Below, in pieces: positions 1 to 58,412 of a stretch of 58,412 nucleotides of DNA; the stretch's first letter is position 1, and each line of letters begins with the position of its first letter. Origin of the DNA: an uncultured Actinomycetes bacterium. GTDB lineage: Bacteria; Actinomycetota; Actinomycetes; Nanopelagicales; Nanopelagicaceae. The notes under the pieces were generated by a model that was given only the letters and a program-made list of their open reading frames with translations, was not told the DNA's origin and ran no database searches. The stretch spans positions 1-58,412 of the forward strand of contig CAIQNN010000050.1 in NCBI GenBank assembly GCA_903873185.1, in the 5' to 3' direction. Both the position numbers and the translations under genes were made by a program.

Positions 1-537
1 ACGGGCCCAGCTGGCGCAACTGGAGCAACGGGTGCCACAGGTCCTGCTGGTCCTGCTGGTCCGACAGGCCCCGCTGGTCCTGCTGGTCCGACAGGCTCAA
101 CCGGCGCCACTGGTGCGACAGGCCCCGCTGGAACGTCGGCAACTCAGGCAGTTTCGCTATCCGCGTGGGTATTACAGACGGCCACACCTGGAACAACCTC
201 ATCGAGTATTGCTTTTGGAAATCTCGTCGCGAACAATCACTACAGCTTTTCTATCGTGGTCACCGGGCGCAGAACAACGCTCGCGCCTAGTCAGCAAAAG
301 CTAGGTGCGCTTGTAACTTCCTCAGAGCCTTCAACGCTTTCTTACTCGACGTCGTCGGCTTATTCGTACTTTGCGAATTCAGGAAGCGATATCTACTCGA
401 AATACTCGTATGTGATCGTTGGGAAAATTTCTCCAACCACGTCGGCATCACTTTCAGTTTTAATTGTCGATGGATTAGGGGAAACGGGAGCGGATTCAGT
501 TACCTTCTCTGGAAGCGCAGTGATTTTCCAAATTTGA
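1..537 (+). CDS. Collagen-like repeat protein, 3' part of gene
   Basis: Frame 1 is open from the first base to a TGA at 535-537, giving the last 178 residues of a longer protein whose start lies outside the window. The first 43 or so residues are Gly-X-Y triplets (Gly-Pro-Ala, Gly-Pro-Thr, Gly-Ala-Thr), the collagen triple-helix pattern. The remaining 135 residues are rich in Ser, Thr, Tyr and Val and look like a beta-rich C-terminal domain that I do not recognise. Bacterial collagen-like proteins are usually exported surface or spore-coat fibres, or phage tail fibres; which applies cannot be told here. It lies just outside the tRNA-Gly repeat at 572-607, so it may belong to an older neighbouring insertion. 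Two longer readings in other frames over this stretch are shadows. Confidence 0.75.
4..129 (+). repeat. Gly-X-Y coding repeat
   Basis: Fourteen consecutive Gly-X-Y codon triplets. Within them a 27-bp unit coding GPAGPAGPT occurs twice in tandem at 40-66 and 67-93, with few base differences between copies, so copy number could change by slippage. Confidence 0.8.
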
Positions 538-571
538 AGAATTTCAACATTCAAGAGAGCCCCGGAAGATC

Positions 572-607
572 TGGAGCGGGTGACCGGGATCGAACCGGCA
601 TGGCCAG
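572..607. repeat. 36-bp direct repeat, left copy (att-like)
   Basis: Identical to 2268-2303 in the same orientation. The two copies bracket about 1.66 kb holding four genes and no recognisable integrase. Confidence 0.75.
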
Positions 608-634
608 ATTAAAAGGCTGGCGTTCTATGGCATC
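572..634 (-). pseudogene. Partial tRNA-Gly copy (attachment-site-like)
   Basis: On the minus strand this is the 3' half of a tRNA-Gly, including the T arm, the acceptor 3' strand and CCA. Bases 572-607 are identical over 36 bp to 2268-2303 of the intact tRNA-Gly. Beyond base 607 similarity decays: the anticodon loop reads CTTTTAA instead of CTTCCAA, the anticodon stem has a mismatch and no 5' acceptor strand exists. It cannot fold as a tRNA and is best read as the duplicated attachment site left by integration into the tRNA 3' end. Confidence 0.7.
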
Positions 635-672
635 CGATAAACATTTAGATCCGTCGGAGCTCTTGTTCTTCC

Positions 673-705
673 GTAACTAGATTGTTACAGTAACCGTATG
701 GTTAC
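673..705 (+). promoter_or_regulatory. Two tandem ArsR-type operators over the arsR start
   Basis: Two 16-bp inverted repeats of the form GTAAC-N6-GTTAC lie 1 bp apart: GTAACTAGATTGTTAC at 673-688 and GTAACCGTATGGTTAC at 690-705. The second contains the ATG at 698 and the putative -10 box TACAGT (686-691). A dimer bound here would block both promoter and start, so negative autoregulation by the adjacent ArsR protein is the natural inference. Confidence 0.7.
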
Positions 706-1024
706 CGATCCAGTCAGAGATCCATTTGAGGCGCTCGGTGATCCGAATCGTCGTGAAATTCTCCGACTTCTAAGCCACGGAGAAAAGTCAGTGACGGATC
801 TCGCGGCAGCTATGCCCATAAGCAGACCTGCTGTCTCCCGTCACCTAAGGCTTCTCAAGGAGGCAAAGCTAGTGACTGAACAAGCCGAAGGGACTCGACG
901 GATCTACAGACTTCACGAACAGGGACTAGAGGCGGTACGCGAATACCTCGACCGCGTGTGGAGCGAAGCATCAGTACGGTTTTCACTTTTTGCCAATAAT
1001 TCACAAGTGAAAATTGACGAATGA
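698..1024 (+). CDS. ArsR-family winged-helix regulator
   Basis: This 108-residue protein is a small winged-helix regulator. It has the N-terminal pattern DPFEALGDPNRREILRLL followed by a helix-turn-helix (AAMPISRPAVSRHLRLLKEA, about residues 37-56) and a beta wing ending GTRRIYRL. No metal-binding CxC pair is seen, so it is the type usually paired with SRPBCC/AHSA1 genes rather than an arsenic sensor. There is no Shine-Dalgarno sequence. TACAGT lies 6 nt before the ATG, suggesting a leaderless mRNA, and two operator palindromes cover the start. It overlaps the next gene by 4 bp and heads a four-gene operon between tRNA-Gly repeats. The inducing signal is unknown. Confidence 0.88.
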   Translation: MVTDPVRDPFEALGDPNRREILRLLSHGEKSVTDLAAAMPISRPAVSRHLRLLKEAKLVTEQAEGTRRIYRLHEQGLEAVREYLDRVWSEASVRFSLFANNSQVKIDE

Positions 1025-1482
1025 TGGAACCACTGACGTTCTCGTTCGAAGTGGCGTGCTCGCAAAAAAAAGCCTTTGAACTTTGGACCAATCAAATCAA
1101 GATTTGGTGGCCAACCGACCACACAGTGTCGGGTCGAAAAGACGTGACCGTGATTCTTGAGTCAGGTGTAGGAGGACGAATTTTTGAACGAACCCCAGAG
1201 GGCGAGGAGCACGACTGGGGAGAGGTGACTGCATGGGAACCGCCTCAACGGTTGAGTTATTTATGGCACATCGGGAGCGATCGTTCTGATGCGACAACTG
1301 TCACGATCAGATTTGTTCCAAAGGGAATCGGAGAGACCATCGTCCAGATTGAACATGACGGTTGGGAGCGACTTGGCTCGCGTGCAGAAGAACGGCGAAA
1401 TCGAAACTCAGCCGGATGGCAATCGCTTGTGACTTATTACATGACCGCAATATCAACCACATTTAAGGAGGAGCAATTATGA
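1021..1482 (+). CDS. SRPBCC / AHSA1-like protein
   Basis: This 153-residue protein has the START-like helix-grip pattern of the SRPBCC superfamily, AHSA1 branch: an N-terminal strand (LTFSFEVACSQKKAFELWT), a W-W pair near KIWWPTDHTV, a central GGRIFERTPEGEEHDWGEV strand and a C-terminal helix with the GWQSLVTYY pattern. Such proteins bind small hydrophobic ligands; the substrate here is unknown. The start overlaps the arsR stop in an ATGA arrangement (ATG at 1021, a second at 1024). ArsR-plus-AHSA1 pairs are very common in Actinobacteria and are normally one transcription unit, which fits the 4-bp overlaps on both sides. Confidence 0.85.
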   Translation: MMEPLTFSFEVACSQKKAFELWTNQIKIWWPTDHTVSGRKDVTVILESGVGGRIFERTPEGEEHDWGEVTAWEPPQRLSYLWHIGSDRSDATTVTIRFVPKGIGETIVQIEHDGWERLGSRAEERRNRNSAGWQSLVTYYMTAISTTFKEEQL

Positions 1483-1883
1483 CTCTCGGCAGCAAAGAAA
1501 ATCCATGGAAACTGACTACTCCACCGGGCAGTTCTGAATACGAGATGTACCGAGATAAAAAAGCTGATCCCAATGAACTTGTGTGTCAGGTGGGATCGAC
1601 AAAACTTGTGTATATGTGGCGAGCTATCGATGATTTGCATAAGTGGCTAATCGCGCAAGGTGATTGGGTTTTGCTCGGAGCTGCCGATGAGGGAAAAGTT
1701 CCAGCACCTGGCACCGTCGAAGCATTTGGAAGAGCGAAGAGCAATCCGGTCGGTGGTTGGTACGGACTCCGTAAGGGTTATCGGGGACGATTTGGTATGT
1801 ATCTTCCGCCTTTGTTAGAAGAGCTCGGCCTGGCCGAACTTACACACGATGCACGTAACAACAAGATGAGAGGTTTGAAATAA
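1479..1883 (+). CDS. Conserved hypothetical protein in ArsR cassette
   Basis: A 134-residue soluble protein whose family I cannot name with confidence. It is preceded by a strong ribosome binding site (AAGGAGGAG at about 1466-1474) and overlaps the previous gene by 4 bp, so it is translated with the SRPBCC gene. Visible features are an N-terminal PGSSEYEMYRD segment, a tryptophan-rich centre (VYMWRAIDDLHKWLIAQGDWV) that may be a helix, a Gly/Tyr-rich stretch (GGWYGLRKGYRGRFGMYLPP) and a short basic tail. There is no signal peptide, membrane segment or obvious catalytic motif. Position in the operon suggests a role beside the SRPBCC protein, but no function is assigned. Confidence 0.75.
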   Translation: MTLGSKENPWKLTTPPGSSEYEMYRDKKADPNELVCQVGSTKLVYMWRAIDDLHKWLIAQGDWVLLGAADEGKVPAPGTVEAFGRAKSNPVGGWYGLRKGYRGRFGMYLPPLLEELGLAELTHDARNNKMRGLK

Positions 1884-2179
1884 TGGAAACTCGAGTGATT
1901 CGCTATCGGACCAAGTCCGAATGCGCGGACGAGAACGCACAGTTAATCGCGGCGTTCTTTGCGGAACTGGCTGAGCGAAAAGTGGCGGGAATTCGTTATG
2001 AAGCTCTGAGACTTGATGATGGAGTCACTTTCCTACACATTGCTACCCTCGATAGCGAGAACAACCCACTTATGTCTTCGCCCGCTTTCGCGGCCTTTCA
2101 ATCAGGTTTGGGTGGACGTCTGGAAGAGGGTCCATATCCAGCGACCGCCACTGTGGTCGGCTCCCACGGTATTAACTAA
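1883..2179 (+). CDS. Small ABM-like (dimeric alpha/beta barrel) protein
   Basis: This 98-residue protein starts on an ATG that shares one base with the previous stop codon. Its layout of strand, helix (DENAQLIAAFFAELAERK), strand (GIRYEALRLDDG), strand (VTFLHIATLD) and a C-terminal strand resembles the antibiotic-biosynthesis-monooxygenase / dimeric ferredoxin-like barrel group. These act as small cofactor-free oxygenases or ligand binders; no substrate can be named. It is the last gene of the ArsR-led cassette and ends 88 bp before the tRNA-Gly 3' end. Similar small proteins are often annotated as hypothetical in Actinobacteria, so the fold call is moderate. Confidence 0.7.
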   Translation: METRVIRYRTKSECADENAQLIAAFFAELAERKVAGIRYEALRLDDGVTFLHIATLDSENNPLMSSPAFAAFQSGLGGRLEEGPYPATATVVGSHGIN

Positions 2180-2267
2180 CCCAAAGCGCTACTTCGGATA
2201 AGCCTGGCAGTGATTTCAATTTATGGTTGCTAGACCCGTAAAAAAAAGGGCTTTTGCTTGAATGCTT

Positions 2268-2303
2268 TGGAGCGGGTGACCGGGATCGAACCGGCATGGC
2301 CAG
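2268..2303. repeat. 36-bp direct repeat, right copy (in tRNA-Gly 3' end)
   Basis: This is the tRNA-Gly 3' end, T arm and part of the anticodon stem, identical to 572-607. It marks the tRNA-side boundary of the ArsR cassette. Confidence 0.75.
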
Positions 2304-2341
2304 CTTGGAAGGCTGGGGCTCTACCATTGAGCTACACCCGC
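2268..2341 (-). tRNA. tRNA-Gly (anticodon TCC)
   Basis: On the minus strand the acceptor GCGGGTG pairs with CACCCGC, the D arm reads TAGCTCAATGGTAGAGC, the anticodon stem CCAGC/GCTGG encloses loop CTTCCAA (anticodon TCC), and the T arm CCGGTTCGATCCCGG is followed by discriminator T and an encoded CCA. Its 3' end is duplicated at 572-607, so it appears to have served as an integration target. Confidence 0.95.
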
Positions 2342-2451
2342 GTAGTTACGCGTGAGCGGAATCATGAGATAAATCCTGCTTGTACTTGGCCTAGAGTAAT
2401 GGTTCGGTATTAAGAAGGGAATTTAACCCACTAGGATTCTCACTTACGCCA

Positions 2452-2527
2452 CGGGGCGTAGCGTAGTGGCTAGCGCGCCTGCTTTGGGAGCAGGAGACCG
2501 GGAGTTCGAATCTCCCCGCCCCGACCA
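2452..2527 (+). tRNA. tRNA-Pro (anticodon TGG)
   Basis: The acceptor CGGGGCG pairs with CGCCCCG. The anticodon stem CCTGC/GCAGG holds loop TTTGGGA (anticodon TGG). The T arm contains GTTCGAATC and an encoded ACCA ends the gene. It lies 40 bp before tig in the same direction, as in many Actinobacteria. Confidence 0.95.
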
Positions 2528-2567
2528 GTAATACCAGGTCACAAAATCTCACCTCCAAAGGAGCACT

Positions 2568-3893
2568 GTGAAAAGCGCCGTCGAAACACTCTCACCTACT
2601 CGTGTCCGACTTTCTATCGAAGTTACTTTCGAAGAGCTCGAGCCCCACATTGCTAACGCTTTCAAGTCGCTCTCTGAGCGCATCAATATCCCTGGCTTCC
2701 GCAAGGGCAAGGTACCTACTGCGATGGTTGAACAACGCTTAGGACGTGCAGCGATCCTCGATGAGGCTATTAATGCCGCACTTCCTGATTTCTATAACCG
2801 CGCCATTCGCGAGCATGAAGTTTTGGTAATCGGTCGACCAAATGTGGATATCACTGAATTGGTTGATAAAGAGAAACTCTCCTTCACCGTTGAAGTTGAT
2901 GTTCGTCCAGAACTAGATCTTCCTAACTTCTCTGAAATGACGATCACTGTTGACGATGTCATCGTTGCCGATACCGAAGTTGCTGAGCAACTTGACGGTC
3001 TTCGCGCTCGCTTTGGAACGCTAACCACCGTTGAAAAAGCGATTGAAGATGGCGATTTCGTCACCCTTGATTTGGTTGCATCAGTAGATGGCGCCGAGAT
3101 TGATGGCGGTACTGCGAATGATATTTCTTACGAAGTGGGCACTAACCGAATGATCGATGGCTTGGACGAAGCACTTCTTGGCCTCAGCGCCGGTGAGTCA
3201 AAGAGCTTCAAGGCGCCTTTGGTTGGAACTGCCGAAGGCGAGCTTGGCGATATCGAAGTTACCGTAAAAGCGGTTAAGCATCGCGATCTGCCAGAACTAG
3301 ATGACTCATTCGCCACAATGGCTTCAGAATTTGAAACTTTGAATGAGCTTCGCGACGATATTTCTACCCGCCTGACCCGCATGAAGACCTTGGAACAAGG
3401 AACTCATGCCCGCGATCTTCTGATTGCGCAGTTAATCGAGAAGGTTTCAATTCCGTTGCCAGCTGGCATCATCGATGATGAGGTTAATGAGCACCTAGAA
3501 CGCGAAGGTCGCTTAGAAGATGACAAGCATCGCGCCGAAGTTATTGATGAAGTCACTAAGTCCCTAACCCAAGAAATTCTCTTTGATTCGATCGTAAAAG
3601 CGGAAGCCGTCCAGGTTAACGAGACTGAATTGACCGAATACTTGGTCCGATCCGCTGCTCGCTACCAAATGACCCCGGACCAATTTATTAAGGAGGTCTC
3701 AGATGCCGGCCAGATCACATCGATTGTTGCTGAAGTAACTCGCGCCAAGGCGCTCGCTGGCGTCCTATCTCGCGTCAAAGTTGTGACCACATCGGGCAAG
3801 GTCGTTGACCTGGAAGCGCTGGCACCTCGCGCCGAAGAGCCAATTGCAGATTCCGAGTCGGGCGAAGAGCTCGAAAGTACCCCTGCCGAATAG
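2568..3893 (+). CDS. tig: Trigger factor, ribosome-associated chaperone
   Basis: Trigger factor binds ribosomal protein L23 at the tunnel exit and shields nascent chains. The 441-residue length is typical. The N-terminal ribosome-binding domain has the signature PGFRKGKVP (about residues 43-51). A middle FKBP-like prolyl isomerase domain (about 150-245) contains DGDFVTLDL and [16 protein letters not shown] helical C-terminal domain follows, and an acidic tail ends the protein. The GTG start is chosen because AAAGGAG lies just upstream and the family starts with this residue pattern ([15 protein letters not shown]). It sits after tRNA-Pro and before the clpP pair, the conserved actinobacterial order. 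Confidence 0.97.
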
Positions 3894-3901
3894 CCACTTC
3901 T

Positions 3902-3943
3902 CTCAGGGCGAACACTCTGAGGCAGAAAAAGGCTTTTTTCTGG
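3902..3943 (+). terminator. Possible terminator after tig
   Basis: CTCAG (3911 region) pairs with CTGAG downstream, and just after it CAGAAAAAGGCTTTTTTCTG forms a near-palindrome ending in a T run. The stem is A/T rich, so termination is plausible but not certain. Confidence 0.35.
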
Positions 3944-4002
3944 AAGCAATTGCCCCAAAAGATTGTTAGGGTCAATACCGCGATTAAATTTCGCACCAGA
4001 AG

Positions 4003-4024
4003 TTCGAACACATATGTGTTTGAA
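4003..4024. promoter_or_regulatory. 22-bp palindrome upstream of clpP1, candidate operator
   Basis: TTCGAACACATATGTGTTTGAA matches its reverse complement at 10 of 11 base pairs and ends 5 bp before the AGGAGG ribosome binding site of clpP1. It fits neither the LexA box spacing (CGAAC-N4-GTTCG) nor the HspR inverted repeat as I know them. clp genes are commonly under stress regulators such as ClgR; whether this is a divergent ClgR site is unknown. Confidence 0.5.
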
Positions 4025-4039
4025 GACCAGGAGGAAGTA

Positions 4040-4651
4040 GTGGAGCTCATCACCGCGCGTTCGACCAGTTCAAATGCTGGTGGCCTAGACGATCAGGTTT
4101 ACCAACGCCTCCTACGCGAACGAATCATCTTTATGGGTGGCCAGGTCGAAGATGGCATGGCTAACGCGATCGCTGCTCAGATGCTTTTGCTTGCAGCAGA
4201 AGATCAAGAGAAAGATATTTATCTTTACATTAACTCCCCAGGGGGATCGGTCTCCGCAGGTATGGCGATCTATGACACCATGCAATACATCAAGAACGAT
4301 GTTGCGACTGTCGCAATGGGCTTGGCCGCATCCATGGGTCAGTTCCTACTTTGTGCCGGCGCCGCAGGAAAGCGTTACGCACTTCCTAACGCCCGCATCT
4401 TGATGCACCAACCTTTGGGTGGAATCGGTGGTACTGCCACTGAAATTAAAATTCAAGCCGAGCAAATGTCTTTCACCAAGCGCAAGATGGCTGAACTCAT
4501 CGCCTTCCACTCGGGTCAGTCAATCGAAACGATCACCGCTGATTCCGATCGCGATCGCTGGTTTGATGCCGAAGAGGCAAAGACTTATGGCTTAGTTGAT
4601 CACGTTGTTCGATCAGCAGCTCAAGTTTCAGGAAGCGGTGGAACCGCATGA
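4040..4651 (+). CDS. clpP1: ClpP1 protease subunit
   Basis: Serine peptidase subunit of the ClpP1P2 protease. The catalytic serine is in [12 protein letters not shown], the histidine in LMHQPLGG and the aspartate in the [11 protein letters not shown] region. The frame is open from 3950, but the GTG at 4040 is preferred: AGGAGG sits 5 nt upstream, the palindrome at 4003-4024 is then non-coding, and the 203-residue product matches the family length. It overlaps clpP2 by 4 bp (ATGA). Actinobacteria use a mixed ClpP1-ClpP2 tetradecamer with ClpX or ClpC as unfoldase, and clpX is 2 kb downstream. Confidence 0.95.
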
Positions 4652-5286
4652 AGATGGAGATGAATCCAATGAATGATTTCACCAGTCGTTATGTCTTGCC
4701 TACTATCGAAGAGCGAACCAGCTACGGCTACAAGCGCTTAGATCCTTACACCAAACTCTTCGAAGAGCGCATCATTTTCTTGGGCCAAGCAATCGATGAC
4801 ACGATCGCTAACGACGTTATGGCGCAGTTGTTGACCTTGGAATCTATGGATCCAGATCGCGACATCATGATGTACATCAACTCACCTGGTGGTTCCTTCA
4901 CCGCGCTGACGGCCATTTACGACACCATGCAATTCATTCGCCCCGATGTTATGACGGTCTGTTTAGGACAGGCAGCTTCTGCTGCTGCAGTTCTATTGGC
5001 TGGTGGTGCAAAGGGAAAGCGTTACGCATTGGAACATGCACGAATTCTGATTCACCAACCATATTCTGAGGGTGGCGGCCAAGGTTCCGATATCGAAATC
5101 CAAGCCCGCGAAATCATGCGAATGCGTTCCTTGCTTGAAGAGATGTTGGCCAAGCACACTAACAAGCCAGCAGAAGAGATTGCAAAAGATATCGAACGCG
5201 ACAAGATCCTGACCGCAGCAGATGCAGTCGAGTACGGCATCATCGACAAGGTCTTCGCAAGCCGTAAAGCGAATACAACTAAATAG
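4648..5286 (+). CDS. clpP2: ClpP2 protease subunit
   Basis: The second ClpP paralogue (up to 212 residues). The catalytic serine lies in [15 protein letters not shown], the histidine in [11 protein letters not shown] and the aspartate in the [11 protein letters not shown] region. The glycine-rich handle differs from ClpP1, and the sequence [13 protein letters not shown] at the N-terminus is the ClpP2 type that in Mycobacterium docks the ATPase. Four in-frame ATGs lie at 4648, 4654, 4660 and 4669. The first overlaps the clpP1 stop (ATGA). The last ([11 protein letters not shown]) has GGAG 9 nt upstream and is a credible alternative start. Confidence 0.95.
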
Positions 5287-5296
5287 TTCAATCAGT

Positions 5297-5302
5297 TAGC
5301 CT
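5297..5302 (+). promoter_or_regulatory. Candidate -10 box, MFS gene
   Basis: TAGCCT lies exactly 6 nt before the GTG at 5309 and there is no Shine-Dalgarno sequence, matching the leaderless layout seen at other genes in the window. Confidence 0.4.
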
Positions 5303-5308
5303 TCGGTG

Positions 5309-6568
5309 GTGACTAAGAAAAAGGCCTTCGATAGTACGGTCTTTCACCACCAAGGTTTCTGGCAGTTATGGGTCTCTGGACTGCTGATTGTTGTTGGTTA
5401 TCAAGCTTTTCCAGTCGCCTTGGCCGTAACCGTTTTAGATGCGGGCGGTAGCGCTTCAACTCTAGGTTCAATCTTGGCAGCGCGAGTTTTCTCTTCAGTT
5501 CTTTTGGTTTTAGCCGGTGGTGTCTGGGCAGATCGATTGCCGCAGAAATTTGTAATGATCTTCGCCGATGTTTTGCGCGGCTTACTTACGCTGGCGATTG
5601 TTTTTGCCTCTGTTGCACATGCACGTGCCTGGGTGTTGGCAGTGATTATTTTTATCATGGGCGCTGGCGAAGCGCTTGGTGCGCCGGCTTCAAATTCAAT
5701 CTTGCCTTCAATTTTGCCCGCCGAGAAGCTTCCTGCAGGAAATGCGCTTCGAAGTGTCACCGGTCGAACTGGCTCCATCGTTGGTCCCGCGATTGGTGGG
5801 TTATTGGTGGCGACACTGGGCAGCAAATTAACCTTCGTCTTTGTTGCTGGAATGTTCTTTGTCGGAACTTCACTTTTGTTGGGCATAAAAAGTCCGCCGA
5901 AAGTTTTCAATGAAAATCGGCCGACCTTCCGCCACGAAATCAAAGAGGGCTTAAAAGCGGTTTGGAATATGCCTTGGGTCTTTTGGATTATTTTGATTGC
6001 CGCACTTCAGTTAGCGGTCGTGGTCGGAGTTGAAACGGTTCTGCTCCCGGTTATTACTCGTCGTGAATTTCATGGCAACGGCGTATTTGCGGCATCTACC
6101 GCCATGTTTAGCTTGGGTGGTGTTATCACCGCGATCTGGTTTGCCAGGTATAAAGCGAAGAAGCCAGGATTGCTATCTATTATTTCTTGGATCTTCTTTG
6201 CAGCAGCACCGCTTGCGCTGGCTTTTCCGATTTCCCCATTGTTTGTAATTGGCTGCTATTTCGTGGCGGGTCTAGCAACTGAACCTTTTGGTGTCTATTG
6301 GTCCACGGCGCTGCAACGGGAAATCCCAAATGAGATGTTGGGACGTGTCTCCAGCGTGGATTACATGGGTTCGCTGGCTTTGCTTCCAGTGGGAATGGCC
6401 CTGGCTGGCCCAGTCACCAGTTTGGTGGGGGAGCGGCCGTACTTAATCGGAGCTACCGTATTTCATATTGTTCTCTGTTTCGTGATGTTGGCGATTCCTG
6501 GGGCGGTCTACTTTGCGACGCCCAAAAAAGGGAATTCGCCTATAAGCGAACAGGGAAAGGTGCAATAA
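5309..6568 (+). CDS. MFS transporter (MFS_3 / EntS-like)
   Basis: A 419-residue membrane protein with about 12 hydrophobic segments. It starts with QGFWQLWVSGLLIVVGYQA and carries the loop 2-3 motif GVWADRLPQKFVM typical of major facilitator exporters. The profile matches the MFS_3 group (enterobactin-exporter-like), which exports small molecules; the substrate is unknown. Two tandem GTG codons exist at 5306 and 5309. The second is chosen because TAGCCT lies 6 nt upstream and no ribosome binding site is present. It is inserted between clpP2 and clpX, which are usually adjacent in Actinobacteria, so it may have been acquired here; nothing links its function to proteolysis. Confidence 0.85.
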   Translation: MTKKKAFDSTVFHHQGFWQLWVSGLLIVVGYQAFPVALAVTVLDAGGSASTLGSILAARVFSSVLLVLAGGVWADRLPQKFVMIFADVLRGLLTLAIVFASVAHARAWVLAVIIFIMGAGEALGAPASNSILPSILPAEKLPAGNALRSVTGRTGSIVGPAIGGLLVATLGSKLTFVFVAGMFFVGTSLLLGIKSPPKVFNENRPTFRHEIKEGLKAVWNMPWVFWIILIAALQLAVVVGVETVLLPVITRREFHGNGVFAASTAMFSLGGVITAIWFARYKAKKPGLLSIISWIFFAAAPLALAFPISPLFVIGCYFVAGLATEPFGVYWSTALQREIPNEMLGRVSSVDYMGSLALLPVGMALAGPVTSLVGERPYLIGATVFHIVLCFVMLAIPGAVYFATPKKGNSPISEQGKVQ

Positions 6569-6594
6569 CGCGCTCAAAAATGAGTTAAAAGTTC

Positions 6595-6600
6595 TAACCT
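6595..6600 (+). promoter_or_regulatory. Candidate -10 box, clpX
   Basis: TAACCT followed by AGGGCC and the ATG at 6607. No clear -35 box or ribosome binding site is seen. Confidence 0.4.
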
Positions 6601-6606
6601 AGGGCC

Positions 6607-7905
6607 ATGTCCACACGTATTGGCGAGTCCGGCGATCTACTGAAGTGTTCTTTCTGTGGAAAGACCCAAAAGCAGGTCAAGAAGTTAATCGCCGGTCCTG
6701 GCGTTTATATTTGCGACGAGTGCATCGACCTCTGCAATGAAATTATTATCGAAGAACTTAGCGATACAAATACCCTTGGTCTTCAAGAACTTCCAAAACC
6801 GCTAGAGATCTATGAATTCTTAGATCAATATGTGATCGGTCAGGATCGCGCAAAGAAGTCGCTTTCAGTCGCCGTCTACAACCATTACAAGCGAGTTCAG
6901 TCTGGTGATTCAAAACGTGAAGATGCCGTAGAACTTTCAAAATCAAATATTTTAATTTTGGGTCCAACAGGTTGCGGTAAAACCTTCCTGGCGCAAACTT
7001 TGGCCAGAATGCTTAATGTGCCATTCGCGATTGCCGATGCCACCGCTTTGACTGAAGCCGGCTATGTCGGTGAAGATGTGGAAAATATTTTGCTAAAACT
7101 AATTCAGGCTGCCGACTTTGATGTTAAAAAGGCTGAGACCGGAATTATCTATATTGATGAAATCGATAAGGTAGCTCGCAAGAGTGAGAATCCCTCGATT
7201 ACGCGCGATGTTTCTGGCGAAGGTGTCCAGCAAGCACTTCTAAAGATTCTTGAAGGTACAACTGCATCTGTTCCCCCACAGGGTGGGCGCAAGCACCCAC
7301 ACCAGGAGTTTTTGCAGATTGATACCACCAATATTCTCTTTATCGTCGGTGGCGCATTCGCAGGTCTAGAAAAGATTATCGAAGGACGCAAGGGCAAGGC
7401 CGGCGTTGGTTTTAATGCTCGTCTGCAAAGTGCCGAAGAGAATGCGGGCAAGGATTTCTTTGCCGATGTCATGCCCGAAGATTTACTGAAGTTCGGCATG
7501 ATTCCCGAATTTATTGGTCGACTTCCGATTATCACCAGTGTGGAAAATTTGGACCGTGCGGCGCTAATGCAGATTCTGACCGAGCCAAAGAATGCCTTGG
7601 TTCGCCAATACCAGCGTTTATTCGAGCTAGACGGAGTGGAACTAGAACTTTCGCCTGAGGCACTTGAGGTTGTCGCTGATTTGGCGATCAAGCGCGGAAC
7701 CGGTGCCCGTGGCCTTCGCGCCATCATGGAGGAGACCCTTCTGACGGTGATGTATGAAGTACCCTCCCGCTCCGATATTGAAAAAGTGCTGATCACCCCA
7801 GCCGCCGTTCTCAAAGAGAGCGCCCCAGAATTTGTACTCCGAGCAGCCGGTGCGCCTAAGAAGGCGCTCAAGGCGGAAAAGCGTTCAGAAGAGAAGAGCG
7901 CTTAA
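6607..7905 (+). CDS. clpX: ClpX, AAA+ unfoldase of the Clp protease
   Basis: ATP-dependent unfoldase that feeds substrates to ClpP1P2. The N-terminal C4 zinc domain has C14, C17, C36 and C39. Walker A is GPTGCGKT (about 119-126), the pore loop GYVGEDV follows, Walker B reads IIYIDEIDK and the sensor region includes [11 protein letters not shown]. The 432-residue length is normal. The start has no Shine-Dalgarno sequence but has TAACCT 6 nt upstream, so the mRNA may be leaderless and separate from clpP1-clpP2. The C-terminal 20 residues are Lys/Glu-rich. Confidence 0.97.
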
Positions 7906-7907
7906 TC

Positions 7908-7913
7908 TAGACT
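7908..7913 (+). promoter_or_regulatory. Candidate -10 box, valS
   Basis: TAGACT lies 8 nt before the ATG at 7922, immediately after the clpX stop, with no ribosome binding site. Confidence 0.35.
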
Positions 7914-7921
7914 CTGCTCTT

Positions 7922-10525
7922 ATGACTGAGCGTGAAGAAATAGCCCTTGCTGCCAGCTTTACGCCGGCAGAGATCGAAGCCCCGTTGTACCAAAAGTGGC
8001 TTGATGCTGGCTACTTCGCGGCCGACTCCAATTCGTCAAAACCACCTTTCACCATAGTTATTCCGCCTCCGAACGTAACGGGCAGCCTCCACATTGGTCA
8101 CGCGCTCGATCACACTTTGCAAGATATCTTGATTCGAATGAAGCGGATGCAGGGCTTTGAAACCCTATGGCTCCCGGGAATGGATCACGCCGGCATAGCA
8201 ACACAAAATGCGGTGGAACGAGCTTTGGCAACCGAAGGTAAGAGTCGCCACGATTTGGGGCGCGAAGAGTTTGTAAAGCGAGTTTGGCAATGGAAGGCCG
8301 AATCCGGCGGCGCGATCTTGGGTCAGATGAAGCGATTGGGCGACAGCGTCGATTGGTCCCGTGAACGCTTCACCATGGATGAAAATCTTTCATATGCAGT
8401 TCTTGAAATGTTTAAACGAATGTACGAAGCAGAATTAATTTATCGCGCAGAGCGAATCATTAATTGGTGTCCTCGTTGTTTGACTGCGCTTTCGGATATC
8501 GAAGTTGAGCACAAGGAAATTGAAGGCCAATTCGTTCAAATTACTTATGGCGATGAGGGTGAAAACCAGATCAGCATTGCTACCACTCGGCCTGAAACTA
8601 TGTTGGGCGATGGCGCCGTTGCGGTTAACCCAAATGATGAGCGATACAAACATATGGTCGGGAAGTTAGTAAAACTTCCATATGTAAATCGAATGATTCC
8701 GATTATTGCCGACGAGTTGGTCGATCCAGAATTTGGTACCGGAGCTGTGAAAGTAACAGCCGCTCACGATCCAAACGACTTTGAAATGGCAATGCGCCAC
8801 AACGTGCCAATGGTAATCATCATGAATGAACATGCTGTTATGGATGGAACTAACACCCAATTTGATGGCATGGATCGTTTTGTCGCTCGCAAAGCCGTCG
8901 TGGAACAACTTCGTGCGGATGGTCGAATCGGCTGGGAGAAGCGGCCCTATTTGCACTCGGTTGGTCATTGCCAACGATGCGAGACGATCGTGGAACCACG
9001 GCTATCAAAGCAATGGTTTGTAAAGGTCGAATCACTTGCCAAAGCTGCAGGCGATGCGGTTCGAGATGGTCGCGTAAAGATTGATCCCGAAGAGCTTGCC
9101 CCACGTTACTTTGATTGGATCGATAACATGCACGACTGGTGTATCTCCCGCCAGTTGTGGTGGGGTCATCGCATTCCGGTCTTTTACGGTCCTAACGGTG
9201 AAGTCGTTGTTTGCGGCCCAGATGAGATTCCTCCTGCTGGCTATGTTCAAGATGAAGATGTTCTAGATACTTGGTTCTCTTCTGGTTTGTGGCCGCTTTC
9301 AACCTTGGGTTGGCCGGCAAAAACCGCTGATTTCCAGAAATTTTATCCAACCAGCGTCCTAGCGACGGGTTATGACATTTTGTTCTTCTGGGTCGCGCGA
9401 ATGATGATGTTTGGTCTCTTTGCGACCGATGGCGTACCCCCATTTAAAACCATTGTTTTGCACGGCTTAGTTCGCGATCGCTTCGGCAAGAAGATGAGCA
9501 AGAGCAAAGGCAATGGAATAGATCCGATTGAATTTATGGATAAGTACGGTTCCGATGCGCTTCGCTTTACGCTGGCTCGCGGTGCCAACCCAGGAACAGA
9601 TCAAGCGCTTGCCGAAGAATGGGTTGGCGGCGCTCGAAACTTCGCCACAAAACTTTGGAATGCAACGCGCTTTGCCATGATGAATGGTGCCAATGTCGAA
9701 GGTGCGCTCCCGGCTTTCGATTCGCTAAATGGAATTGATCGATGGATCTTGACTCGTCTTGATGAAACCAGCGAATCGGTAACGTCATTACTGGAAAAAT
9801 ATGAATTCGCGAAGGCCTGCGAATTGATTTACCACTTTGCTTGGGATGATTTGTGTGACTGGTACTTAGAACTAACTAAGTCGATCTTCGCCGCTGGCGG
9901 CGCGGAGGCAGATGCGACCAAACGGGTTCTTGGCTACGTCTTAGATCAATTACTTCGATTGATGCATCCCGTCATGCCATTTATTTCCGAAGAACTTTGG
10001 TGCCACCTAACCGGTGGTGAAACATTGGTGACGGCAAACTGGCCGATCTCAAACAGTTCACTTCGCGATGAAAGTGCGAACGCCACAATTTCCGAAGTCC
10101 AAAATCTTGTCACCGAGATTCGACGGTTCCGAAACGATCAGGGCATTAAAACTTCGGCTCGAATCGGCGCTCGTTTTACGGGCTTAACCGAAAGTAAATT
10201 AGAAAGTTTCGAAGCTGCACTTCGTCATGTGACTCGCATCGATCCGGCTGAGGATAATTTCTCGGCAAAGATCGAAGTTGGAAATGTCACGATCGAATTT
10301 GACCTCAGCGGCGCTATCGACCTGGTAGCCGAGCGCGCTCGACTGACAAAAGATCTTGCTACTGCACAAAAGGATCTTCAGACTGCAAAGGTGAAGTTGG
10401 ATAATGAGGGGTTCATGGCAAAAGCTCCAATGGATGTCGTCCAAGAAATTCGTCAACGGGCCGCGGCAACGCAAGCTGATATCGAGCGCCTGACCGCTTC
10501 ATTAGCTTCACTACCCACAACCTAA
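7922..10525 (+). CDS. valS: Valyl-tRNA synthetase
   Basis: Class I aminoacyl-tRNA synthetase charging tRNA-Val. The HIGH motif is in NVTGSLHIGHALD (near residue 57), KMSKSKGN is near 523, and the editing (CP1) domain lies between, with TTRPETMLGD. The anticodon-binding domain follows, and a C-terminal coiled coil (AERARLTKDLATAQKDL, last 70 residues) is the ValRS tRNA-binding arm. The frame is open from 7832 inside clpX, but ATG 7922 is chosen because it gives the normal N-terminus and length (867 residues). folC starts 1 bp after the stop. Confidence 0.97.
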   Translation: MTEREEIALAASFTPAEIEAPLYQKWLDAGYFAADSNSSKPPFTIVIPPPNVTGSLHIGHALDHTLQDILIRMKRMQGFETLWLPGMDHAGIATQNAVERALATEGKSRHDLGREEFVKRVWQWKAESGGAILGQMKRLGDSVDWSRERFTMDENLSYAVLEMFKRMYEAELIYRAERIINWCPRCLTALSDIEVEHKEIEGQFVQITYGDEGENQISIATTRPETMLGDGAVAVNPNDERYKHMVGKLVKLPYVNRMIPIIADELVDPEFGTGAVKVTAAHDPNDFEMAMRHNVPMVIIMNEHAVMDGTNTQFDGMDRFVARKAVVEQLRADGRIGWEKRPYLHSVGHCQRCETIVEPRLSKQWFVKVESLAKAAGDAVRDGRVKIDPEELAPRYFDWIDNMHDWCISRQLWWGHRIPVFYGPNGEVVVCGPDEIPPAGYVQDEDVLDTWFSSGLWPLSTLGWPAKTADFQKFYPTSVLATGYDILFFWVARMMMFGLFATDGVPPFKTIVLHGLVRDRFGKKMSKSKGNGIDPIEFMDKYGSDALRFTLARGANPGTDQALAEEWVGGARNFATKLWNATRFAMMNGANVEGALPAFDSLNGIDRWILTRLDETSESVTSLLEKYEFAKACELIYHFAWDDLCDWYLELTKSIFAAGGAEADATKRVLGYVLDQLLRLMHPVMPFISEELWCHLTGGETLVTANWPISNSSLRDESANATISEVQNLVTEIRRFRNDQGIKTSARIGARFTGLTESKLESFEAALRHVTRIDPAEDNFSAKIEVGNVTIEFDLSGAIDLVAERARLTKDLATAQKDLQTAKVKLDNEGFMAKAPMDVVQEIRQRAAATQADIERLTASLASLPTT

Positions 10526-11872
10526 ATGATCAATCCAGAAGGTCAGGAACTCCTGACCCATATCGAACAAGCCCTATTAAAACGCTGGCCCGAGACCCGT
10601 TTGGAGCCATCGCTCGATCGAATTGCCGCCTTGGCAGATGCCCTTGGTTCGCCGCAACTTTCTTATCCAACGATTCATATCGCTGGTACCAACGGTAAAA
10701 CAACGACCTCCCGCATGATTGACTCACTCTTTAGAGAGCTGGATTATCGGACCGGTCGATTTACCAGCCCGCACTTAGAAAGTTTCCTCGAACGAATCTC
10801 TCTAAATGGCGCACCAATTCCTGCCGAAGGAATGATCGCTACATATAACGATATTGCGTTGTATTTGGATTTGATCGATAGCCGACAGCCACATCCGATC
10901 TCTTTCTTTGAAGCAATGACGGCGCTGGCCTTCGTTGCCTTTGCTGAATTCCCAGTAGATATCGGAATCTTCGAAGCTGGTATGGGCGGAGAGTGGGATG
11001 CCACGAACGTTATTCAAAGTGCGGTTTCGGTGATAACGCCAATCGGATTAGATCACATGGAATATTTGGGCGAAACGCTTGAAGAAATTGCGCTTACGAA
11101 ATCTGGAATCATAAAGCCCGAATCGCATGTAGTTCTGGCGGCTCAACCGCCCGAGGTAGCAAAAGTCTTGGCGGCCAAGGTTTTAGTAGCGGCTGCCATT
11201 CCTTATCGCGAAGGTTTGGAATTCTCAGTTGGTCGCCGAGATATTGCCGTGGGCGGTCAGTTCCTAACTCTCAATGGCATCTATGGTCCAATCAGCGACA
11301 TATTTTTGCCACTTTATGGCGCACATCAGGCAACCAATGCCGCAGTTGCGTTAGCAGCGGTAGAAGCCTTTGTTGGGGTAAAACTTGATGACGATGTAGT
11401 ACGCCGTGCCTTCCTTAACGTTGAATCTCCTGGGCGCTGCGAAGTTCTCCATCGCGACCCGACTGTCATTGTCGATGCGGCTCATAATCCGCATGGCGCC
11501 GCTGCACTTGCTAAAACATTGAAAAGTGAATTTGATTTCGAATCAATATTTGGCATTGTTGCAATACTCGGAGATAAAGATGTTGACGGCATCTTGCGTG
11601 AACTGGAACCCGTTATTGATCGATTGATAGTTACCAAGAGCGAATCAGCACGAGCGCTACCGGTTGAAGAACTTTACGAACGGGCGATCAAGATTTTTGG
11701 CGTAGATCGGGTTTATAAAGAGAGTGATCTAAATAGCGCAATCACTTACGCAATGGAGCAGTGCACTTTGGTAAATCAAGTTAGCGAAGGGGTATCTGCG
11801 GTTGTAATTACCGGCTCGGTTGTAACTGCCGGTGAAGCGCGAGTTCATGTTCGTCGAATGATGGCGGAGTAG
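10526..11872 (+). CDS. folC: Folylpolyglutamate / dihydrofolate synthase
   Basis: Mur-ligase-fold enzyme that adds glutamate to folates and, in most bacteria, makes dihydrofolate from dihydropteroate. The 448-residue protein has the P-loop HIAGTNGKTTTSR (about residues 52-64), the folate loop region GRFTSPHLESFLERI, the SPIGLDHM-like segment VITPIGLDHMEYLG and the C-terminal VIVDAAHNPHGAAAL. It starts directly on the base after the valS stop, and a DUF4233 gene starts 2 bp after it: the standard actinobacterial valS-folC-DUF4233-ndk order. Confidence 0.95.
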   Translation: MINPEGQELLTHIEQALLKRWPETRLEPSLDRIAALADALGSPQLSYPTIHIAGTNGKTTTSRMIDSLFRELDYRTGRFTSPHLESFLERISLNGAPIPAEGMIATYNDIALYLDLIDSRQPHPISFFEAMTALAFVAFAEFPVDIGIFEAGMGGEWDATNVIQSAVSVITPIGLDHMEYLGETLEEIALTKSGIIKPESHVVLAAQPPEVAKVLAAKVLVAAAIPYREGLEFSVGRRDIAVGGQFLTLNGIYGPISDIFLPLYGAHQATNAAVALAAVEAFVGVKLDDDVVRRAFLNVESPGRCEVLHRDPTVIVDAAHNPHGAAALAKTLKSEFDFESIFGIVAILGDKDVDGILRELEPVIDRLIVTKSESARALPVEELYERAIKIFGVDRVYKESDLNSAITYAMEQCTLVNQVSEGVSAVVITGSVVTAGEARVHVRRMMAE

Positions 11873-11873
11873 C

Positions 11874-12218
11874 GTGAGAATTCTCGGTACTGCAGTTTTA
11901 GCGATGGAATCTTTACTCGTGGGTTTTGCCTTGTTGTTGGCCATGGACAACCATGGCGGCGCCGCGATTTGGGGCGGTGTAGCTCTAGCCTTGGCGATCT
12001 TGCTGACCACTGGCCTCATGAAGCGCAAGCTTGGTTGGTATTTGGGCTCAATTCTTCAGGTCGCGCTGATTGCGTACGGGGCAATCGTGACAGCGATGTA
12101 TGCCTTGGGGACCCTATTTGCTGGAATCTGGATCGCCGCCTATTTTGTCGGCAAGCGGGGCGAGGCAATGCGGGCGGCGTTATTGGCCGAGCGGGCCGAG
12201 CAGAGTGGAAATTCCTGA
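11874..12218 (+). CDS. DUF4233 membrane protein
   Basis: A 114-residue integral membrane protein with about four hydrophobic helices (for example GTAVLAMESLLVGFALLLAM and LQVALIAYGAIVTAMYALG) and a charged C-terminal tail. DUF4233 proteins occupy exactly this slot between folC and ndk across Actinobacteria, and their function is not established. GTG start 2 bp after folC indicates coupled translation. Confidence 0.88.
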   Translation: MRILGTAVLAMESLLVGFALLLAMDNHGGAAIWGGVALALAILLTTGLMKRKLGWYLGSILQVALIAYGAIVTAMYALGTLFAGIWIAAYFVGKRGEAMRAALLAERAEQSGNS

Positions 12219-12245
12219 GAATTCAGCCAATCGGCAGGTTGTCAT

Positions 12246-12251
12246 TAGACT
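12246..12251 (+). promoter_or_regulatory. Candidate -10 box, ndk
   Basis: TAGACT followed by 7 nt and the GTG at 12259; no ribosome binding site. It supports the short ndk start. Confidence 0.4.
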
Positions 12252-12258
12252 AACGCCC

Positions 12259-12699
12259 GTGACTCAAGAGCGAACTTTGATCCTAATCAAGCCAGATGGC
12301 GTCCGTCGTGGCCTCATCGGCGAAGTTATTGCTCGAATCGAAAATAAGGGTTATCAGATTGCTGCGATAAAAAGTTTGTTAGCTGATCGCGCGCTCTTAA
12401 CTCAACATTATGCCGAGCACGAAGGTAAGCCCTTCTTCGAACCACTTGTTGAATTTATGATGTCCGGTTCCATAGTTGCCATCGTTGCCGAAGGAAATCG
12501 AGTAATCGAAGGGTTCCGAAAATTAGCTGGCACTACAGATCCAACTACTGCCGAGCCAGGAACTATTCGTGGCGATTTGGCCAGAGATCAAGGAACCAAA
12601 GTTGTTCAAAATATTGTGCATGGTTCGGATTCACCAGAATCAGCCGCCCGCGAAATCGCAATTTTTTTTCCTGAACGTTCAGATCTGAAGGGGTTGTAA
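12259..12699 (+). CDS. ndk: Nucleoside diphosphate kinase
   Basis: Transfers phosphate between nucleoside tri- and diphosphates. The 146-residue protein starts [16 protein letters not shown] and carries the active-site histidine in [12 protein letters not shown]. It is a few residues longer than the usual 136-140 at the C-terminus. The frame is open back to 12100 through DUF4233, but GTG 12259 matches the family N-terminus and has TAGACT 7 nt upstream, suggesting leaderless expression. Its stop overlaps the mreB start by one base. Confidence 0.95.
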
Positions 12700-13742
12700 T
12701 GTCGAAGAAGAAACCTACCCGGATGTCCTTCATTGGCCGAGATATGGCAGTTGATTTAGGAACTGCAAATACTCTGGTCTATGTTCGCGGCCGTGGCATT
12801 GTTCTGAACGAACCAAGCGTGGTTGCCGTTAATCAAGATACTGGTGCAATTCTGGCAGTAGGTACTGAAGCCAAGCGCATGATCGGCCGCACCCCCAGCA
12901 ACATCGTCGCTATTCGCCCTTTAAAAGATGGCGTGATTGCAGATTTCGATACCACCGAGCGCATGCTTCGCTACTTCATTCAAAAGGTTCATCGCCGTCG
13001 TTTCTTGGCTAAGCCAAGAATCGTAGTTTGCGTTCCCTCAGGTATTACCGGTGTGGAACAGCGCGCCGTTAAAGATGCCGGTTACGCAGCTGGCGCCCGC
13101 AAGGTTTACATTATTGAAGAGCCGATGGCTGCTGCTATCGGTGCCGGGCTTCCAATTCACGAGCCAACTGGAAATATGGTTGTTGATATTGGCGGGGGAA
13201 CTACCGAAGTTGCTGTTATCTCTTTGGGCGGAATTGTTACCGCACTTTCAATTCGAATCGGTGGCGATGAGCTCGACCAGGCCATTATTGATTGGGTAAA
13301 GCGCGAGTACTCCCTCCTATTGGGTGAGCGCACTGCCGAAGAGATCAAGATGGCGATTGGTTCGGCTTTCCCATTGCCAAATGAACCTGATGCTGAGATC
13401 CGTGGTCGCGATTTGGCGACTGGACTACCAAAGGTGATTCGAGTTTCAGCCGAAGATATTCGCAAAGCTCTGGAAGAGCCAGTAAACCAGATCATTAATG
13501 CGGTAAAAAGTACGCTCGATAAGTGTCCACCAGAGCTCGCTAGCGATCTTATGGACCGCGGCATTGTCCTTACAGGCGGCGGCGCCTTGCTTCGTGGTCT
13601 TGATGAGCGACTACGCCGTGAAACCAATATGCCAGTTCATATTTGCGAGCGTCCACTTCAGGCAGTCGCTGAAGGTTCCGGCAAGTGCGTAGAAGAGTTT
13701 GAAGCCTTAGAGAAGGTTTTGATCTCCGAGCCACGTCGCTAA
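12699..13742 (+). CDS. mreB: MreB, actin-like rod-shape protein
   Basis: Bacterial actin that forms membrane-bound filaments guiding elongation. The 347-residue protein has the phosphate-1 motif [16 protein letters not shown], the phosphate-2 motif [18 protein letters not shown] and the adenosine motif [15 protein letters not shown] longer basic N-terminus ([15 protein letters not shown]) precedes the core. AAGGGG precedes the ATG. It leads the mreB-mreC-mreD-mrdA-rodA operon, so the organism probably elongates laterally as a rod, unlike pole-growing mycobacteria, which lack MreB. Confidence 0.97.
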
Positions 13743-13776
13743 TTTTATCCAGTCACCAGTAACAAGGAGATAACTC

Positions 13777-14751
13777 GTGGCATCAGGCGGGAATAATCGT
13801 TCTCGACTTCTGCTCGTTATCTTGTTGGTGACCTCGCTTTTCCTCATCACGTTGGATTTGCGCGGAGTTAGCCTGACCAATAGCTCCAGGTCACTGACTC
13901 AAAGCATTTTAGCCCCAGTGCAACGAGTTTTCTCGAGTGCTTTTTCGCCAGTCGGAAACTTTTTCGCTGATGTTAAGAATTTTGGGAAAACAAAAGCGGA
14001 GCTAAAAGATGTGCAATCACAGAATGAAAAACTGAAATCCCAAATCATTATTAATGAAGATATTAAGGGTCAGTTAAAACAATTACATGCAACGCTCAAT
14101 CTAGCCGGACGTGGTGGCTACACCGTTGTGGCTGCAAGAGTTATCGGACGTGGCTCGGCCTCCACTTTTTCTCAAACGATAACGATCGATGCTGGTACTT
14201 CAAGCGGCGTCACCAAAGATATGACGGTTATTGCCGGAGCGGGTTTAGTCGGAGTCATAAAATCTGCGACTAGCAGTTCGGCCATTGTTCTATTGATGAG
14301 CGATCCTTCGTTCCGAATTGGTGTTCGAATCGCGGGCACACAAAGCGCTGGTGTACTTCTTGGCCAGGGCGACAGCTCCTACTTGTTGCAGCTGTTGGAC
14401 CCAGCCGGCAGCATTTCTGTTGGGGAGGTCTTGGTATCCCTTGGTAGCGATAATGCCAGACCATTTGTGCCTGGAATTCCAGTAGGTCGCGTCACTGGTG
14501 TAGATCACACCTCCGCCTCGCTCACACAACAAGCCACAGTTATCGGACTAACAAATTTGGATAACGTTGATGTTGTTTCAGTGATAACAAAGAATGCCAA
14601 ACAAGATCCCAAGAATGCGCTGGTTCCAACGCCGCAGCCAACCGTAACGGTGTATGTCACTCCTGTACCTCTGCCGGTGCTTCCTAGTCCAGGGGTAAGT
14701 ACAAGTGGCTCACCATCACCAATGCCATCAGCTACTCTGGCGAAGAAATGA
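13777..14751 (+). CDS. mreC: MreC, cell-shape protein
   Basis: Periplasm-facing elongasome scaffold that binds PBP2. The 324-residue protein has an N-terminal membrane helix (LLLVILLVTSLFLITLDL), a short coiled coil (about residues 65-100) and the beta-barrel MreC core (VAARVIGRG, IGVRIAGTQSAGVL). A Pro/Ser/Thr-rich tail of about 50 residues extends past the core and is probably flexible. GTG start with AAGGAG upstream. It overlaps mreD by 4 bp. Confidence 0.93.
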   Translation: MASGGNNRSRLLLVILLVTSLFLITLDLRGVSLTNSSRSLTQSILAPVQRVFSSAFSPVGNFFADVKNFGKTKAELKDVQSQNEKLKSQIIINEDIKGQLKQLHATLNLAGRGGYTVVAARVIGRGSASTFSQTITIDAGTSSGVTKDMTVIAGAGLVGVIKSATSSSAIVLLMSDPSFRIGVRIAGTQSAGVLLGQGDSSYLLQLLDPAGSISVGEVLVSLGSDNARPFVPGIPVGRVTGVDHTSASLTQQATVIGLTNLDNVDVVSVITKNAKQDPKNALVPTPQPTVTVYVTPVPLPVLPSPGVSTSGSPSPMPSATLAKK

Positions 14752-15269
14752 GATCCGCCCGAATAATTTCTACGACCGCATTTCTTCTTTTAATCTTTGT
14801 AATTCAAGAGAGTTTGATAGCGCGAATAAATTTTCCAATTTCGGGCTTTTCACTCTACATCGCAGTCCTTATGGGGTTGATATCGTTCGAGGACCGGGAC
14901 GGCGCCATCGTTACAGGATTTATCGGGGGGCTGATTTTGGATCTTTCGCCAACAATCGACGCCCCGCTCGGACAATGGGCGCTGGTTATGACGGCGATGG
15001 GTTATTTATTTTCCGTTAATCGCGAAACGATCGGTGATTTTGCCACTCGCCCCGCTGCCCTAATTTTCTTCGTAGCCCTAGGTTCGGCTACCTCTCTCTT
15101 TCTCTTTCTATTTAGTGGGTTGATGCTCGGCGAAAATAACGGTGCCGTCAGCAAAATAGCGCTCACCGTGGCAGGTAATAGCCTTTGGACGGTTCTATTC
15201 TCACCGCTGATCTTGCCCGTTCTATCAAAGTTAAGAGCGCTCAGCCTTTCCTCCAGGGATCGCAAATGA
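14748..15269 (+). CDS. mreD: MreD, rod-shape membrane protein
   Basis: A 173-residue membrane protein with five or so hydrophobic helices, beginning RIISTTAFLLLIFVIQESLI. It contains the family-like stretch GFIGGLILDLSP. MreD is the least conserved elongasome component; the call rests on membrane topology, length and its place between mreC and mrdA. The start overlaps mreC and the stop overlaps mrdA, both as ATGA, so the operon is translationally coupled. Confidence 0.9.
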   Translation: MRSARIISTTAFLLLIFVIQESLIARINFPISGFSLYIAVLMGLISFEDRDGAIVTGFIGGLILDLSPTIDAPLGQWALVMTAMGYLFSVNRETIGDFATRPAALIFFVALGSATSLFLFLFSGLMLGENNGAVSKIALTVAGNSLWTVLFSPLILPVLSKLRALSLSSRDRK

Positions 15270-17413
15270 ACCAACGCTCACGGCTAAATTTGATCGTTTT
15301 CCAAACGCTGATTGCCTCTCTTCTATTAGCTTTGATGGGTCGACTCTTCTATCTTCAAGTTGCCAATGGATTGCGCTATCAAAATGCGGCCCTCAGCATT
15401 CAAAGCCGAGACATCGTCACGCCAGCAGTTCGCGGGGCAATCACTGATAGCACTGGCTTGCCGTTGGCAATGGATCGACCGGGTCTAGAAATCACCGTTG
15501 ATCGAAGCGTCATCGACAAGATGCCAGATAAAGGCAAAGCGGTGATCGTAAAACTGGCGCAATTGCTCACTATTAAATATCCCGATCTTTATAACCGAAC
15601 CAGACTCTGCGGGGAGTTACCTCTTAGCGAAAGAACTGGTTGTTGGAACGGAACCCGTTACCAACCCATTCCGGTAACCAAGCAGGCGACCCAGCAGCAG
15701 GCGCTAAAGATCCTAGAGAACGGGGATCTCTTCCCTGGGATTGATGCTTCCTCGGTTCCAATTCGCAGTTATCCAACGATCGCTGGCGAAAATGCGGCGC
15801 ACCTACTGGGCTACGTCGGAACCGTTTCCGAATCGGATCTGGCTGACCCGAAATACAACTATTTCCGCAGTGAGATCATCGGCAAGAGTGGCTTGGAATA
15901 TCAATACAACCAATATCTTCGTGGTACTCCTGGAATCAAAACTGTAATCGTTGACCGTAAAGAGGCGGTCACCCACCAAGCCCGAAATACACCTTCCATA
16001 CCTGGCGATAATTTAGTAACCAATATCAATGCCAAGCTTCAAGCGGCGACCGAGAAAGCACTTGCTGATTCAGTAGTACGGGCGCATAACTTGGGTAACA
16101 AGGCCGACGGCGGTGCGGCAATGGTGATGGATGTGAAAACTGGACGAATTTTGGCACTCGCTTCTTACCCAACTTACGATCCGAACATTTGGGAAAAGGG
16201 ATTGACGGTTAAGCAAGCGTCAGATCTTTACAGTGCAACTACCGGAGTTCCGGCCCTGACTCGACCACTGCAAGGTATGTATGCGCCTGCCTCAACTTTT
16301 AAATCACTGTCCATTATCTCGGCAGCCAAAGCTGGTTACAGCATGAATGCACTTTATGAGTGTCCTGCTCAAGTAAAAATTGGTAACCACATCTTCAAGA
16401 ACTTTGAATCAAAGGCTCAAGGCCGAATTAATATGCAAACCGCAATCGCGGTTTCTTGCGACACCATCTGGTATCAGATTGCCTACGATGAATGGGTCAG
16501 AGATGGCGGCTTGTTCCCAAAATCCGGACTTCATGACTATTTTTTCAACACTGCTAAGCAATTTAGATTAGGGCAGACCACCGGGATCGATCTTCCTGGC
16601 GAGGCAACGGGAAGGTTGCCCGATCGCGCCTGGAAAGAGCGTTGGTACAAAGCTAATAAAGATTTCTTCTGCAACTTTCAATCACGGGCACGAAAAGCGG
16701 ATTTAACCCCATATTTGATCGCAATCGCTAAAGAGAACTGTGTCGACGGAAATAAAGTTCGTGCCGGAGATGCCGTTAACTTTGCAATTGGACAAGGCGA
16801 TACTTTGGTAACTCCAATTCAAATGTTACAAATTTATGCGGCTATCGCCAACGGCGGCACCTTGTTTAAGCCAGAGATTGCCAGAGCCGTGGTTAAGGCT
16901 GATGGCACGGTGGTCAAGAGTTTTGCCCCAGTTGTGGAAGGGAAGGCTCCTTCAACGAAGGCCGATATCGCCTTCTTACACGCTGCGCTTCGCCAAGTGG
17001 CGACATCAGGCACTGCAGCCGGCGTCTTTGCCAATTTCCCCGTACATGTTGCGGGTAAAACGGGTACTGCCCAAGTAGTTGGAAAGAATCCAGATGGCAG
17101 CAATATGGGCGATACCTCTTGGTTTTCTTCCTTCGCGCCCGTGGAAAGTCCGCAATATGCTGTTGTGATGATGGTGAGCCAAGGTGGCTTTGGCTCTGAT
17201 GTCAGCGCCGTTGGCGTTCGCGAAATTTACTCCGCCCTTTATGGCGTAACTGGAAACACTGTTGACCCGGCTAATTCGGTCTATCCAAATGGTTTGAGTT
17301 ACGCCTTGCCATCTTTGGATGTTAAAAATGCGAAACTTCCAAAAGTTTCGACAACCCCAAAGGTTTCTATTTCGGCTACTCCAACAGTAAAGAACAAGAA
17401 GGCCAAACCATGA
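15266..17413 (+). CDS. mrdA: Penicillin-binding protein 2 (elongation transpeptidase)
   Basis: Class B transpeptidase that cross-links peptidoglycan during elongation together with RodA. The 715-residue protein has an N-terminal membrane anchor (LIVFQTLIASLLLALMG), a pedestal domain and the transpeptidase domain with S343-T-F-K346, S397-C-D399 and K598-T-G600. ATG 15266 is chosen over an upstream in-frame start because it overlaps the mreD stop as ATGA and follows CCAGGGA. A Lys/Thr/Pro-rich tail of about 35 residues follows the catalytic domain. Confidence 0.95.
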   Translation: MNQRSRLNLIVFQTLIASLLLALMGRLFYLQVANGLRYQNAALSIQSRDIVTPAVRGAITDSTGLPLAMDRPGLEITVDRSVIDKMPDKGKAVIVKLAQLLTIKYPDLYNRTRLCGELPLSERTGCWNGTRYQPIPVTKQATQQQALKILENGDLFPGIDASSVPIRSYPTIAGENAAHLLGYVGTVSESDLADPKYNYFRSEIIGKSGLEYQYNQYLRGTPGIKTVIVDRKEAVTHQARNTPSIPGDNLVTNINAKLQAATEKALADSVVRAHNLGNKADGGAAMVMDVKTGRILALASYPTYDPNIWEKGLTVKQASDLYSATTGVPALTRPLQGMYAPASTFKSLSIISAAKAGYSMNALYECPAQVKIGNHIFKNFESKAQGRINMQTAIAVSCDTIWYQIAYDEWVRDGGLFPKSGLHDYFFNTAKQFRLGQTTGIDLPGEATGRLPDRAWKERWYKANKDFFCNFQSRARKADLTPYLIAIAKENCVDGNKVRAGDAVNFAIGQGDTLVTPIQMLQIYAAIANGGTLFKPEIARAVVKADGTVVKSFAPVVEGKAPSTKADIAFLHAALRQVATSGTAAGVFANFPVHVAGKTGTAQVVGKNPDGSNMGDTSWFSSFAPVESPQYAVVMMVSQGGFGSDVSAVGVREIYSALYGVTGNTVDPANSVYPNGLSYALPSLDVKNAKLPKVSTTPKVSISATPTVKNKKAKP

Positions 17414-18546
17414 AAAAGGTAACTGGCAATCTTCGAAGTAACTTCCGGGCCTTCGATAAGTGGTTGACGCTTTCAGTTTTCTTGCTGCTGGTTATGGGCA
17501 CCTTATTGGTTTATGCCGCGACTAAACAATGGTTTCAAACCCAAGGCCTTGATCCGCAATACTATTTAAAACGCCATATCTTAAATATTTTCATTGGAGT
17601 TCTCCTGACATGGGGAACAACTTTGATTGATTATCGATTGCTTCGTGCCTACACCCCAATACTTTGGGGACTTGGAACTCTTTCACTGTTAGCAGTCTTG
17701 GTCCCAGGCGTTGGAAGTACTGTTAACGGCGCCAAATCATGGATTGCACTCCCCGGTGGCTTTCAATTGCAACCAGCAGAGCTAGCGAAGATTTCAGTCA
17801 TCGTGGGCATGGCAATGATTTTGGCAGAGGGCCGTGGCGTAAATTCCGCTCCTACGGATATCGATGTACTTCGCGCTCTTGCCATAGCTGCAATTCCGAT
17901 GCTGCTAATTATTTTGCAGCCCGATCTCGGTGAAGTGTTAATTATTTCGGCGGCGGTAATTTCGATTATTGCAATCTCTGGTGCGCCTTCGCGCTGGGTT
18001 GTTGGCTTGCTCTTGCTCGGAGTACTTGGAAGTTTTGTGGCCGTGAAGTCTGGTGTGATTCATCAATACCAATTGAAGCGCTTGCAATCTTTTGTTGATC
18101 CAACAGCTGACCCCCAGCAGAGTGGCTACCAACTTCGCCAATCAAGAATCACGATCGGCTCTGGTGGCGTATTAGGTAAGGGCTTATTTAATGGCCCGCA
18201 GACCAACGGCCGCTTCGTCCCAGAGCAGCAGACTGACTTCATCTTTACCGTGGCGGGGGAGGAGCTTGGCTTCTTGGGTTCCGGCTTCATTTTGCTCTGC
18301 TTCGGGCTCTTCTTTTTTCGAGCTTTCATGATTGCTAGGCGGACCAATGACTTATTTGGGCGGTTGGTCTGCGTCGGGGTGATCGCCTGGTTCGCCTTCC
18401 AGACCTTTGAAAATATTGGAATGACGATGGGCTTGATGCCAATGACTGGGGTACCCCTGCCCTTTATGTCCTATGGCGGTTCCTCGATGTTTGCCAATCT
18501 AATTGGCCTCGGGCTGCTTCAGAATGTCCATTTACGCTCAAGATAG
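17410..18546 (+). CDS. rodA: RodA, SEDS peptidoglycan polymerase
   Basis: SEDS-family glycosyltransferase of the elongasome. The 378-residue protein has about ten membrane helices. Its conserved segments include the QPAELAKISVIVGMA region (with the GGFQLQPAE approach), LQPDLGE and the C-terminal PMTGVPLPFMSYGGSSM, the SEDS signature. It overlaps mrdA by 4 bp, giving the usual PBP2-RodA pair, and closes the mre operon. Confidence 0.95.
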   Translation: MKKVTGNLRSNFRAFDKWLTLSVFLLLVMGTLLVYAATKQWFQTQGLDPQYYLKRHILNIFIGVLLTWGTTLIDYRLLRAYTPILWGLGTLSLLAVLVPGVGSTVNGAKSWIALPGGFQLQPAELAKISVIVGMAMILAEGRGVNSAPTDIDVLRALAIAAIPMLLIILQPDLGEVLIISAAVISIIAISGAPSRWVVGLLLLGVLGSFVAVKSGVIHQYQLKRLQSFVDPTADPQQSGYQLRQSRITIGSGGVLGKGLFNGPQTNGRFVPEQQTDFIFTVAGEELGFLGSGFILLCFGLFFFRAFMIARRTNDLFGRLVCVGVIAWFAFQTFENIGMTMGLMPMTGVPLPFMSYGGSSMFANLIGLGLLQNVHLRSR

Positions 18547-18733
18547 CGCGGAATTTGACCGGAATCGGGTTTCGCCTAGTCATGGGGCTATACTTTGAAC
18601 AGCATTCAGCGCGTCGAGCGGTTCTGTTAGGACCTTAATTTCTCGCCATCGCAGCGAAGGCTAAAGCTTTAATCAAGTGACAGTTGGTATCCGTAGGTTT
18701 TTTAAGGAATTGCCCCTAATCGGGCCTAGCGAA

Positions 18734-18762
18734 GTACCTTTTCGCCGCTGGCGAACTGGTAC
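18734..18762 (+). promoter_or_regulatory. Hairpin in the RNase E/G 5' untranslated region
   Basis: GTACC, two bases, TTCGCC, loop GCT, GGCGAA, two bases, GGTAC: two perfect stems of 5 and 6 bp separated by a symmetric 2x2 internal loop. It ends 20 nt before the ATG at 18783. The remaining leader from 18547 holds a TATACT box at 18589 as a possible -10. RNase E in Enterobacteria controls its own mRNA through 5' hairpins; a similar role here is inference. Confidence 0.55.
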
Positions 18763-18782
18763 CCAGATGAGGATTTGGTGTT

Positions 18783-21086
18783 ATGGCTATTGAGCCAAAG
18801 GCAGCGCGCAAGCGCGCAGTAAAGAAGACTGTTGCAGCAAAACCAAGCAACGAATCAACCGAAGTACTCCCAGTTGCTGCTAAAACGGTGGCGAAGCGGG
18901 CGAAAAAAGAGGTTGTTGCGGTCCCACAAATCGAGAAAGCGCCGGTTAAAAAGGTCGCTAAAACGAGCGCACCCGTTCCAGTACCCCTTTTCCAGGCGCC
19001 GGAACTCAAAGTTGCGCCAAAAGTGGCAAAGAGTGAGATTCCAGTAAAGAAGTCAGCAAGTGCTCGCCCGGCCAGAGCAAATAATGAGGTAGCTCCGGCT
19101 ACAACTTCTGAAGCTGGCTCTGAAGATTCCGCAACCGATGAGGCAGCGCAAGAGCGTCGTCGACGTCGCCGGGGCGGTCGAGGCCGACGCAGAAGTGGCC
19201 GAGATACCACTGGCGAAGCAAGTTCTGATTTTCGCGATTCCGATAGTGATGAAGAGTTAGATCCAGGAAGTCTCGACACTGCCGAAAGCGGCGATAGTGA
19301 AGATTCAGCTGAAGGTGGAACTCATCGTCGACGTCGTCGTCGCCGTTCACAGAGCGATGGCATCACACCGGGCGAAACCGTTGATGAAGATGGCGTTCCA
19401 GTAGTCGTAAAAGTTCGGGAGCCACGCACTCGCGAAGATTCTCCTACTCGTACCGAGCGCCCAAGTCGCACTAATGATCGTAACGATCGTGGTCGAGATA
19501 AATTTGATCGTCGCAATAATCGTCGCGAACGCGAACCACGCGATTTCACTCGTCGTCGTGGCACCATCATCACCGAATCTGAATTTCTTGCTCGCAGAGA
19601 ATCTGTTGATCGCGAAATGTTGGTCCGCCAAATGGGCGACCGCACTCAGATCGCTGTGATGGAAGACAAGATTATGGTTGAGCATTACGTCAACCGAAAT
19701 AGCAATATTTCCTATGTCGGAAACGTCTACCTTGGTCGAGTTCAGAATGTATTGCCTTCAATGGAGGCGGCATTCATTGATATTGGTAAGGGTCGTAACG
19801 CCGTTCTCTATGCCGGTGAGGTTAACTGGGATGCTGCTGGACTTGCAGATGGTCACCCACGAAAGATTGAACATGTTTTAAAGACTGGCCAACCAGTTCT
19901 CGTTCAGGTAACCAAAGATCCAATCGGCCAAAAAGGTGCGCGGTTAACTAGCCAGATCTCCTTGCCTGGTCGTTATTTGGTTTATGTCCCTGGTGGCGAG
20001 ATGAGCGGTATTAGTCGTCGTTTGCCAGAGCAGGAGCGTTCGCGACTAAAAACAATTTTGAAGAACTTGATTCCAGAAGAAGCAGGTGTGATCGTTCGTA
20101 CCGCTTCCGAAGGTGCCAGCGAAGAAGAGTTAGAGCGCGATGTAATTCGGTTGAAGTCCCAATGGGATGACATCGAGAAGAAAGCAGCTTCTAGCAGCAC
20201 TTCTGCGCCATCACTTCTTTACAGCGAACCAGATCTAACGGTCCGCGTTATCCGCGATATCTTTAATGAAGATTTCCGCCGCTTAATCGTTCAAGGCGAT
20301 GAAGCATGGGATGACATCAATAATTATTTGGGCCACATTGCCCCTGAGCTCACTGCCAAAATCGAACGATGGACTGGCACTCGCGATCTCTTTACTGAAA
20401 ACCGAGTTGAAGAACAGCTCGCTAAGGCATTCGATCGCAAGGTCTATCTTCCATCTGGTGGTTCGCTGGTAATCGATCGCACTGAAGCGATGATTGTTAT
20501 CGATGTGAATACCGGAAAGTTCATCGGTAAAGGTGGAAACCTTGAAGAGACCGTTACCAAAAATAACTTGGAAGCAGCCGAAGAGATTGCCCGCCAACTT
20601 CGCTTACGCGATATGGGCGGCATCATCGTCATTGACTTCATCGATATGTCCCTGGAATCCAACCGCGATCAGGTACTTCGTCGCTTGGTTGAATGTTTAG
20701 GTCGAGATCGCACCAAGCATCAGGTCGCCGAAGTAACCTCGTTAGGTTTGGTCCAGATGACGCGAAAGCGCGTGGGCCAAGGTTTGATCGAAGCCTTCTC
20801 AACTACCTGCGAAAGCTGTGGGGGCCGCGGAATTCATATTCACAGCGAGCCAGTCCGAAAGGTCGCGCTCGATAAGGATATGGATCAGCGTTATGTCCAT
20901 CCGGTCGCCGAGGAAGAGGAAGAGATCGAGGTTTCGACTCCAGAGTCTGCGCCGCAACCTGCCGCTCAGGCCACCGCTCAGACCACCGTTCAAACCGATA
21001 TCGAGGTCGAATCTGAGGTCGAAACCCCACGACCTGAGCGTCGCCGTCGCCGAGCCGTTAGTACGGGGATCATCACCCCTTCCTAG
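18783..21086 (+). CDS. rne: Ribonuclease E/G family endoribonuclease
   Basis: Endonuclease of mRNA decay and rRNA/tRNA processing. The 767-residue protein has an unusual order for this family: a Lys/Ala-rich, then Arg-rich and acidic disordered N-terminal region of about 270 residues (RRRRRRGGRGRRRSG), then the S1/5' sensor domain (VGNVYLGRVQNVLPSMEAAF), the DNase I-like catalytic part with AMIVIDVNTGKF and GGIIVIDFIDM, and the zinc-link CESCGGRG. A short Gln/Ala/Thr/Arg-rich tail follows. Actinobacterial RNase E commonly has such N- and C-terminal disordered arms. GAGGA precedes the ATG. Confidence 0.95.
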   Translation: MAIEPKAARKRAVKKTVAAKPSNESTEVLPVAAKTVAKRAKKEVVAVPQIEKAPVKKVAKTSAPVPVPLFQAPELKVAPKVAKSEIPVKKSASARPARANNEVAPATTSEAGSEDSATDEAAQERRRRRRGGRGRRRSGRDTTGEASSDFRDSDSDEELDPGSLDTAESGDSEDSAEGGTHRRRRRRRSQSDGITPGETVDEDGVPVVVKVREPRTREDSPTRTERPSRTNDRNDRGRDKFDRRNNRREREPRDFTRRRGTIITESEFLARRESVDREMLVRQMGDRTQIAVMEDKIMVEHYVNRNSNISYVGNVYLGRVQNVLPSMEAAFIDIGKGRNAVLYAGEVNWDAAGLADGHPRKIEHVLKTGQPVLVQVTKDPIGQKGARLTSQISLPGRYLVYVPGGEMSGISRRLPEQERSRLKTILKNLIPEEAGVIVRTASEGASEEELERDVIRLKSQWDDIEKKAASSSTSAPSLLYSEPDLTVRVIRDIFNEDFRRLIVQGDEAWDDINNYLGHIAPELTAKIERWTGTRDLFTENRVEEQLAKAFDRKVYLPSGGSLVIDRTEAMIVIDVNTGKFIGKGGNLEETVTKNNLEAAEEIARQLRLRDMGGIIVIDFIDMSLESNRDQVLRRLVECLGRDRTKHQVAEVTSLGLVQMTRKRVGQGLIEAFSTTCESCGGRGIHIHSEPVRKVALDKDMDQRYVHPVAEEEEEIEVSTPESAPQPAAQATAQTTVQTDIEVESEVETPRPERRRRRAVSTGIITPS

Positions 21087-21111
21087 CAAATTTGGGGCGA
21101 ATCCAGCCAGT

Positions 21112-21168
21112 TTGACCGTATGGGGCTGGAATCCGTACCCTTACCCTCTGCCCACTTCCTAAAAGTGG
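21112..21168 (+). promoter_or_regulatory. rplU promoter and leader hairpin
   Basis: TTGACC (21112-21117), an 18-bp spacer and TACCCT (21136-21141) form a good promoter. The mRNA would then start with CCACTT-CCTAA-AAGTGG (21152-21168), a 6-bp hairpin followed by CTAGTTTT, about 50 nt before the GTG. It could be a weak attenuator for ribosomal protein autoregulation. Confidence 0.5.
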
Positions 21169-21220
21169 CTAGTTTTCTGCAGTTCCATAAGTTGGTTTAA
21201 AAGTTCAGGAAGGTGTCACC

Positions 21221-21529
21221 GTGTACGCGATCGTTAAAGCTGGCGGCCGTCAAGAGAAGGTTGCCGTTGGCGACACAGTTGTAGTCGATCGTATCGATGC
21301 TGCCATTGGCGACTCGGTCTCTTTCCCTGCGCTTCTGCTTGTTGATGGAACCACAATCACTTCAGATTCAAAGACGCTCTCGGGTGTCAAAGTAACAGGC
21401 GAAATTCTTTCGGCCGAAAAGGGTCCAAAGATCGACATCCTTCGTTACAAGAATAAGACCGGCTATCGCCGTCGTCAGGGTTTCCGTTCACAACTAACGC
21501 GGGTAAAAATCACCGCGATCAACCTGTAG
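21221..21529 (+). CDS. rplU: 50S ribosomal protein L21
   Basis: A 102-residue protein with the family start [20 protein letters not shown] and the C-terminal KRRQG-like rRNA-binding segment ([20 protein letters not shown]). GTG start with AGGAAGG upstream. It is followed 13 bp later by rpmA, the universal L21-L27 pair, and lies upstream of obgE as in most bacteria. Confidence 0.97.
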
Positions 21530-21542
21530 GGGGTGTCGACTA

Positions 21543-21806
21543 ATGGCCAGTAAAAAGGGTGTCTCGTCTACGCGCAACGGTCGCGATTCAAAAGCTAAGT
21601 ATTTGGGTATCAAGCGTTATGCAGGTCAGGTTGTAAAGAGTGGCGAGATCTTGGTCCGTCAACGCGGCACCGTCTTCCACCCAGGACAGAACGTCGGCAT
21701 CGGAAAAGATGACACGCTATTTGCACTGCAAGCAGGTTCGGTTGAATTCGGCCGTGCTCGTGGTCGCAAGGTAGTTAACATTGTTGTTCCGGTACCAGTC
21801 GCCTAA
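21543..21806 (+). CDS. rpmA: 50S ribosomal protein L27
   Basis: An 87-residue protein containing the L27 signature [20 protein letters not shown]. The N-terminus reads [16 protein letters not shown], without the cleavable extension seen in Firmicutes. L27's N-terminus reaches the peptidyl-transferase centre. A strong terminator follows at 21824. Confidence 0.97.
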
Positions 21807-21823
21807 ATAGCGGATATTTTTGG

Positions 21824-21852
21824 ACGGGTCCGCGTTTGCGGGCCCGTTTTTT
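21824..21852 (+). terminator. Rho-independent terminator after rpmA
   Basis: ACGGGTCCGC and GCGGGCCCGT pair over 10 bp (one G-U) around loop GTTT, followed by six T. It separates the rplU-rpmA unit from obgE. Confidence 0.9.
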
Positions 21853-21888
21853 ATTTTCAGCGTAAGTTAAAGGAAGGAGGTCGCGCTA

Positions 21889-23361
21889 ATGGCATCTTTT
21901 GTTGATCGTGTGACGCTCCATGCAAGTGCAGGTTCTGGTGGCGATGGTTGTGTCTCTGTGCACCGCGAAAAGTTCAAGCCTCTGGGTGGCCCAGATGGCG
22001 GCAATGGTGGTCGTGGTGGCGATATCGTCTTAGTTGTTGACTCTGGAACAACTACCCTGCTTGATTTTCACCATTCACCTCACCGACGTGCTACCAATGG
22101 AAAATTGGGTTACGGCGATTACTGCAACGGCGCTGAAGGTAAGGATTTAGTTATGCCAGTTCCTAATGGGACTGTTGTCAAAGATGCCGACGGCAATGTT
22201 TTGGCAGATTTAATTGGCGAAGGTTTGCGCTTTATCGCGGCCCAAGGTGGCAAGGGCGGGTTGGGTAATGCTGGTCTGGCCTCATCCAAACGTCGAGCTC
22301 CAGGTTTCGCACTTAAAGGCGAAGCTGGCGAAGAACGAACGCTTACTCTTGAACTAAAAAGCGTTGCCGATATCGGATTAATTGGTTTCCCAAGCGCTGG
22401 CAAGTCCTCATTGATTGCAGCTATTTCTTCGGCAAAGCCAAAGATTGCTGACTATCCATTTACAACGTTGGTTCCTAACTTGGGTGTTGTCCAAGCTGGC
22501 GATACTCGCTTTACCGTTGCCGATGTTCCAGGACTGATTCCTGGCGCTAGCGAAGGCAAAGGTTTGGGGCTCGAGTTCCTTCGCCACGTAGAACGCTGCG
22601 CTGCGCTGGTTCATGTCTTGGATTGCGGCACATTGGAATCAGATCGTGATCCAGTTCGAGATTTCGACATTATTGAAGAAGAGCTTTCCTACTATGGCGG
22701 TCTCTCTGAGCGGCCAAGGATCATTGCGCTTAATAAAGTAGATCTTCCTGATGGCAAGGCGATGGCCGATATGGTCCAGCCAATTTTAGAAGCGCGCGGC
22801 TATACCGTTTTCCAGATCTCGGCCGCCAGTCACATTGGATTGACCGAACTCAATTACGCCATGGCGCGCATCATTCAAGAGCAACGCAAAATTGAAGCCA
22901 CTAAAGTTAAATCGCGAATTATTCTGCGTCCGGTTGCCGTCAATGATTCCGGTTTCACAGTTACGGCTAATGAAGATGGCACCTTCACTGTGCTTGGCGA
23001 AAAACCAGTACGTTGGGTTAAACAAACCGATTTCGGTAATGCCGAAGCGATTGGTTACTTAGCTGATCGGCTAGCGATGCTTGGGGTAGAACGCGAGCTC
23101 TTTAAGAAGGGCGCAAAGGCCAAGAGCGAAGTTCAAATTGGCGAAGGCGAAATGGCAGTTATCTTTGATTGGGAACCAACAATCGAAGCTGGTGCTGAGC
23201 TTTTGGCTGGTATTCGTGGACAAGATCGTCGCCTGGAGTCACCTTGGGCCGGCGATTACATTGAGGATCCAGTTGATCAATTAAATGATGATGAGATTTC
23301 CATGCAATGGGAATACAACATTGAAGATCCAAAAGATCCGAGGATCGAAGGCGAAAAATGA
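21889..23361 (+). CDS. obgE: Obg GTPase
   Basis: Essential GTPase linked to 50S assembly and stress. The 490-residue protein has the glycine-rich Obg domain (about 1-158), then the G domain with G1 [11 protein letters not shown]3 [10 protein letters not shown] and G4 NKVDLP, then the C-terminal OCT domain (about 345-425) and an acidic tail. A strong ribosome binding site (GGAAGGAGG) precedes the ATG. It overlaps proB by 4 bp; the obgE-proB-proA neighbourhood is common in Actinobacteria. Confidence 0.96.
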
Positions 23362-24473
23362 GCCGCGAACTTATTTCCACCGCCAAGCGAGTTGTCATCA
23401 AGGTTGGTTCTTCCACCTTGACTGGGTCCGCAGGTTCGGAACTAGATAGCACTGCAGTAGATGCATTGGTCGATTGCGTTGCGGCACTCAAACGCGAAGG
23501 CAAAGAAGTCGTTGTCGTTTCATCTGGCGCGATCGCTGCTGGTCTTGCGCCACTGGGACTTTCAGCTCGACCAAAAGATTTGGCAACGCAACAAGCGGCT
23601 GCGTCGGTCGGTCAAGGGCTATTAATCGCTCGTTACACCGAATCATTTCATCGCTACTCAGTAACTGCATCACAAGTTCTTTTGACGATCGAAGATGTGG
23701 TTCGTCGTTCCCACTATCAAAACGCCCAGCGCACGCTCTTTAAATTAATTCAACTTGGCGTCGTTCCAATTATTAACGAAAACGATTCAGTAGGAACTTC
23801 CGAAATCCGCTTTGGCGATAACGATCGGTTAGCTGCTTTGGTCTCACATCTAATAGGTGCCGACCTTTTGGTTTTGGTTACCGATATCGATGGTCTCTAT
23901 GACGCCCCACCTTCGACAGCCGGCGCTAAACGAATTTCTGAAATCAAGACTTTGCGAGATGTTAGCGATATTGAAGTTGGCGGCGTTGGCTCATCCGGCG
24001 TCGGCAGTGGGGGAATGGTCACCAAGATTGAAGCAGCCCGTATTGCCACAGGAGCTGGAATCTCCATGTTACTGACCACGCTTTCTGACCTTGGTGATGC
24101 GCTTCAGGGCGATGACCGTGGAACTTTCTTTCACCCAGTAAGTGATCGCAAGCCTTCTCGACTTCTTTGGTTACAGCATGCTTCCACGCCTCGTGGCCGC
24201 CTGATCTTGGATTATGGCGCAGTAAAGGCGATAAAGGAGCGCGGTGTTTCGTTGTTAGCAGTCGGAGTTACTGCAGTCGAAGGGCACTTCATTTCTGGCG
24301 ATACCGTTGAAATCGCCGACAAGGATGGCGTTGTCATCGCCCGCGGACTCGTTGCCTTCGATTCGGAAGAAATCCCACGGCTCTTGGGTAAGTCGATGAA
24401 GGAATTGCTGAGCGAGTTTGGCCCCGAGTTCGAGCGCGAACTAGTGCATCGAGATGACTTAGTTCTTCTTTAA
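23358..24473 (+). CDS. proB: Glutamate 5-kinase
   Basis: First step of proline synthesis, phosphorylating glutamate. The 371-residue protein has the amino acid kinase domain ([42 protein letters not shown]) and a C-terminal PUA domain from about residue 280. It is coupled to obgE by ATGA. Its TAA stop overlaps the stop of the convergent serine hydrolase gene, both using the TTAA at 24470-24473. proA lies beyond that gene. Confidence 0.95.
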
Positions 24474-25624
24474 AGCGTCGCGATCGTCATCAAGACTTTT
24501 GCAGTCTCGACTTCAGGATCGCCATCGGTTGGGTTGTCACTTAATTTAACAATAACCGTTCTGGTTGCTGGGTCGGTAAAAATATATTGACCGTGTAAAC
24601 CCAGAGCCAAATTAATACCAGGATAGGGGTGCCATACCTGTGCGCTATAACCCCATCCGTGATCGAGCGTTACTACTGGAGTACTGATTCTCGAAAGCCA
24701 TGCCGTGTCAATTATCGAGTGCGATGCGGCATAACCGCCGTTAATCATTGCCAACCCGACGCGCGCATAATCGCGAGCAGCCGCATTAAAGCAGCAGAAG
24801 GTTTTCTCTTGGCCACCAACGTGATCAACATTCCAGGTCGCGCGATATTGCGCACCAACCGGCTGCCAAACATTTTGGCTGAAGTAGTCTGCGACCTTAA
24901 TTCCAGTGACGCGATGAATTATCAATCCCAATAGTTGAGTGTTAACGCTTCGATAATCGGGTTTGGTGTCGGGAGCTTCAAACATTTTTCGGTTGTGCTT
25001 GATAAAGAAATTCAGATCAGTTGTTGCATACATTTGCGCGATACCGACGCCCCAGCCCGATGGTCCAGTTGGGTAATTATCCGAAACGCCAACTCCGCTC
25101 TCCATGTCCAGCAGGGATTGAATAGTTACCTGGTCAAAGGTGGTGCCAGTCTTATATTCGGGGAAATAATGTACGAAGGTGTCGCTCTCTTTGATCTTGC
25201 CCTGATGGATAAGTTGGCCGATCAAGATTGAGGTCATCGTCTTCGACACCGAGTAAGAAGGAAGTTCGGTGCTGGCGGTGATCCCAGGTTTGTAGTACTC
25301 GTAAGTGATGACGCCATTTCGGACCACCAGGAAGGCGTTGGTATTGCTCTTATCCAAGAACTCTTGCCAACCCAACGTGCTGGAACCCCATGGAACTGTG
25401 GCGGGCATGGTCTCCTTGGCCGTTGGCCAGACAATTGGGCTGGCGGCCGGGGCAATTATGTGGGCGGGCATCAAGGTTGGAGTTTTTGAGGCCGAGGCTA
25501 GAGCCAGACGAACTGAATCAATGGGGTTTGGATAGTGGATAAAACGAGTAAAGGCAGTGAGCAAGAAAGCGAAAGCCAAGAGGCCAATGGCAACGGTGCG
25601 AACCACTCGAAATAAACGTTTCAT
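24470..25624 (-). CDS. Serine hydrolase, class C beta-lactamase fold
   Basis: A 384-residue exported or membrane-anchored enzyme with an N-terminal hydrophobic helix (about residues 10-26, VAIGLLAFAFLLTAF). The beta-lactamase/NylB-like core has S125-V-S-K128 as the SxxK nucleophile motif, a Y/S-x-N-type segment YRSVNTQLLG, and HGQ in GLHGQYIFTD as the third motif. A vicinal Cys pair (FCCFN) is typical of the NylB-like subgroup. Substrate is unknown; these enzymes include esterases, amidases and peptidases, so resistance should not be assumed. It splits proB from proA and is transcribed divergently from proA. TAGGCT lies 6 nt before its ATG. Confidence 0.85.
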   Translation of the reverse strand: MKRLFRVVRTVAIGLLAFAFLLTAFTRFIHYPNPIDSVRLALASASKTPTLMPAHIIAPAASPIVWPTAKETMPATVPWGSSTLGWQEFLDKSNTNAFLVVRNGVITYEYYKPGITASTELPSYSVSKTMTSILIGQLIHQGKIKESDTFVHYFPEYKTGTTFDQVTIQSLLDMESGVGVSDNYPTGPSGWGVGIAQMYATTDLNFFIKHNRKMFEAPDTKPDYRSVNTQLLGLIIHRVTGIKVADYFSQNVWQPVGAQYRATWNVDHVGGQEKTFCCFNAAARDYARVGLAMINGGYAASHSIIDTAWLSRISTPVVTLDHGWGYSAQVWHPYPGINLALGLHGQYIFTDPATRTVIVKLSDNPTDGDPEVETAKVLMTIATL

Positions 25625-25656
25625 GAGTAGAGCCTATTGACCCGTAGGCTTAGTGC
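25625..25656. promoter_or_regulatory. Back-to-back promoters of serine hydrolase and proA
   Basis: Two identical -10-like boxes TAGGCT face away from each other: minus strand at 25636-25631 and plus strand at 25645-25650, forming AGCCTA-N8-TAGGCT. Each is exactly 6 nt from its start codon. With 32 bp between the two start codons, each promoter's -35 region must overlap the other gene's -10 box or start. Confidence 0.55.
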
Positions 25657-26925
25657 ATGGATGCCGCCGCAATGATTTCGGAATTAGCTGAAAAGGCGCG
25701 ATTGGCTGCGCGAACATTGGTCGCTGCGACCTCGAAAGAACGAGCTGGCGCTTTAGAAGCAATTGCCCAAACGATCGAAGCTAGTTCGGCCGAGATCATG
25801 GCCGCAAATGCAGTTGACCTTGCTCGCGCCGATGCCGCCGGTATGGCTACTTCAATGCGGGATCGATTACTTCTTACTCCGGAACGCATCCAAGGTATCG
25901 CCGCAGGAGCCCGCCAAGTTGCGGCGCTGCCAGATCCATTGGGAAAGACCCTGCGCGAGAGCACCTTGCCAAATGGTCTGCACTTAAAGCAGTTAAGCGT
26001 TCCATTTGGAGTCGTCGGAATGGTTTATGAGGCGCGCCCAAATGTGACGGTAGATGCTGCCGTAATTTTAATTATGTCGGGGAATGCGGCCTTGCTTCGA
26101 GGCTCCGCTTCGGCCTCGGCAAGTAATGAAGTTCTAGTTTCGGTGATGCGACGGGCGCTCGCTACTACTTCAATTTCACCCGAGATCATTCAGTTGGTTC
26201 CTTCAGATGATCGAAGCACAGTTCATGCGTTGCTCCATGCCAGGGGCCAAGTTGATCTAGTTATTCCTAGGGGGAGCGCTGCACTAATCCGAACCGTGGT
26301 TGATGACTCCACCGTTCCTACAATTGAGACCGGCGCTGGTGTCTGTCACGTTTATGTGGATGCCGAAGCTGACCTGGCAAAGGCGTTGCCAATTTTGATA
26401 AATTCCAAAACTCATCGGCCTAGCGTTTGCAATGCCGCAGAGACCTTGTTGGTTCACGCTTCAGTTGCCGAAGAATTTTTGCCAATTGCCCTCGCCGCGC
26501 TATCCGATTCCGGAGTTGTAATTCATGGCGATAACCAAGTCCTTGCAGTTGCAGCCAAACTTGGAATTCCAGCGGTAGCAGCCTCCGAGGAAGATTGGCA
26601 TACCGAATATAACTCCTTGGAAATGAACGTGGCCGTTGTCCCAAACCTTTTAAGCGCCGCCGACCATATTCATAAATACGGTACCAACCACACTGAAGCG
26701 ATCGTCACGGAATCCGATGCGAGCGCCGCTCAGTTTGTTGCCCTCTCCGATTGCGCCGCGGTCATGATCAACGCCTCGACTAGATTCACCGATGGCGAGC
26801 AGATGGGTTTTGGCGCCGAGATCGGGATTTCAAATCAGAAATTACATGCTCGGGGTCCAATGGGGCTGGAGCAGATGACCACAACGACGTGGATTGTCAG
26901 CGGCAACGGGCAGATCCGTAGCTGA
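25657..26925 (+). CDS. proA: Gamma-glutamyl phosphate reductase
   Basis: Second step of proline synthesis: NADPH-dependent reduction of glutamyl phosphate to the semialdehyde. The 422-residue aldehyde-dehydrogenase-fold protein contains PFGVVGMVYEARPNVTVD, the catalytic cysteine in HRPSVCNAAETLLVH and the C-terminal ARGPMGLEQMTT. The start has no ribosome binding site but has TAGGCT 6 nt upstream. It is separated from proB by the inserted serine hydrolase gene, so proB and proA are not cotranscribed. Confidence 0.95.
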   Translation: MDAAAMISELAEKARLAARTLVAATSKERAGALEAIAQTIEASSAEIMAANAVDLARADAAGMATSMRDRLLLTPERIQGIAAGARQVAALPDPLGKTLRESTLPNGLHLKQLSVPFGVVGMVYEARPNVTVDAAVILIMSGNAALLRGSASASASNEVLVSVMRRALATTSISPEIIQLVPSDDRSTVHALLHARGQVDLVIPRGSAALIRTVVDDSTVPTIETGAGVCHVYVDAEADLAKALPILINSKTHRPSVCNAAETLLVHASVAEEFLPIALAALSDSGVVIHGDNQVLAVAAKLGIPAVAASEEDWHTEYNSLEMNVAVVPNLLSAADHIHKYGTNHTEAIVTESDASAAQFVALSDCAAVMINASTRFTDGEQMGFGAEIGISNQKLHARGPMGLEQMTTTTWIVSGNGQIRS

Positions 26926-26945
26926 CATTTTTCCCGCTACTTTTT
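26918..26945 (+). terminator. Weak terminator after proA
   Basis: GTAGC and GCTAC pair over 5 bp around a 13-nt loop, followed by TTTTT. The stem is short. Confidence 0.3.
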
Positions 26946-26951
26946 AACCGA

Positions 26952-26957
26952 TAAGGT
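26952..26957 (+). promoter_or_regulatory. Candidate -10 box, gatC
   Basis: TAAGGT, then GAGGAC, then ATG at 26964. The intervening GAGG could also serve as a close ribosome binding site, so leaderless initiation is only one option. Confidence 0.35.
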
Positions 26958-26963
26958 GAGGAC

Positions 26964-27263
26964 ATGAGCGCAATTTCCCGGGACGAGGTCGCCCATTTAT
27001 CGCGGCTGGCCCGCATTGAAATGACCGATTCCGAATTAGATCACTTGGCATCAGAGCTGGATCTGATCCTCGGGGCGGTCGCTCGAGTGCAGGAAGTTGC
27101 TGGCGCCGATGTGCCACCGACTTCGCATCCGTTGCCGCTTCAAAATGTCTTTCGGCCTGATGTTGTTACTCCAAGCCTGACCGCCGCGGAATCGCTCTCT
27201 GGCGCACCAGCATCCGCGGAACAACGCTTCAAAGTGCCGCAAATTTTGGGAGATGCTGAATGA
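26964..27263 (+). CDS. gatC: Asp/Glu-tRNA amidotransferase subunit C
   Basis: A 99-residue subunit that clamps GatA and GatB. It starts with the family pattern [20 protein letters not shown] and has the central [16 protein letters not shown] segment. It overlaps gatA by 4 bp. GatCAB converts Glu-tRNA-Gln (and often Asp-tRNA-Asn) to the amide forms, implying no need for glutaminyl-tRNA synthetase. Confidence 0.95.
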
Positions 27264-28753
27264 TCCACTCCACTGCCGCCGAAATGGCAACAAAACTGGC
27301 CGCTGGCGAAATCAGCTCAGTTGAACTTACACAACAACATTTAGATCGAATTTCAGTTGTAGATGGCCAAGTCCATGCTTTTCTTTATGTCGATACTGAA
27401 GGCGCGCTCTCGCAAGCGGCTGCCGTAGATGCCAAGCGCGTAGCTGGTGAAAAACTCTCACCCCTTGCAGGCGTGCCACTAGCACTTAAAGATGTTCTAA
27501 CCCAAAAGGGGATACCTACGACCTGCGGATCAAAGATCCTCGAAGGTTGGCGTCCGCCTTACGACTCAACAATTGTTTCAAAGCTGAAGAGTGCCGGCAT
27601 AGTAATTTTAGGTAAGACCAACATGGATGAATTCGCAATGGGCTCTTCCACTGAGAATTCTGCCTATGGACCAAGTCATAACCCTTGGGATTTGACTCGC
27701 ATTCCTGGTGGTTCTGGTGGCGGCTCCGCCGCATCACTTGCGGCATTTGAAGCGCCACTGGCCATGGGCACTGACACTGGTGGCTCAATTCGCCAACCAG
27801 CTGCCGTGACTGGAACCGTTGGCGTTAAACCAACCTATGGTGGCGTTTCCCGCTACGGCTTAGTTGCCTTCTCTTCCAGCTTGGATCAAGCCGGACCTTG
27901 CGCTCGCACCGTTTTGGATGCGGCGCTATTACACGAAGCGATCGCTGGTTATGACCCACGCGATTCCACGAGCATCAACGCTCCTGTGCCAGCGGTTGTC
28001 GCCGCTGCAAAGAAGTTAGATGTCAAAGGAATGAAGATCGGCATTGTTAAAGAGTTGTCCGGAGATGGTTACCAAGCCGGTGTTCGATCTCGTTTTGATG
28101 AAGCGATTGAAGAGTTAGTAAATGCTGGCGCCGAAATTGTTGAGGTCTCCTGTCCCAACTTCGAATATGCCTTGGCTGCTTATTACCTAATCGCTCCCTC
28201 TGAAGCATCATCAAACTTGGCCCGTTTTGATTCGATGCGCTATGGAATTCGGGTCGGTGATGATGGAGTTCGCGGTGCCGAAGAAGTAATGAAAATGACG
28301 CGCGAAGTTGGCTTCGGAAAAGAAGTTAAGCGCCGAATAATTTTGGGTACTTATGCTCTTTCATCTGGCTATTACGATGCTTACTACGGTTCGGCACAAA
28401 AGGTGCGAACTTTAATCACTCAAGATTTCGCGGCCGCCTTCTCAAAGGCCGATGTTTTAGTCTCGCCAACTTGTCCGACTACTGCCTTTAAAATTGGCGA
28501 GAAAAGCGATGACCCACTTGCTATGTATTTAAATGACATCGCCACTATCCCAGTAAACATGGCAGGTATTGGCGGAATGAGTCTGCCAGTTGGACTTGCA
28601 CCAGAAGATGGGCTTCCCGTTGGCTTCCAAATCATGTCACCGGCTATGAAAGATGATCTGATGTATCAGGTTGGTGGCACGCTCGAAGCCGCTCTACTGC
28701 GTAAATGGGGTAGCCCAATCTTGTCTAACGCCCCAGCCCTAGGAGCCAACTAA
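27260..28753 (+). CDS. gatA: Asp/Glu-tRNA amidotransferase subunit A
   Basis: Amidase subunit that releases ammonia from glutamine. The 497-residue protein has the Ser-Ser-Lys triad: lysine in [12 protein letters not shown], the glycine-serine loop [14 protein letters not shown] and the nucleophile region [13 protein letters not shown]. The length is normal. It is coupled to gatC (ATGA) and to gatB (TAATG, sharing one base). Confidence 0.97.
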
Positions 28754-30252
28754 TGGCGCTTAACTACGATCAAGCGATCGCCGCATATGACCCAACTTTG
28801 GGTTTAGAAGTTCACGTTGAACTAAATACCAATTCTAAAATGTTCTGCGGCTGCGCCACTGAGTTTGGTGCCGAGCCAAACACGCAGACCTGCCCAGTTT
28901 GTTTAGGTCTTCCCGGTTCGTTGCCGGCGGTAAACGGCAAAGCAATCGAGAGCAGCATTTTGATTGGCTTGGCGCTTAACTGTTCTATCGCACCGTTCAG
29001 CCGCTTCGCTCGGAAGAATTATTTCTACCCTGATATGCCCAAAAATTTCCAGACTTCACAGTTCGATGAGCCAATCTGTGTAAACGGATACTTGGATGTC
29101 GAAATCGAAACCGATGAAGGAACCAAAGTATTCCGAATTGATATCGAACGCGTGCATATGGAAGAGGACACCGGTAAGTCGCTCCACGTTGGAGGATCTA
29201 CTGGTCGAATTCATGGCGCTGAGTATTCACTTTTGGATTACAACCGAGCTGGCATTCCGCTGGTTGAAATTGTTACCAAGATTATTCCTAACACCGGCAA
29301 GTATGCCCCGCTAGTTGCCCGGGCCTATGTAACTGAACTTCGCGACATCTTGCGCTCACTTGGCGTTAGCGATGTAAAGATGGAACAGGGTTCACTTCGA
29401 TGTGATGCCAACGTTTCATTAGCACCAGCAGGATCAGGTCAGCTTGGAACTCGTAGCGAAACTAAGAACGTCAACTCATTGCGTTCCGTTGAGCGAGCGG
29501 TCTCTGGCGAAATCGAGCGCCAAGCAAATCGGTTACAAAATGGTGAGCGAATCGTCCAAGAGACCAGGCACTTTTTAGAAGAGAGCGGGCAAACCCGCCC
29601 TGGACGTTCGAAAGAGCAGGCTGAGGATTATCGCTACTTCCCAGAACCAGATTTAGTTCCCGTCGCTCCTGATGCCGCATGGATAGAAGAACTTCGAGCA
29701 ACGCTTCCGGAGAAACCATCGATCAGGCGAAAGCGACTCAAGATCGAATGGGCCGTTCCCGATAAGGAGATGGCCTCTATGGTCAATGCCGAACTTCTTG
29801 ATACTGTCGAGGAGACGGTATTACTTGGCTCCGATCCAACTAAAGCTCGCAGTTGGTGGCTAGGTGAGATTTCGCGATTGGCCAACGAAAAGGAAGTCGC
29901 ACCAACTTCACTTATTACTCCGATTCAAGTTGCTGAAGTGATTGCGCTAATCGCATCGGGTGAACTAACCGATAAATTGGCCCGTCAAGTCGTTGAAGGC
30001 GTTATCAATGGTGAAGGAACCCCGCAACAAGTTATTGATGCTCGTGGTCTAAAAGTTGTCTCCGATGATTCCGCGTTGATGGTTGCCATCGAAGCCGCTA
30101 TCGCTTCACAACCTGAAACTGCCGAACGAATTCGGGGTGGAAATATTCCAGCGGCCGGCGCACTTATTGGCGCCGTCATGAAGGCTACGGGTGGCCAAGC
30201 CGATGCCGCAAAGGTTCGAGAATTATTGTTAAAGCACTTAGGTCAAGGTTAA
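28753..30252 (+). CDS. gatB: Asp/Glu-tRNA amidotransferase subunit B
   Basis: Kinase/tRNA-binding subunit that activates the misacylated tRNA. The 499-residue protein has the cradle domain with [18 protein letters not shown], the zinc-site cysteines (CGC ... TCPVC) and [16 protein letters not shown], and the C-terminal YqeY-like tail. gatC-gatA-gatB is followed by ilvD 16 bp later, so the operon may run on. Confidence 0.97.
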
Positions 30253-30268
30253 CTAGGGGAGCAAACGC

Positions 30269-31945
30269 ATGAGCAATTCCATGAAGCCACGTTCAGGACT
30301 AGTAACTGATGGCATGGAGCGCGCTCCCGCGCGTGGCATGTTGCGCGCCGTCGGGATGCAAGATGAAGATTTTGCCAAGCCACAAATTGGAATTGCCTCA
30401 TCCTGGAATGAGATTACGCCCTGCAATCTTTCCTTGGATCGGCTCGCTAAAGCTTCCAAGAAGGGCGTGATCGATGCCGGTGGCTTTCCAATGCAATTTG
30501 GCACCATCTCAGTGTCCGATGGAATTTCGATGGGCCACGAAGGAATGCACTTCTCATTAGTGTCGCGCGAAGTTATAGCCGACTCCGTTGAAACAGTAAT
30601 GCAGGCCGAACGCCTTGATGGCATGGTCACCTTCGCTGGCTGCGATAAGTCGCTACCAGGAATGATGATGGCGGCTGCTCGAATTGATGTTGCAAGCGTT
30701 TTTGTTTATGCCGGAAGTACCTTGGCCGGAAATGTAGATGGCAAAGATGTCACCATCATTGATGCCTTCGAAGCGGTAGGTGCTTGTGCACGTGGCTTAA
30801 TTTCACAGGAGCAGGTCGATAAAATCGAACGCGCTATCTGTCCAGGTGAAGGTGCTTGCGGCGGTATGTACACCGCTAACACCATGGCCGCCGTTGGGGA
30901 AGCAATTGGGCTATCGCTTCCTGGTTCTGCCTCACCACCAGCAGTTGATCGCCGCCGCGATGACTATGCCGTCAAGGCTGGCGCTGCAGTTGTAGAATTA
31001 ATTCGCAAGGGAATAACAACTCGCGACATCTTGACTAAAAAGGCCTTTGAAAATGCAATCACCATAGTTATGGCGCTCGGTGGTTCCACCAATGCAGTTC
31101 TTCATATTCTGGCAATCGCTAATGAAGCTGAAGTTGAGTTAACGCTCGAAGATTTCCATCGCATTGGTTCTAAGGTCCCGTTGCTCGGGGACCTAAAGCC
31201 ATTCGGTAAATATGTCATGACCGACATTGATCGAGTCGGCGGTATACCGGTTGTGCTTCGCGCCTTGTTAGATGCTGGCCTCTTGCATGGTGATTGTTTA
31301 ACCGTAACCGGGAAAACTATGGCCGAGAATTTGGCGGATATCACCCCACTTGATGCTGATGGTGAAGTTCTTCATTCCATCAAGAGTCCTTTAGCTGTTG
31401 GCGGTGGAATCACAATATTGGGTGGCTCGCTTGCACCCGAAGGCGCTGTCTCAAAGACTGCCGGCGTTGGCGTGGATCACTTTGAAGGTCCAGCTCGAGT
31501 TTTCGAGCGAGAGCAAGCCGCGATGGATGCCCTCGAGAATGGCGAAATCAAAGCTGGCGATGTTGTTGTCATTCGCTATGAAGGTCCAAAAGGTGGACCA
31601 GGAATGCGCGAGATGCTGATGATCACTGGTGCCATAAAAGGCGCGGGCCTCGGCAAATCGACTCTGCTCTTAACAGATGGTCGATTCTCGGGTGGCAGCA
31701 CCGGACTTTGCGTCGGACACGTTTCACCAGAAGCGGTAGATGGTGGCCCAATCGCATTTATTAAAGATGGCGATCTAATTCGAATTAATGTGATCGATCG
31801 CACTTTGGATCTGCTGGTAGATGATGCTGAAATGACCGAACGACGAAAGCACTTCACGCCATTGCCGCACAAGTATCGCCGCGGCGTATTAGCTAAGTAT
31901 TCAAAGGTTGTTGGCTCGGCCTCTAAGGGTGCGGTCTGCGGTTAA
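30269..31945 (+). CDS. ilvD: Dihydroxy-acid dehydratase
   Basis: Iron-sulfur dehydratase making the 2-keto acids of valine and isoleucine. The 558-residue protein has the cluster cysteines in [10 protein letters not shown] and [16 protein letters not shown], and the C-terminal [21 protein letters not shown] with the catalytic serine. GGGGAG precedes the ATG. It lies upstream of the ilvB attenuator and so may be expressed apart from ilvBNC. Confidence 0.96.
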
Positions 31946-31982
31946 ATTGGTTATCCACTATATGAGATCTTAATCTCAGGGG

Positions 31983-32011
31983 TTGACGCAGAAGATATCT
32001 CGCGCGACAAT
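31983..32011 (+). promoter_or_regulatory. Promoter of the ilvB leader
   Basis: TTGACG (31983-31988), exactly 17 bp, then GACAAT (32006-32011). The leader peptide ATG follows 6 nt after the -10 box, so its transcript should begin at or very near the AUG. Confidence 0.7.
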
Positions 32012-32017
32012 TCGGGC

Positions 32018-32056
32018 ATGGCAACAGCCGTGGTAATCCGAAAGCGCGCGATCTAG
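32018..32056 (+). CDS. Leader peptide of the ilvB attenuator
   Basis: Twelve codons, reading MATAVVIRKRAI and TAG. Two adjacent valine codons followed by an isoleucine codon, plus another isoleucine before the stop, are control codons for branched-chain amino acid starvation. It is preceded by a promoter 6 nt away and followed by a terminator hairpin at 32076-32097. Leader peptides rich in Val/Ile/Leu are known upstream of ilvB in several Actinobacteria. Confidence 0.7.
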   Translation: MATAVVIRKRAI

Positions 32057-32108
32057 CAACATCGATCGTGCGCTACCCCTCAGTGAAAACTGGGGGGTTT
32101 CGTGTTTC
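32043..32108 (+). promoter_or_regulatory. ilvB transcription attenuator
   Basis: Hairpin 1 pairs 32043-32053 with 32064-32074 (11 bp, one G-U) and includes the last codons of the leader peptide. Hairpin 2 pairs CCCCTCAGT (32076-32084) with ACTGGGGGG (32089-32097) around GAAA and is followed by TTTCGTGTTTC, a terminator. The 5' arm CCCCTCAG is also perfectly complementary to CTGAGGGG at 32137-32144, the ilvB ribosome binding region, offering an alternative pairing. Confidence 0.7.
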
Positions 32109-32146
32109 ACAGGGCAGTTGAAAGCGATCTAGGCAACTGAGGGGAG

Positions 32147-33904
32147 ATGAAGATGAGTAGTGAAAACGGTACAAAGATGACGGGGGCCAGTTCCCTCGTG
32201 AAATCTTTAGAGCATGCCGGCGTCGATGTCATGTTCGGAATCCCTGGTGGTGCAATCCTGCCGGCCTACGATCCAATTTTCGATAGTCCGATCCGACATA
32301 TATTGGTGCGCCACGAGCAAGGTGCCGGTCATGCTGCCACTGGTTATGCGCAAGCAACTGGTCGCGTTGGTGTTTGCATAGCCACTTCAGGACCAGGTGC
32401 TACAAACTTGGTTACCCCGCTGGCCGATGCTCAGATGGACTCCGTGCCATTGGTCGCGATCACAGGTCAGGTTGCATCAGCGGCGATCGGGACCGACGCC
32501 TTCCAAGAAGCCGATATTCGTGGCATCACAATGCCCGTCACAAAACACAATTATTTGATCACAAACGCAGACGATATTCCACGGGCAATTGCCGAAGCTT
32601 TTCATATCGCAAGTACTGGTCGCCCTGGCGCGGTTCTTGTTGATATCGCAAAAGATGCCTTGCAGCATCAAACAGTTTTTCAGTGGCCAAATTCAATAAA
32701 CCTTGCCGGCTACAACCCAGTACTAACGCCGGACGCCACTGCCGTTCGCGATGCCGCTAGGTTGATTGCGCAATCGCGTAATCCGGTTCTCTATGTGGGT
32801 GGTGGCATCATTAAAGCCAACGCTCACAAAGAACTTATGAAACTGGCAGAGCTGACTGGCGCACCAGTTGTTACGACCCTGATGGCAAGAGGGGCTTTCC
32901 CAGACGGTCATCATCAGCACCTCGGAATGCCTGGCATGCATGGCACCGTTGCGGCAGTAACTGCGCTCCAGAAAGCCGATTTATTAATCACTCTAGGCGC
33001 GCGCTTTGACGATCGAGTAACTGGAAAACTTTCCTCATTTGCGCCACTTGCCAAAATTATTCATGCCGATATCGATCCTGCTGAAATTGGCAAGAATCGT
33101 CGTGCTGATGTTGCTTTGATCGGTGATCTGACGAACACAATAGCGGCTTTGCTTCCTGCGATTGCGGCCGAGTTTAAGAAGAGCCAACCAGATCTAAGCG
33201 CTTGGTGGCTCCAAGTTAATACTTGGCGCGCTAAATTCCCATTGGGTTATGACCATCCAACTGATGGTTCGGTTTCACCGCAATATGTCATTGAGCGGCT
33301 CGGCAAGATTGCTGGTCCTGATGCAATCTATGTCGCCGGTGTTGGCCAACATCAAATGTGGGCTTCCCAATTTATCTCCTATGAGAATCCACGAACCTGG
33401 TTGAATTCCGGTGGTCTAGGAACTATGGGTTACGCGGTTCCTGCTGCGATGGGTGCAAAGGTTGGCGCACCAGACAAAGTAGTTTGGGCGATCGATGGCG
33501 ATGGCTGTTTCCAGATGACCAATCAGGAATTAGTTACTTGCGCAATCAACAACATCCCAATCAAAGTTGCCATCATTAATAATGAAAGTTTGGGAATGGT
33601 TCGCCAATGGCAAACCTTGTTCTATAACCAGCGTTATTCAAATACCGATCTACATTCAAAACGCATTCCAGATTTTGCTAAATTGGCTGATGCAATGGGT
33701 TGCGTCGGACTTCGCTGTGAGAGTCGCGAAGACGTCGATCGCACAATTGCCGAAGCAATGGCGATCAATGATCGACCAGTAGTTGTCGATTTCAGCGTTC
33801 ATCGCGATGCCATGGTTTGGCCGATGGTCGCTGCTGGTACCTCAAATGATGACATCGTGATTGCGCGTTCGATGGCGCCAATCTGGGACTCACAGGAGTT
33901 GTGA
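32147..33904 (+). CDS. ilvB: Acetolactate synthase large subunit
   Basis: Thiamine diphosphate enzyme of valine, leucine and isoleucine synthesis. The 585-residue protein has the catalytic glutamate in [20 protein letters not shown], the middle domain and the ThDP motif region [20 protein letters not shown] with the following NNIPIK. GAGGGGAG precedes the start; ATG 32147 and ATG 32153 are both possible. Expression is expected to be controlled by the attenuator upstream. It is followed by ilvN, sharing a TGATG junction. Confidence 0.96.
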
Positions 33905-34422
33905 TGAATACAGCCAATACACATACCCTCTCCGTTCTGGTTGAAAACAGCCCGGGTGTTCTAGCTAGGGTCGCCTCGCTCTTCTCCCGTCGCGGTTACA
34001 ACATTGATTCGTTAGCGGTTGGACCTACAGAAGACGAGAATATTTCGCGAATGACCATCGTCATCAATGTTGACGGTCACGCTCTTGATCAAGTGATTCA
34101 GCAACTGGACAAATTGATCAATGTCATCAGCATCACGCAATTGGATCCCGTTACATCGGTTCAACGCGAACTCTTATTGGTCAAGGTTGCAACTACACCT
34201 GTTACCAGATCTCAAGTTTTAGAGACCGTCCAGCTCTTTCGAGCCAAGGTCGTAGATGTGGCCCAGGATGCCGTCACTATCGAGGCCACCGGCAATGCCG
34301 AGAAGATCCAAGCCCTGCTGCGGGTTTTAGAGCCCTACGGCATCAAAGAATTGGTCCAATCTGGGCTCGTAGCCATGTCGCGAGGCTTAAAACCGGGCTC
34401 AATTTCAGAAGAAAAGCGTTAG
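33904..34422 (+). CDS. ilvN: Acetolactate synthase regulatory subunit
   Basis: Two-ACT-domain subunit that confers valine feedback inhibition. The sequence HTLSVLVENSPGVLARVASLFSRRGYNID is the ACT signature, followed by the IlvN C-terminal domain (about 85-160). ATG 33904, one base inside the ilvB stop, is preferred over GTG 33901 because CAGGAG sits at a proper distance. The product is 172 residues. Confidence 0.95.
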   Translation: MNTANTHTLSVLVENSPGVLARVASLFSRRGYNIDSLAVGPTEDENISRMTIVINVDGHALDQVIQQLDKLINVISITQLDPVTSVQRELLLVKVATTPVTRSQVLETVQLFRAKVVDVAQDAVTIEATGNAEKIQALLRVLEPYGIKELVQSGLVAMSRGLKPGSISEEKR

Positions 34423-34478
34423 AAAATAGGCTTAGCCAGTACCACCCAGCACTAACTACTCCAGGTAACTCCATTTAG

Positions 34479-37112
<2,634 letters not shown>

Positions 37113-37113
<1 letters not shown>

Positions 37114-38153
37114 TGTCCAAGAACTTTAACCTGGCTGTAATCGGTGGCGATGGCATCGGACCTGATGTTGTAGCAGAGGGACTTCGAGTCCTAGATGCTG
37201 TAGCTGCTAAGTACGACACCACCTTTACTAAAACCGATTACGACCTGGGTGCAAAGTTCTGGCATCGAACTGGCGAAGCACTGCCAGATGAAACCATGGC
37301 TGAGTTAGCAAAGGCCGATGTGATTCTGCTTGGTGCGGTGGGTGACCCCACCGTTCCCAGCGGTGTTCTCGAGCGCGGGCTGTTACTAAAGTTACGTTTT
37401 GCTTTCGATCACTACGTAAATCTCCGGCCAGCGAAATTATTTCCAGGCGTGAAATCGCCACTTGTTAACTCCAACTCCATTGATTTCATCGTGGTTCGCG
37501 AAGGTACCGAAGGCCCATATGTTGGCGCTGGCGGAACTTTGCAATATGGCACCCCATTTGAAATCGTGACCGAGGAGAGCATGAATTCGCGCAGGGGAGC
37601 CGAGCGCGTTATTCGCGATGCATTTGTTCGCGCCGCGGCCAGACCTCGAAAGAAATTGACGATGGTGCACAAGAACAATGTTCTGACTCGCGCAGGCGGA
37701 CTTTGGACCAGAACCTTCAATGAGGTTGCCAAAGATTTTCCGGCAATCGAAACTGAATATCTTCACGCCGATGCCGCTTCAATGTTCTTCGTTACCAACC
37801 CAGAGCGTTTTGATGTTGTTGTAACCGATAATCTTTTTGGTGACATTTTGACGGATATCGCGGCAGCAATTTGTGGTGGCATTGGATTAGCAGCATCCGG
37901 AAATATCAACCCAACTGGGGCTTTCCCTTCAATGTTTGAACCAGTACATGGTTCTGCGCCAGATATCGCAGGTAAGGGAATTGCCGATCCGACTGCAACG
38001 ATCATGTCCGTTGCAATGATGTTGAGCCATTTAGGTATGACTGAGGCTGCTAAAGAAGTTGAGGATGCAGTCGCGGCAGATTTGCTAACCAGAGGCGAGA
38101 CAAAACGGAGCACGGTTGAAATTGGCACGGCGTTAGCTGAGGCGGTCCGATGA
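37113..38153 (+). CDS. leuB: 3-isopropylmalate dehydrogenase
   Basis: NAD-dependent oxidative decarboxylase of leucine synthesis. The 346-residue protein begins [19 protein letters not shown] and contains the catalytic Tyr region [17 protein letters not shown], the lysine site [15 protein letters not shown] and the metal-binding [17 protein letters not shown]. By length and motifs a tartrate/isocitrate-like paralogue is less likely. Its neighbours are serA (1-base overlap) and ilvE (4-bp overlap). leuA, leuC and leuD are not in the window. Confidence 0.93.
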
Positions 38154-39235
38154 AAGTCCAACTCAAACCAAATCAACAGCCATTACCCGATACCGAAAGG
38201 CAAGCGCGCGTAGCTGCGCCGGGTTTTGGAAAGTACTACACCGACAATATGGTCATCGCGCAGTGGTCAGAGGCAGATGGTTGGAGCGATGCAGAGCTAA
38301 TTCCTTACGGTCCGATTTCACTTGACCCCGCAACTGCTGTCTTTCATTACGGACAGGAAATCTTCGAAGGAATGAAGGCTTACCGCCAGCCAGATGGTTC
38401 GATCTCACTCTTTCGCCCAGAGGCAAATGCTGCCCGCTTTGCACGTAGTGCAGCTCGCTTAGCGCTGCCGGAAATGCCTACCGACTTCTTTGTCGAGACA
38501 ATCGAACAATTGGTAACGCAAGATCAGAATTGGGTTCCATCAAAGGTGGGGGAATCCCTTTATCTTCGCCCATTTATGATTGCTACTGAAGTTGGTTTGG
38601 GCGTGCGCCCTTCCAATAAAGCCACCTATCTTTTAATAGCGACTCCAGCTGGCGCCTATTTCAATGCCGCAGAAGCCGTTACGGTTTGGATTTCTTACGA
38701 ATATGTCAGAGCTGCGGCTGGTGGAACTGGCGAGGCAAAGTGCGGTGGAAATTACGCAGCATCCCTAGTTGCCCAAAAGCAGGCTGCTACTCAAGGTTGC
38801 GATCAGGTCGTTTGGATCGATGCCATTGAACGTAAGTGGATCGAAGAGATGGGCGGCATGAACCTTTACTTCGTTAAAGGTAGTGGTGCAAACGCTCGCG
38901 TTATAACGCCAAAACTAACTGGCACGTTATTGCCTGGTATTACTCGAGATTCAATTCTTACCGTTGCTGCCGATCTTGGTTATGCCGTATCGGAGGAGAT
39001 GATTTCCGTTGATGATTGGCGCGATGGCGTTCTTTCTGGCGAGATCACCGAAATCTTTGCCTGCGGTACCGCGGCTGTTGTATCGGCAGTTGGCGGCGCA
39101 AAGAGTGCGCACGGGTATTGGAAGACTGGCGATGGAAATCCTGGTCCAATCACAATGCAAATTCGCGAAACGCTATTAGGAATTCAGCATGGAACCATTC
39201 CAGATACTCACGGATGGAATCGCAAGGTTATTTAA
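38150..39235 (+). CDS. ilvE: Branched-chain amino acid aminotransferase
   Basis: PLP fold-type IV transaminase performing the last step of valine, leucine and isoleucine synthesis. The 361-residue protein has [29 protein letters not shown] and the lysine region in [19 protein letters not shown], followed by [11 protein letters not shown]. It is coupled on both sides, ATGA with leuB and TAATG with cimA. Confidence 0.95.
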
Positions 39236-40824
39236 TGAGCACCCCGGACGCCTTTCATATCTATGACACCACGCTTCGCGATGGCGCGCAGCAAGAAGGT
39301 TTGAACCTTTCAGTTCATGACAAGTTGGCGATCGCTCGCCACCTAGATGATCTTGGTGTCGGATTTATTGAGGGTGGCTGGCCTGGGGCAAATCCAAAAG
39401 ATACCGAGTTCTTCAAGCGCGCCCAAACCGAACTTAAATTAAAGAACGCCAAGTTTGTAGCTTTTGGCGCAACTCGTCGCCCCAACGTTAAAGCCGCTGA
39501 CGACCTCTTGCTTCGGGCTTTGCAAGATTCGCAAGCCCCAGTGGTCACTTTGGTTGCCAAGAGCCACGACCGACACGTTGATTTGGCATTAAAAACAAAT
39601 CTTGATGAAAACTTGGCGATGATTCGCGAATCCATCGAATTCTTACGGGCTGGTGGCCAACGGGTCTTCCTAGATGCCGAGCACTTCTTCGATGGCTATC
39701 TTTCGAATCCTGCCTACGCTCTTGAGGTAGTTCGTACCGCAGCCGAAGCTGGCGCCGATGTAATCGCACTCTGCGATACCAATGGCGGCATGTTGCCAGA
39801 TGAGCTATCCGAGATTGTTCATGAAGTTTTGCATGGCTCTTCGGCACGCTTGGGTATTCATTGCCACAATGACACGGGCTGCGCGATTGCAAACTCACTT
39901 GCCGCAATCGCTGCAGGTGCTACCCATGTTCAAGGAACACTAAATGGCTACGGCGAGCGCACTGGCAACGCTGACCTCGTAAGCATCATTGCAAATTTGG
40001 AATTAAAGAAGAAAATGAAAGTCTTGCCGGACGGGGCGCTGCGCGAAGCATTTCGAATTTCACATGCCGTAGCTGAAGTAACCAACATTTCTCCAAGTGG
40101 GCGTCAGCCTTATGTTGGCGTCTCAGCCTTTGCTCACAAAGCGGGCTTGCATGCCAGCGCTATTAAAGTGGATCCAGCAATGTACCAACATGAGGATCCA
40201 GAATCGGTTGGAAATGATATGCGAATGCTGGTCTCCGAAATGGCCGGCCGAGCTTCAATTGAATTGAAGTCAATAGAACTCGGGGTCGACTTGGGAGATG
40301 ACAAGTCCGTTGTTGGTCGGGTCGTTGCTCGCGTTAAAGATATGGAATCGCACGGCTATACCTTTGAAGCGGCTGATGCCTCTTTTGAACTTTTGCTTCG
40401 AGAAGAGATAGATGGCAAGCGCGCCCACTTCTTTACGGTTGATAACTGGGAGTCGACAGTTATCCGTGATGAAACTGGCGATGTGACCTCACGAGCGGTT
40501 GTAAGTATTACTGCGGGCAATGAGAAGATTGTTGCCGAAGGCCTGGGCAATGGCCCAGTCAATGCAATTGATAACGCGCTGCGCTCTGGGCTGAAGCGCC
40601 TCTATCCAGAGTTAGCAAAGTTAGAACTAACGGACTACAAAGTTCGCATCCTCGAAGGTCGACTTGGCACTGGTGCCGTTACTCGCGTATTGGTTGAAAC
40701 CAGCGATGGTGATGGGGAGTGGAGCACGATCGGTGTTCACGAGAATGTAATTGCCGCTTCAGCGATGGCGTTGGAAGATGCCGTTACCTACGGCTTGCTG
40801 AGACAAGGTCGCAAACCCGAGTAA
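39235..40824 (+). CDS. cimA: (R)-citramalate synthase
   Basis: Condenses pyruvate and acetyl-CoA to citramalate, giving a threonine-independent route to 2-oxobutyrate and isoleucine. The 529-residue protein starts IYDTTLRDGAQQEGLNLS, the DRE-TIM signature of the CimA group, with the metal site in LGIHCHNDTGCAIANSLAA and a GNADLVSI segment. The C-terminal LeuA-type regulatory domain follows (about 400-529). ATG 39235 shares a base with the ilvE stop. A homocitrate or isopropylmalate role is possible, but sequence pattern and context favour citramalate. Confidence 0.88.
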   Translation: MSTPDAFHIYDTTLRDGAQQEGLNLSVHDKLAIARHLDDLGVGFIEGGWPGANPKDTEFFKRAQTELKLKNAKFVAFGATRRPNVKAADDLLLRALQDSQAPVVTLVAKSHDRHVDLALKTNLDENLAMIRESIEFLRAGGQRVFLDAEHFFDGYLSNPAYALEVVRTAAEAGADVIALCDTNGGMLPDELSEIVHEVLHGSSARLGIHCHNDTGCAIANSLAAIAAGATHVQGTLNGYGERTGNADLVSIIANLELKKKMKVLPDGALREAFRISHAVAEVTNISPSGRQPYVGVSAFAHKAGLHASAIKVDPAMYQHEDPESVGNDMRMLVSEMAGRASIELKSIELGVDLGDDKSVVGRVVARVKDMESHGYTFEAADASFELLLREEIDGKRAHFFTVDNWESTVIRDETGDVTSRAVVSITAGNEKIVAEGLGNGPVNAIDNALRSGLKRLYPELAKLELTDYKVRILEGRLGTGAVTRVLVETSDGDGEWSTIGVHENVIAASAMALEDAVTYGLLRQGRKPE

Positions 40825-40827
40825 CCT
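40822..40827 (+). promoter_or_regulatory. Candidate -10 box, xerC
   Basis: TAACCT overlaps the cimA stop and lies 6 nt before the xerC ATG; no ribosome binding site. Confidence 0.35.
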
Positions 40828-40833
40828 TTCGCT

Positions 40834-41733
40834 ATGACCAGCGGATTGATCGAACAATATGAGGAGCACTTAGCTCTAGTTCGTAATCTGGCCGATAATT
40901 CGATTCGCGGTTATGTCTCTGATTTGGAATCGCTCTTAAAGCACTTGGCAAAACTCGAAATCGTAGAATTTTCTGATCTGCAATTGACCCACATCAGATC
41001 CTGGCTCGCTAATCAGCAAGCGACCGGAACTTCCAGATCCACATTGGCTCGCCGCATAGTTTCAATTCGAGCTTTCACGTACTGGGCTGCTAGCCAAGGT
41101 TGGATTAAGGAAGATTTTGGCGCCTCATTAGCAATTCCCAAGCCACTAAAAACTTTGCCCGAAGTTCTCACCCAAAGTGATGCTGCAACTGTGTTGGAAT
41201 CGTTACAGACCAGGGCGACTGAAGAACCGACTGCGCTTCATCTTCGAGACCTGGCAATCGTCGAAGTTTTATATGCCGCCGGCATTCGAGTCTCGGAGTT
41301 GTGTGGTTTGAATTTGCTGGATTTGGACTCCGACCGAAATACCCTTCAAGTAATAGGTAAAGGAAATAAGCAGCGCGTCGTCCCACTGGGACTTCCTGCC
41401 AAAAGAGCCCTCGATGGTTATCTGGTGCGCGCCCGACCAGATTTGGTTACCAATGTTTCTGGCTCGGCCATCTTTTTAGGTTCCAGAGGAAAACGGCTGG
41501 ATCAACGAACCGCTCGCGAAGTCGTCTATCAAGCCATGAGCGCCGTTGGCTCGACCATGGGCCCACACGGCCTGCGCCACACCGCCGCGACCCATCTGCT
41601 AGAAGGGGGAGCCGACCTTCGAACCGTCCAAGAGATTTTGGGCCACTCCTCGTTATCGACGACTCAGATTTACACCCATGTCTCGGCCGAGCGCCTGCAA
41701 TCGGCTTATCAACAAGCCCACCCTCGAGCGTAA
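40834..41733 (+). CDS. xerC: Tyrosine recombinase XerC
   Basis: Site-specific recombinase that resolves chromosome dimers at dif with XerD. The 299-residue protein has the SAM-like N-terminal domain and the catalytic set R152 (AAGIRVSELCG), H245-x-x-R248 (PHGLRHTAATHLLEGG) and Y280 (STTQIYTHVS). Its position before rpsB is the usual actinobacterial one for XerC, so it is taken as chromosomal rather than a mobile integrase. Confidence 0.92.
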   Translation: MTSGLIEQYEEHLALVRNLADNSIRGYVSDLESLLKHLAKLEIVEFSDLQLTHIRSWLANQQATGTSRSTLARRIVSIRAFTYWAASQGWIKEDFGASLAIPKPLKTLPEVLTQSDAATVLESLQTRATEEPTALHLRDLAIVEVLYAAGIRVSELCGLNLLDLDSDRNTLQVIGKGNKQRVVPLGLPAKRALDGYLVRARPDLVTNVSGSAIFLGSRGKRLDQRTAREVVYQAMSAVGSTMGPHGLRHTAATHLLEGGADLRTVQEILGHSSLSTTQIYTHVSAERLQSAYQQAHPRA

Positions 41734-41775
41734 ATAAGGTAGAAACGGACACCCCAAAAGGAATAACATTTCAAT

Positions 41776-42021
41776 ATGGGAATGAATATTAAGAGCCCCG
41801 AGGCGCACGAACTCGCGGCAAAGCTGGCTTCCCTCTACCACGAAACGCTTACCGAAGCGGTCACAGTGGCACTTCGAGAGCGGCTTGCTCGAGCGAGCCG
41901 CGAAGAACCGATCAAGCGAATGAAGGCGCTGGCGGAAGAAATTCATAAATTGATGCCAGAAGGCATGACCAGTGAAAACGCGACCGATTTTCTTTATAAC
42001 GAAGAAGGATTACCCGTTTGA
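41776..42021 (+). CDS. vapB: VapB-type antitoxin (PSK_trans_fac family), orphan
   Basis: An 81-residue protein with the Rv0623-like antitoxin pattern: MNIKSPEAHELAAKLASL, then LTEAVTVALRERLAR, a ribbon-helix-helix-like DNA-binding part, then a toxin-binding tail ending NATDFLYNEEGLPV. AAAGGA precedes the ATG. In typical loci a vapC PIN-domain toxin overlaps the vapB stop. Here only a seven-residue opening matching vapC (LKLAVDS, read from TTG) follows before a stop, so the toxin appears lost. Confidence 0.85.
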   Translation: MGMNIKSPEAHELAAKLASLYHETLTEAVTVALRERLARASREEPIKRMKALAEEIHKLMPEGMTSENATDFLYNEEGLPV

Positions 42022-42041
42022 AGCTGGCGGTGGATTCCTAG
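42018..42041 (+). pseudogene. Possible vapC 5' remnant
   Basis: Read from the TTG that overlaps the vapB stop, the codons give (M)KLAVDS and then TAG. PIN-domain toxins typically begin with a short hydrophobic strand and the first catalytic aspartate (M-x-LAVDTSAL or similar). No further PIN sequence is found in any frame downstream. The match is only seven residues, so chance cannot be excluded. Confidence 0.4.
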
Positions 42042-42383
42042 GCGCCTCTCGCCATTTGCCTCAAGGCGCCACTGCTTTTCAAAGGGGCCGATTTTGCGCA
42101 TACTGACGTCCAGACTCTCTAGCGCCCCGGTCCTCGGGTAATGGGCGCTCGGACCATCAGTTAGACTTGCCCCAGCATCAACCTCGGAAGTAACCACACC
42201 AGTTGTGATCACTAAAGGGGAAGGTGACTTCGCGCGTCTTACCCGACGATCTTCTATCGGGAGCCATTTCGGTCCAGCTTCGGCTGGTCGGTGATTAGAC
42301 GCCAGGGATCAGAACAAATTGTTCCGATCAACAACCGAGTGTGCGCTCGCTAACCCGTGCGCGCAAAGAAGGAGTGTGCCGCC
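42041..42383 (+). promoter_or_regulatory. Structured rpsB upstream region
   Basis: This 343-bp gene-free stretch holds several inverted repeats: GGCGCCT/AGGCGCC (42041-42047 with 42064-42070), which may end the vapB transcript; CCAGC-TTCG-GCTGG at 42274-42287, a stable UUCG tetraloop hairpin; and GATC-A-GAACAA-A-TTGTTC-C-GATC at 42307-42329. TAGACT at 42162-42167 is a possible -10 box, without a convincing -35. AAGGAG before the ATG is the ribosome binding site. rpsB leaders in other phyla bind S2; the same here is inference. Confidence 0.5.
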
Positions 42384-43250
42384 ATGGCGGTTGTAACAAT
42401 GCGAGAACTTCTCGACAGCGGAGTCCACTTCGGACACCAGACGCGTCGATGGAATCCAAAGATGAAGCGCTTTATTTTCGCCGAGCGCAATGGCATTTAC
42501 ATCATTGATATTCAGCAATCACTTGCCTTGATTGATAGCGCTTATAACTTCATTCAAGACACAGTTGCTAAGGGCGGACATATCTTGTTCGTCGGTACCA
42601 AGAAGCAGGCACACGAGCCAATCAAGCAACAATCAGCTCGCGTCGGAATGCCTTACGTTACCGAGCGTTGGTTGGGTGGAATGTTGACCAACTTCCCAAC
42701 GGTCTACAAGCGAATTCAGCGTTTAAAGGAATTGGAAGCGCTAGAAAATTCCAATGACCAACTATTGACCAAGAAGGAACTTTTGGTTCTTCGTCGCGAG
42801 CGCGAGAAGCTAACCAAGAACCTTGAAGGTATTCGTAATATGACCAAGTTGCCGTCAGCAATTTGGGTAGTCGATACCAAGAAGGAGCACCTTGCTGTTG
42901 CCGAAGCGCACAAGCTCGGAATTCCAGTCGTTGCAATCTTGGATACCAACTGCGATCCAGATGAAGTTGATTACAAGATTCCTGGCAACGATGATGCCAT
43001 TCGTTCAATCGGTTTGCTGACTCGCGTTATTGCTGATGCAGCTGCCGCTGGCCTGCAAGCACGCTCTGCAAATGCCGCTGCCGCTTCTGACCAAGGAATT
43101 GCACAACCCGCAGTTGCTGCCGAGCCATTGGCTGATTGGGAGAAGGACCTCCTCGGAGCTCCTGCAACCGAAGCCGTTGTTGAAGCACCAGCTGAAGCAG
43201 TTGTTGAAGCACCAGTAACCGAAGTTGCACCAGAAAAAATTGGAGAATAA
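42384..43250 (+). CDS. rpsB: 30S ribosomal protein S2
   Basis: The 288-residue protein begins [21 protein letters not shown] and contains the S2 signature segments [11 protein letters not shown] and [22 protein letters not shown] 42384 is chosen over an upstream GTG since AAGGAG lies before it. The C-terminal 60 residues are Ala/Val/Glu/Pro-rich with an in-frame repeat ([16 protein letters not shown]), an extension common in Actinobacteria. The start codon lies in the palindrome CCGCCATGGCGG. tsf follows 4 bp later. Confidence 0.97.
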
Positions 43251-43254
43251 TTAA

Positions 43255-44085
43255 GTGGCTGCATATACCGCAGAAGATGTAAAGAAGCTCCGCGAGGCAA
43301 CCGCCGCCGGAATGTTGGATTGCAAGAAGGCGCTCGATGAGGCTGAAGGCGATTTTGATAAGGCCGTTGAAATCATCCGCGTTAAAGGCCAAAAGGGCGT
43401 TACCAAGCGCGAGGGTCGCACGACCTCAAACGGTTTGGTAATTGCAAAGGCTGAGGGCAATGTTGGCGTGATGTTGGAACTCAACTGTGAGACCGACTTT
43501 GTTGCCAAGGGTGAGCGTTTTCAAGCTGTAGCAGATGAGCTCTTGGCTCACCTTGCTGACAGCAAGATTGGCGAACTAAGTGCCTTCTTAGCCTCCACCT
43601 TGCCTTCGGGCAAGAGCGTCCAGGTTGCTATCGATGAAGCAAATGCCACTTTGGGCGAGAAGATCGAACTTCGCCGGATCGGCGTTCTCGAAGGCTCCCC
43701 AGTTGCGCTCTACCTTCACCGCACCAGCCCAGACTTGCCACCACAACTTGGTGTGCTAGTTCAACTGGCCTCCGATGCGCTCGAGGCTGGAAAAGATGTT
43801 GCTCAACATATCGCCGCGTTTGCTCCCTCATTTGTTCGTCGGGAAGATATTCCAGCCGAAGATCTAGCGAGCGAGCGTCGAATCGCTGAAGAGACCGCCC
43901 GCAATGAGGGTAAGCCAGAAGCTTCGATCGCCAAGATCGTTGAAGGCCGACTGACTGGTTATGTGAAGGAAGTTAGTTTGCTCGAACAATCCTTTGCTAA
44001 AGATGCCAAGAAGACGGTCCAGCAGATCCTGGATGAGGCAAAGACTGCCGTGTCGGCATTTCACCGATTCCGAGTTGGTCAGTAA
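43255..44085 (+). CDS. tsf: Elongation factor Ts
   Basis: Guanine nucleotide exchange factor for EF-Tu. The 276-residue protein has the UBA-like N-terminus (VKKLREATAAGMLDCKKAL), the exchange core with LNCETDFVAKGERF, and the dimerisation domain (FAPSFVRREDIPAE). GTG start with GGAGA upstream. It follows rpsB closely, as in nearly all bacteria. Confidence 0.97.
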   Translation: MAAYTAEDVKKLREATAAGMLDCKKALDEAEGDFDKAVEIIRVKGQKGVTKREGRTTSNGLVIAKAEGNVGVMLELNCETDFVAKGERFQAVADELLAHLADSKIGELSAFLASTLPSGKSVQVAIDEANATLGEKIELRRIGVLEGSPVALYLHRTSPDLPPQLGVLVQLASDALEAGKDVAQHIAAFAPSFVRREDIPAEDLASERRIAEETARNEGKPEASIAKIVEGRLTGYVKEVSLLEQSFAKDAKKTVQQILDEAKTAVSAFHRFRVGQ

Positions 44086-44119
44086 TCTAGCCACTATCGC
44101 ACTTATTCGTTCCAATTAG

Positions 44120-44170
44120 TTAAGGAGCACTCACTATGACCACAAAAGGTTACAAGCGAGTGCTCCTTAA
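44120..44170 (+). promoter_or_regulatory. Hairpin sequestering the pyrH ribosome binding site
   Basis: TTAAGGAGCACTC (44120-44132) and GAGTGCTCCTTAA (44158-44170) are a perfect 13-bp inverted repeat. The left arm contains the ribosome binding site AAGGAG, the 25-nt loop carries the pyrH ATG, and the right arm lies in codons 8-12 (RVLLK). If folded, the RNA would hide the site and block initiation. Confidence 0.75.
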
Positions 44171-44852
44171 ACTTTCTGGCGAGGTATTTGGTGGCGTTAA
44201 AGGAATTGGCGTTGATCCAGATGTAGTGCACGAGATTGCTGGTCAGATTGCCGATGTGGTTCGAGCCGGTACTCAGATCGCAATTGTTGTTGGTGGTGGC
44301 AATTACTTCCGTGGTTCCGAACTTCAAATGCGCGGAATGGATCGAGCCCGCGCCGACTATATGGGTATGTTAGGAACGGTGATGAACTGCCTAGCTCTTC
44401 AAGATTTCTTGGAGAAGGAGGGCATCGATACTCGCGTACAAACCGCCATCACTATGGGCCAAGTCGCTGAGCCTTACATTCCACGGCGCGCAATCAGACA
44501 TTTAGAAAAGGGTCGGGTCGTAATTTTCGGCGCCGGTGCCGGGATGCCATTCTTTACAACCGATACCGTTGCAGCGCAGCGCGCTCTCGAAATTGGTAGC
44601 GAAGCTCTCCTTCTGGCTAAGAGTGGGGTGGACGGGGTTTACACCGCCGATCCAAAGAAAGATCCAACTGCCACAAAATATCAACAGGTCAGTTTCGATG
44701 ATGTGCTGCGCAAATCCTTGGCAGTCGCAGATGCCGCAGCTTTTAGCCTCTGCCGCGAAAATAAGTTGCCAATTATCGTTTTTGATCTAAAAACACAGGG
44801 AAATATCGCTCGCGCCGTTCGCGGGGAACCGGTCGGAACCCTCGTCTCCTAA
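44136..44852 (+). CDS. pyrH: UMP kinase
   Basis: Phosphorylates UMP to UDP; bacterial UMP kinase is a hexamer activated by GTP and inhibited by UTP. The 238-residue protein begins [16 protein letters not shown] and has [20 protein letters not shown] and GTGNPFFTTDT-like [15 protein letters not shown], the family set. The start follows AAGGAG by a normal gap, but this site is in a 13-bp inverted repeat with the coding sequence. It lies 50 bp after tsf and before frr, the universal order. Confidence 0.97.
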
Positions 44853-44908
44853 TTTCACTATACGATTTGGCTCTGGCTAATGGCTGGAAACATATATAAG
44901 GGAGCACG

Positions 44909-45472
44909 ATGTCCGATTTAGCAACAGCGCTTAGCGAAGCTAGCGCCAAGATGTCCAAAGCCGTTGAGGTCGCCAAGGAAGACTTTGGCGCCATCCGAAC
45001 TGGGCGTGCGCATCCATCGATGTTTGCCAAGATTGCCGTTGATTATTACGGCAGCTATACCCCGCTCTCACAGCTCGCTACCTTTCAAGTTCCCGAAGCT
45101 CGAATGGCCATCATCACTCCCTTCGATAAGAGTGCAATGGCCGTTATTGAAAAGGCGATTCGCGAATCTGATCTTGGCGTTAACCCCGCATCAGATGGCG
45201 TTGTAATTCGCGTTAACTTCCCACAACTGACTGAAGAGCGCCGCAAGGAATACATCAAGGTTGCCAGAGCCAAAGCCGAAGATTCTAAGATTTCAATTCG
45301 AAATATTCGCCGAAGCGCAAAAGAGGCGCTCGAGAAGCTAGAGAAGGATGGCGATGTCGGCAAGGACGATGTAGCCCGTGCCGAGAAGGAGCTAGACAAG
45401 GCGACGGCAGATCATGTTTCTCGAATTGACGACCTGTTGAAGCACAAGGAGACCGAACTTCTCGAAGTTTGA
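44909..45472 (+). CDS. frr: Ribosome recycling factor
   Basis: Splits post-termination ribosomes with EF-G. The 187-residue protein has the hinge and core signature IRTGRAHPSMFAKI and, near the C-terminus, EERRKEYIKVARAKAEDSK and IRRSAKEALEKL. GGGAG precedes the ATG. cdsA follows at once. Confidence 0.97.
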   Translation: MSDLATALSEASAKMSKAVEVAKEDFGAIRTGRAHPSMFAKIAVDYYGSYTPLSQLATFQVPEARMAIITPFDKSAMAVIEKAIRESDLGVNPASDGVVIRVNFPQLTEERRKEYIKVARAKAEDSKISIRNIRRSAKEALEKLEKDGDVGKDDVARAEKELDKATADHVSRIDDLLKHKETELLEV

Positions 45473-45477
45473 TCATT

Positions 45478-46326
45478 ATGGAAGATATACATTCGATCAA
45501 CGATGCCATCAATAAGAAGGCTGGAAGAAAGTTAATTCCCTCCATCTTGGTATCGCTCTCGATTTTACTTTTGGTATTCGGAACTATTTATTACGCCCCA
45601 ATTCTCTTTGGTGCGCTAATTTGGCTCGCCATAATGTTAGCAATCCGAGAAATTGTTCGAGCCTACAAATCTGCCGGCATCGACTTACCTGAGCGAGCAC
45701 TTCAACTTGCCGGAACCGCGCTTCTTGTTTCGGCTTGGTATGGTCGAGTTTCTGGCCTGGCAGTTGCAACTGCGATTGCGATTCCTAACTTGTTGGTTTA
45801 TCTATTGGTTCGAAACTCCAAAGATTTTGTAAAGCGCTCAACGGCGGCAACATTTGCGATCTTCTACATTCCGTTCTTGGCCGGCTTTTTATTGCTCCTT
45901 GCTCACCACGAAAACGGTGGTGGCCGGATTCTTACCTTGGTAGTCCTAGTTAGTTGCAATGACACCTTTGCGTATCTATCAGGGGTGCTCTTTGGAAAAC
46001 ATCCATTAGCTCCGCACATCAGCCCAAAGAAAACTTGGGAAGGTTTGATCGGCGCGCTAATTGCAACAACGGTTGGCTCAGCTCTCGCCTTTAGATTTGC
46101 CTTGGATTCAGAATGGTGGCTCGGTGCTGGTATCGGGGTGATGGCGGTAATCACTGCGACTTCTGGCGATTTAATTGAGTCCGCAGTAAAACGAGATTTA
46201 GCAATTAAAGATATGGGCGCAATTTTGCCTGGCCATGGTGGCATTCTTGATCGAATTGATTCGGTGCTCTTCACAGCGCCAGCAGTCTGGTTCGCCCTCG
46301 AACTAATAAAGCACTTCAACTGGTAG
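45478..46326 (+). CDS. cdsA: Phosphatidate cytidylyltransferase
   Basis: Membrane enzyme making CDP-diacylglycerol from phosphatidate. The product of 282 residues has about eight hydrophobic helices and the C-terminal signature [19 protein letters not shown] followed by [12 protein letters not shown], with the substrate motif [15 protein letters not shown] 45478 is preferred to a TTG that overlaps the frr stop. rlmN starts 2 bp after its stop. Confidence 0.94.
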
Positions 46327-46328
46327 AG

Positions 46329-47471
46329 ATGGCGGATATGGAAATTAAGTTAGTTTTTGACGAACCCAAACAGCGGGTCAAACCACCAAAGCATTTCGCC
46401 GATCTCTCACCAGAAGAGCGCAAAGCTAAAGCAATTGAACTGGGAATTCCAGCTTTTCGCGCCAATCAGATGGCGGTTCACTTCTTTACCCACTTTAACG
46501 ATGACCCAGATTCTTGGACCGATATTCCCAAGGAATTGCGCCAGACCATGGCCGCCGAATTCACCCCTAAATTAATCACCTTAGTTAAATCAATTACTTG
46601 TGATAACGGCAAGACTCGGAAGGACCTCTGGAAGCTGCACGATGGCGTTTTAGTTGAGAGCGTTTTGATGCGCTACTCCGACCGAACCACCGTATGCATT
46701 TCATCTCAGGCAGGCTGTGGAATGAACTGTCCGTTCTGCGCCACCGGCCAAGCGGGTTTAACGCGCAACTTAACAGCGGGGGAGATTACCGCCCAGGTCG
46801 TTGCTGCCGCTCGAATTTGTGCCAGCGGTGAACTAGAAGGCGGGCCAACCCGGCTTTCAAATGTGGTCTTCATGGGCATGGGCGAACCAATGGCCAACTA
46901 CAACGCCGTAATGCGTTCGGTGCGAAATATCACCAGCCCACAACCAGATGGCTTGGGAATTGGTGCGCGCTCGGTAACAGTTTCTACTGTTGGTCTGGTA
47001 AATGGCATTGAGAAATTAACGCAGGAAGGAATCCCCGTCACCTTGGCGGTTTCCTTGCATACTCCTGATGATGAACTTCGAGATACCTTGGTTCCAATTA
47101 ACTCTCGCTGGAAAGTTCGCGAAGTGCTTGAAGCGGCAGACAAGTACGCCGATACCACGGGTCGTCGCTACTCCATCGAGTACGCACTCATTCGCGATAT
47201 TAATGATCAGGCATGGCGATCAGATCTACTTGGCCGATTGCTTCGCAACCGAAATGCCCATGTGAATTTAATTCCGCTAAACCCCACCCCTGGATCAAAA
47301 TGGACGGCATCTAGACAAGAAGATGAAGATGAGTTTGTCCGCATCCTTGAAAGTTATGGCGTTCCCGTTACAGTCCGAGATACCCGTGGCCGTGAAATTG
47401 ATGGCGCATGTGGTCAGTTAGCAGCCGCAGAGACCGCCTCTCCGGTCGTGATCGAAGGAGTACCGCTATGA
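46329..47471 (+). CDS. rlmN: Dual-specificity 23S rRNA/tRNA methyltransferase RlmN
   Basis: Radical SAM enzyme that methylates A2503 of 23S rRNA and A37 of some tRNAs. The 380-residue protein has the cluster C130-x3-C134-x2-C137 ([16 protein letters not shown]), the [12 protein letters not shown] region and a second essential cysteine in the C-terminal [10 protein letters not shown]. The stop overlaps the next gene by 4 bp (ATGA), coupling rlmN to a polyamine gene rather than to dxr. Confidence 0.95.
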
Positions 47472-48895
47472 AGACTCTCCATAATTTTATTGATGGTCAG
47501 TATGTGCCATCGTCCTCTGGAGAGACCGGCCACATTATTAATCCCGCCACCGGCCAGGAGTATGCCACCGCTCCTATTTCTAATGGTGCCGATGTCGATA
47601 TCGCGATGAACGCTGCCGAGCGCGGCTTTGAAGCTTGGAAAGATGCCACACCTTCAGAACGCCAACGCGCACTTTTAAAGATCGCCGACGCTTTTGAGTC
47701 GCGCTCTGAAGAGTTGATCGCAATTGAGAGCGAGAACACCGGTAAGCCAATCTCTTTAACCCGCTCCGAAGAAGTGCCGCCAATGATCGACCAGATTCGC
47801 TTCTTCGCCGGCGCGGCGCGAAATCTTGAAGGCAAATCAGCGGGGGAGTACATGCACGGAATGACCTCCTTTATTCGCCGCGAACCAATTGGAATATGTG
47901 CGCAAGTGACGCCATGGAATTACCCGATGATGATGGCGGTATGGAAGTGGGCGCCAGCAATCGCCGCCGGTAACGCCGTTGTCTTAAAACCAAGCGACAC
48001 CACCCCAGCATCAACGGTCTGGATGGCCGGCGTCATGTCGGAATTCCTACCGTTTGGCGTCTTCAATGTTATTTGCGGTGATCGCGACAGCGGCCGCGCC
48101 TTGGTGGAGCATGACAGCCCTGCAATGGTCTCAATTACCGGCTCAGTCCGAGCGGGAATCGAAGTTGCGAAATCCGCTGCCAATGATGTTAAGAAGGTTC
48201 ACCTGGAACTTGGCGGTAAAGCTCCAGTTGTTGTCTTCGCCGATGCCAATCTTGAAGCGGCCGCCGAAGCGATCGCCATAGCTGGCTATTTCAACGCAGG
48301 TCAAGATTGCACCGCAGCCACAAGAGTCTTGGTCGAGGCAACTGTCTACGATCAATTTGTCGAACTATTGGCAAATGAAGCGACCAATAACATCGCCACC
48401 GGAGCGCCGGATGAGGATGTCTTGTATGGCCCAGTCAACAATGCCAATCAACTTGCTCGAGTCTCTGGCTTTATAGAGCGAACGCCGGCCCACGCCAAGG
48501 TAGTTGCGGGCGGCAACGCGATCAACCGGGCTGGCTATTTCTTTGCGCCAACCGTTGTGGCGGGTCTCCATCAAAACGACGAGATGATTCAAAATGAGAT
48601 CTTCGGTCCAGTAATCACGATTCAAAAGTTCACTGACGAAGCCGAAGCTATTAAGAAGGCCAATGATGTGGCTTACGGGCTGGCATCTAGCGTTTGGACC
48701 CGCGACCATAGTCGAGCGATGCGGATGGCAAAGGCCTTTGATTTCGGCTGCGTCTGGATCAATACCCATATCCCGATCGTTGCCGAGATGCCGCACGGCG
48801 GCTTCAAACATTCGGGCTACGGGAAAGATCTCTCGACTTATGGCTTCGAGGATTACACCCGGATCAAGCATGTGATGACAAATCTCAACGCCTAA
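47468..48895 (+). CDS. Gamma-aminobutyraldehyde dehydrogenase (aldehyde dehydrogenase)
   Basis: NAD(P)-dependent aldehyde dehydrogenase of 475 residues. The catalytic Cys is in [16 protein letters not shown], the general-base Glu in [14 protein letters not shown], and the cofactor region in [18 protein letters not shown] and SITGSVRAG. The segment pattern resembles aminobutyraldehyde (PatD/PuuC-like) enzymes, and its place beside a polyamine transporter, agmatinase and GabT supports oxidation of 4-aminobutanal to GABA. ATG 47468 overlaps the rlmN stop. Betaine aldehyde dehydrogenase is the main alternative. Confidence 0.85.
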
Positions 48896-49035
48896 GTGCT
48901 AGCACCACGGTTAACGAATTACTGAGAATCCGATTTTTCTCACGAATAGGTCGGTTTTCGGAAACTTCTAGGTCTAGGATTTGGCGATATCCAGTTCTGC
49001 CGCCCTGTCATCGATGTGAGTAGAAAGAAGTTGCC
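48896..49035 (+). promoter_or_regulatory. Intergenic region before the polyamine transporter
   Basis: Contains the palindrome GTGCTAGCAC next to the previous stop, a TGAGAA/TTCTCA hairpin followed downstream by T-rich sequence (about 48924-48941), and TAGGAT near 48973 as a possible -10 box for the transporter operon. None is conclusive. Confidence 0.3.
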
Positions 49036-50220
49036 ATGTCAGCCTCAAGTAAGGATCACGACCTCCCCATCGGAGCGAGCGAGTTAATCTCCGCTCCGTT
49101 CTCTCGCCGAGCCCTCTTGGCTGGCGCTGGCGGTCTAGGAGCTGCTTCTCTACTTGGTCAATTAAATGTCGAAGGTGCGCACGCTGCAACCCCGGCGACC
49201 CTGCGCTGGGCCAACTGGTCGCTCTATCTTGATTATGACAATAGGACTAAGAAGTACCCGACCCTAGAAGCTTTCATTAAGAAGACCAAGATTCCAACAA
49301 AGTACATGGAAGTCATCGACGATAACGACTCCTTTACTGCCAAGGTTCAACCGCAACTAAAATTGAAGAAAGATATCGGCTACGACATTGTGACAATGAC
49401 CGAGTGGATGGCAGCTCGTTGGCTCGCCTCCGGCTTTGTCCAAAAGTTTGACGATGCTGCGGTTCCAAATAAGAAGAATGTCCTCTCCTTCCTGGAAACT
49501 CGCCCATTTGATCCAGGTCGCCATTACAGCCTGCCTTGGGCTGGAATTATCGCTGGCTTTGCCTGGAATAAGTCCAAGCATCCAAAGGGCATCCACTCCA
49601 TTGAGCAACTCTTCGCCAAGGAAAATAAAGGCAAAGTAGAAGTACTTTCTGAAATGCGTGACACCATCGGGCTAGTCATGCTCTGGCAAGGCACTGATAT
49701 CTCCAAGCCATTTACCGAAGCTAAATTTATGAATGCCATCGACTATGTAACAAAGATGATTCACGATGGTTTCATTCGACAGGTAAAGGGCCAGTCATAC
49801 CAAGAAGATCTCATCAGCGGTGACGCCACGGCAGTTATTGGCTGGTCCGGTGATATCAATCAACTCAACTTGCAGAATTCAAATCAATTTGGCTTTGCTA
49901 TCCCAGATAGCGGCGGCACCTTCTCTACCGATAACTTGATGATTCCATCAACGTCGCCAAATAAACTCTCCGCGGAAAAGCTTATTAACTACTACTACGA
50001 TCCAGTAGTAGCGGCAAAGGTTGCTAACTACATCACTTACGTCTGCCCAGTAAATGGTGCCCAGGCTGCGATGGAGAAGATCAATCCGGCTCAGGTTCAC
50101 AACCCGTTGATCTTCCCAGATGACAAAATGTGGAAGAACCTCAAAGTCTTCCGTGGTTTGACTCCTGCCGAGATGATCAAGTTCTCCACCGCCTTCCAGA
50201 AAGCAAGTGGTAACGGGTAG
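49036..50220 (+). CDS. potD: Polyamine ABC transporter substrate-binding protein
   Basis: Periplasm-type binding protein that would deliver spermidine or putrescine to the PotABC-like permease. The 394-residue protein has a twin-arginine-type signal (SRRALLAGAGGLGAASLL, about residues 28-45) with no lipobox Cys, then the mature pattern LRWANWSLYLD and, later, DLISGDATAVIGWSGD, typical of PotD/PotF. AAGAAG precedes the ATG. potA follows with a 1-bp overlap. Exact ligand preference is inferred from agmatinase, GabT and aldehyde dehydrogenase next to it. Confidence 0.88.
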   Translation: MSASSKDHDLPIGASELISAPFSRRALLAGAGGLGAASLLGQLNVEGAHAATPATLRWANWSLYLDYDNRTKKYPTLEAFIKKTKIPTKYMEVIDDNDSFTAKVQPQLKLKKDIGYDIVTMTEWMAARWLASGFVQKFDDAAVPNKKNVLSFLETRPFDPGRHYSLPWAGIIAGFAWNKSKHPKGIHSIEQLFAKENKGKVEVLSEMRDTIGLVMLWQGTDISKPFTEAKFMNAIDYVTKMIHDGFIRQVKGQSYQEDLISGDATAVIGWSGDINQLNLQNSNQFGFAIPDSGGTFSTDNLMIPSTSPNKLSAEKLINYYYDPVVAAKVANYITYVCPVNGAQAAMEKINPAQVHNPLIFPDDKMWKNLKVFRGLTPAEMIKFSTAFQKASGNG

Positions 50221-51362
50221 TGGTCGACGCTTCTACTTCCGCGCATGGAGATATAAAGCTCTCCAACTTGACCAAGTCTTTCGCTGATTTCACTGCAGTC
50301 GATGATTTAACGTTGACTATCCCTGAAGGTTCCTTCTTCGCACTACTAGGTCCATCAGGTTGCGGCAAAACCACAACCCTTCGAATGATTGCCGGCCTAG
50401 AAGAACCAACAGCGGGTTCAATCTTTATTGGTAATACCGATATCACTCATATGCGCCCTTACAAGCGCCCGGTGAATACCGTATTCCAGAACTACGCCCT
50501 CTTTCCACACCTATCGATCTTCGAAAACGTTGCCTTTGGGTTGCGTCGTCGCGGAATCAAAGATGTTAAGGAGCAAGTTGATAAGGTCTTGGATCTAGTT
50601 GAGCTGCCGCATTTAGCACAACGGAAGCCGCTTCAACTATCTGGTGGCCAACAACAGCGCATTGCTGTAGCTCGAGCGATCGTTAATCGGCCAGCACTTC
50701 TTCTTCTTGATGAACCGCTAGGGGCTTTGGATCTAAAGCTTCGTCGGCAAATGCAGATCGAACTGAAGTGGATCCAAACTGAAATTGGCTTGACCTTCGT
50801 CCATGTAACTCACGACCAGGAAGAAGCCATGACTATGGCAGACACCATCGCGGTTATGAATGAGGGCCGAATCGAACAAATGGGCTCACCTGCCGATCTT
50901 TATGACAATCCCAAAACCGCCTTTGTTGCAAACTTCTTGGGCCAGTCAAACTTGATCAAGGGATCGATCGAGTCCAATGGTTCTGAATCATTGGTAGTTA
51001 ATCTCTTTGGTCAAAAGGTTGCCGTTCCACGAGCTCGCTCTTCAGCCCGCGATTCCTCGATCCTTGTGGGAATTCGCCCCGAGAAACTTCGAATCTCACC
51101 AGAAACTTCATCTGCCTCTGGCAATGTTCTAACTGGTGGAATTATTGAAGATGTTTCCTACATTGGCGTTAGTACTCAATATCAAGTTTTGATGCCATGG
51201 GGTCAAGAACTAATGGTCTTTGAACAGAATGATGATGGCGTCCCACCACTAGATAAGGGCGATCGCATTACGCTTTCATGGGAACCGATCTTCACCTTTG
51301 GGCTCGATGGTAGCGAAGATGCCAACGCTGGCTCTGAGCTGCACAACGACGAAGAAGAATAA
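50220..51362 (+). CDS. potA: Polyamine ABC transporter ATPase
   Basis: Nucleotide-binding subunit, 380 residues. Walker A is LGPSGCGKTT, the signature LSGGQQQRIAVARA, Walker B LLLLDEPLGALD and the switch His is in FVHVTHDQEEA. A C-terminal TOBE domain (about 290-370) is typical of PotA. GTG start on a TAGTG junction with the binding protein gene. Confidence 0.93.
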   Translation: MVDASTSAHGDIKLSNLTKSFADFTAVDDLTLTIPEGSFFALLGPSGCGKTTTLRMIAGLEEPTAGSIFIGNTDITHMRPYKRPVNTVFQNYALFPHLSIFENVAFGLRRRGIKDVKEQVDKVLDLVELPHLAQRKPLQLSGGQQQRIAVARAIVNRPALLLLDEPLGALDLKLRRQMQIELKWIQTEIGLTFVHVTHDQEEAMTMADTIAVMNEGRIEQMGSPADLYDNPKTAFVANFLGQSNLIKGSIESNGSESLVVNLFGQKVAVPRARSSARDSSILVGIRPEKLRISPETSSASGNVLTGGIIEDVSYIGVSTQYQVLMPWGQELMVFEQNDDGVPPLDKGDRITLSWEPIFTFGLDGSEDANAGSELHNDEEE

Positions 51363-51364
51363 CC

Positions 51365-52252
51365 GTGGCATTTCTTTCGGCGGTTTCTCACAAGTCAGAT
51401 GAGAGCGAAAAGAAACGATCTTTTCTACCTTATCTACTTTTGCTTCCTGGTTTAGTTTGGCTTTTCTTTTTCTTCTTGATGCCGATCCTTACCTTGGTGA
51501 GTACTTCTACCAAGACGCCAGGACTCGGCATCGGAGAATTTGATCAGACCTATCGCTTTGCAAATTATTGGGATGCGATCGTTAATTCGCGCGGTCAATT
51601 CTTTCGCTCTTTTGAATATGCCAGCATCGCAACAATCATGGCGCTGATAATTGCTTACCCACTTGCGTACGCAATTGCCTTTAGATCGGGCCGATGGAAG
51701 AACGTCCTTCTGGTCTTGGTTGTCGCGCCGTTCTTTACCTCTTTTATTCTGCGTACCATCGCCTGGAAGCAGATTCTTGGTGGTCAAGGGATTGGTTTTA
51801 AGTTTCTAACTTGGCTACATATCATCAGCCCGCAATCTCATTTAACCGCCAGCGCCTTTGCCGTGGTCGCCGGATTAACTTACAACTTCCTACCTTTTAT
51901 GACCTTGCCGCTTTATTCCAGCTTAGAGCGGATCGATCCACGAACGATGGAAGCCTCCGGGGATCTTTATGCCAACGCTTTCACAACGTTTCGCAAAGTT
52001 ACCTTGCCGCTTTCAATGCCCGGAGTTGTAGCCGGAACCTTGCTGACTTTTATTCCAGCCGCAGGTGATTATGTAAACGCTGAAATTTTGGGTAACCCGC
52101 AGACCAAGATGATCGGTAACGTGATTAATGCTCGTTATTTGCAGATCGTGGACTATCCGACTGCAGCAGCACTCTCCTTCACCTTGATGGTGGCAATTTT
52201 GATCATGGTTACTCTGTACATCCGAAAGTCGGGAACAGAGGAACTGGTATGA
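51365..52252 (+). CDS. potB: Polyamine ABC transporter permease (PotB-like)
   Basis: Inner-membrane permease with six hydrophobic helices, 295 residues, beginning SFLPYLLLLPGLVWLFFFFL. The EAA coupling loop is EASGDLYANAFTTFRKVTLP. A GTG start 2 bp after potA. It overlaps potC by 4 bp, consistent with a heterodimeric channel. Confidence 0.92.
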   Translation: MAFLSAVSHKSDESEKKRSFLPYLLLLPGLVWLFFFFLMPILTLVSTSTKTPGLGIGEFDQTYRFANYWDAIVNSRGQFFRSFEYASIATIMALIIAYPLAYAIAFRSGRWKNVLLVLVVAPFFTSFILRTIAWKQILGGQGIGFKFLTWLHIISPQSHLTASAFAVVAGLTYNFLPFMTLPLYSSLERIDPRTMEASGDLYANAFTTFRKVTLPLSMPGVVAGTLLTFIPAAGDYVNAEILGNPQTKMIGNVINARYLQIVDYPTAAALSFTLMVAILIMVTLYIRKSGTEELV

Positions 52253-53043
52253 GAAAAGCACGTCGCTGGTTCTCACGAAATCTCATCCGGATTTACGCGG
52301 TTATGGGCTTCACTTACCTCTTCATCCCAGTTCTCTATACCTTTGCCTTCTCTTTTAATAACTCCAGCAAGAGCAACTTAGTTTGGCGCGGCTTTACTTT
52401 TAACAACTGGAAGAATCCCTGCGGTGCTCCCGATGTATGTAACGCCCTCGGGAACTCCATCAAGATCGGTTTGATTGCTACCGCTATTGCTACGGTCCTT
52501 GGAACAATGATTGCTTTCGCACTGGGGCGCTATGCCTTCAAAGGGCGCTCACTCGTTAACTTGTTGATCTTCCTTCCTATGGCCACTCCAGAACTCGTGC
52601 TCGGGGCATCGCTTCTAACGATGTTCTTGAACTTTGGTTTCAATCCAGGCTTCGTAACTATTGTGATTGCTCACGTGATGTTCTGTATCTCCTTTGTGGT
52701 TGTGACAGTGAAAGCGCGCATCGCCAGTTTGGATCCACGTCTGGAACAAGCAGCAATGGATCTCTATGCCGATGAGCGTGAGACCTTCCGCAGAATTACC
52801 TTCCCGCTACTTGCTCCTGGCATCGCCGGTGCCGCCCTACTTGCGTTCAGCCTCTCGTTCGATGACTTCATCATCACAAACTTCAACTCTGGAAATGTGA
52901 ATACCTTTCCAAAATTCGTCTATATCTCGGCCGAGCGCGGGCTACCAGCACAGGCAAACGTGATCGGTTCTGCCATGTTCTTTATCGCTTTAATCGTCGT
53001 ACTCTTGGGTCAGGTAGTACAACGGCGGCGCAAAGTCAGTTAA
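52249..53043 (+). CDS. potC: Polyamine ABC transporter permease (PotC-like)
   Basis: Second permease, 264 residues, with six hydrophobic helices and the EAA loop QAAMDLYADERETFRRITFP. The C-terminal TM segment ends QVVQRRRKVS. It is coupled to potB by ATGA. The gene stop TAA is also part of the TAAGTT box in front of speB. Confidence 0.92.
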   Translation: MRKARRWFSRNLIRIYAVMGFTYLFIPVLYTFAFSFNNSSKSNLVWRGFTFNNWKNPCGAPDVCNALGNSIKIGLIATAIATVLGTMIAFALGRYAFKGRSLVNLLIFLPMATPELVLGASLLTMFLNFGFNPGFVTIVIAHVMFCISFVVVTVKARIASLDPRLEQAAMDLYADERETFRRITFPLLAPGIAGAALLAFSLSFDDFIITNFNSGNVNTFPKFVYISAERGLPAQANVIGSAMFFIALIVVLLGQVVQRRRKVS

Positions 53044-53046
53044 GTT
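53041..53046 (+). promoter_or_regulatory. Candidate -10 box, speB
   Basis: TAAGTT, 6 nt, then ATG at 53053; no ribosome binding site. It overlaps the potC stop, so speB could start its own leaderless transcript or be read from the transporter mRNA. Confidence 0.3.
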
Positions 53047-53052
53047 TGGCTC

Positions 53053-54051
53053 ATGGCAAATCTTGGAAATATGTATGGTCCGGACTTCACTTTTTTGGGA
53101 ATTCCGCGCTGTGACCTCGAGGTCGCCGAAAGTTATGCCGGCGCCGATGTAATCATTGTTGGTGCGCCCATTGATAGCGGAACCTCTCATCGTTCTGGCG
53201 CCAAGTTTGGCCCCCAAGCAATTCGCGGTGGCGACTATCTGCCACACGATGGCGAACGACCTCATCTTTCGCTGCGGGTAGATGCCTTAAAAGAGTTAAA
53301 GATTTTCGATGCGGGCGACTTGCTCATGCCGGGCGGTGATCTAACTGCCTCGCTTCTGGTTTTAGAGCAAGCTACGGAATTGATCTCCAGAGCCGGTGCA
53401 ATTCCGGTGATCCTTGGTGGCGATCATTCAATAGCTTCAGCTGATGTTGCCGGAATTGCACATCATCGGGGGATGGGCAAAATCTCGATGATCCACTTTG
53501 ATGCTCATGCCGATACCGGCGAATCTCAATTTGGCGCGCTAGTTGGTCATGGCACTCCGATGCGACGGTTAATTGAAACTGGTGCCGTACGTGGTGATCG
53601 CTTTTTGCAATTGGGTTTAAGAGGCTATTGGCCAGATGATGCCACTTTGAAGTGGATGCGCGATCAAGGCATGCGCTCTTACGAGATGACTGAAATTCAT
53701 CATCGCGGCATGAAAGAAGTTCTCGACGAGTCCTTTGCCACGTTATTAGATGGCTGCGATGGCGTATTTCTCTCGGTCGATATCGATGTCGTTGATCCTG
53801 GAATGGCGCCAGGGACTGGCACGCCAGAGCCCGGAGGAATGACCAGCCGCGAACTGTTAGAAGCGGTTCGCCGAATTTGTTTAGAACTTCCAATTGTAGG
53901 AATCGATGTAGTTGAAGTTGCACCGGCTTACGACAGCGCTGATATCACTGCAATTTTGGCTAACCGGGTTATTCTCGAAGCGTTGAGCGCTATTACGGTA
54001 AGAAAAAAGGGTGGGAGTTATTCTCCCACCCGTAATCTCTTAGATCGTTAG
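53053..54051 (+). CDS. speB: Agmatinase / guanidino-acid ureohydrolase
   Basis: Binuclear manganese ureohydrolase; agmatinase releases urea and putrescine. The 332-residue protein has the metal motifs GGDHSI, FDAHADT and SVDIDVVDPGMAPGTGTPEPGG. Guanidinobutyrase is the main alternative in this superfamily, and both feed the GABA pathway encoded around it. The coding end contains the gabT terminator hairpin, and its stop overlaps the convergent gabT stop by 4 bp. Confidence 0.88.
   Translation: MANLGNMYGPDFTFLGIPRCDLEVAESYAGADVIIVGAPIDSGTSHRSGAKFGPQAIRGGDYLPHDGERPHLSLRVDALKELKIFDAGDLLMPGGDLTASLLVLEQATELISRAGAIPVILGGDHSIASADVAGIAHHRGMGKISMIHFDAHADTGESQFGALVGHGTPMRRLIETGAVRGDRFLQLGLRGYWPDDATLKWMRDQGMRSYEMTEIHHRGMKEVLDESFATLLDGCDGVFLSVDIDVVDPGMAPGTGTPEPGGMTSRELLEAVRRICLELPIVGIDVVEVAPAYDSADITAILANRVILEALSAITVRKKGGSYSPTRNLLDR
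54003..54031 (-). terminator. Terminator of gabT inside the speB coding end
   Basis: GGGTGGGAG (54009-54017) and CTCCCACCC (54023-54031) form a perfect 9-bp stem with loop TTATT. On the minus strand it is followed by six T (54008-54003), a complete rho-independent terminator for gabT. On the plus strand the tract precedes the stem, so it is not a good speB terminator. Confidence 0.85.
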
Positions 54052-55391
54052 TTCGAAGCGGCGATTGCCTCATCAAGAATAGCTAGCGCCTCTTCAAGCA
54101 GTGCATCTGGCATTACCAATGGTGGCAACAATCGAATTACGTTGCTGTAGGTGCCAGCAGTTAAGAGCAATACGCCTTTTTGTTGGCAGTACTTAACAGC
54201 ATCCATCATGGCCTTTGAGTTTGGCTCGGTGGTTCCTGGCATTACCAATTCAATGGCTTGCATTGCGCCGCGGCCACGAACATCGCCAACAATCGCATAC
54301 TTAGATTTCATGGCCTCGAGCGCCTTTGAAATAATGGTGCCCATATGGCGAGCTCGCGCCACCAAATTATCTTCTTCGATCGTTGCAATTGCTCCAAGAG
54401 CTGCAGCACAGGCAACTGGGTTACCGCCAAATGTGCCACCTACTCCGCTGGAGACAGCGGCATCCATAACTTCAGCGCGACCAGTGATGGCGCCAAGCGG
54501 AAGTCCGCCACCGATTCCCTTTGCGGTCACCATGATGTCTGGTTCAACGCCTTCTTCATTGCAAGCAAAGAAATCGCCAGTTCGGGCAAAGCCAGTTTGA
54601 ACTTCATCGGCGATAAAGAGAATGCCATTGGCCTTAGCAAACGCTGCGAGGCCCGGTAGGAAGCCCTTTGAAGGTACAACAAAGCCACCTTCACCTTGGA
54701 TTGGTTCGATAACAATTGCCGCCACATTGTGGGCGCCGATCTCTTTTTCAATTTTGTGAGTAACTAAGTCGAGCGCTTCTTCAGTGATCTTAGAAGCATC
54801 GCCCAACCAGCGGAATGGATATGCCATTGGCACTCGATATACCTCGGGAGCGAAGGGACCGAAGCCCTCCTTGTAAGGAATATTTTTTGCCGTCATTGCC
54901 ATGGTTAGGTTGGTTCGGCCGTGGTAGGCATGCTCGAAAACTACGATCGCCTGACGTTTGGTGAAGGCACGTGCAATCTTTACCGCGTTCTCGATTGCTT
55001 CGGCGCCAGAGTTAACCAGCAGCGACTTCTTTTTAAAAGTGCCAGGAGTTAGACGGTTAAGCGCTTCACACACTTCAACATAGCCACTGTAAGGCGCTAC
55101 GGTGAAACAAGTATGTGTAAATGATTGGACCTGTTTCAAGACATTTGCAACAACGCGATCGGCGCTATTGCCGACGTTTACAGTAGCGATTCCAGCTGCC
55201 ATATCGATGATGGAGTTTCCATCGACATCGATGATGACACCGCCGCCGGCTTGGGCGACAAAGACTGGAATAGCCATGCCAAGAGAGGCAGATGTTGCCT
55301 CACTGCGGCGAGCCAACAATTCTTGGGATTTTGGTCCTGGAATTGCGGTAACTAAACGGCGTTCTTGCGGAAGGTGTGGTCCTGAGGTCAT
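54048..55391 (-). CDS. gabT: 4-aminobutyrate (or putrescine) aminotransferase
   Basis: PLP fold-type I class III aminotransferase of 447 residues. It contains NSGAEAIENAVKIARAF, FEHAYHGRTNLTMAMT, the acid motif FIADEVQTGFARTG and the PLP lysine in VTAKGIGGGLPLGAITGR. The frame is open another 54 codons upstream, but ATG 55391 is chosen: TATAGT lies exactly 6 nt before it and the upstream extension is unlike the family. GABA to succinate semialdehyde is the likely reaction, and putrescine is a possible substrate given the locus. It is divergent from rseP and convergent with speB. Confidence 0.9.
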   Translation of the reverse strand: MTSGPHLPQERRLVTAIPGPKSQELLARRSEATSASLGMAIPVFVAQAGGGVIIDVDGNSIIDMAAGIATVNVGNSADRVVANVLKQVQSFTHTCFTVAPYSGYVEVCEALNRLTPGTFKKKSLLVNSGAEAIENAVKIARAFTKRQAIVVFEHAYHGRTNLTMAMTAKNIPYKEGFGPFAPEVYRVPMAYPFRWLGDASKITEEALDLVTHKIEKEIGAHNVAAIVIEPIQGEGGFVVPSKGFLPGLAAFAKANGILFIADEVQTGFARTGDFFACNEEGVEPDIMVTAKGIGGGLPLGAITGRAEVMDAAVSSGVGGTFGGNPVACAAALGAIATIEEDNLVARARHMGTIISKALEAMKSKYAIVGDVRGRGAMQAIELVMPGTTEPNSKAMMDAVKYCQQKGVLLLTAGTYSNVIRLLPPLVMPDALLEEALAILDEAIAASN

Positions 55392-55397
55392 GGGATA

Positions 55398-55403
55398 ACT
55401 ATA
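55398..55403 (-). promoter_or_regulatory. Candidate -10 box, gabT
   Basis: TATAGT on the minus strand, then 6 nt and the ATG at 55391. This is the closest match to a consensus -10 in the window and decides the gabT start. Confidence 0.5.
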
Positions 55404-55455
55404 ACCGAGGATGAATATTGCGAAATTTCTAAGGTTAATAGGAGAAGATAGGCCA

Positions 55456-55485
55456 ATGAGTATTGGGTCACAGGAGCAGGCATGA
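55456..55485 (+). CDS. Possible short leader ORF before rseP
   Basis: ATG AGT ... GCA TGA gives the nonapeptide MSIGSQEQA. It follows AGGAG by about 10 nt and its TGA overlaps the rseP ATG (ATGA), so it could couple translation. The rseP ATG also has its own CAGGAG, so coding function is unproven. Confidence 0.3.
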   Translation: MSIGSQEQA

Positions 55486-56666
55486 GTTTTCTTGGCGTGA
55501 TTGCCTTTATCGTTGCGCTGCTTTTCTCGATAATGGTTCACGAAGCTGGCCATTACCTGACGGCTAAGCGCTTCGGAATGAAAGTTACCGAGTTCTTTTT
55601 GGGCTTTGGCAAGCGGCTTTGGTCCTTCACCAGAGGTGAAACCGAGTTCGGAGTTAAGGCGATACCTGCCGGTGGTTACTGTCGCATCGTTGGCATGTCA
55701 GCCAGAGAAGAGCTCTCCGAGGCGGATGCACCTCGAGCCTTCGTAAAAGCTTCTGCCAGTAAACGCCTCGTTGTGTTAGGCGCTGGATCGTTTATGCATT
55801 TCATCTTAGGTTTCCTAATTATTTTCTTTTTGTTCTTCGCAGTTGGAACAACGGTCGTCACTCCGGTAATTGCCGAAGTTGTACCTTGTGTAACGACAGC
55901 GGCTTCATGTACTGGTGCCGATGCGCCATCACCGGCAAAATTAGTTGGCCTGAAACCGGGTGACCGAATTATTTCGATTAATGGCGTACCAGCCGCTGAT
56001 TGGTCAAAGGCCGTAATCGAGATTAGAAATTCGCCAAGCAAGCAGATCACCATTGTTGATCAGCGCGGCAGTCAAATGCTCGAATTCAAAGTAATTCCTA
56101 ATTCGGTATTGCGCGCCGGTAAGAAAGTCGGCGTTATTGGGTTGGTAAATAAATTGGGTGTGCAGACCCAGAATCCCATTACTGCGGCTGCGAGCGCGGG
56201 CAAGCTTTCGAAGGAGTTATTCACCAGCAGCGTCAGTTCTCTGATTTCACTTCCATCAAAGATCCCAGCGCTCTTTCGACAGACCTTCATGGGGCAAAAA
56301 CGCGATGCCACCAGTCTGGTTGGCGTAGTTGGCGTGGCCCGGGTCTCGGCTCAGACCGCCAGCGACAAGAAGCTAACGCTCCGAGAACGCTTGGCCACCT
56401 TTATGTTGATTATCTCCAGCCTCAATATCTTCGTGGGAATCTTCAATCTCCTGCCTATCCTGCCGCTAGATGGTGGTCATATGGCGCTGGCTGCTGCCGA
56501 CGGGATTCGCCGCTGGCGAGCTCGCCGCTTAAACCGAGAGATTCCGGCTCCGATAGATATTGAACGATTAACGCCGGTAACCATCGTGGTCTTCGTATTT
56601 TTGGCCGCCCTTTCGCTATTGCTTTTAGGGGCCGATATTTTCAATCCAATTCATCTCAATGTTTAG
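55482..56666 (+). CDS. rseP: RseP/Rip1-type site-2 intramembrane metalloprotease
   Basis: Intramembrane zinc protease that cleaves membrane-bound anti-sigma factors and other substrates. The 394-residue protein has the zinc site H20-E-A-G-H24 in helix 1, a PDZ domain (about 130-210, [18 protein letters not shown]) and the C-terminal [11 protein letters not shown] motif with the third zinc ligand. Four hydrophobic helices are seen. It lies before ispG, as in most Actinobacteria, but without dxr in front. AGGAG precedes the ATG. Confidence 0.94.
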
Positions 56667-56680
56667 GGCAGAATAAGCAC

Positions 56681-57832
56681 ATGATCAATCTCGGAATGCC
56701 AGCTACCCCGCCGCCAGTATTAGCTCCGCGTCGCAAGACTAAGCAACTTAAAGTTGGCAGCGTCTTGGTTGGTGGCGATGCCCCGGTTTCGGTGCAGTCG
56801 ATGTGCACGACGTTGACCTCGGATGTAAATGCCACCCTGCAGCAGATTGCAGAATTAACTGCTTCTGGCTGCCAGATTGTTCGGGTCGCTGTTCCCAGCC
56901 AAGATGATGCCGATGCTTTGGCACAAATTGCCAAGAAGTCCCAGATTCCAGTAATTGCAGATATTCACTTTCAGCCAAAATATATCTTTGCCGCAATTGA
57001 TGCCGGCTGCGCTGCGGTTCGGGTTAATCCGGGAAATATCAAGCAGTTCGATGACAAGGTTAAAGAGGTGGCTAAGGCCGCCGGCGATGCTGGTATCCCA
57101 ATTCGCATCGGAGTAAATGCCGGCTCGCTCGATCCGCGCCTGCTCGCAAAATATGGCAAGGCGACTCCAGAAGCTTTGGTCGAATCCGCGCTGTGGGAAG
57201 CCTCTCTCTTTGAAGAACATGGCTTTACTGATATCAAAATTTCGGTGAAGCACCATGATCCAATCACCATGGTCTCGGCTTATCGCCTCTTGTCGCAGCG
57301 CTGCGAATACCCATTGCATCTTGGGGTAACCGAAGCAGGACCTTTCTTCCAAGGAACCATTAAATCGGCAACTGCTTTCGGAATTCTGCTGGCGGAAGGA
57401 ATCGGCGACACGATTCGAGTATCACTTTCGGCACCACCGGTTGAAGAAGTAAAAGTCGGCATCTCGATTCTGGAATCACTCAACCTGCGCCAACGTAAAC
57501 TCGAAATTGTTTCCTGCCCATCGTGTGGCCGCGCCCAAGTTGATGTCTATACCTTGGCCGAGAAAGTCCAAGCAGGTTTGGAAGGAATGACCGTTCCACT
57601 TCGAGTCGCCGTTATGGGTTGCGTAGTAAATGGCCCAGGCGAAGCTCGAGAAGCTGACCTCGGGGTTGCAAGCGGCAATGGCAAAGGCCAGATCTTTGTT
57701 AAAGGCGAAGTCATCAAGACCGTGCCCGAAGATATGATCGTTGAAACTCTTATTGAAGAAGCGATGCGCTTAGCGGAGGAAATGGAGCTAGCCGGCGTCG
57801 AATCTGGCGCTCCAACCGTCAACGTCAAGTAA
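56681..57832 (+). CDS. ispG: HMB-PP synthase (GcpE/IspG)
   Basis: Iron-sulfur reductase of the MEP isoprenoid pathway, acting on methylerythritol cyclodiphosphate. The 383-residue protein has [33 protein letters not shown] and the cluster cysteines in [11 protein letters not shown] and [12 protein letters not shown]. The presence of ispG shows the MEP route is used, so dxr must exist elsewhere in the genome. Confidence 0.96.
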
Positions 57833-57860
57833 TTCTGACTGAGCCAGCACCGCTATTAGG

Positions 57861-57866
57861 TAGGGT
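57861..57866 (+). promoter_or_regulatory. Candidate -10 box, proS
   Basis: TAGGGT, 6 nt, then ATG at 57873; no ribosome binding site. Confidence 0.4.
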
Positions 57867-57872
57867 TCTCGT

Positions 57873-58412
57873 ATGTTGCGAATGTCTACTCTCTTGCTGC
57901 GCACCCTTCGGGATGATCCAGCCGATGCCGAAGTTGCCAGCCACCGCCTATTAGTACGTGCGGGCTATGTCCGCCGGATTGCCGCTGGTGTTTACTCTTG
58001 GCTGCCGCTGGGCTACATCACACTGCGAAACATCGAGCGAATCATTCGCGAAGAGATGGATGAGGCCGGGTTCCAAGAAGTTCACTTCCCATCGTTATTG
58101 CCGCGCGAACCATACGAGGCGACCAATCGTTGGTCTGAATATGGTCCCGATCTATTTCGTTTGAAGGATCGTCGGGGCAATGATTACCTGCTCGGTCCAA
58201 CCCACGAAGAAATGTTTACCTTGATGGTCAAGGGGGAGTACTCCTCCTATAAAGATCTGCCACTTTCGATCTACCAGATCCAAACTAAGTTTCGCGATGA
58301 GACCAGGCCACGTAGCGGAATTATTCGCGGCCGCGAATTCGTGATGAAGGATTCATACTCTTTTGATTTAGATGATGCGGGTCTTGAAGTTTCTTACCAG
58401 AAGCACCGCAGC
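57873..58412 (+). CDS. proS: Prolyl-tRNA synthetase, 5' part
   Basis: The first 180 residues of a class II aminoacyl-tRNA synthetase, cut by the window end. It begins [20 protein letters not shown] after two codons and shows motif 1 around [13 protein letters not shown] and motif 2 in [20 protein letters not shown] with KDSYSF, the prokaryote-type ProRS pattern. The insertion editing domain lies beyond the end. Position after ispG agrees with the actinobacterial order. Confidence 0.93.

Follow-up and report, generated by a model that had tools for sequence, protein, structure and literature searches.

The DNA at positions 673–705 of the window (the whole stretch analysed, 58,412 nucleotides from an uncultured member of the Nanopelagicaceae) is very probably a tandem autorepressor operator for the arsR-AHSA1-DUF6855-ORF4 operon, an assignment based on the sequence itself, its conservation, the way in which it tracks the front of the operon, and its covariation with the recognition helix of the adjacent ArsR. 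In the mechanism that we propose, two ArsR dimers would occupy adjacent GTAAC-N6-GTTAC sites with centres 17 bp apart, and the bound pair would span the promoter, beginning immediately behind the -35 element and running through the -10 element to the start codon. RNA polymerase would thereby be blocked and the operon shut off, until ArsR is released by a signal, probably not a metal.

The initial annotation had described two 16-bp palindromes with the same half-sites, 17 bp apart centre to centre, the second including the arsR ATG, and this description is correct. Site 1, GTAACtagattGTTAC, lies at 673–688 and site 2, GTAACcgtatgGTTAC, at 690–705, both on the forward strand and both exact matches to GTAAC-N6-GTTAC; the single base A689 separates them, and the ATG (698–700) falls within site 2. 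The exact motif occurs in two copies in the 1.63-Mb genome (G000), namely these two, and the expectation from base composition is 1.5 exact single sites and, for pairs spaced exactly 17 bp, 1.4e-6. At one mismatch there are 13 more sites in the genome; with the reversed pattern as a control and up to one mismatch allowed, 70 sites were found. A two-mismatch scan of the window alone gave 15 sites against 11.6 expected, which is not above chance, for which reason a single degenerate match is not counted as evidence. The proposal that the half-site would offer a searchable motif for a wider regulon was not supported, as the whole-genome search of G000 returned no exact site beyond 673–705; exact single sites elsewhere in the genomes of orthologues are few and look like chance occurrences (L063, L074).

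The arsR gene (698–1024, forward strand) encodes a 108-residue winged-helix protein of the ArsR family, and ATG 698 is its only plausible start, because reading upstream in frame meets TAA at 674–676 before any other start codon. No Shine-Dalgarno-like stretch was seen ahead of this ATG on reading the sequence. A consensus scan listed no sigma-70 promoter here, and the two elements considered were read by eye on the forward strand: a putative -35 element, TTGTTC (663–668), followed after 17 bp by a putative -10 element, TACAGT (686–691), which is embedded in the operator as GT(TACaGT)AAC and has the form TAnnnT, ending six bases before the ATG. With this 17-bp spacer, the pair would plausibly place the start of transcription at ATG 698, and the arsR mRNA is probably leaderless, in which case the second site would double as the beginning of the coding sequence. 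The TTG is kept at the -35 offset in five of the nine orthologous promoters examined, with CTGACA in one more (L022), and TACnGT is kept in 14/14 aligned operators. The same 14 operators are almost invariant in their half-sites and variable at most N6 positions.

A search for related loci retrieved 18, among them eight (L016–L023) with an ArsR 58–95% identical to that of the window and one (L024) at 56%. The tandem is present in the same 17-bp register in eight operons with ArsR proteins 58–95% identical (five exact, two with one mismatch and one with two), which come from varied Actinomycetota and from one Dormiibacterota record. It is found on the retrieved locus itself in L016, L019, L020 and L021 (exact), L018 and L023 (one mismatch) and L022 (two mismatches). 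Locus L017 extends 88 bases ahead of the match and its arsR is cut by the contig end, and L061, from the same genome (G306), has an exact tandem just upstream of the start of a near-identical arsR. L024 has GTAAG-N6-CTTAC instead, the nine loci L025–L033 (29–39% identity) have neither GTAAC nor GTTAC in the 300 bp upstream, and two members of the window's own clade, L172 and L142, have one recognisable site, not two. Conservation of the half-sites in orthologous cassettes, on which the initial annotation had made its reading depend, is thus what the comparison of upstream regions reveals. The attribution of the operators to the adjacent ArsR is likewise supported by the conservation of half-sites and spacing in orthologous operons, together with the plausible leaderless promoter that the sites cover.

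Across 298 genomes of the order of L016, allowing up to two mismatches, three tandems were found (G305, G308 and G575), all at this operon. In G575 (L077) the genes run ORF4-DUF6855-arsR-AHSA1, with the operator ahead of ORF4; in both L018 and L022 it stands before an unlabelled ORF, SRPBCC-like by eye, that itself lies ahead of arsR. The tandem therefore heads the operon in three gene orders (arsR first, SRPBCC-type gene first, and ORF4-DUF6855-arsR-AHSA1), indicating that the operator follows the front of the operon and not arsR as such. The four-gene set is complete in L016, L017, L019, L020 and L077. Exact tandem 33-mers also occur in two viral contigs, at 1334–1366 of L034, where the two sites have the same sequence (GTAACCGTATCGTTAC) and are immediately followed by an ATG at 1367, and at 3896–3928 of L035; neither contig was found to encode a relative of any of the four cassette proteins.

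The architecture of the operator was compared over a broader survey of homologues, comprising 124 frames and 122 distinct proteins, with a palindrome called in 83 and none in 39. Apart from five that were placed by hand (L016, L018, L022, L023 and L077), the palindromes were called with no constraint on their bases. The recognition helix of the window ArsR reads S42-R43-P44-A45-V46-S47-R48-H49-L50, and homologues were grouped by the residue at position 48. A second site (scoring at least 8 of 10, sought at 10–30 bp) accompanies the palindrome in 18 of the 28 R/K48 proteins and 36 of the 55 Q/L48 proteins, always at a spacing of 16 bp (9 cases) or 17 bp (45 cases). These data bear on the definition of the binding unit. 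The half-sites in the window are also symmetric about position 689, with the inner ones as conserved as the outer ones, and the unit could then be the inner palindrome GTTAC-A-GTAAC (684–694), or a single 33-bp symmetric site, in place of two N6 palindromes. We consider this improbable, since in four Streptomyces-like loci (L094, L103, L135 and L138) the central base is dropped, giving a spacing of 16 with the 5-N6-5 units unchanged, and since in many homologues a clear 5-N6-5 site is accompanied by a degenerate one. Half-sites with centres 6 bp apart would leave too little room for both recognition helices of a single dimer. The footprinted site of Mycobacterium tuberculosis Rv2034 is one 5-N6-5 unit (PMC3338718).

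The sequence of the half-site was found to vary with that of the recognition helix. Base 5 is C in all 28 proteins with R or K at position 48, and G in all 55 with Q or L (83/83 together). Likewise, R43 goes with G at base 1 in 77/78 cases (the exception is L189) and Q43 with A in 3/3, a total of 80/81 for R and Q; among other residues, F occurs with A once and V with T once. All four pairings of R and Q at the two positions occur, namely R43/R48 with GTAAC, R43/Q48 with GTAAG, Q43/R48 with ATAAC (L144) and Q43/Q48 with ATAAG (L161). In control windows of the same loci (n = 952) a palindrome was called in 194 (20%), none of which begin with GTAA, and base 5 agrees in 69/194; some of the calls of odd sequence may be chance matches. 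With columns 43, 44 and 48 left out of the tree, the class of residue 48 changes four times and base 5 changes four times (an earlier 46-row tree needed two). There are four independent pairs on all branches and two on starred ones, both concordant; a sign test is not significant and cannot reach 0.05. The sequences suggest that two residues of the recognition helix set two letters of the operator, with about four changes on the tree underlying the correlation. For base 3, residue 44 alone was ruled out as the explanation, as L151 and L160 have P44 and T3; S44 goes with T3 in the 3/3 proteins that have a palindrome (L008, L010 and L091).

The centre of the tandem overlaps the putative -10 element, and its conservation could be partly driven by the promoter; the sites might even serve another regulator, or be a conserved promoter element unrelated to ArsR. 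This is very unlikely, because the half-site varies at bases 5 and 1 along with residues 48 and 43 of the ArsR encoded next to it, and because no tandem lies outside this operon in the genomes scanned. A further role of the operators at the mRNA level, as a hairpin covering the start codon, is hardly credible: an RNA hairpin can arise from palindromic DNA, and in some orthologues a leader lies downstream of the operator, but most of the operator would be untranscribed if transcription starts at or near 698, and the fixed N6 spacing and the covariation with the protein helix point to recognition as DNA.

Recognition of the tandem by ArsR as DNA would also constrain the protein that it regulates wherever the start codon lies inside the operator. 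An in-frame start within the operator is present in 46/55 Q/L48 homologues, which form a Rv2034-like sister class, and in 8/28 R/K48 homologues, counting any in-frame ATG, GTG or TTG, some of which are not true starts (e.g. L016 and L167). Among the Q-class genes with the start at offset 20 or 21 (n = 42), codon 3 is NCT in 38/42 and codon 4 is TAC in 32/42, and T is the third base in 3.5% of the 1127 NCN codons of the same genes (p = 8e-51, a value that ignores kinship). NCT is thus kept where the operator needs CTTAC and otherwise avoided, which argues that the operator fixes the first codons in the Rv2034-like class. The initial annotation had made this claim for the window, and it stands mainly for the sister class (38/42 against 3.5%); in the window's own GTAAC clade the operator-embedded start is common only to the window and its nearest relative, L021, and the other orthologues of this clade have leaders, or a start just downstream of the operator.

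On balance, we favour the view that a large subfamily of actinomycetotal ArsR proteins uses twin 5-N6-5 operators at 16 or 17 bp, the second often lying in a leaderless start whose first codons it fixes, with a two-residue code in which residue 43 would specify base 1 and residue 48 base 5. Neither the twin register nor the recognition code was reported in the literature searched, which covered few subscription papers, and the twin layout with its embedded start is not described in the papers searched; operators of this autoregulatory kind are already known. If the view is right, the operators of small ArsR repressors with unknown ligands would be predictable from sequence, and with a code of two residues and two bases their targets could be deduced and then checked by single swaps. 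There would also be a measured example of a regulator whose N-terminal codons are dictated by its own DNA site, which a leaderless gene makes possible.

Downstream of arsR, and on the same strand, the operon continues with an AHSA1/SRPBCC-domain gene (1021–1482; PF08327, E = 6.5e-12), which overlaps arsR by 4 nt, a DUF6855 gene (1479–1883; PF21619, E = 1.1e-67), which overlaps the AHSA1 gene by 4 nt, and ORF4 (1883–2179, 98 residues), which shares one base with the DUF6855 gene and is kept in the cassette, with tblastn identities of 48–76% in five of six orthologous loci tested. The ORF4 model (pLDDT 69) has neighbours of the ABM type, the best with E = 3.5e-3, a lead that points with modest confidence to a ferredoxin-like (ABM-type) fold, and for the DUF6855 model (pLDDT 74) no PDB match was better than E = 2.5. 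The AHSA1/SRPBCC protein and the possibly ABM-like ORF4 suggest that the operon may act in small-molecule binding or modification. DUF6855 is 74–79% identical to its counterparts in four Acidimicrobiales operons, slightly above the value for its ArsR and well above that for the AHSA1 neighbour. Within 296 genomes of the window's family it was found only in the window's own, and none was confirmed in viral contigs. Its level of identity and its absence from the 295 other family genomes suggest horizontal transfer and strong constraint.

The cassette is flanked by an intact tRNA-Gly(TCC) on the right (2268–2341, reverse strand) and by a 91% identical copy of its 3' 56 nt on the left (572–627, reverse strand), an arrangement suggestive of an islet integrated at a tRNA gene. 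A single tRNA-Gly copy was found in 13/13 tested tig-linked loci of relatives, which extend only about 1.2 kb or less beyond it. In a set of 296 genomes from the order, G275 is the only one other than the window's with an ArsR at 95% identity. Within the islet itself, no ORF for an integrase was noticed. The end of a collagen-like repeat protein (1–537) lies directly upstream of it; L011 has a gene of the same collagen-like type in the same place (5328–6470), and the same partial tRNA-Gly copy ahead of arsR (6476–6532).

The protein belongs clearly to the ArsR family, with 56.8 bits to PF01022 (cut-off 22; E = 2e-15) and 89.3 bits to NF033788 (cut-off 55). It resembles the SdpR-type autorepressors (NF033789) in being small and of autorepressor type, but the match is partial, at 66.5 bits against a curated cut-off of 100, and membership of that family is not supported. 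With the metal sensors SmtB and CzrA it has in common the family domain and the register of the recognition helix, residues 43 and 48 aligning with the corresponding stretch of SmtB. The CzrA residues matching these positions touch DNA, and the operators of SmtB and CzrA are built as short inverted repeats. It differs from these sensors in its lower similarity (2.4e-10 for SmtB) and in containing no cysteine, which excludes a cysteine alpha3N metal site; the alpha5 ligands also look absent by eye.

The closest known case is Rv2034, likewise an ArsR winged helix at the head of an operon that includes an SRPBCC-type gene. That operon, Rv2034-2036, contains a polyketide-cyclase-domain gene, and Rv2034 represses its own transcription (PMC3338718). 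Its operator reads GTAAG-TCTAAA-CTTAC followed by GGTTCGTG, with protection from -30 to +3 (PMC3338718). Both have a 5-N6-5 palindrome over the promoter and reaching the start codon, footprinted for Rv2034 and predicted for the window, whereas the half-site is GTAAG in Rv2034 and GTAAC in the window, and one palindrome is reported for Rv2034 (PMC3338718). The window operon differs further in carrying DUF6855 and ORF4. Rv2034-like homologues have the same layout and, at a spacing of 16 or 17 bp, a second site that is more degenerate, commonly reading GTTCG-N6-CTTAC; the window shares with this class both the 5-N6-5 palindrome over promoter and start and the SRPBCC-type gene, here AHSA1.
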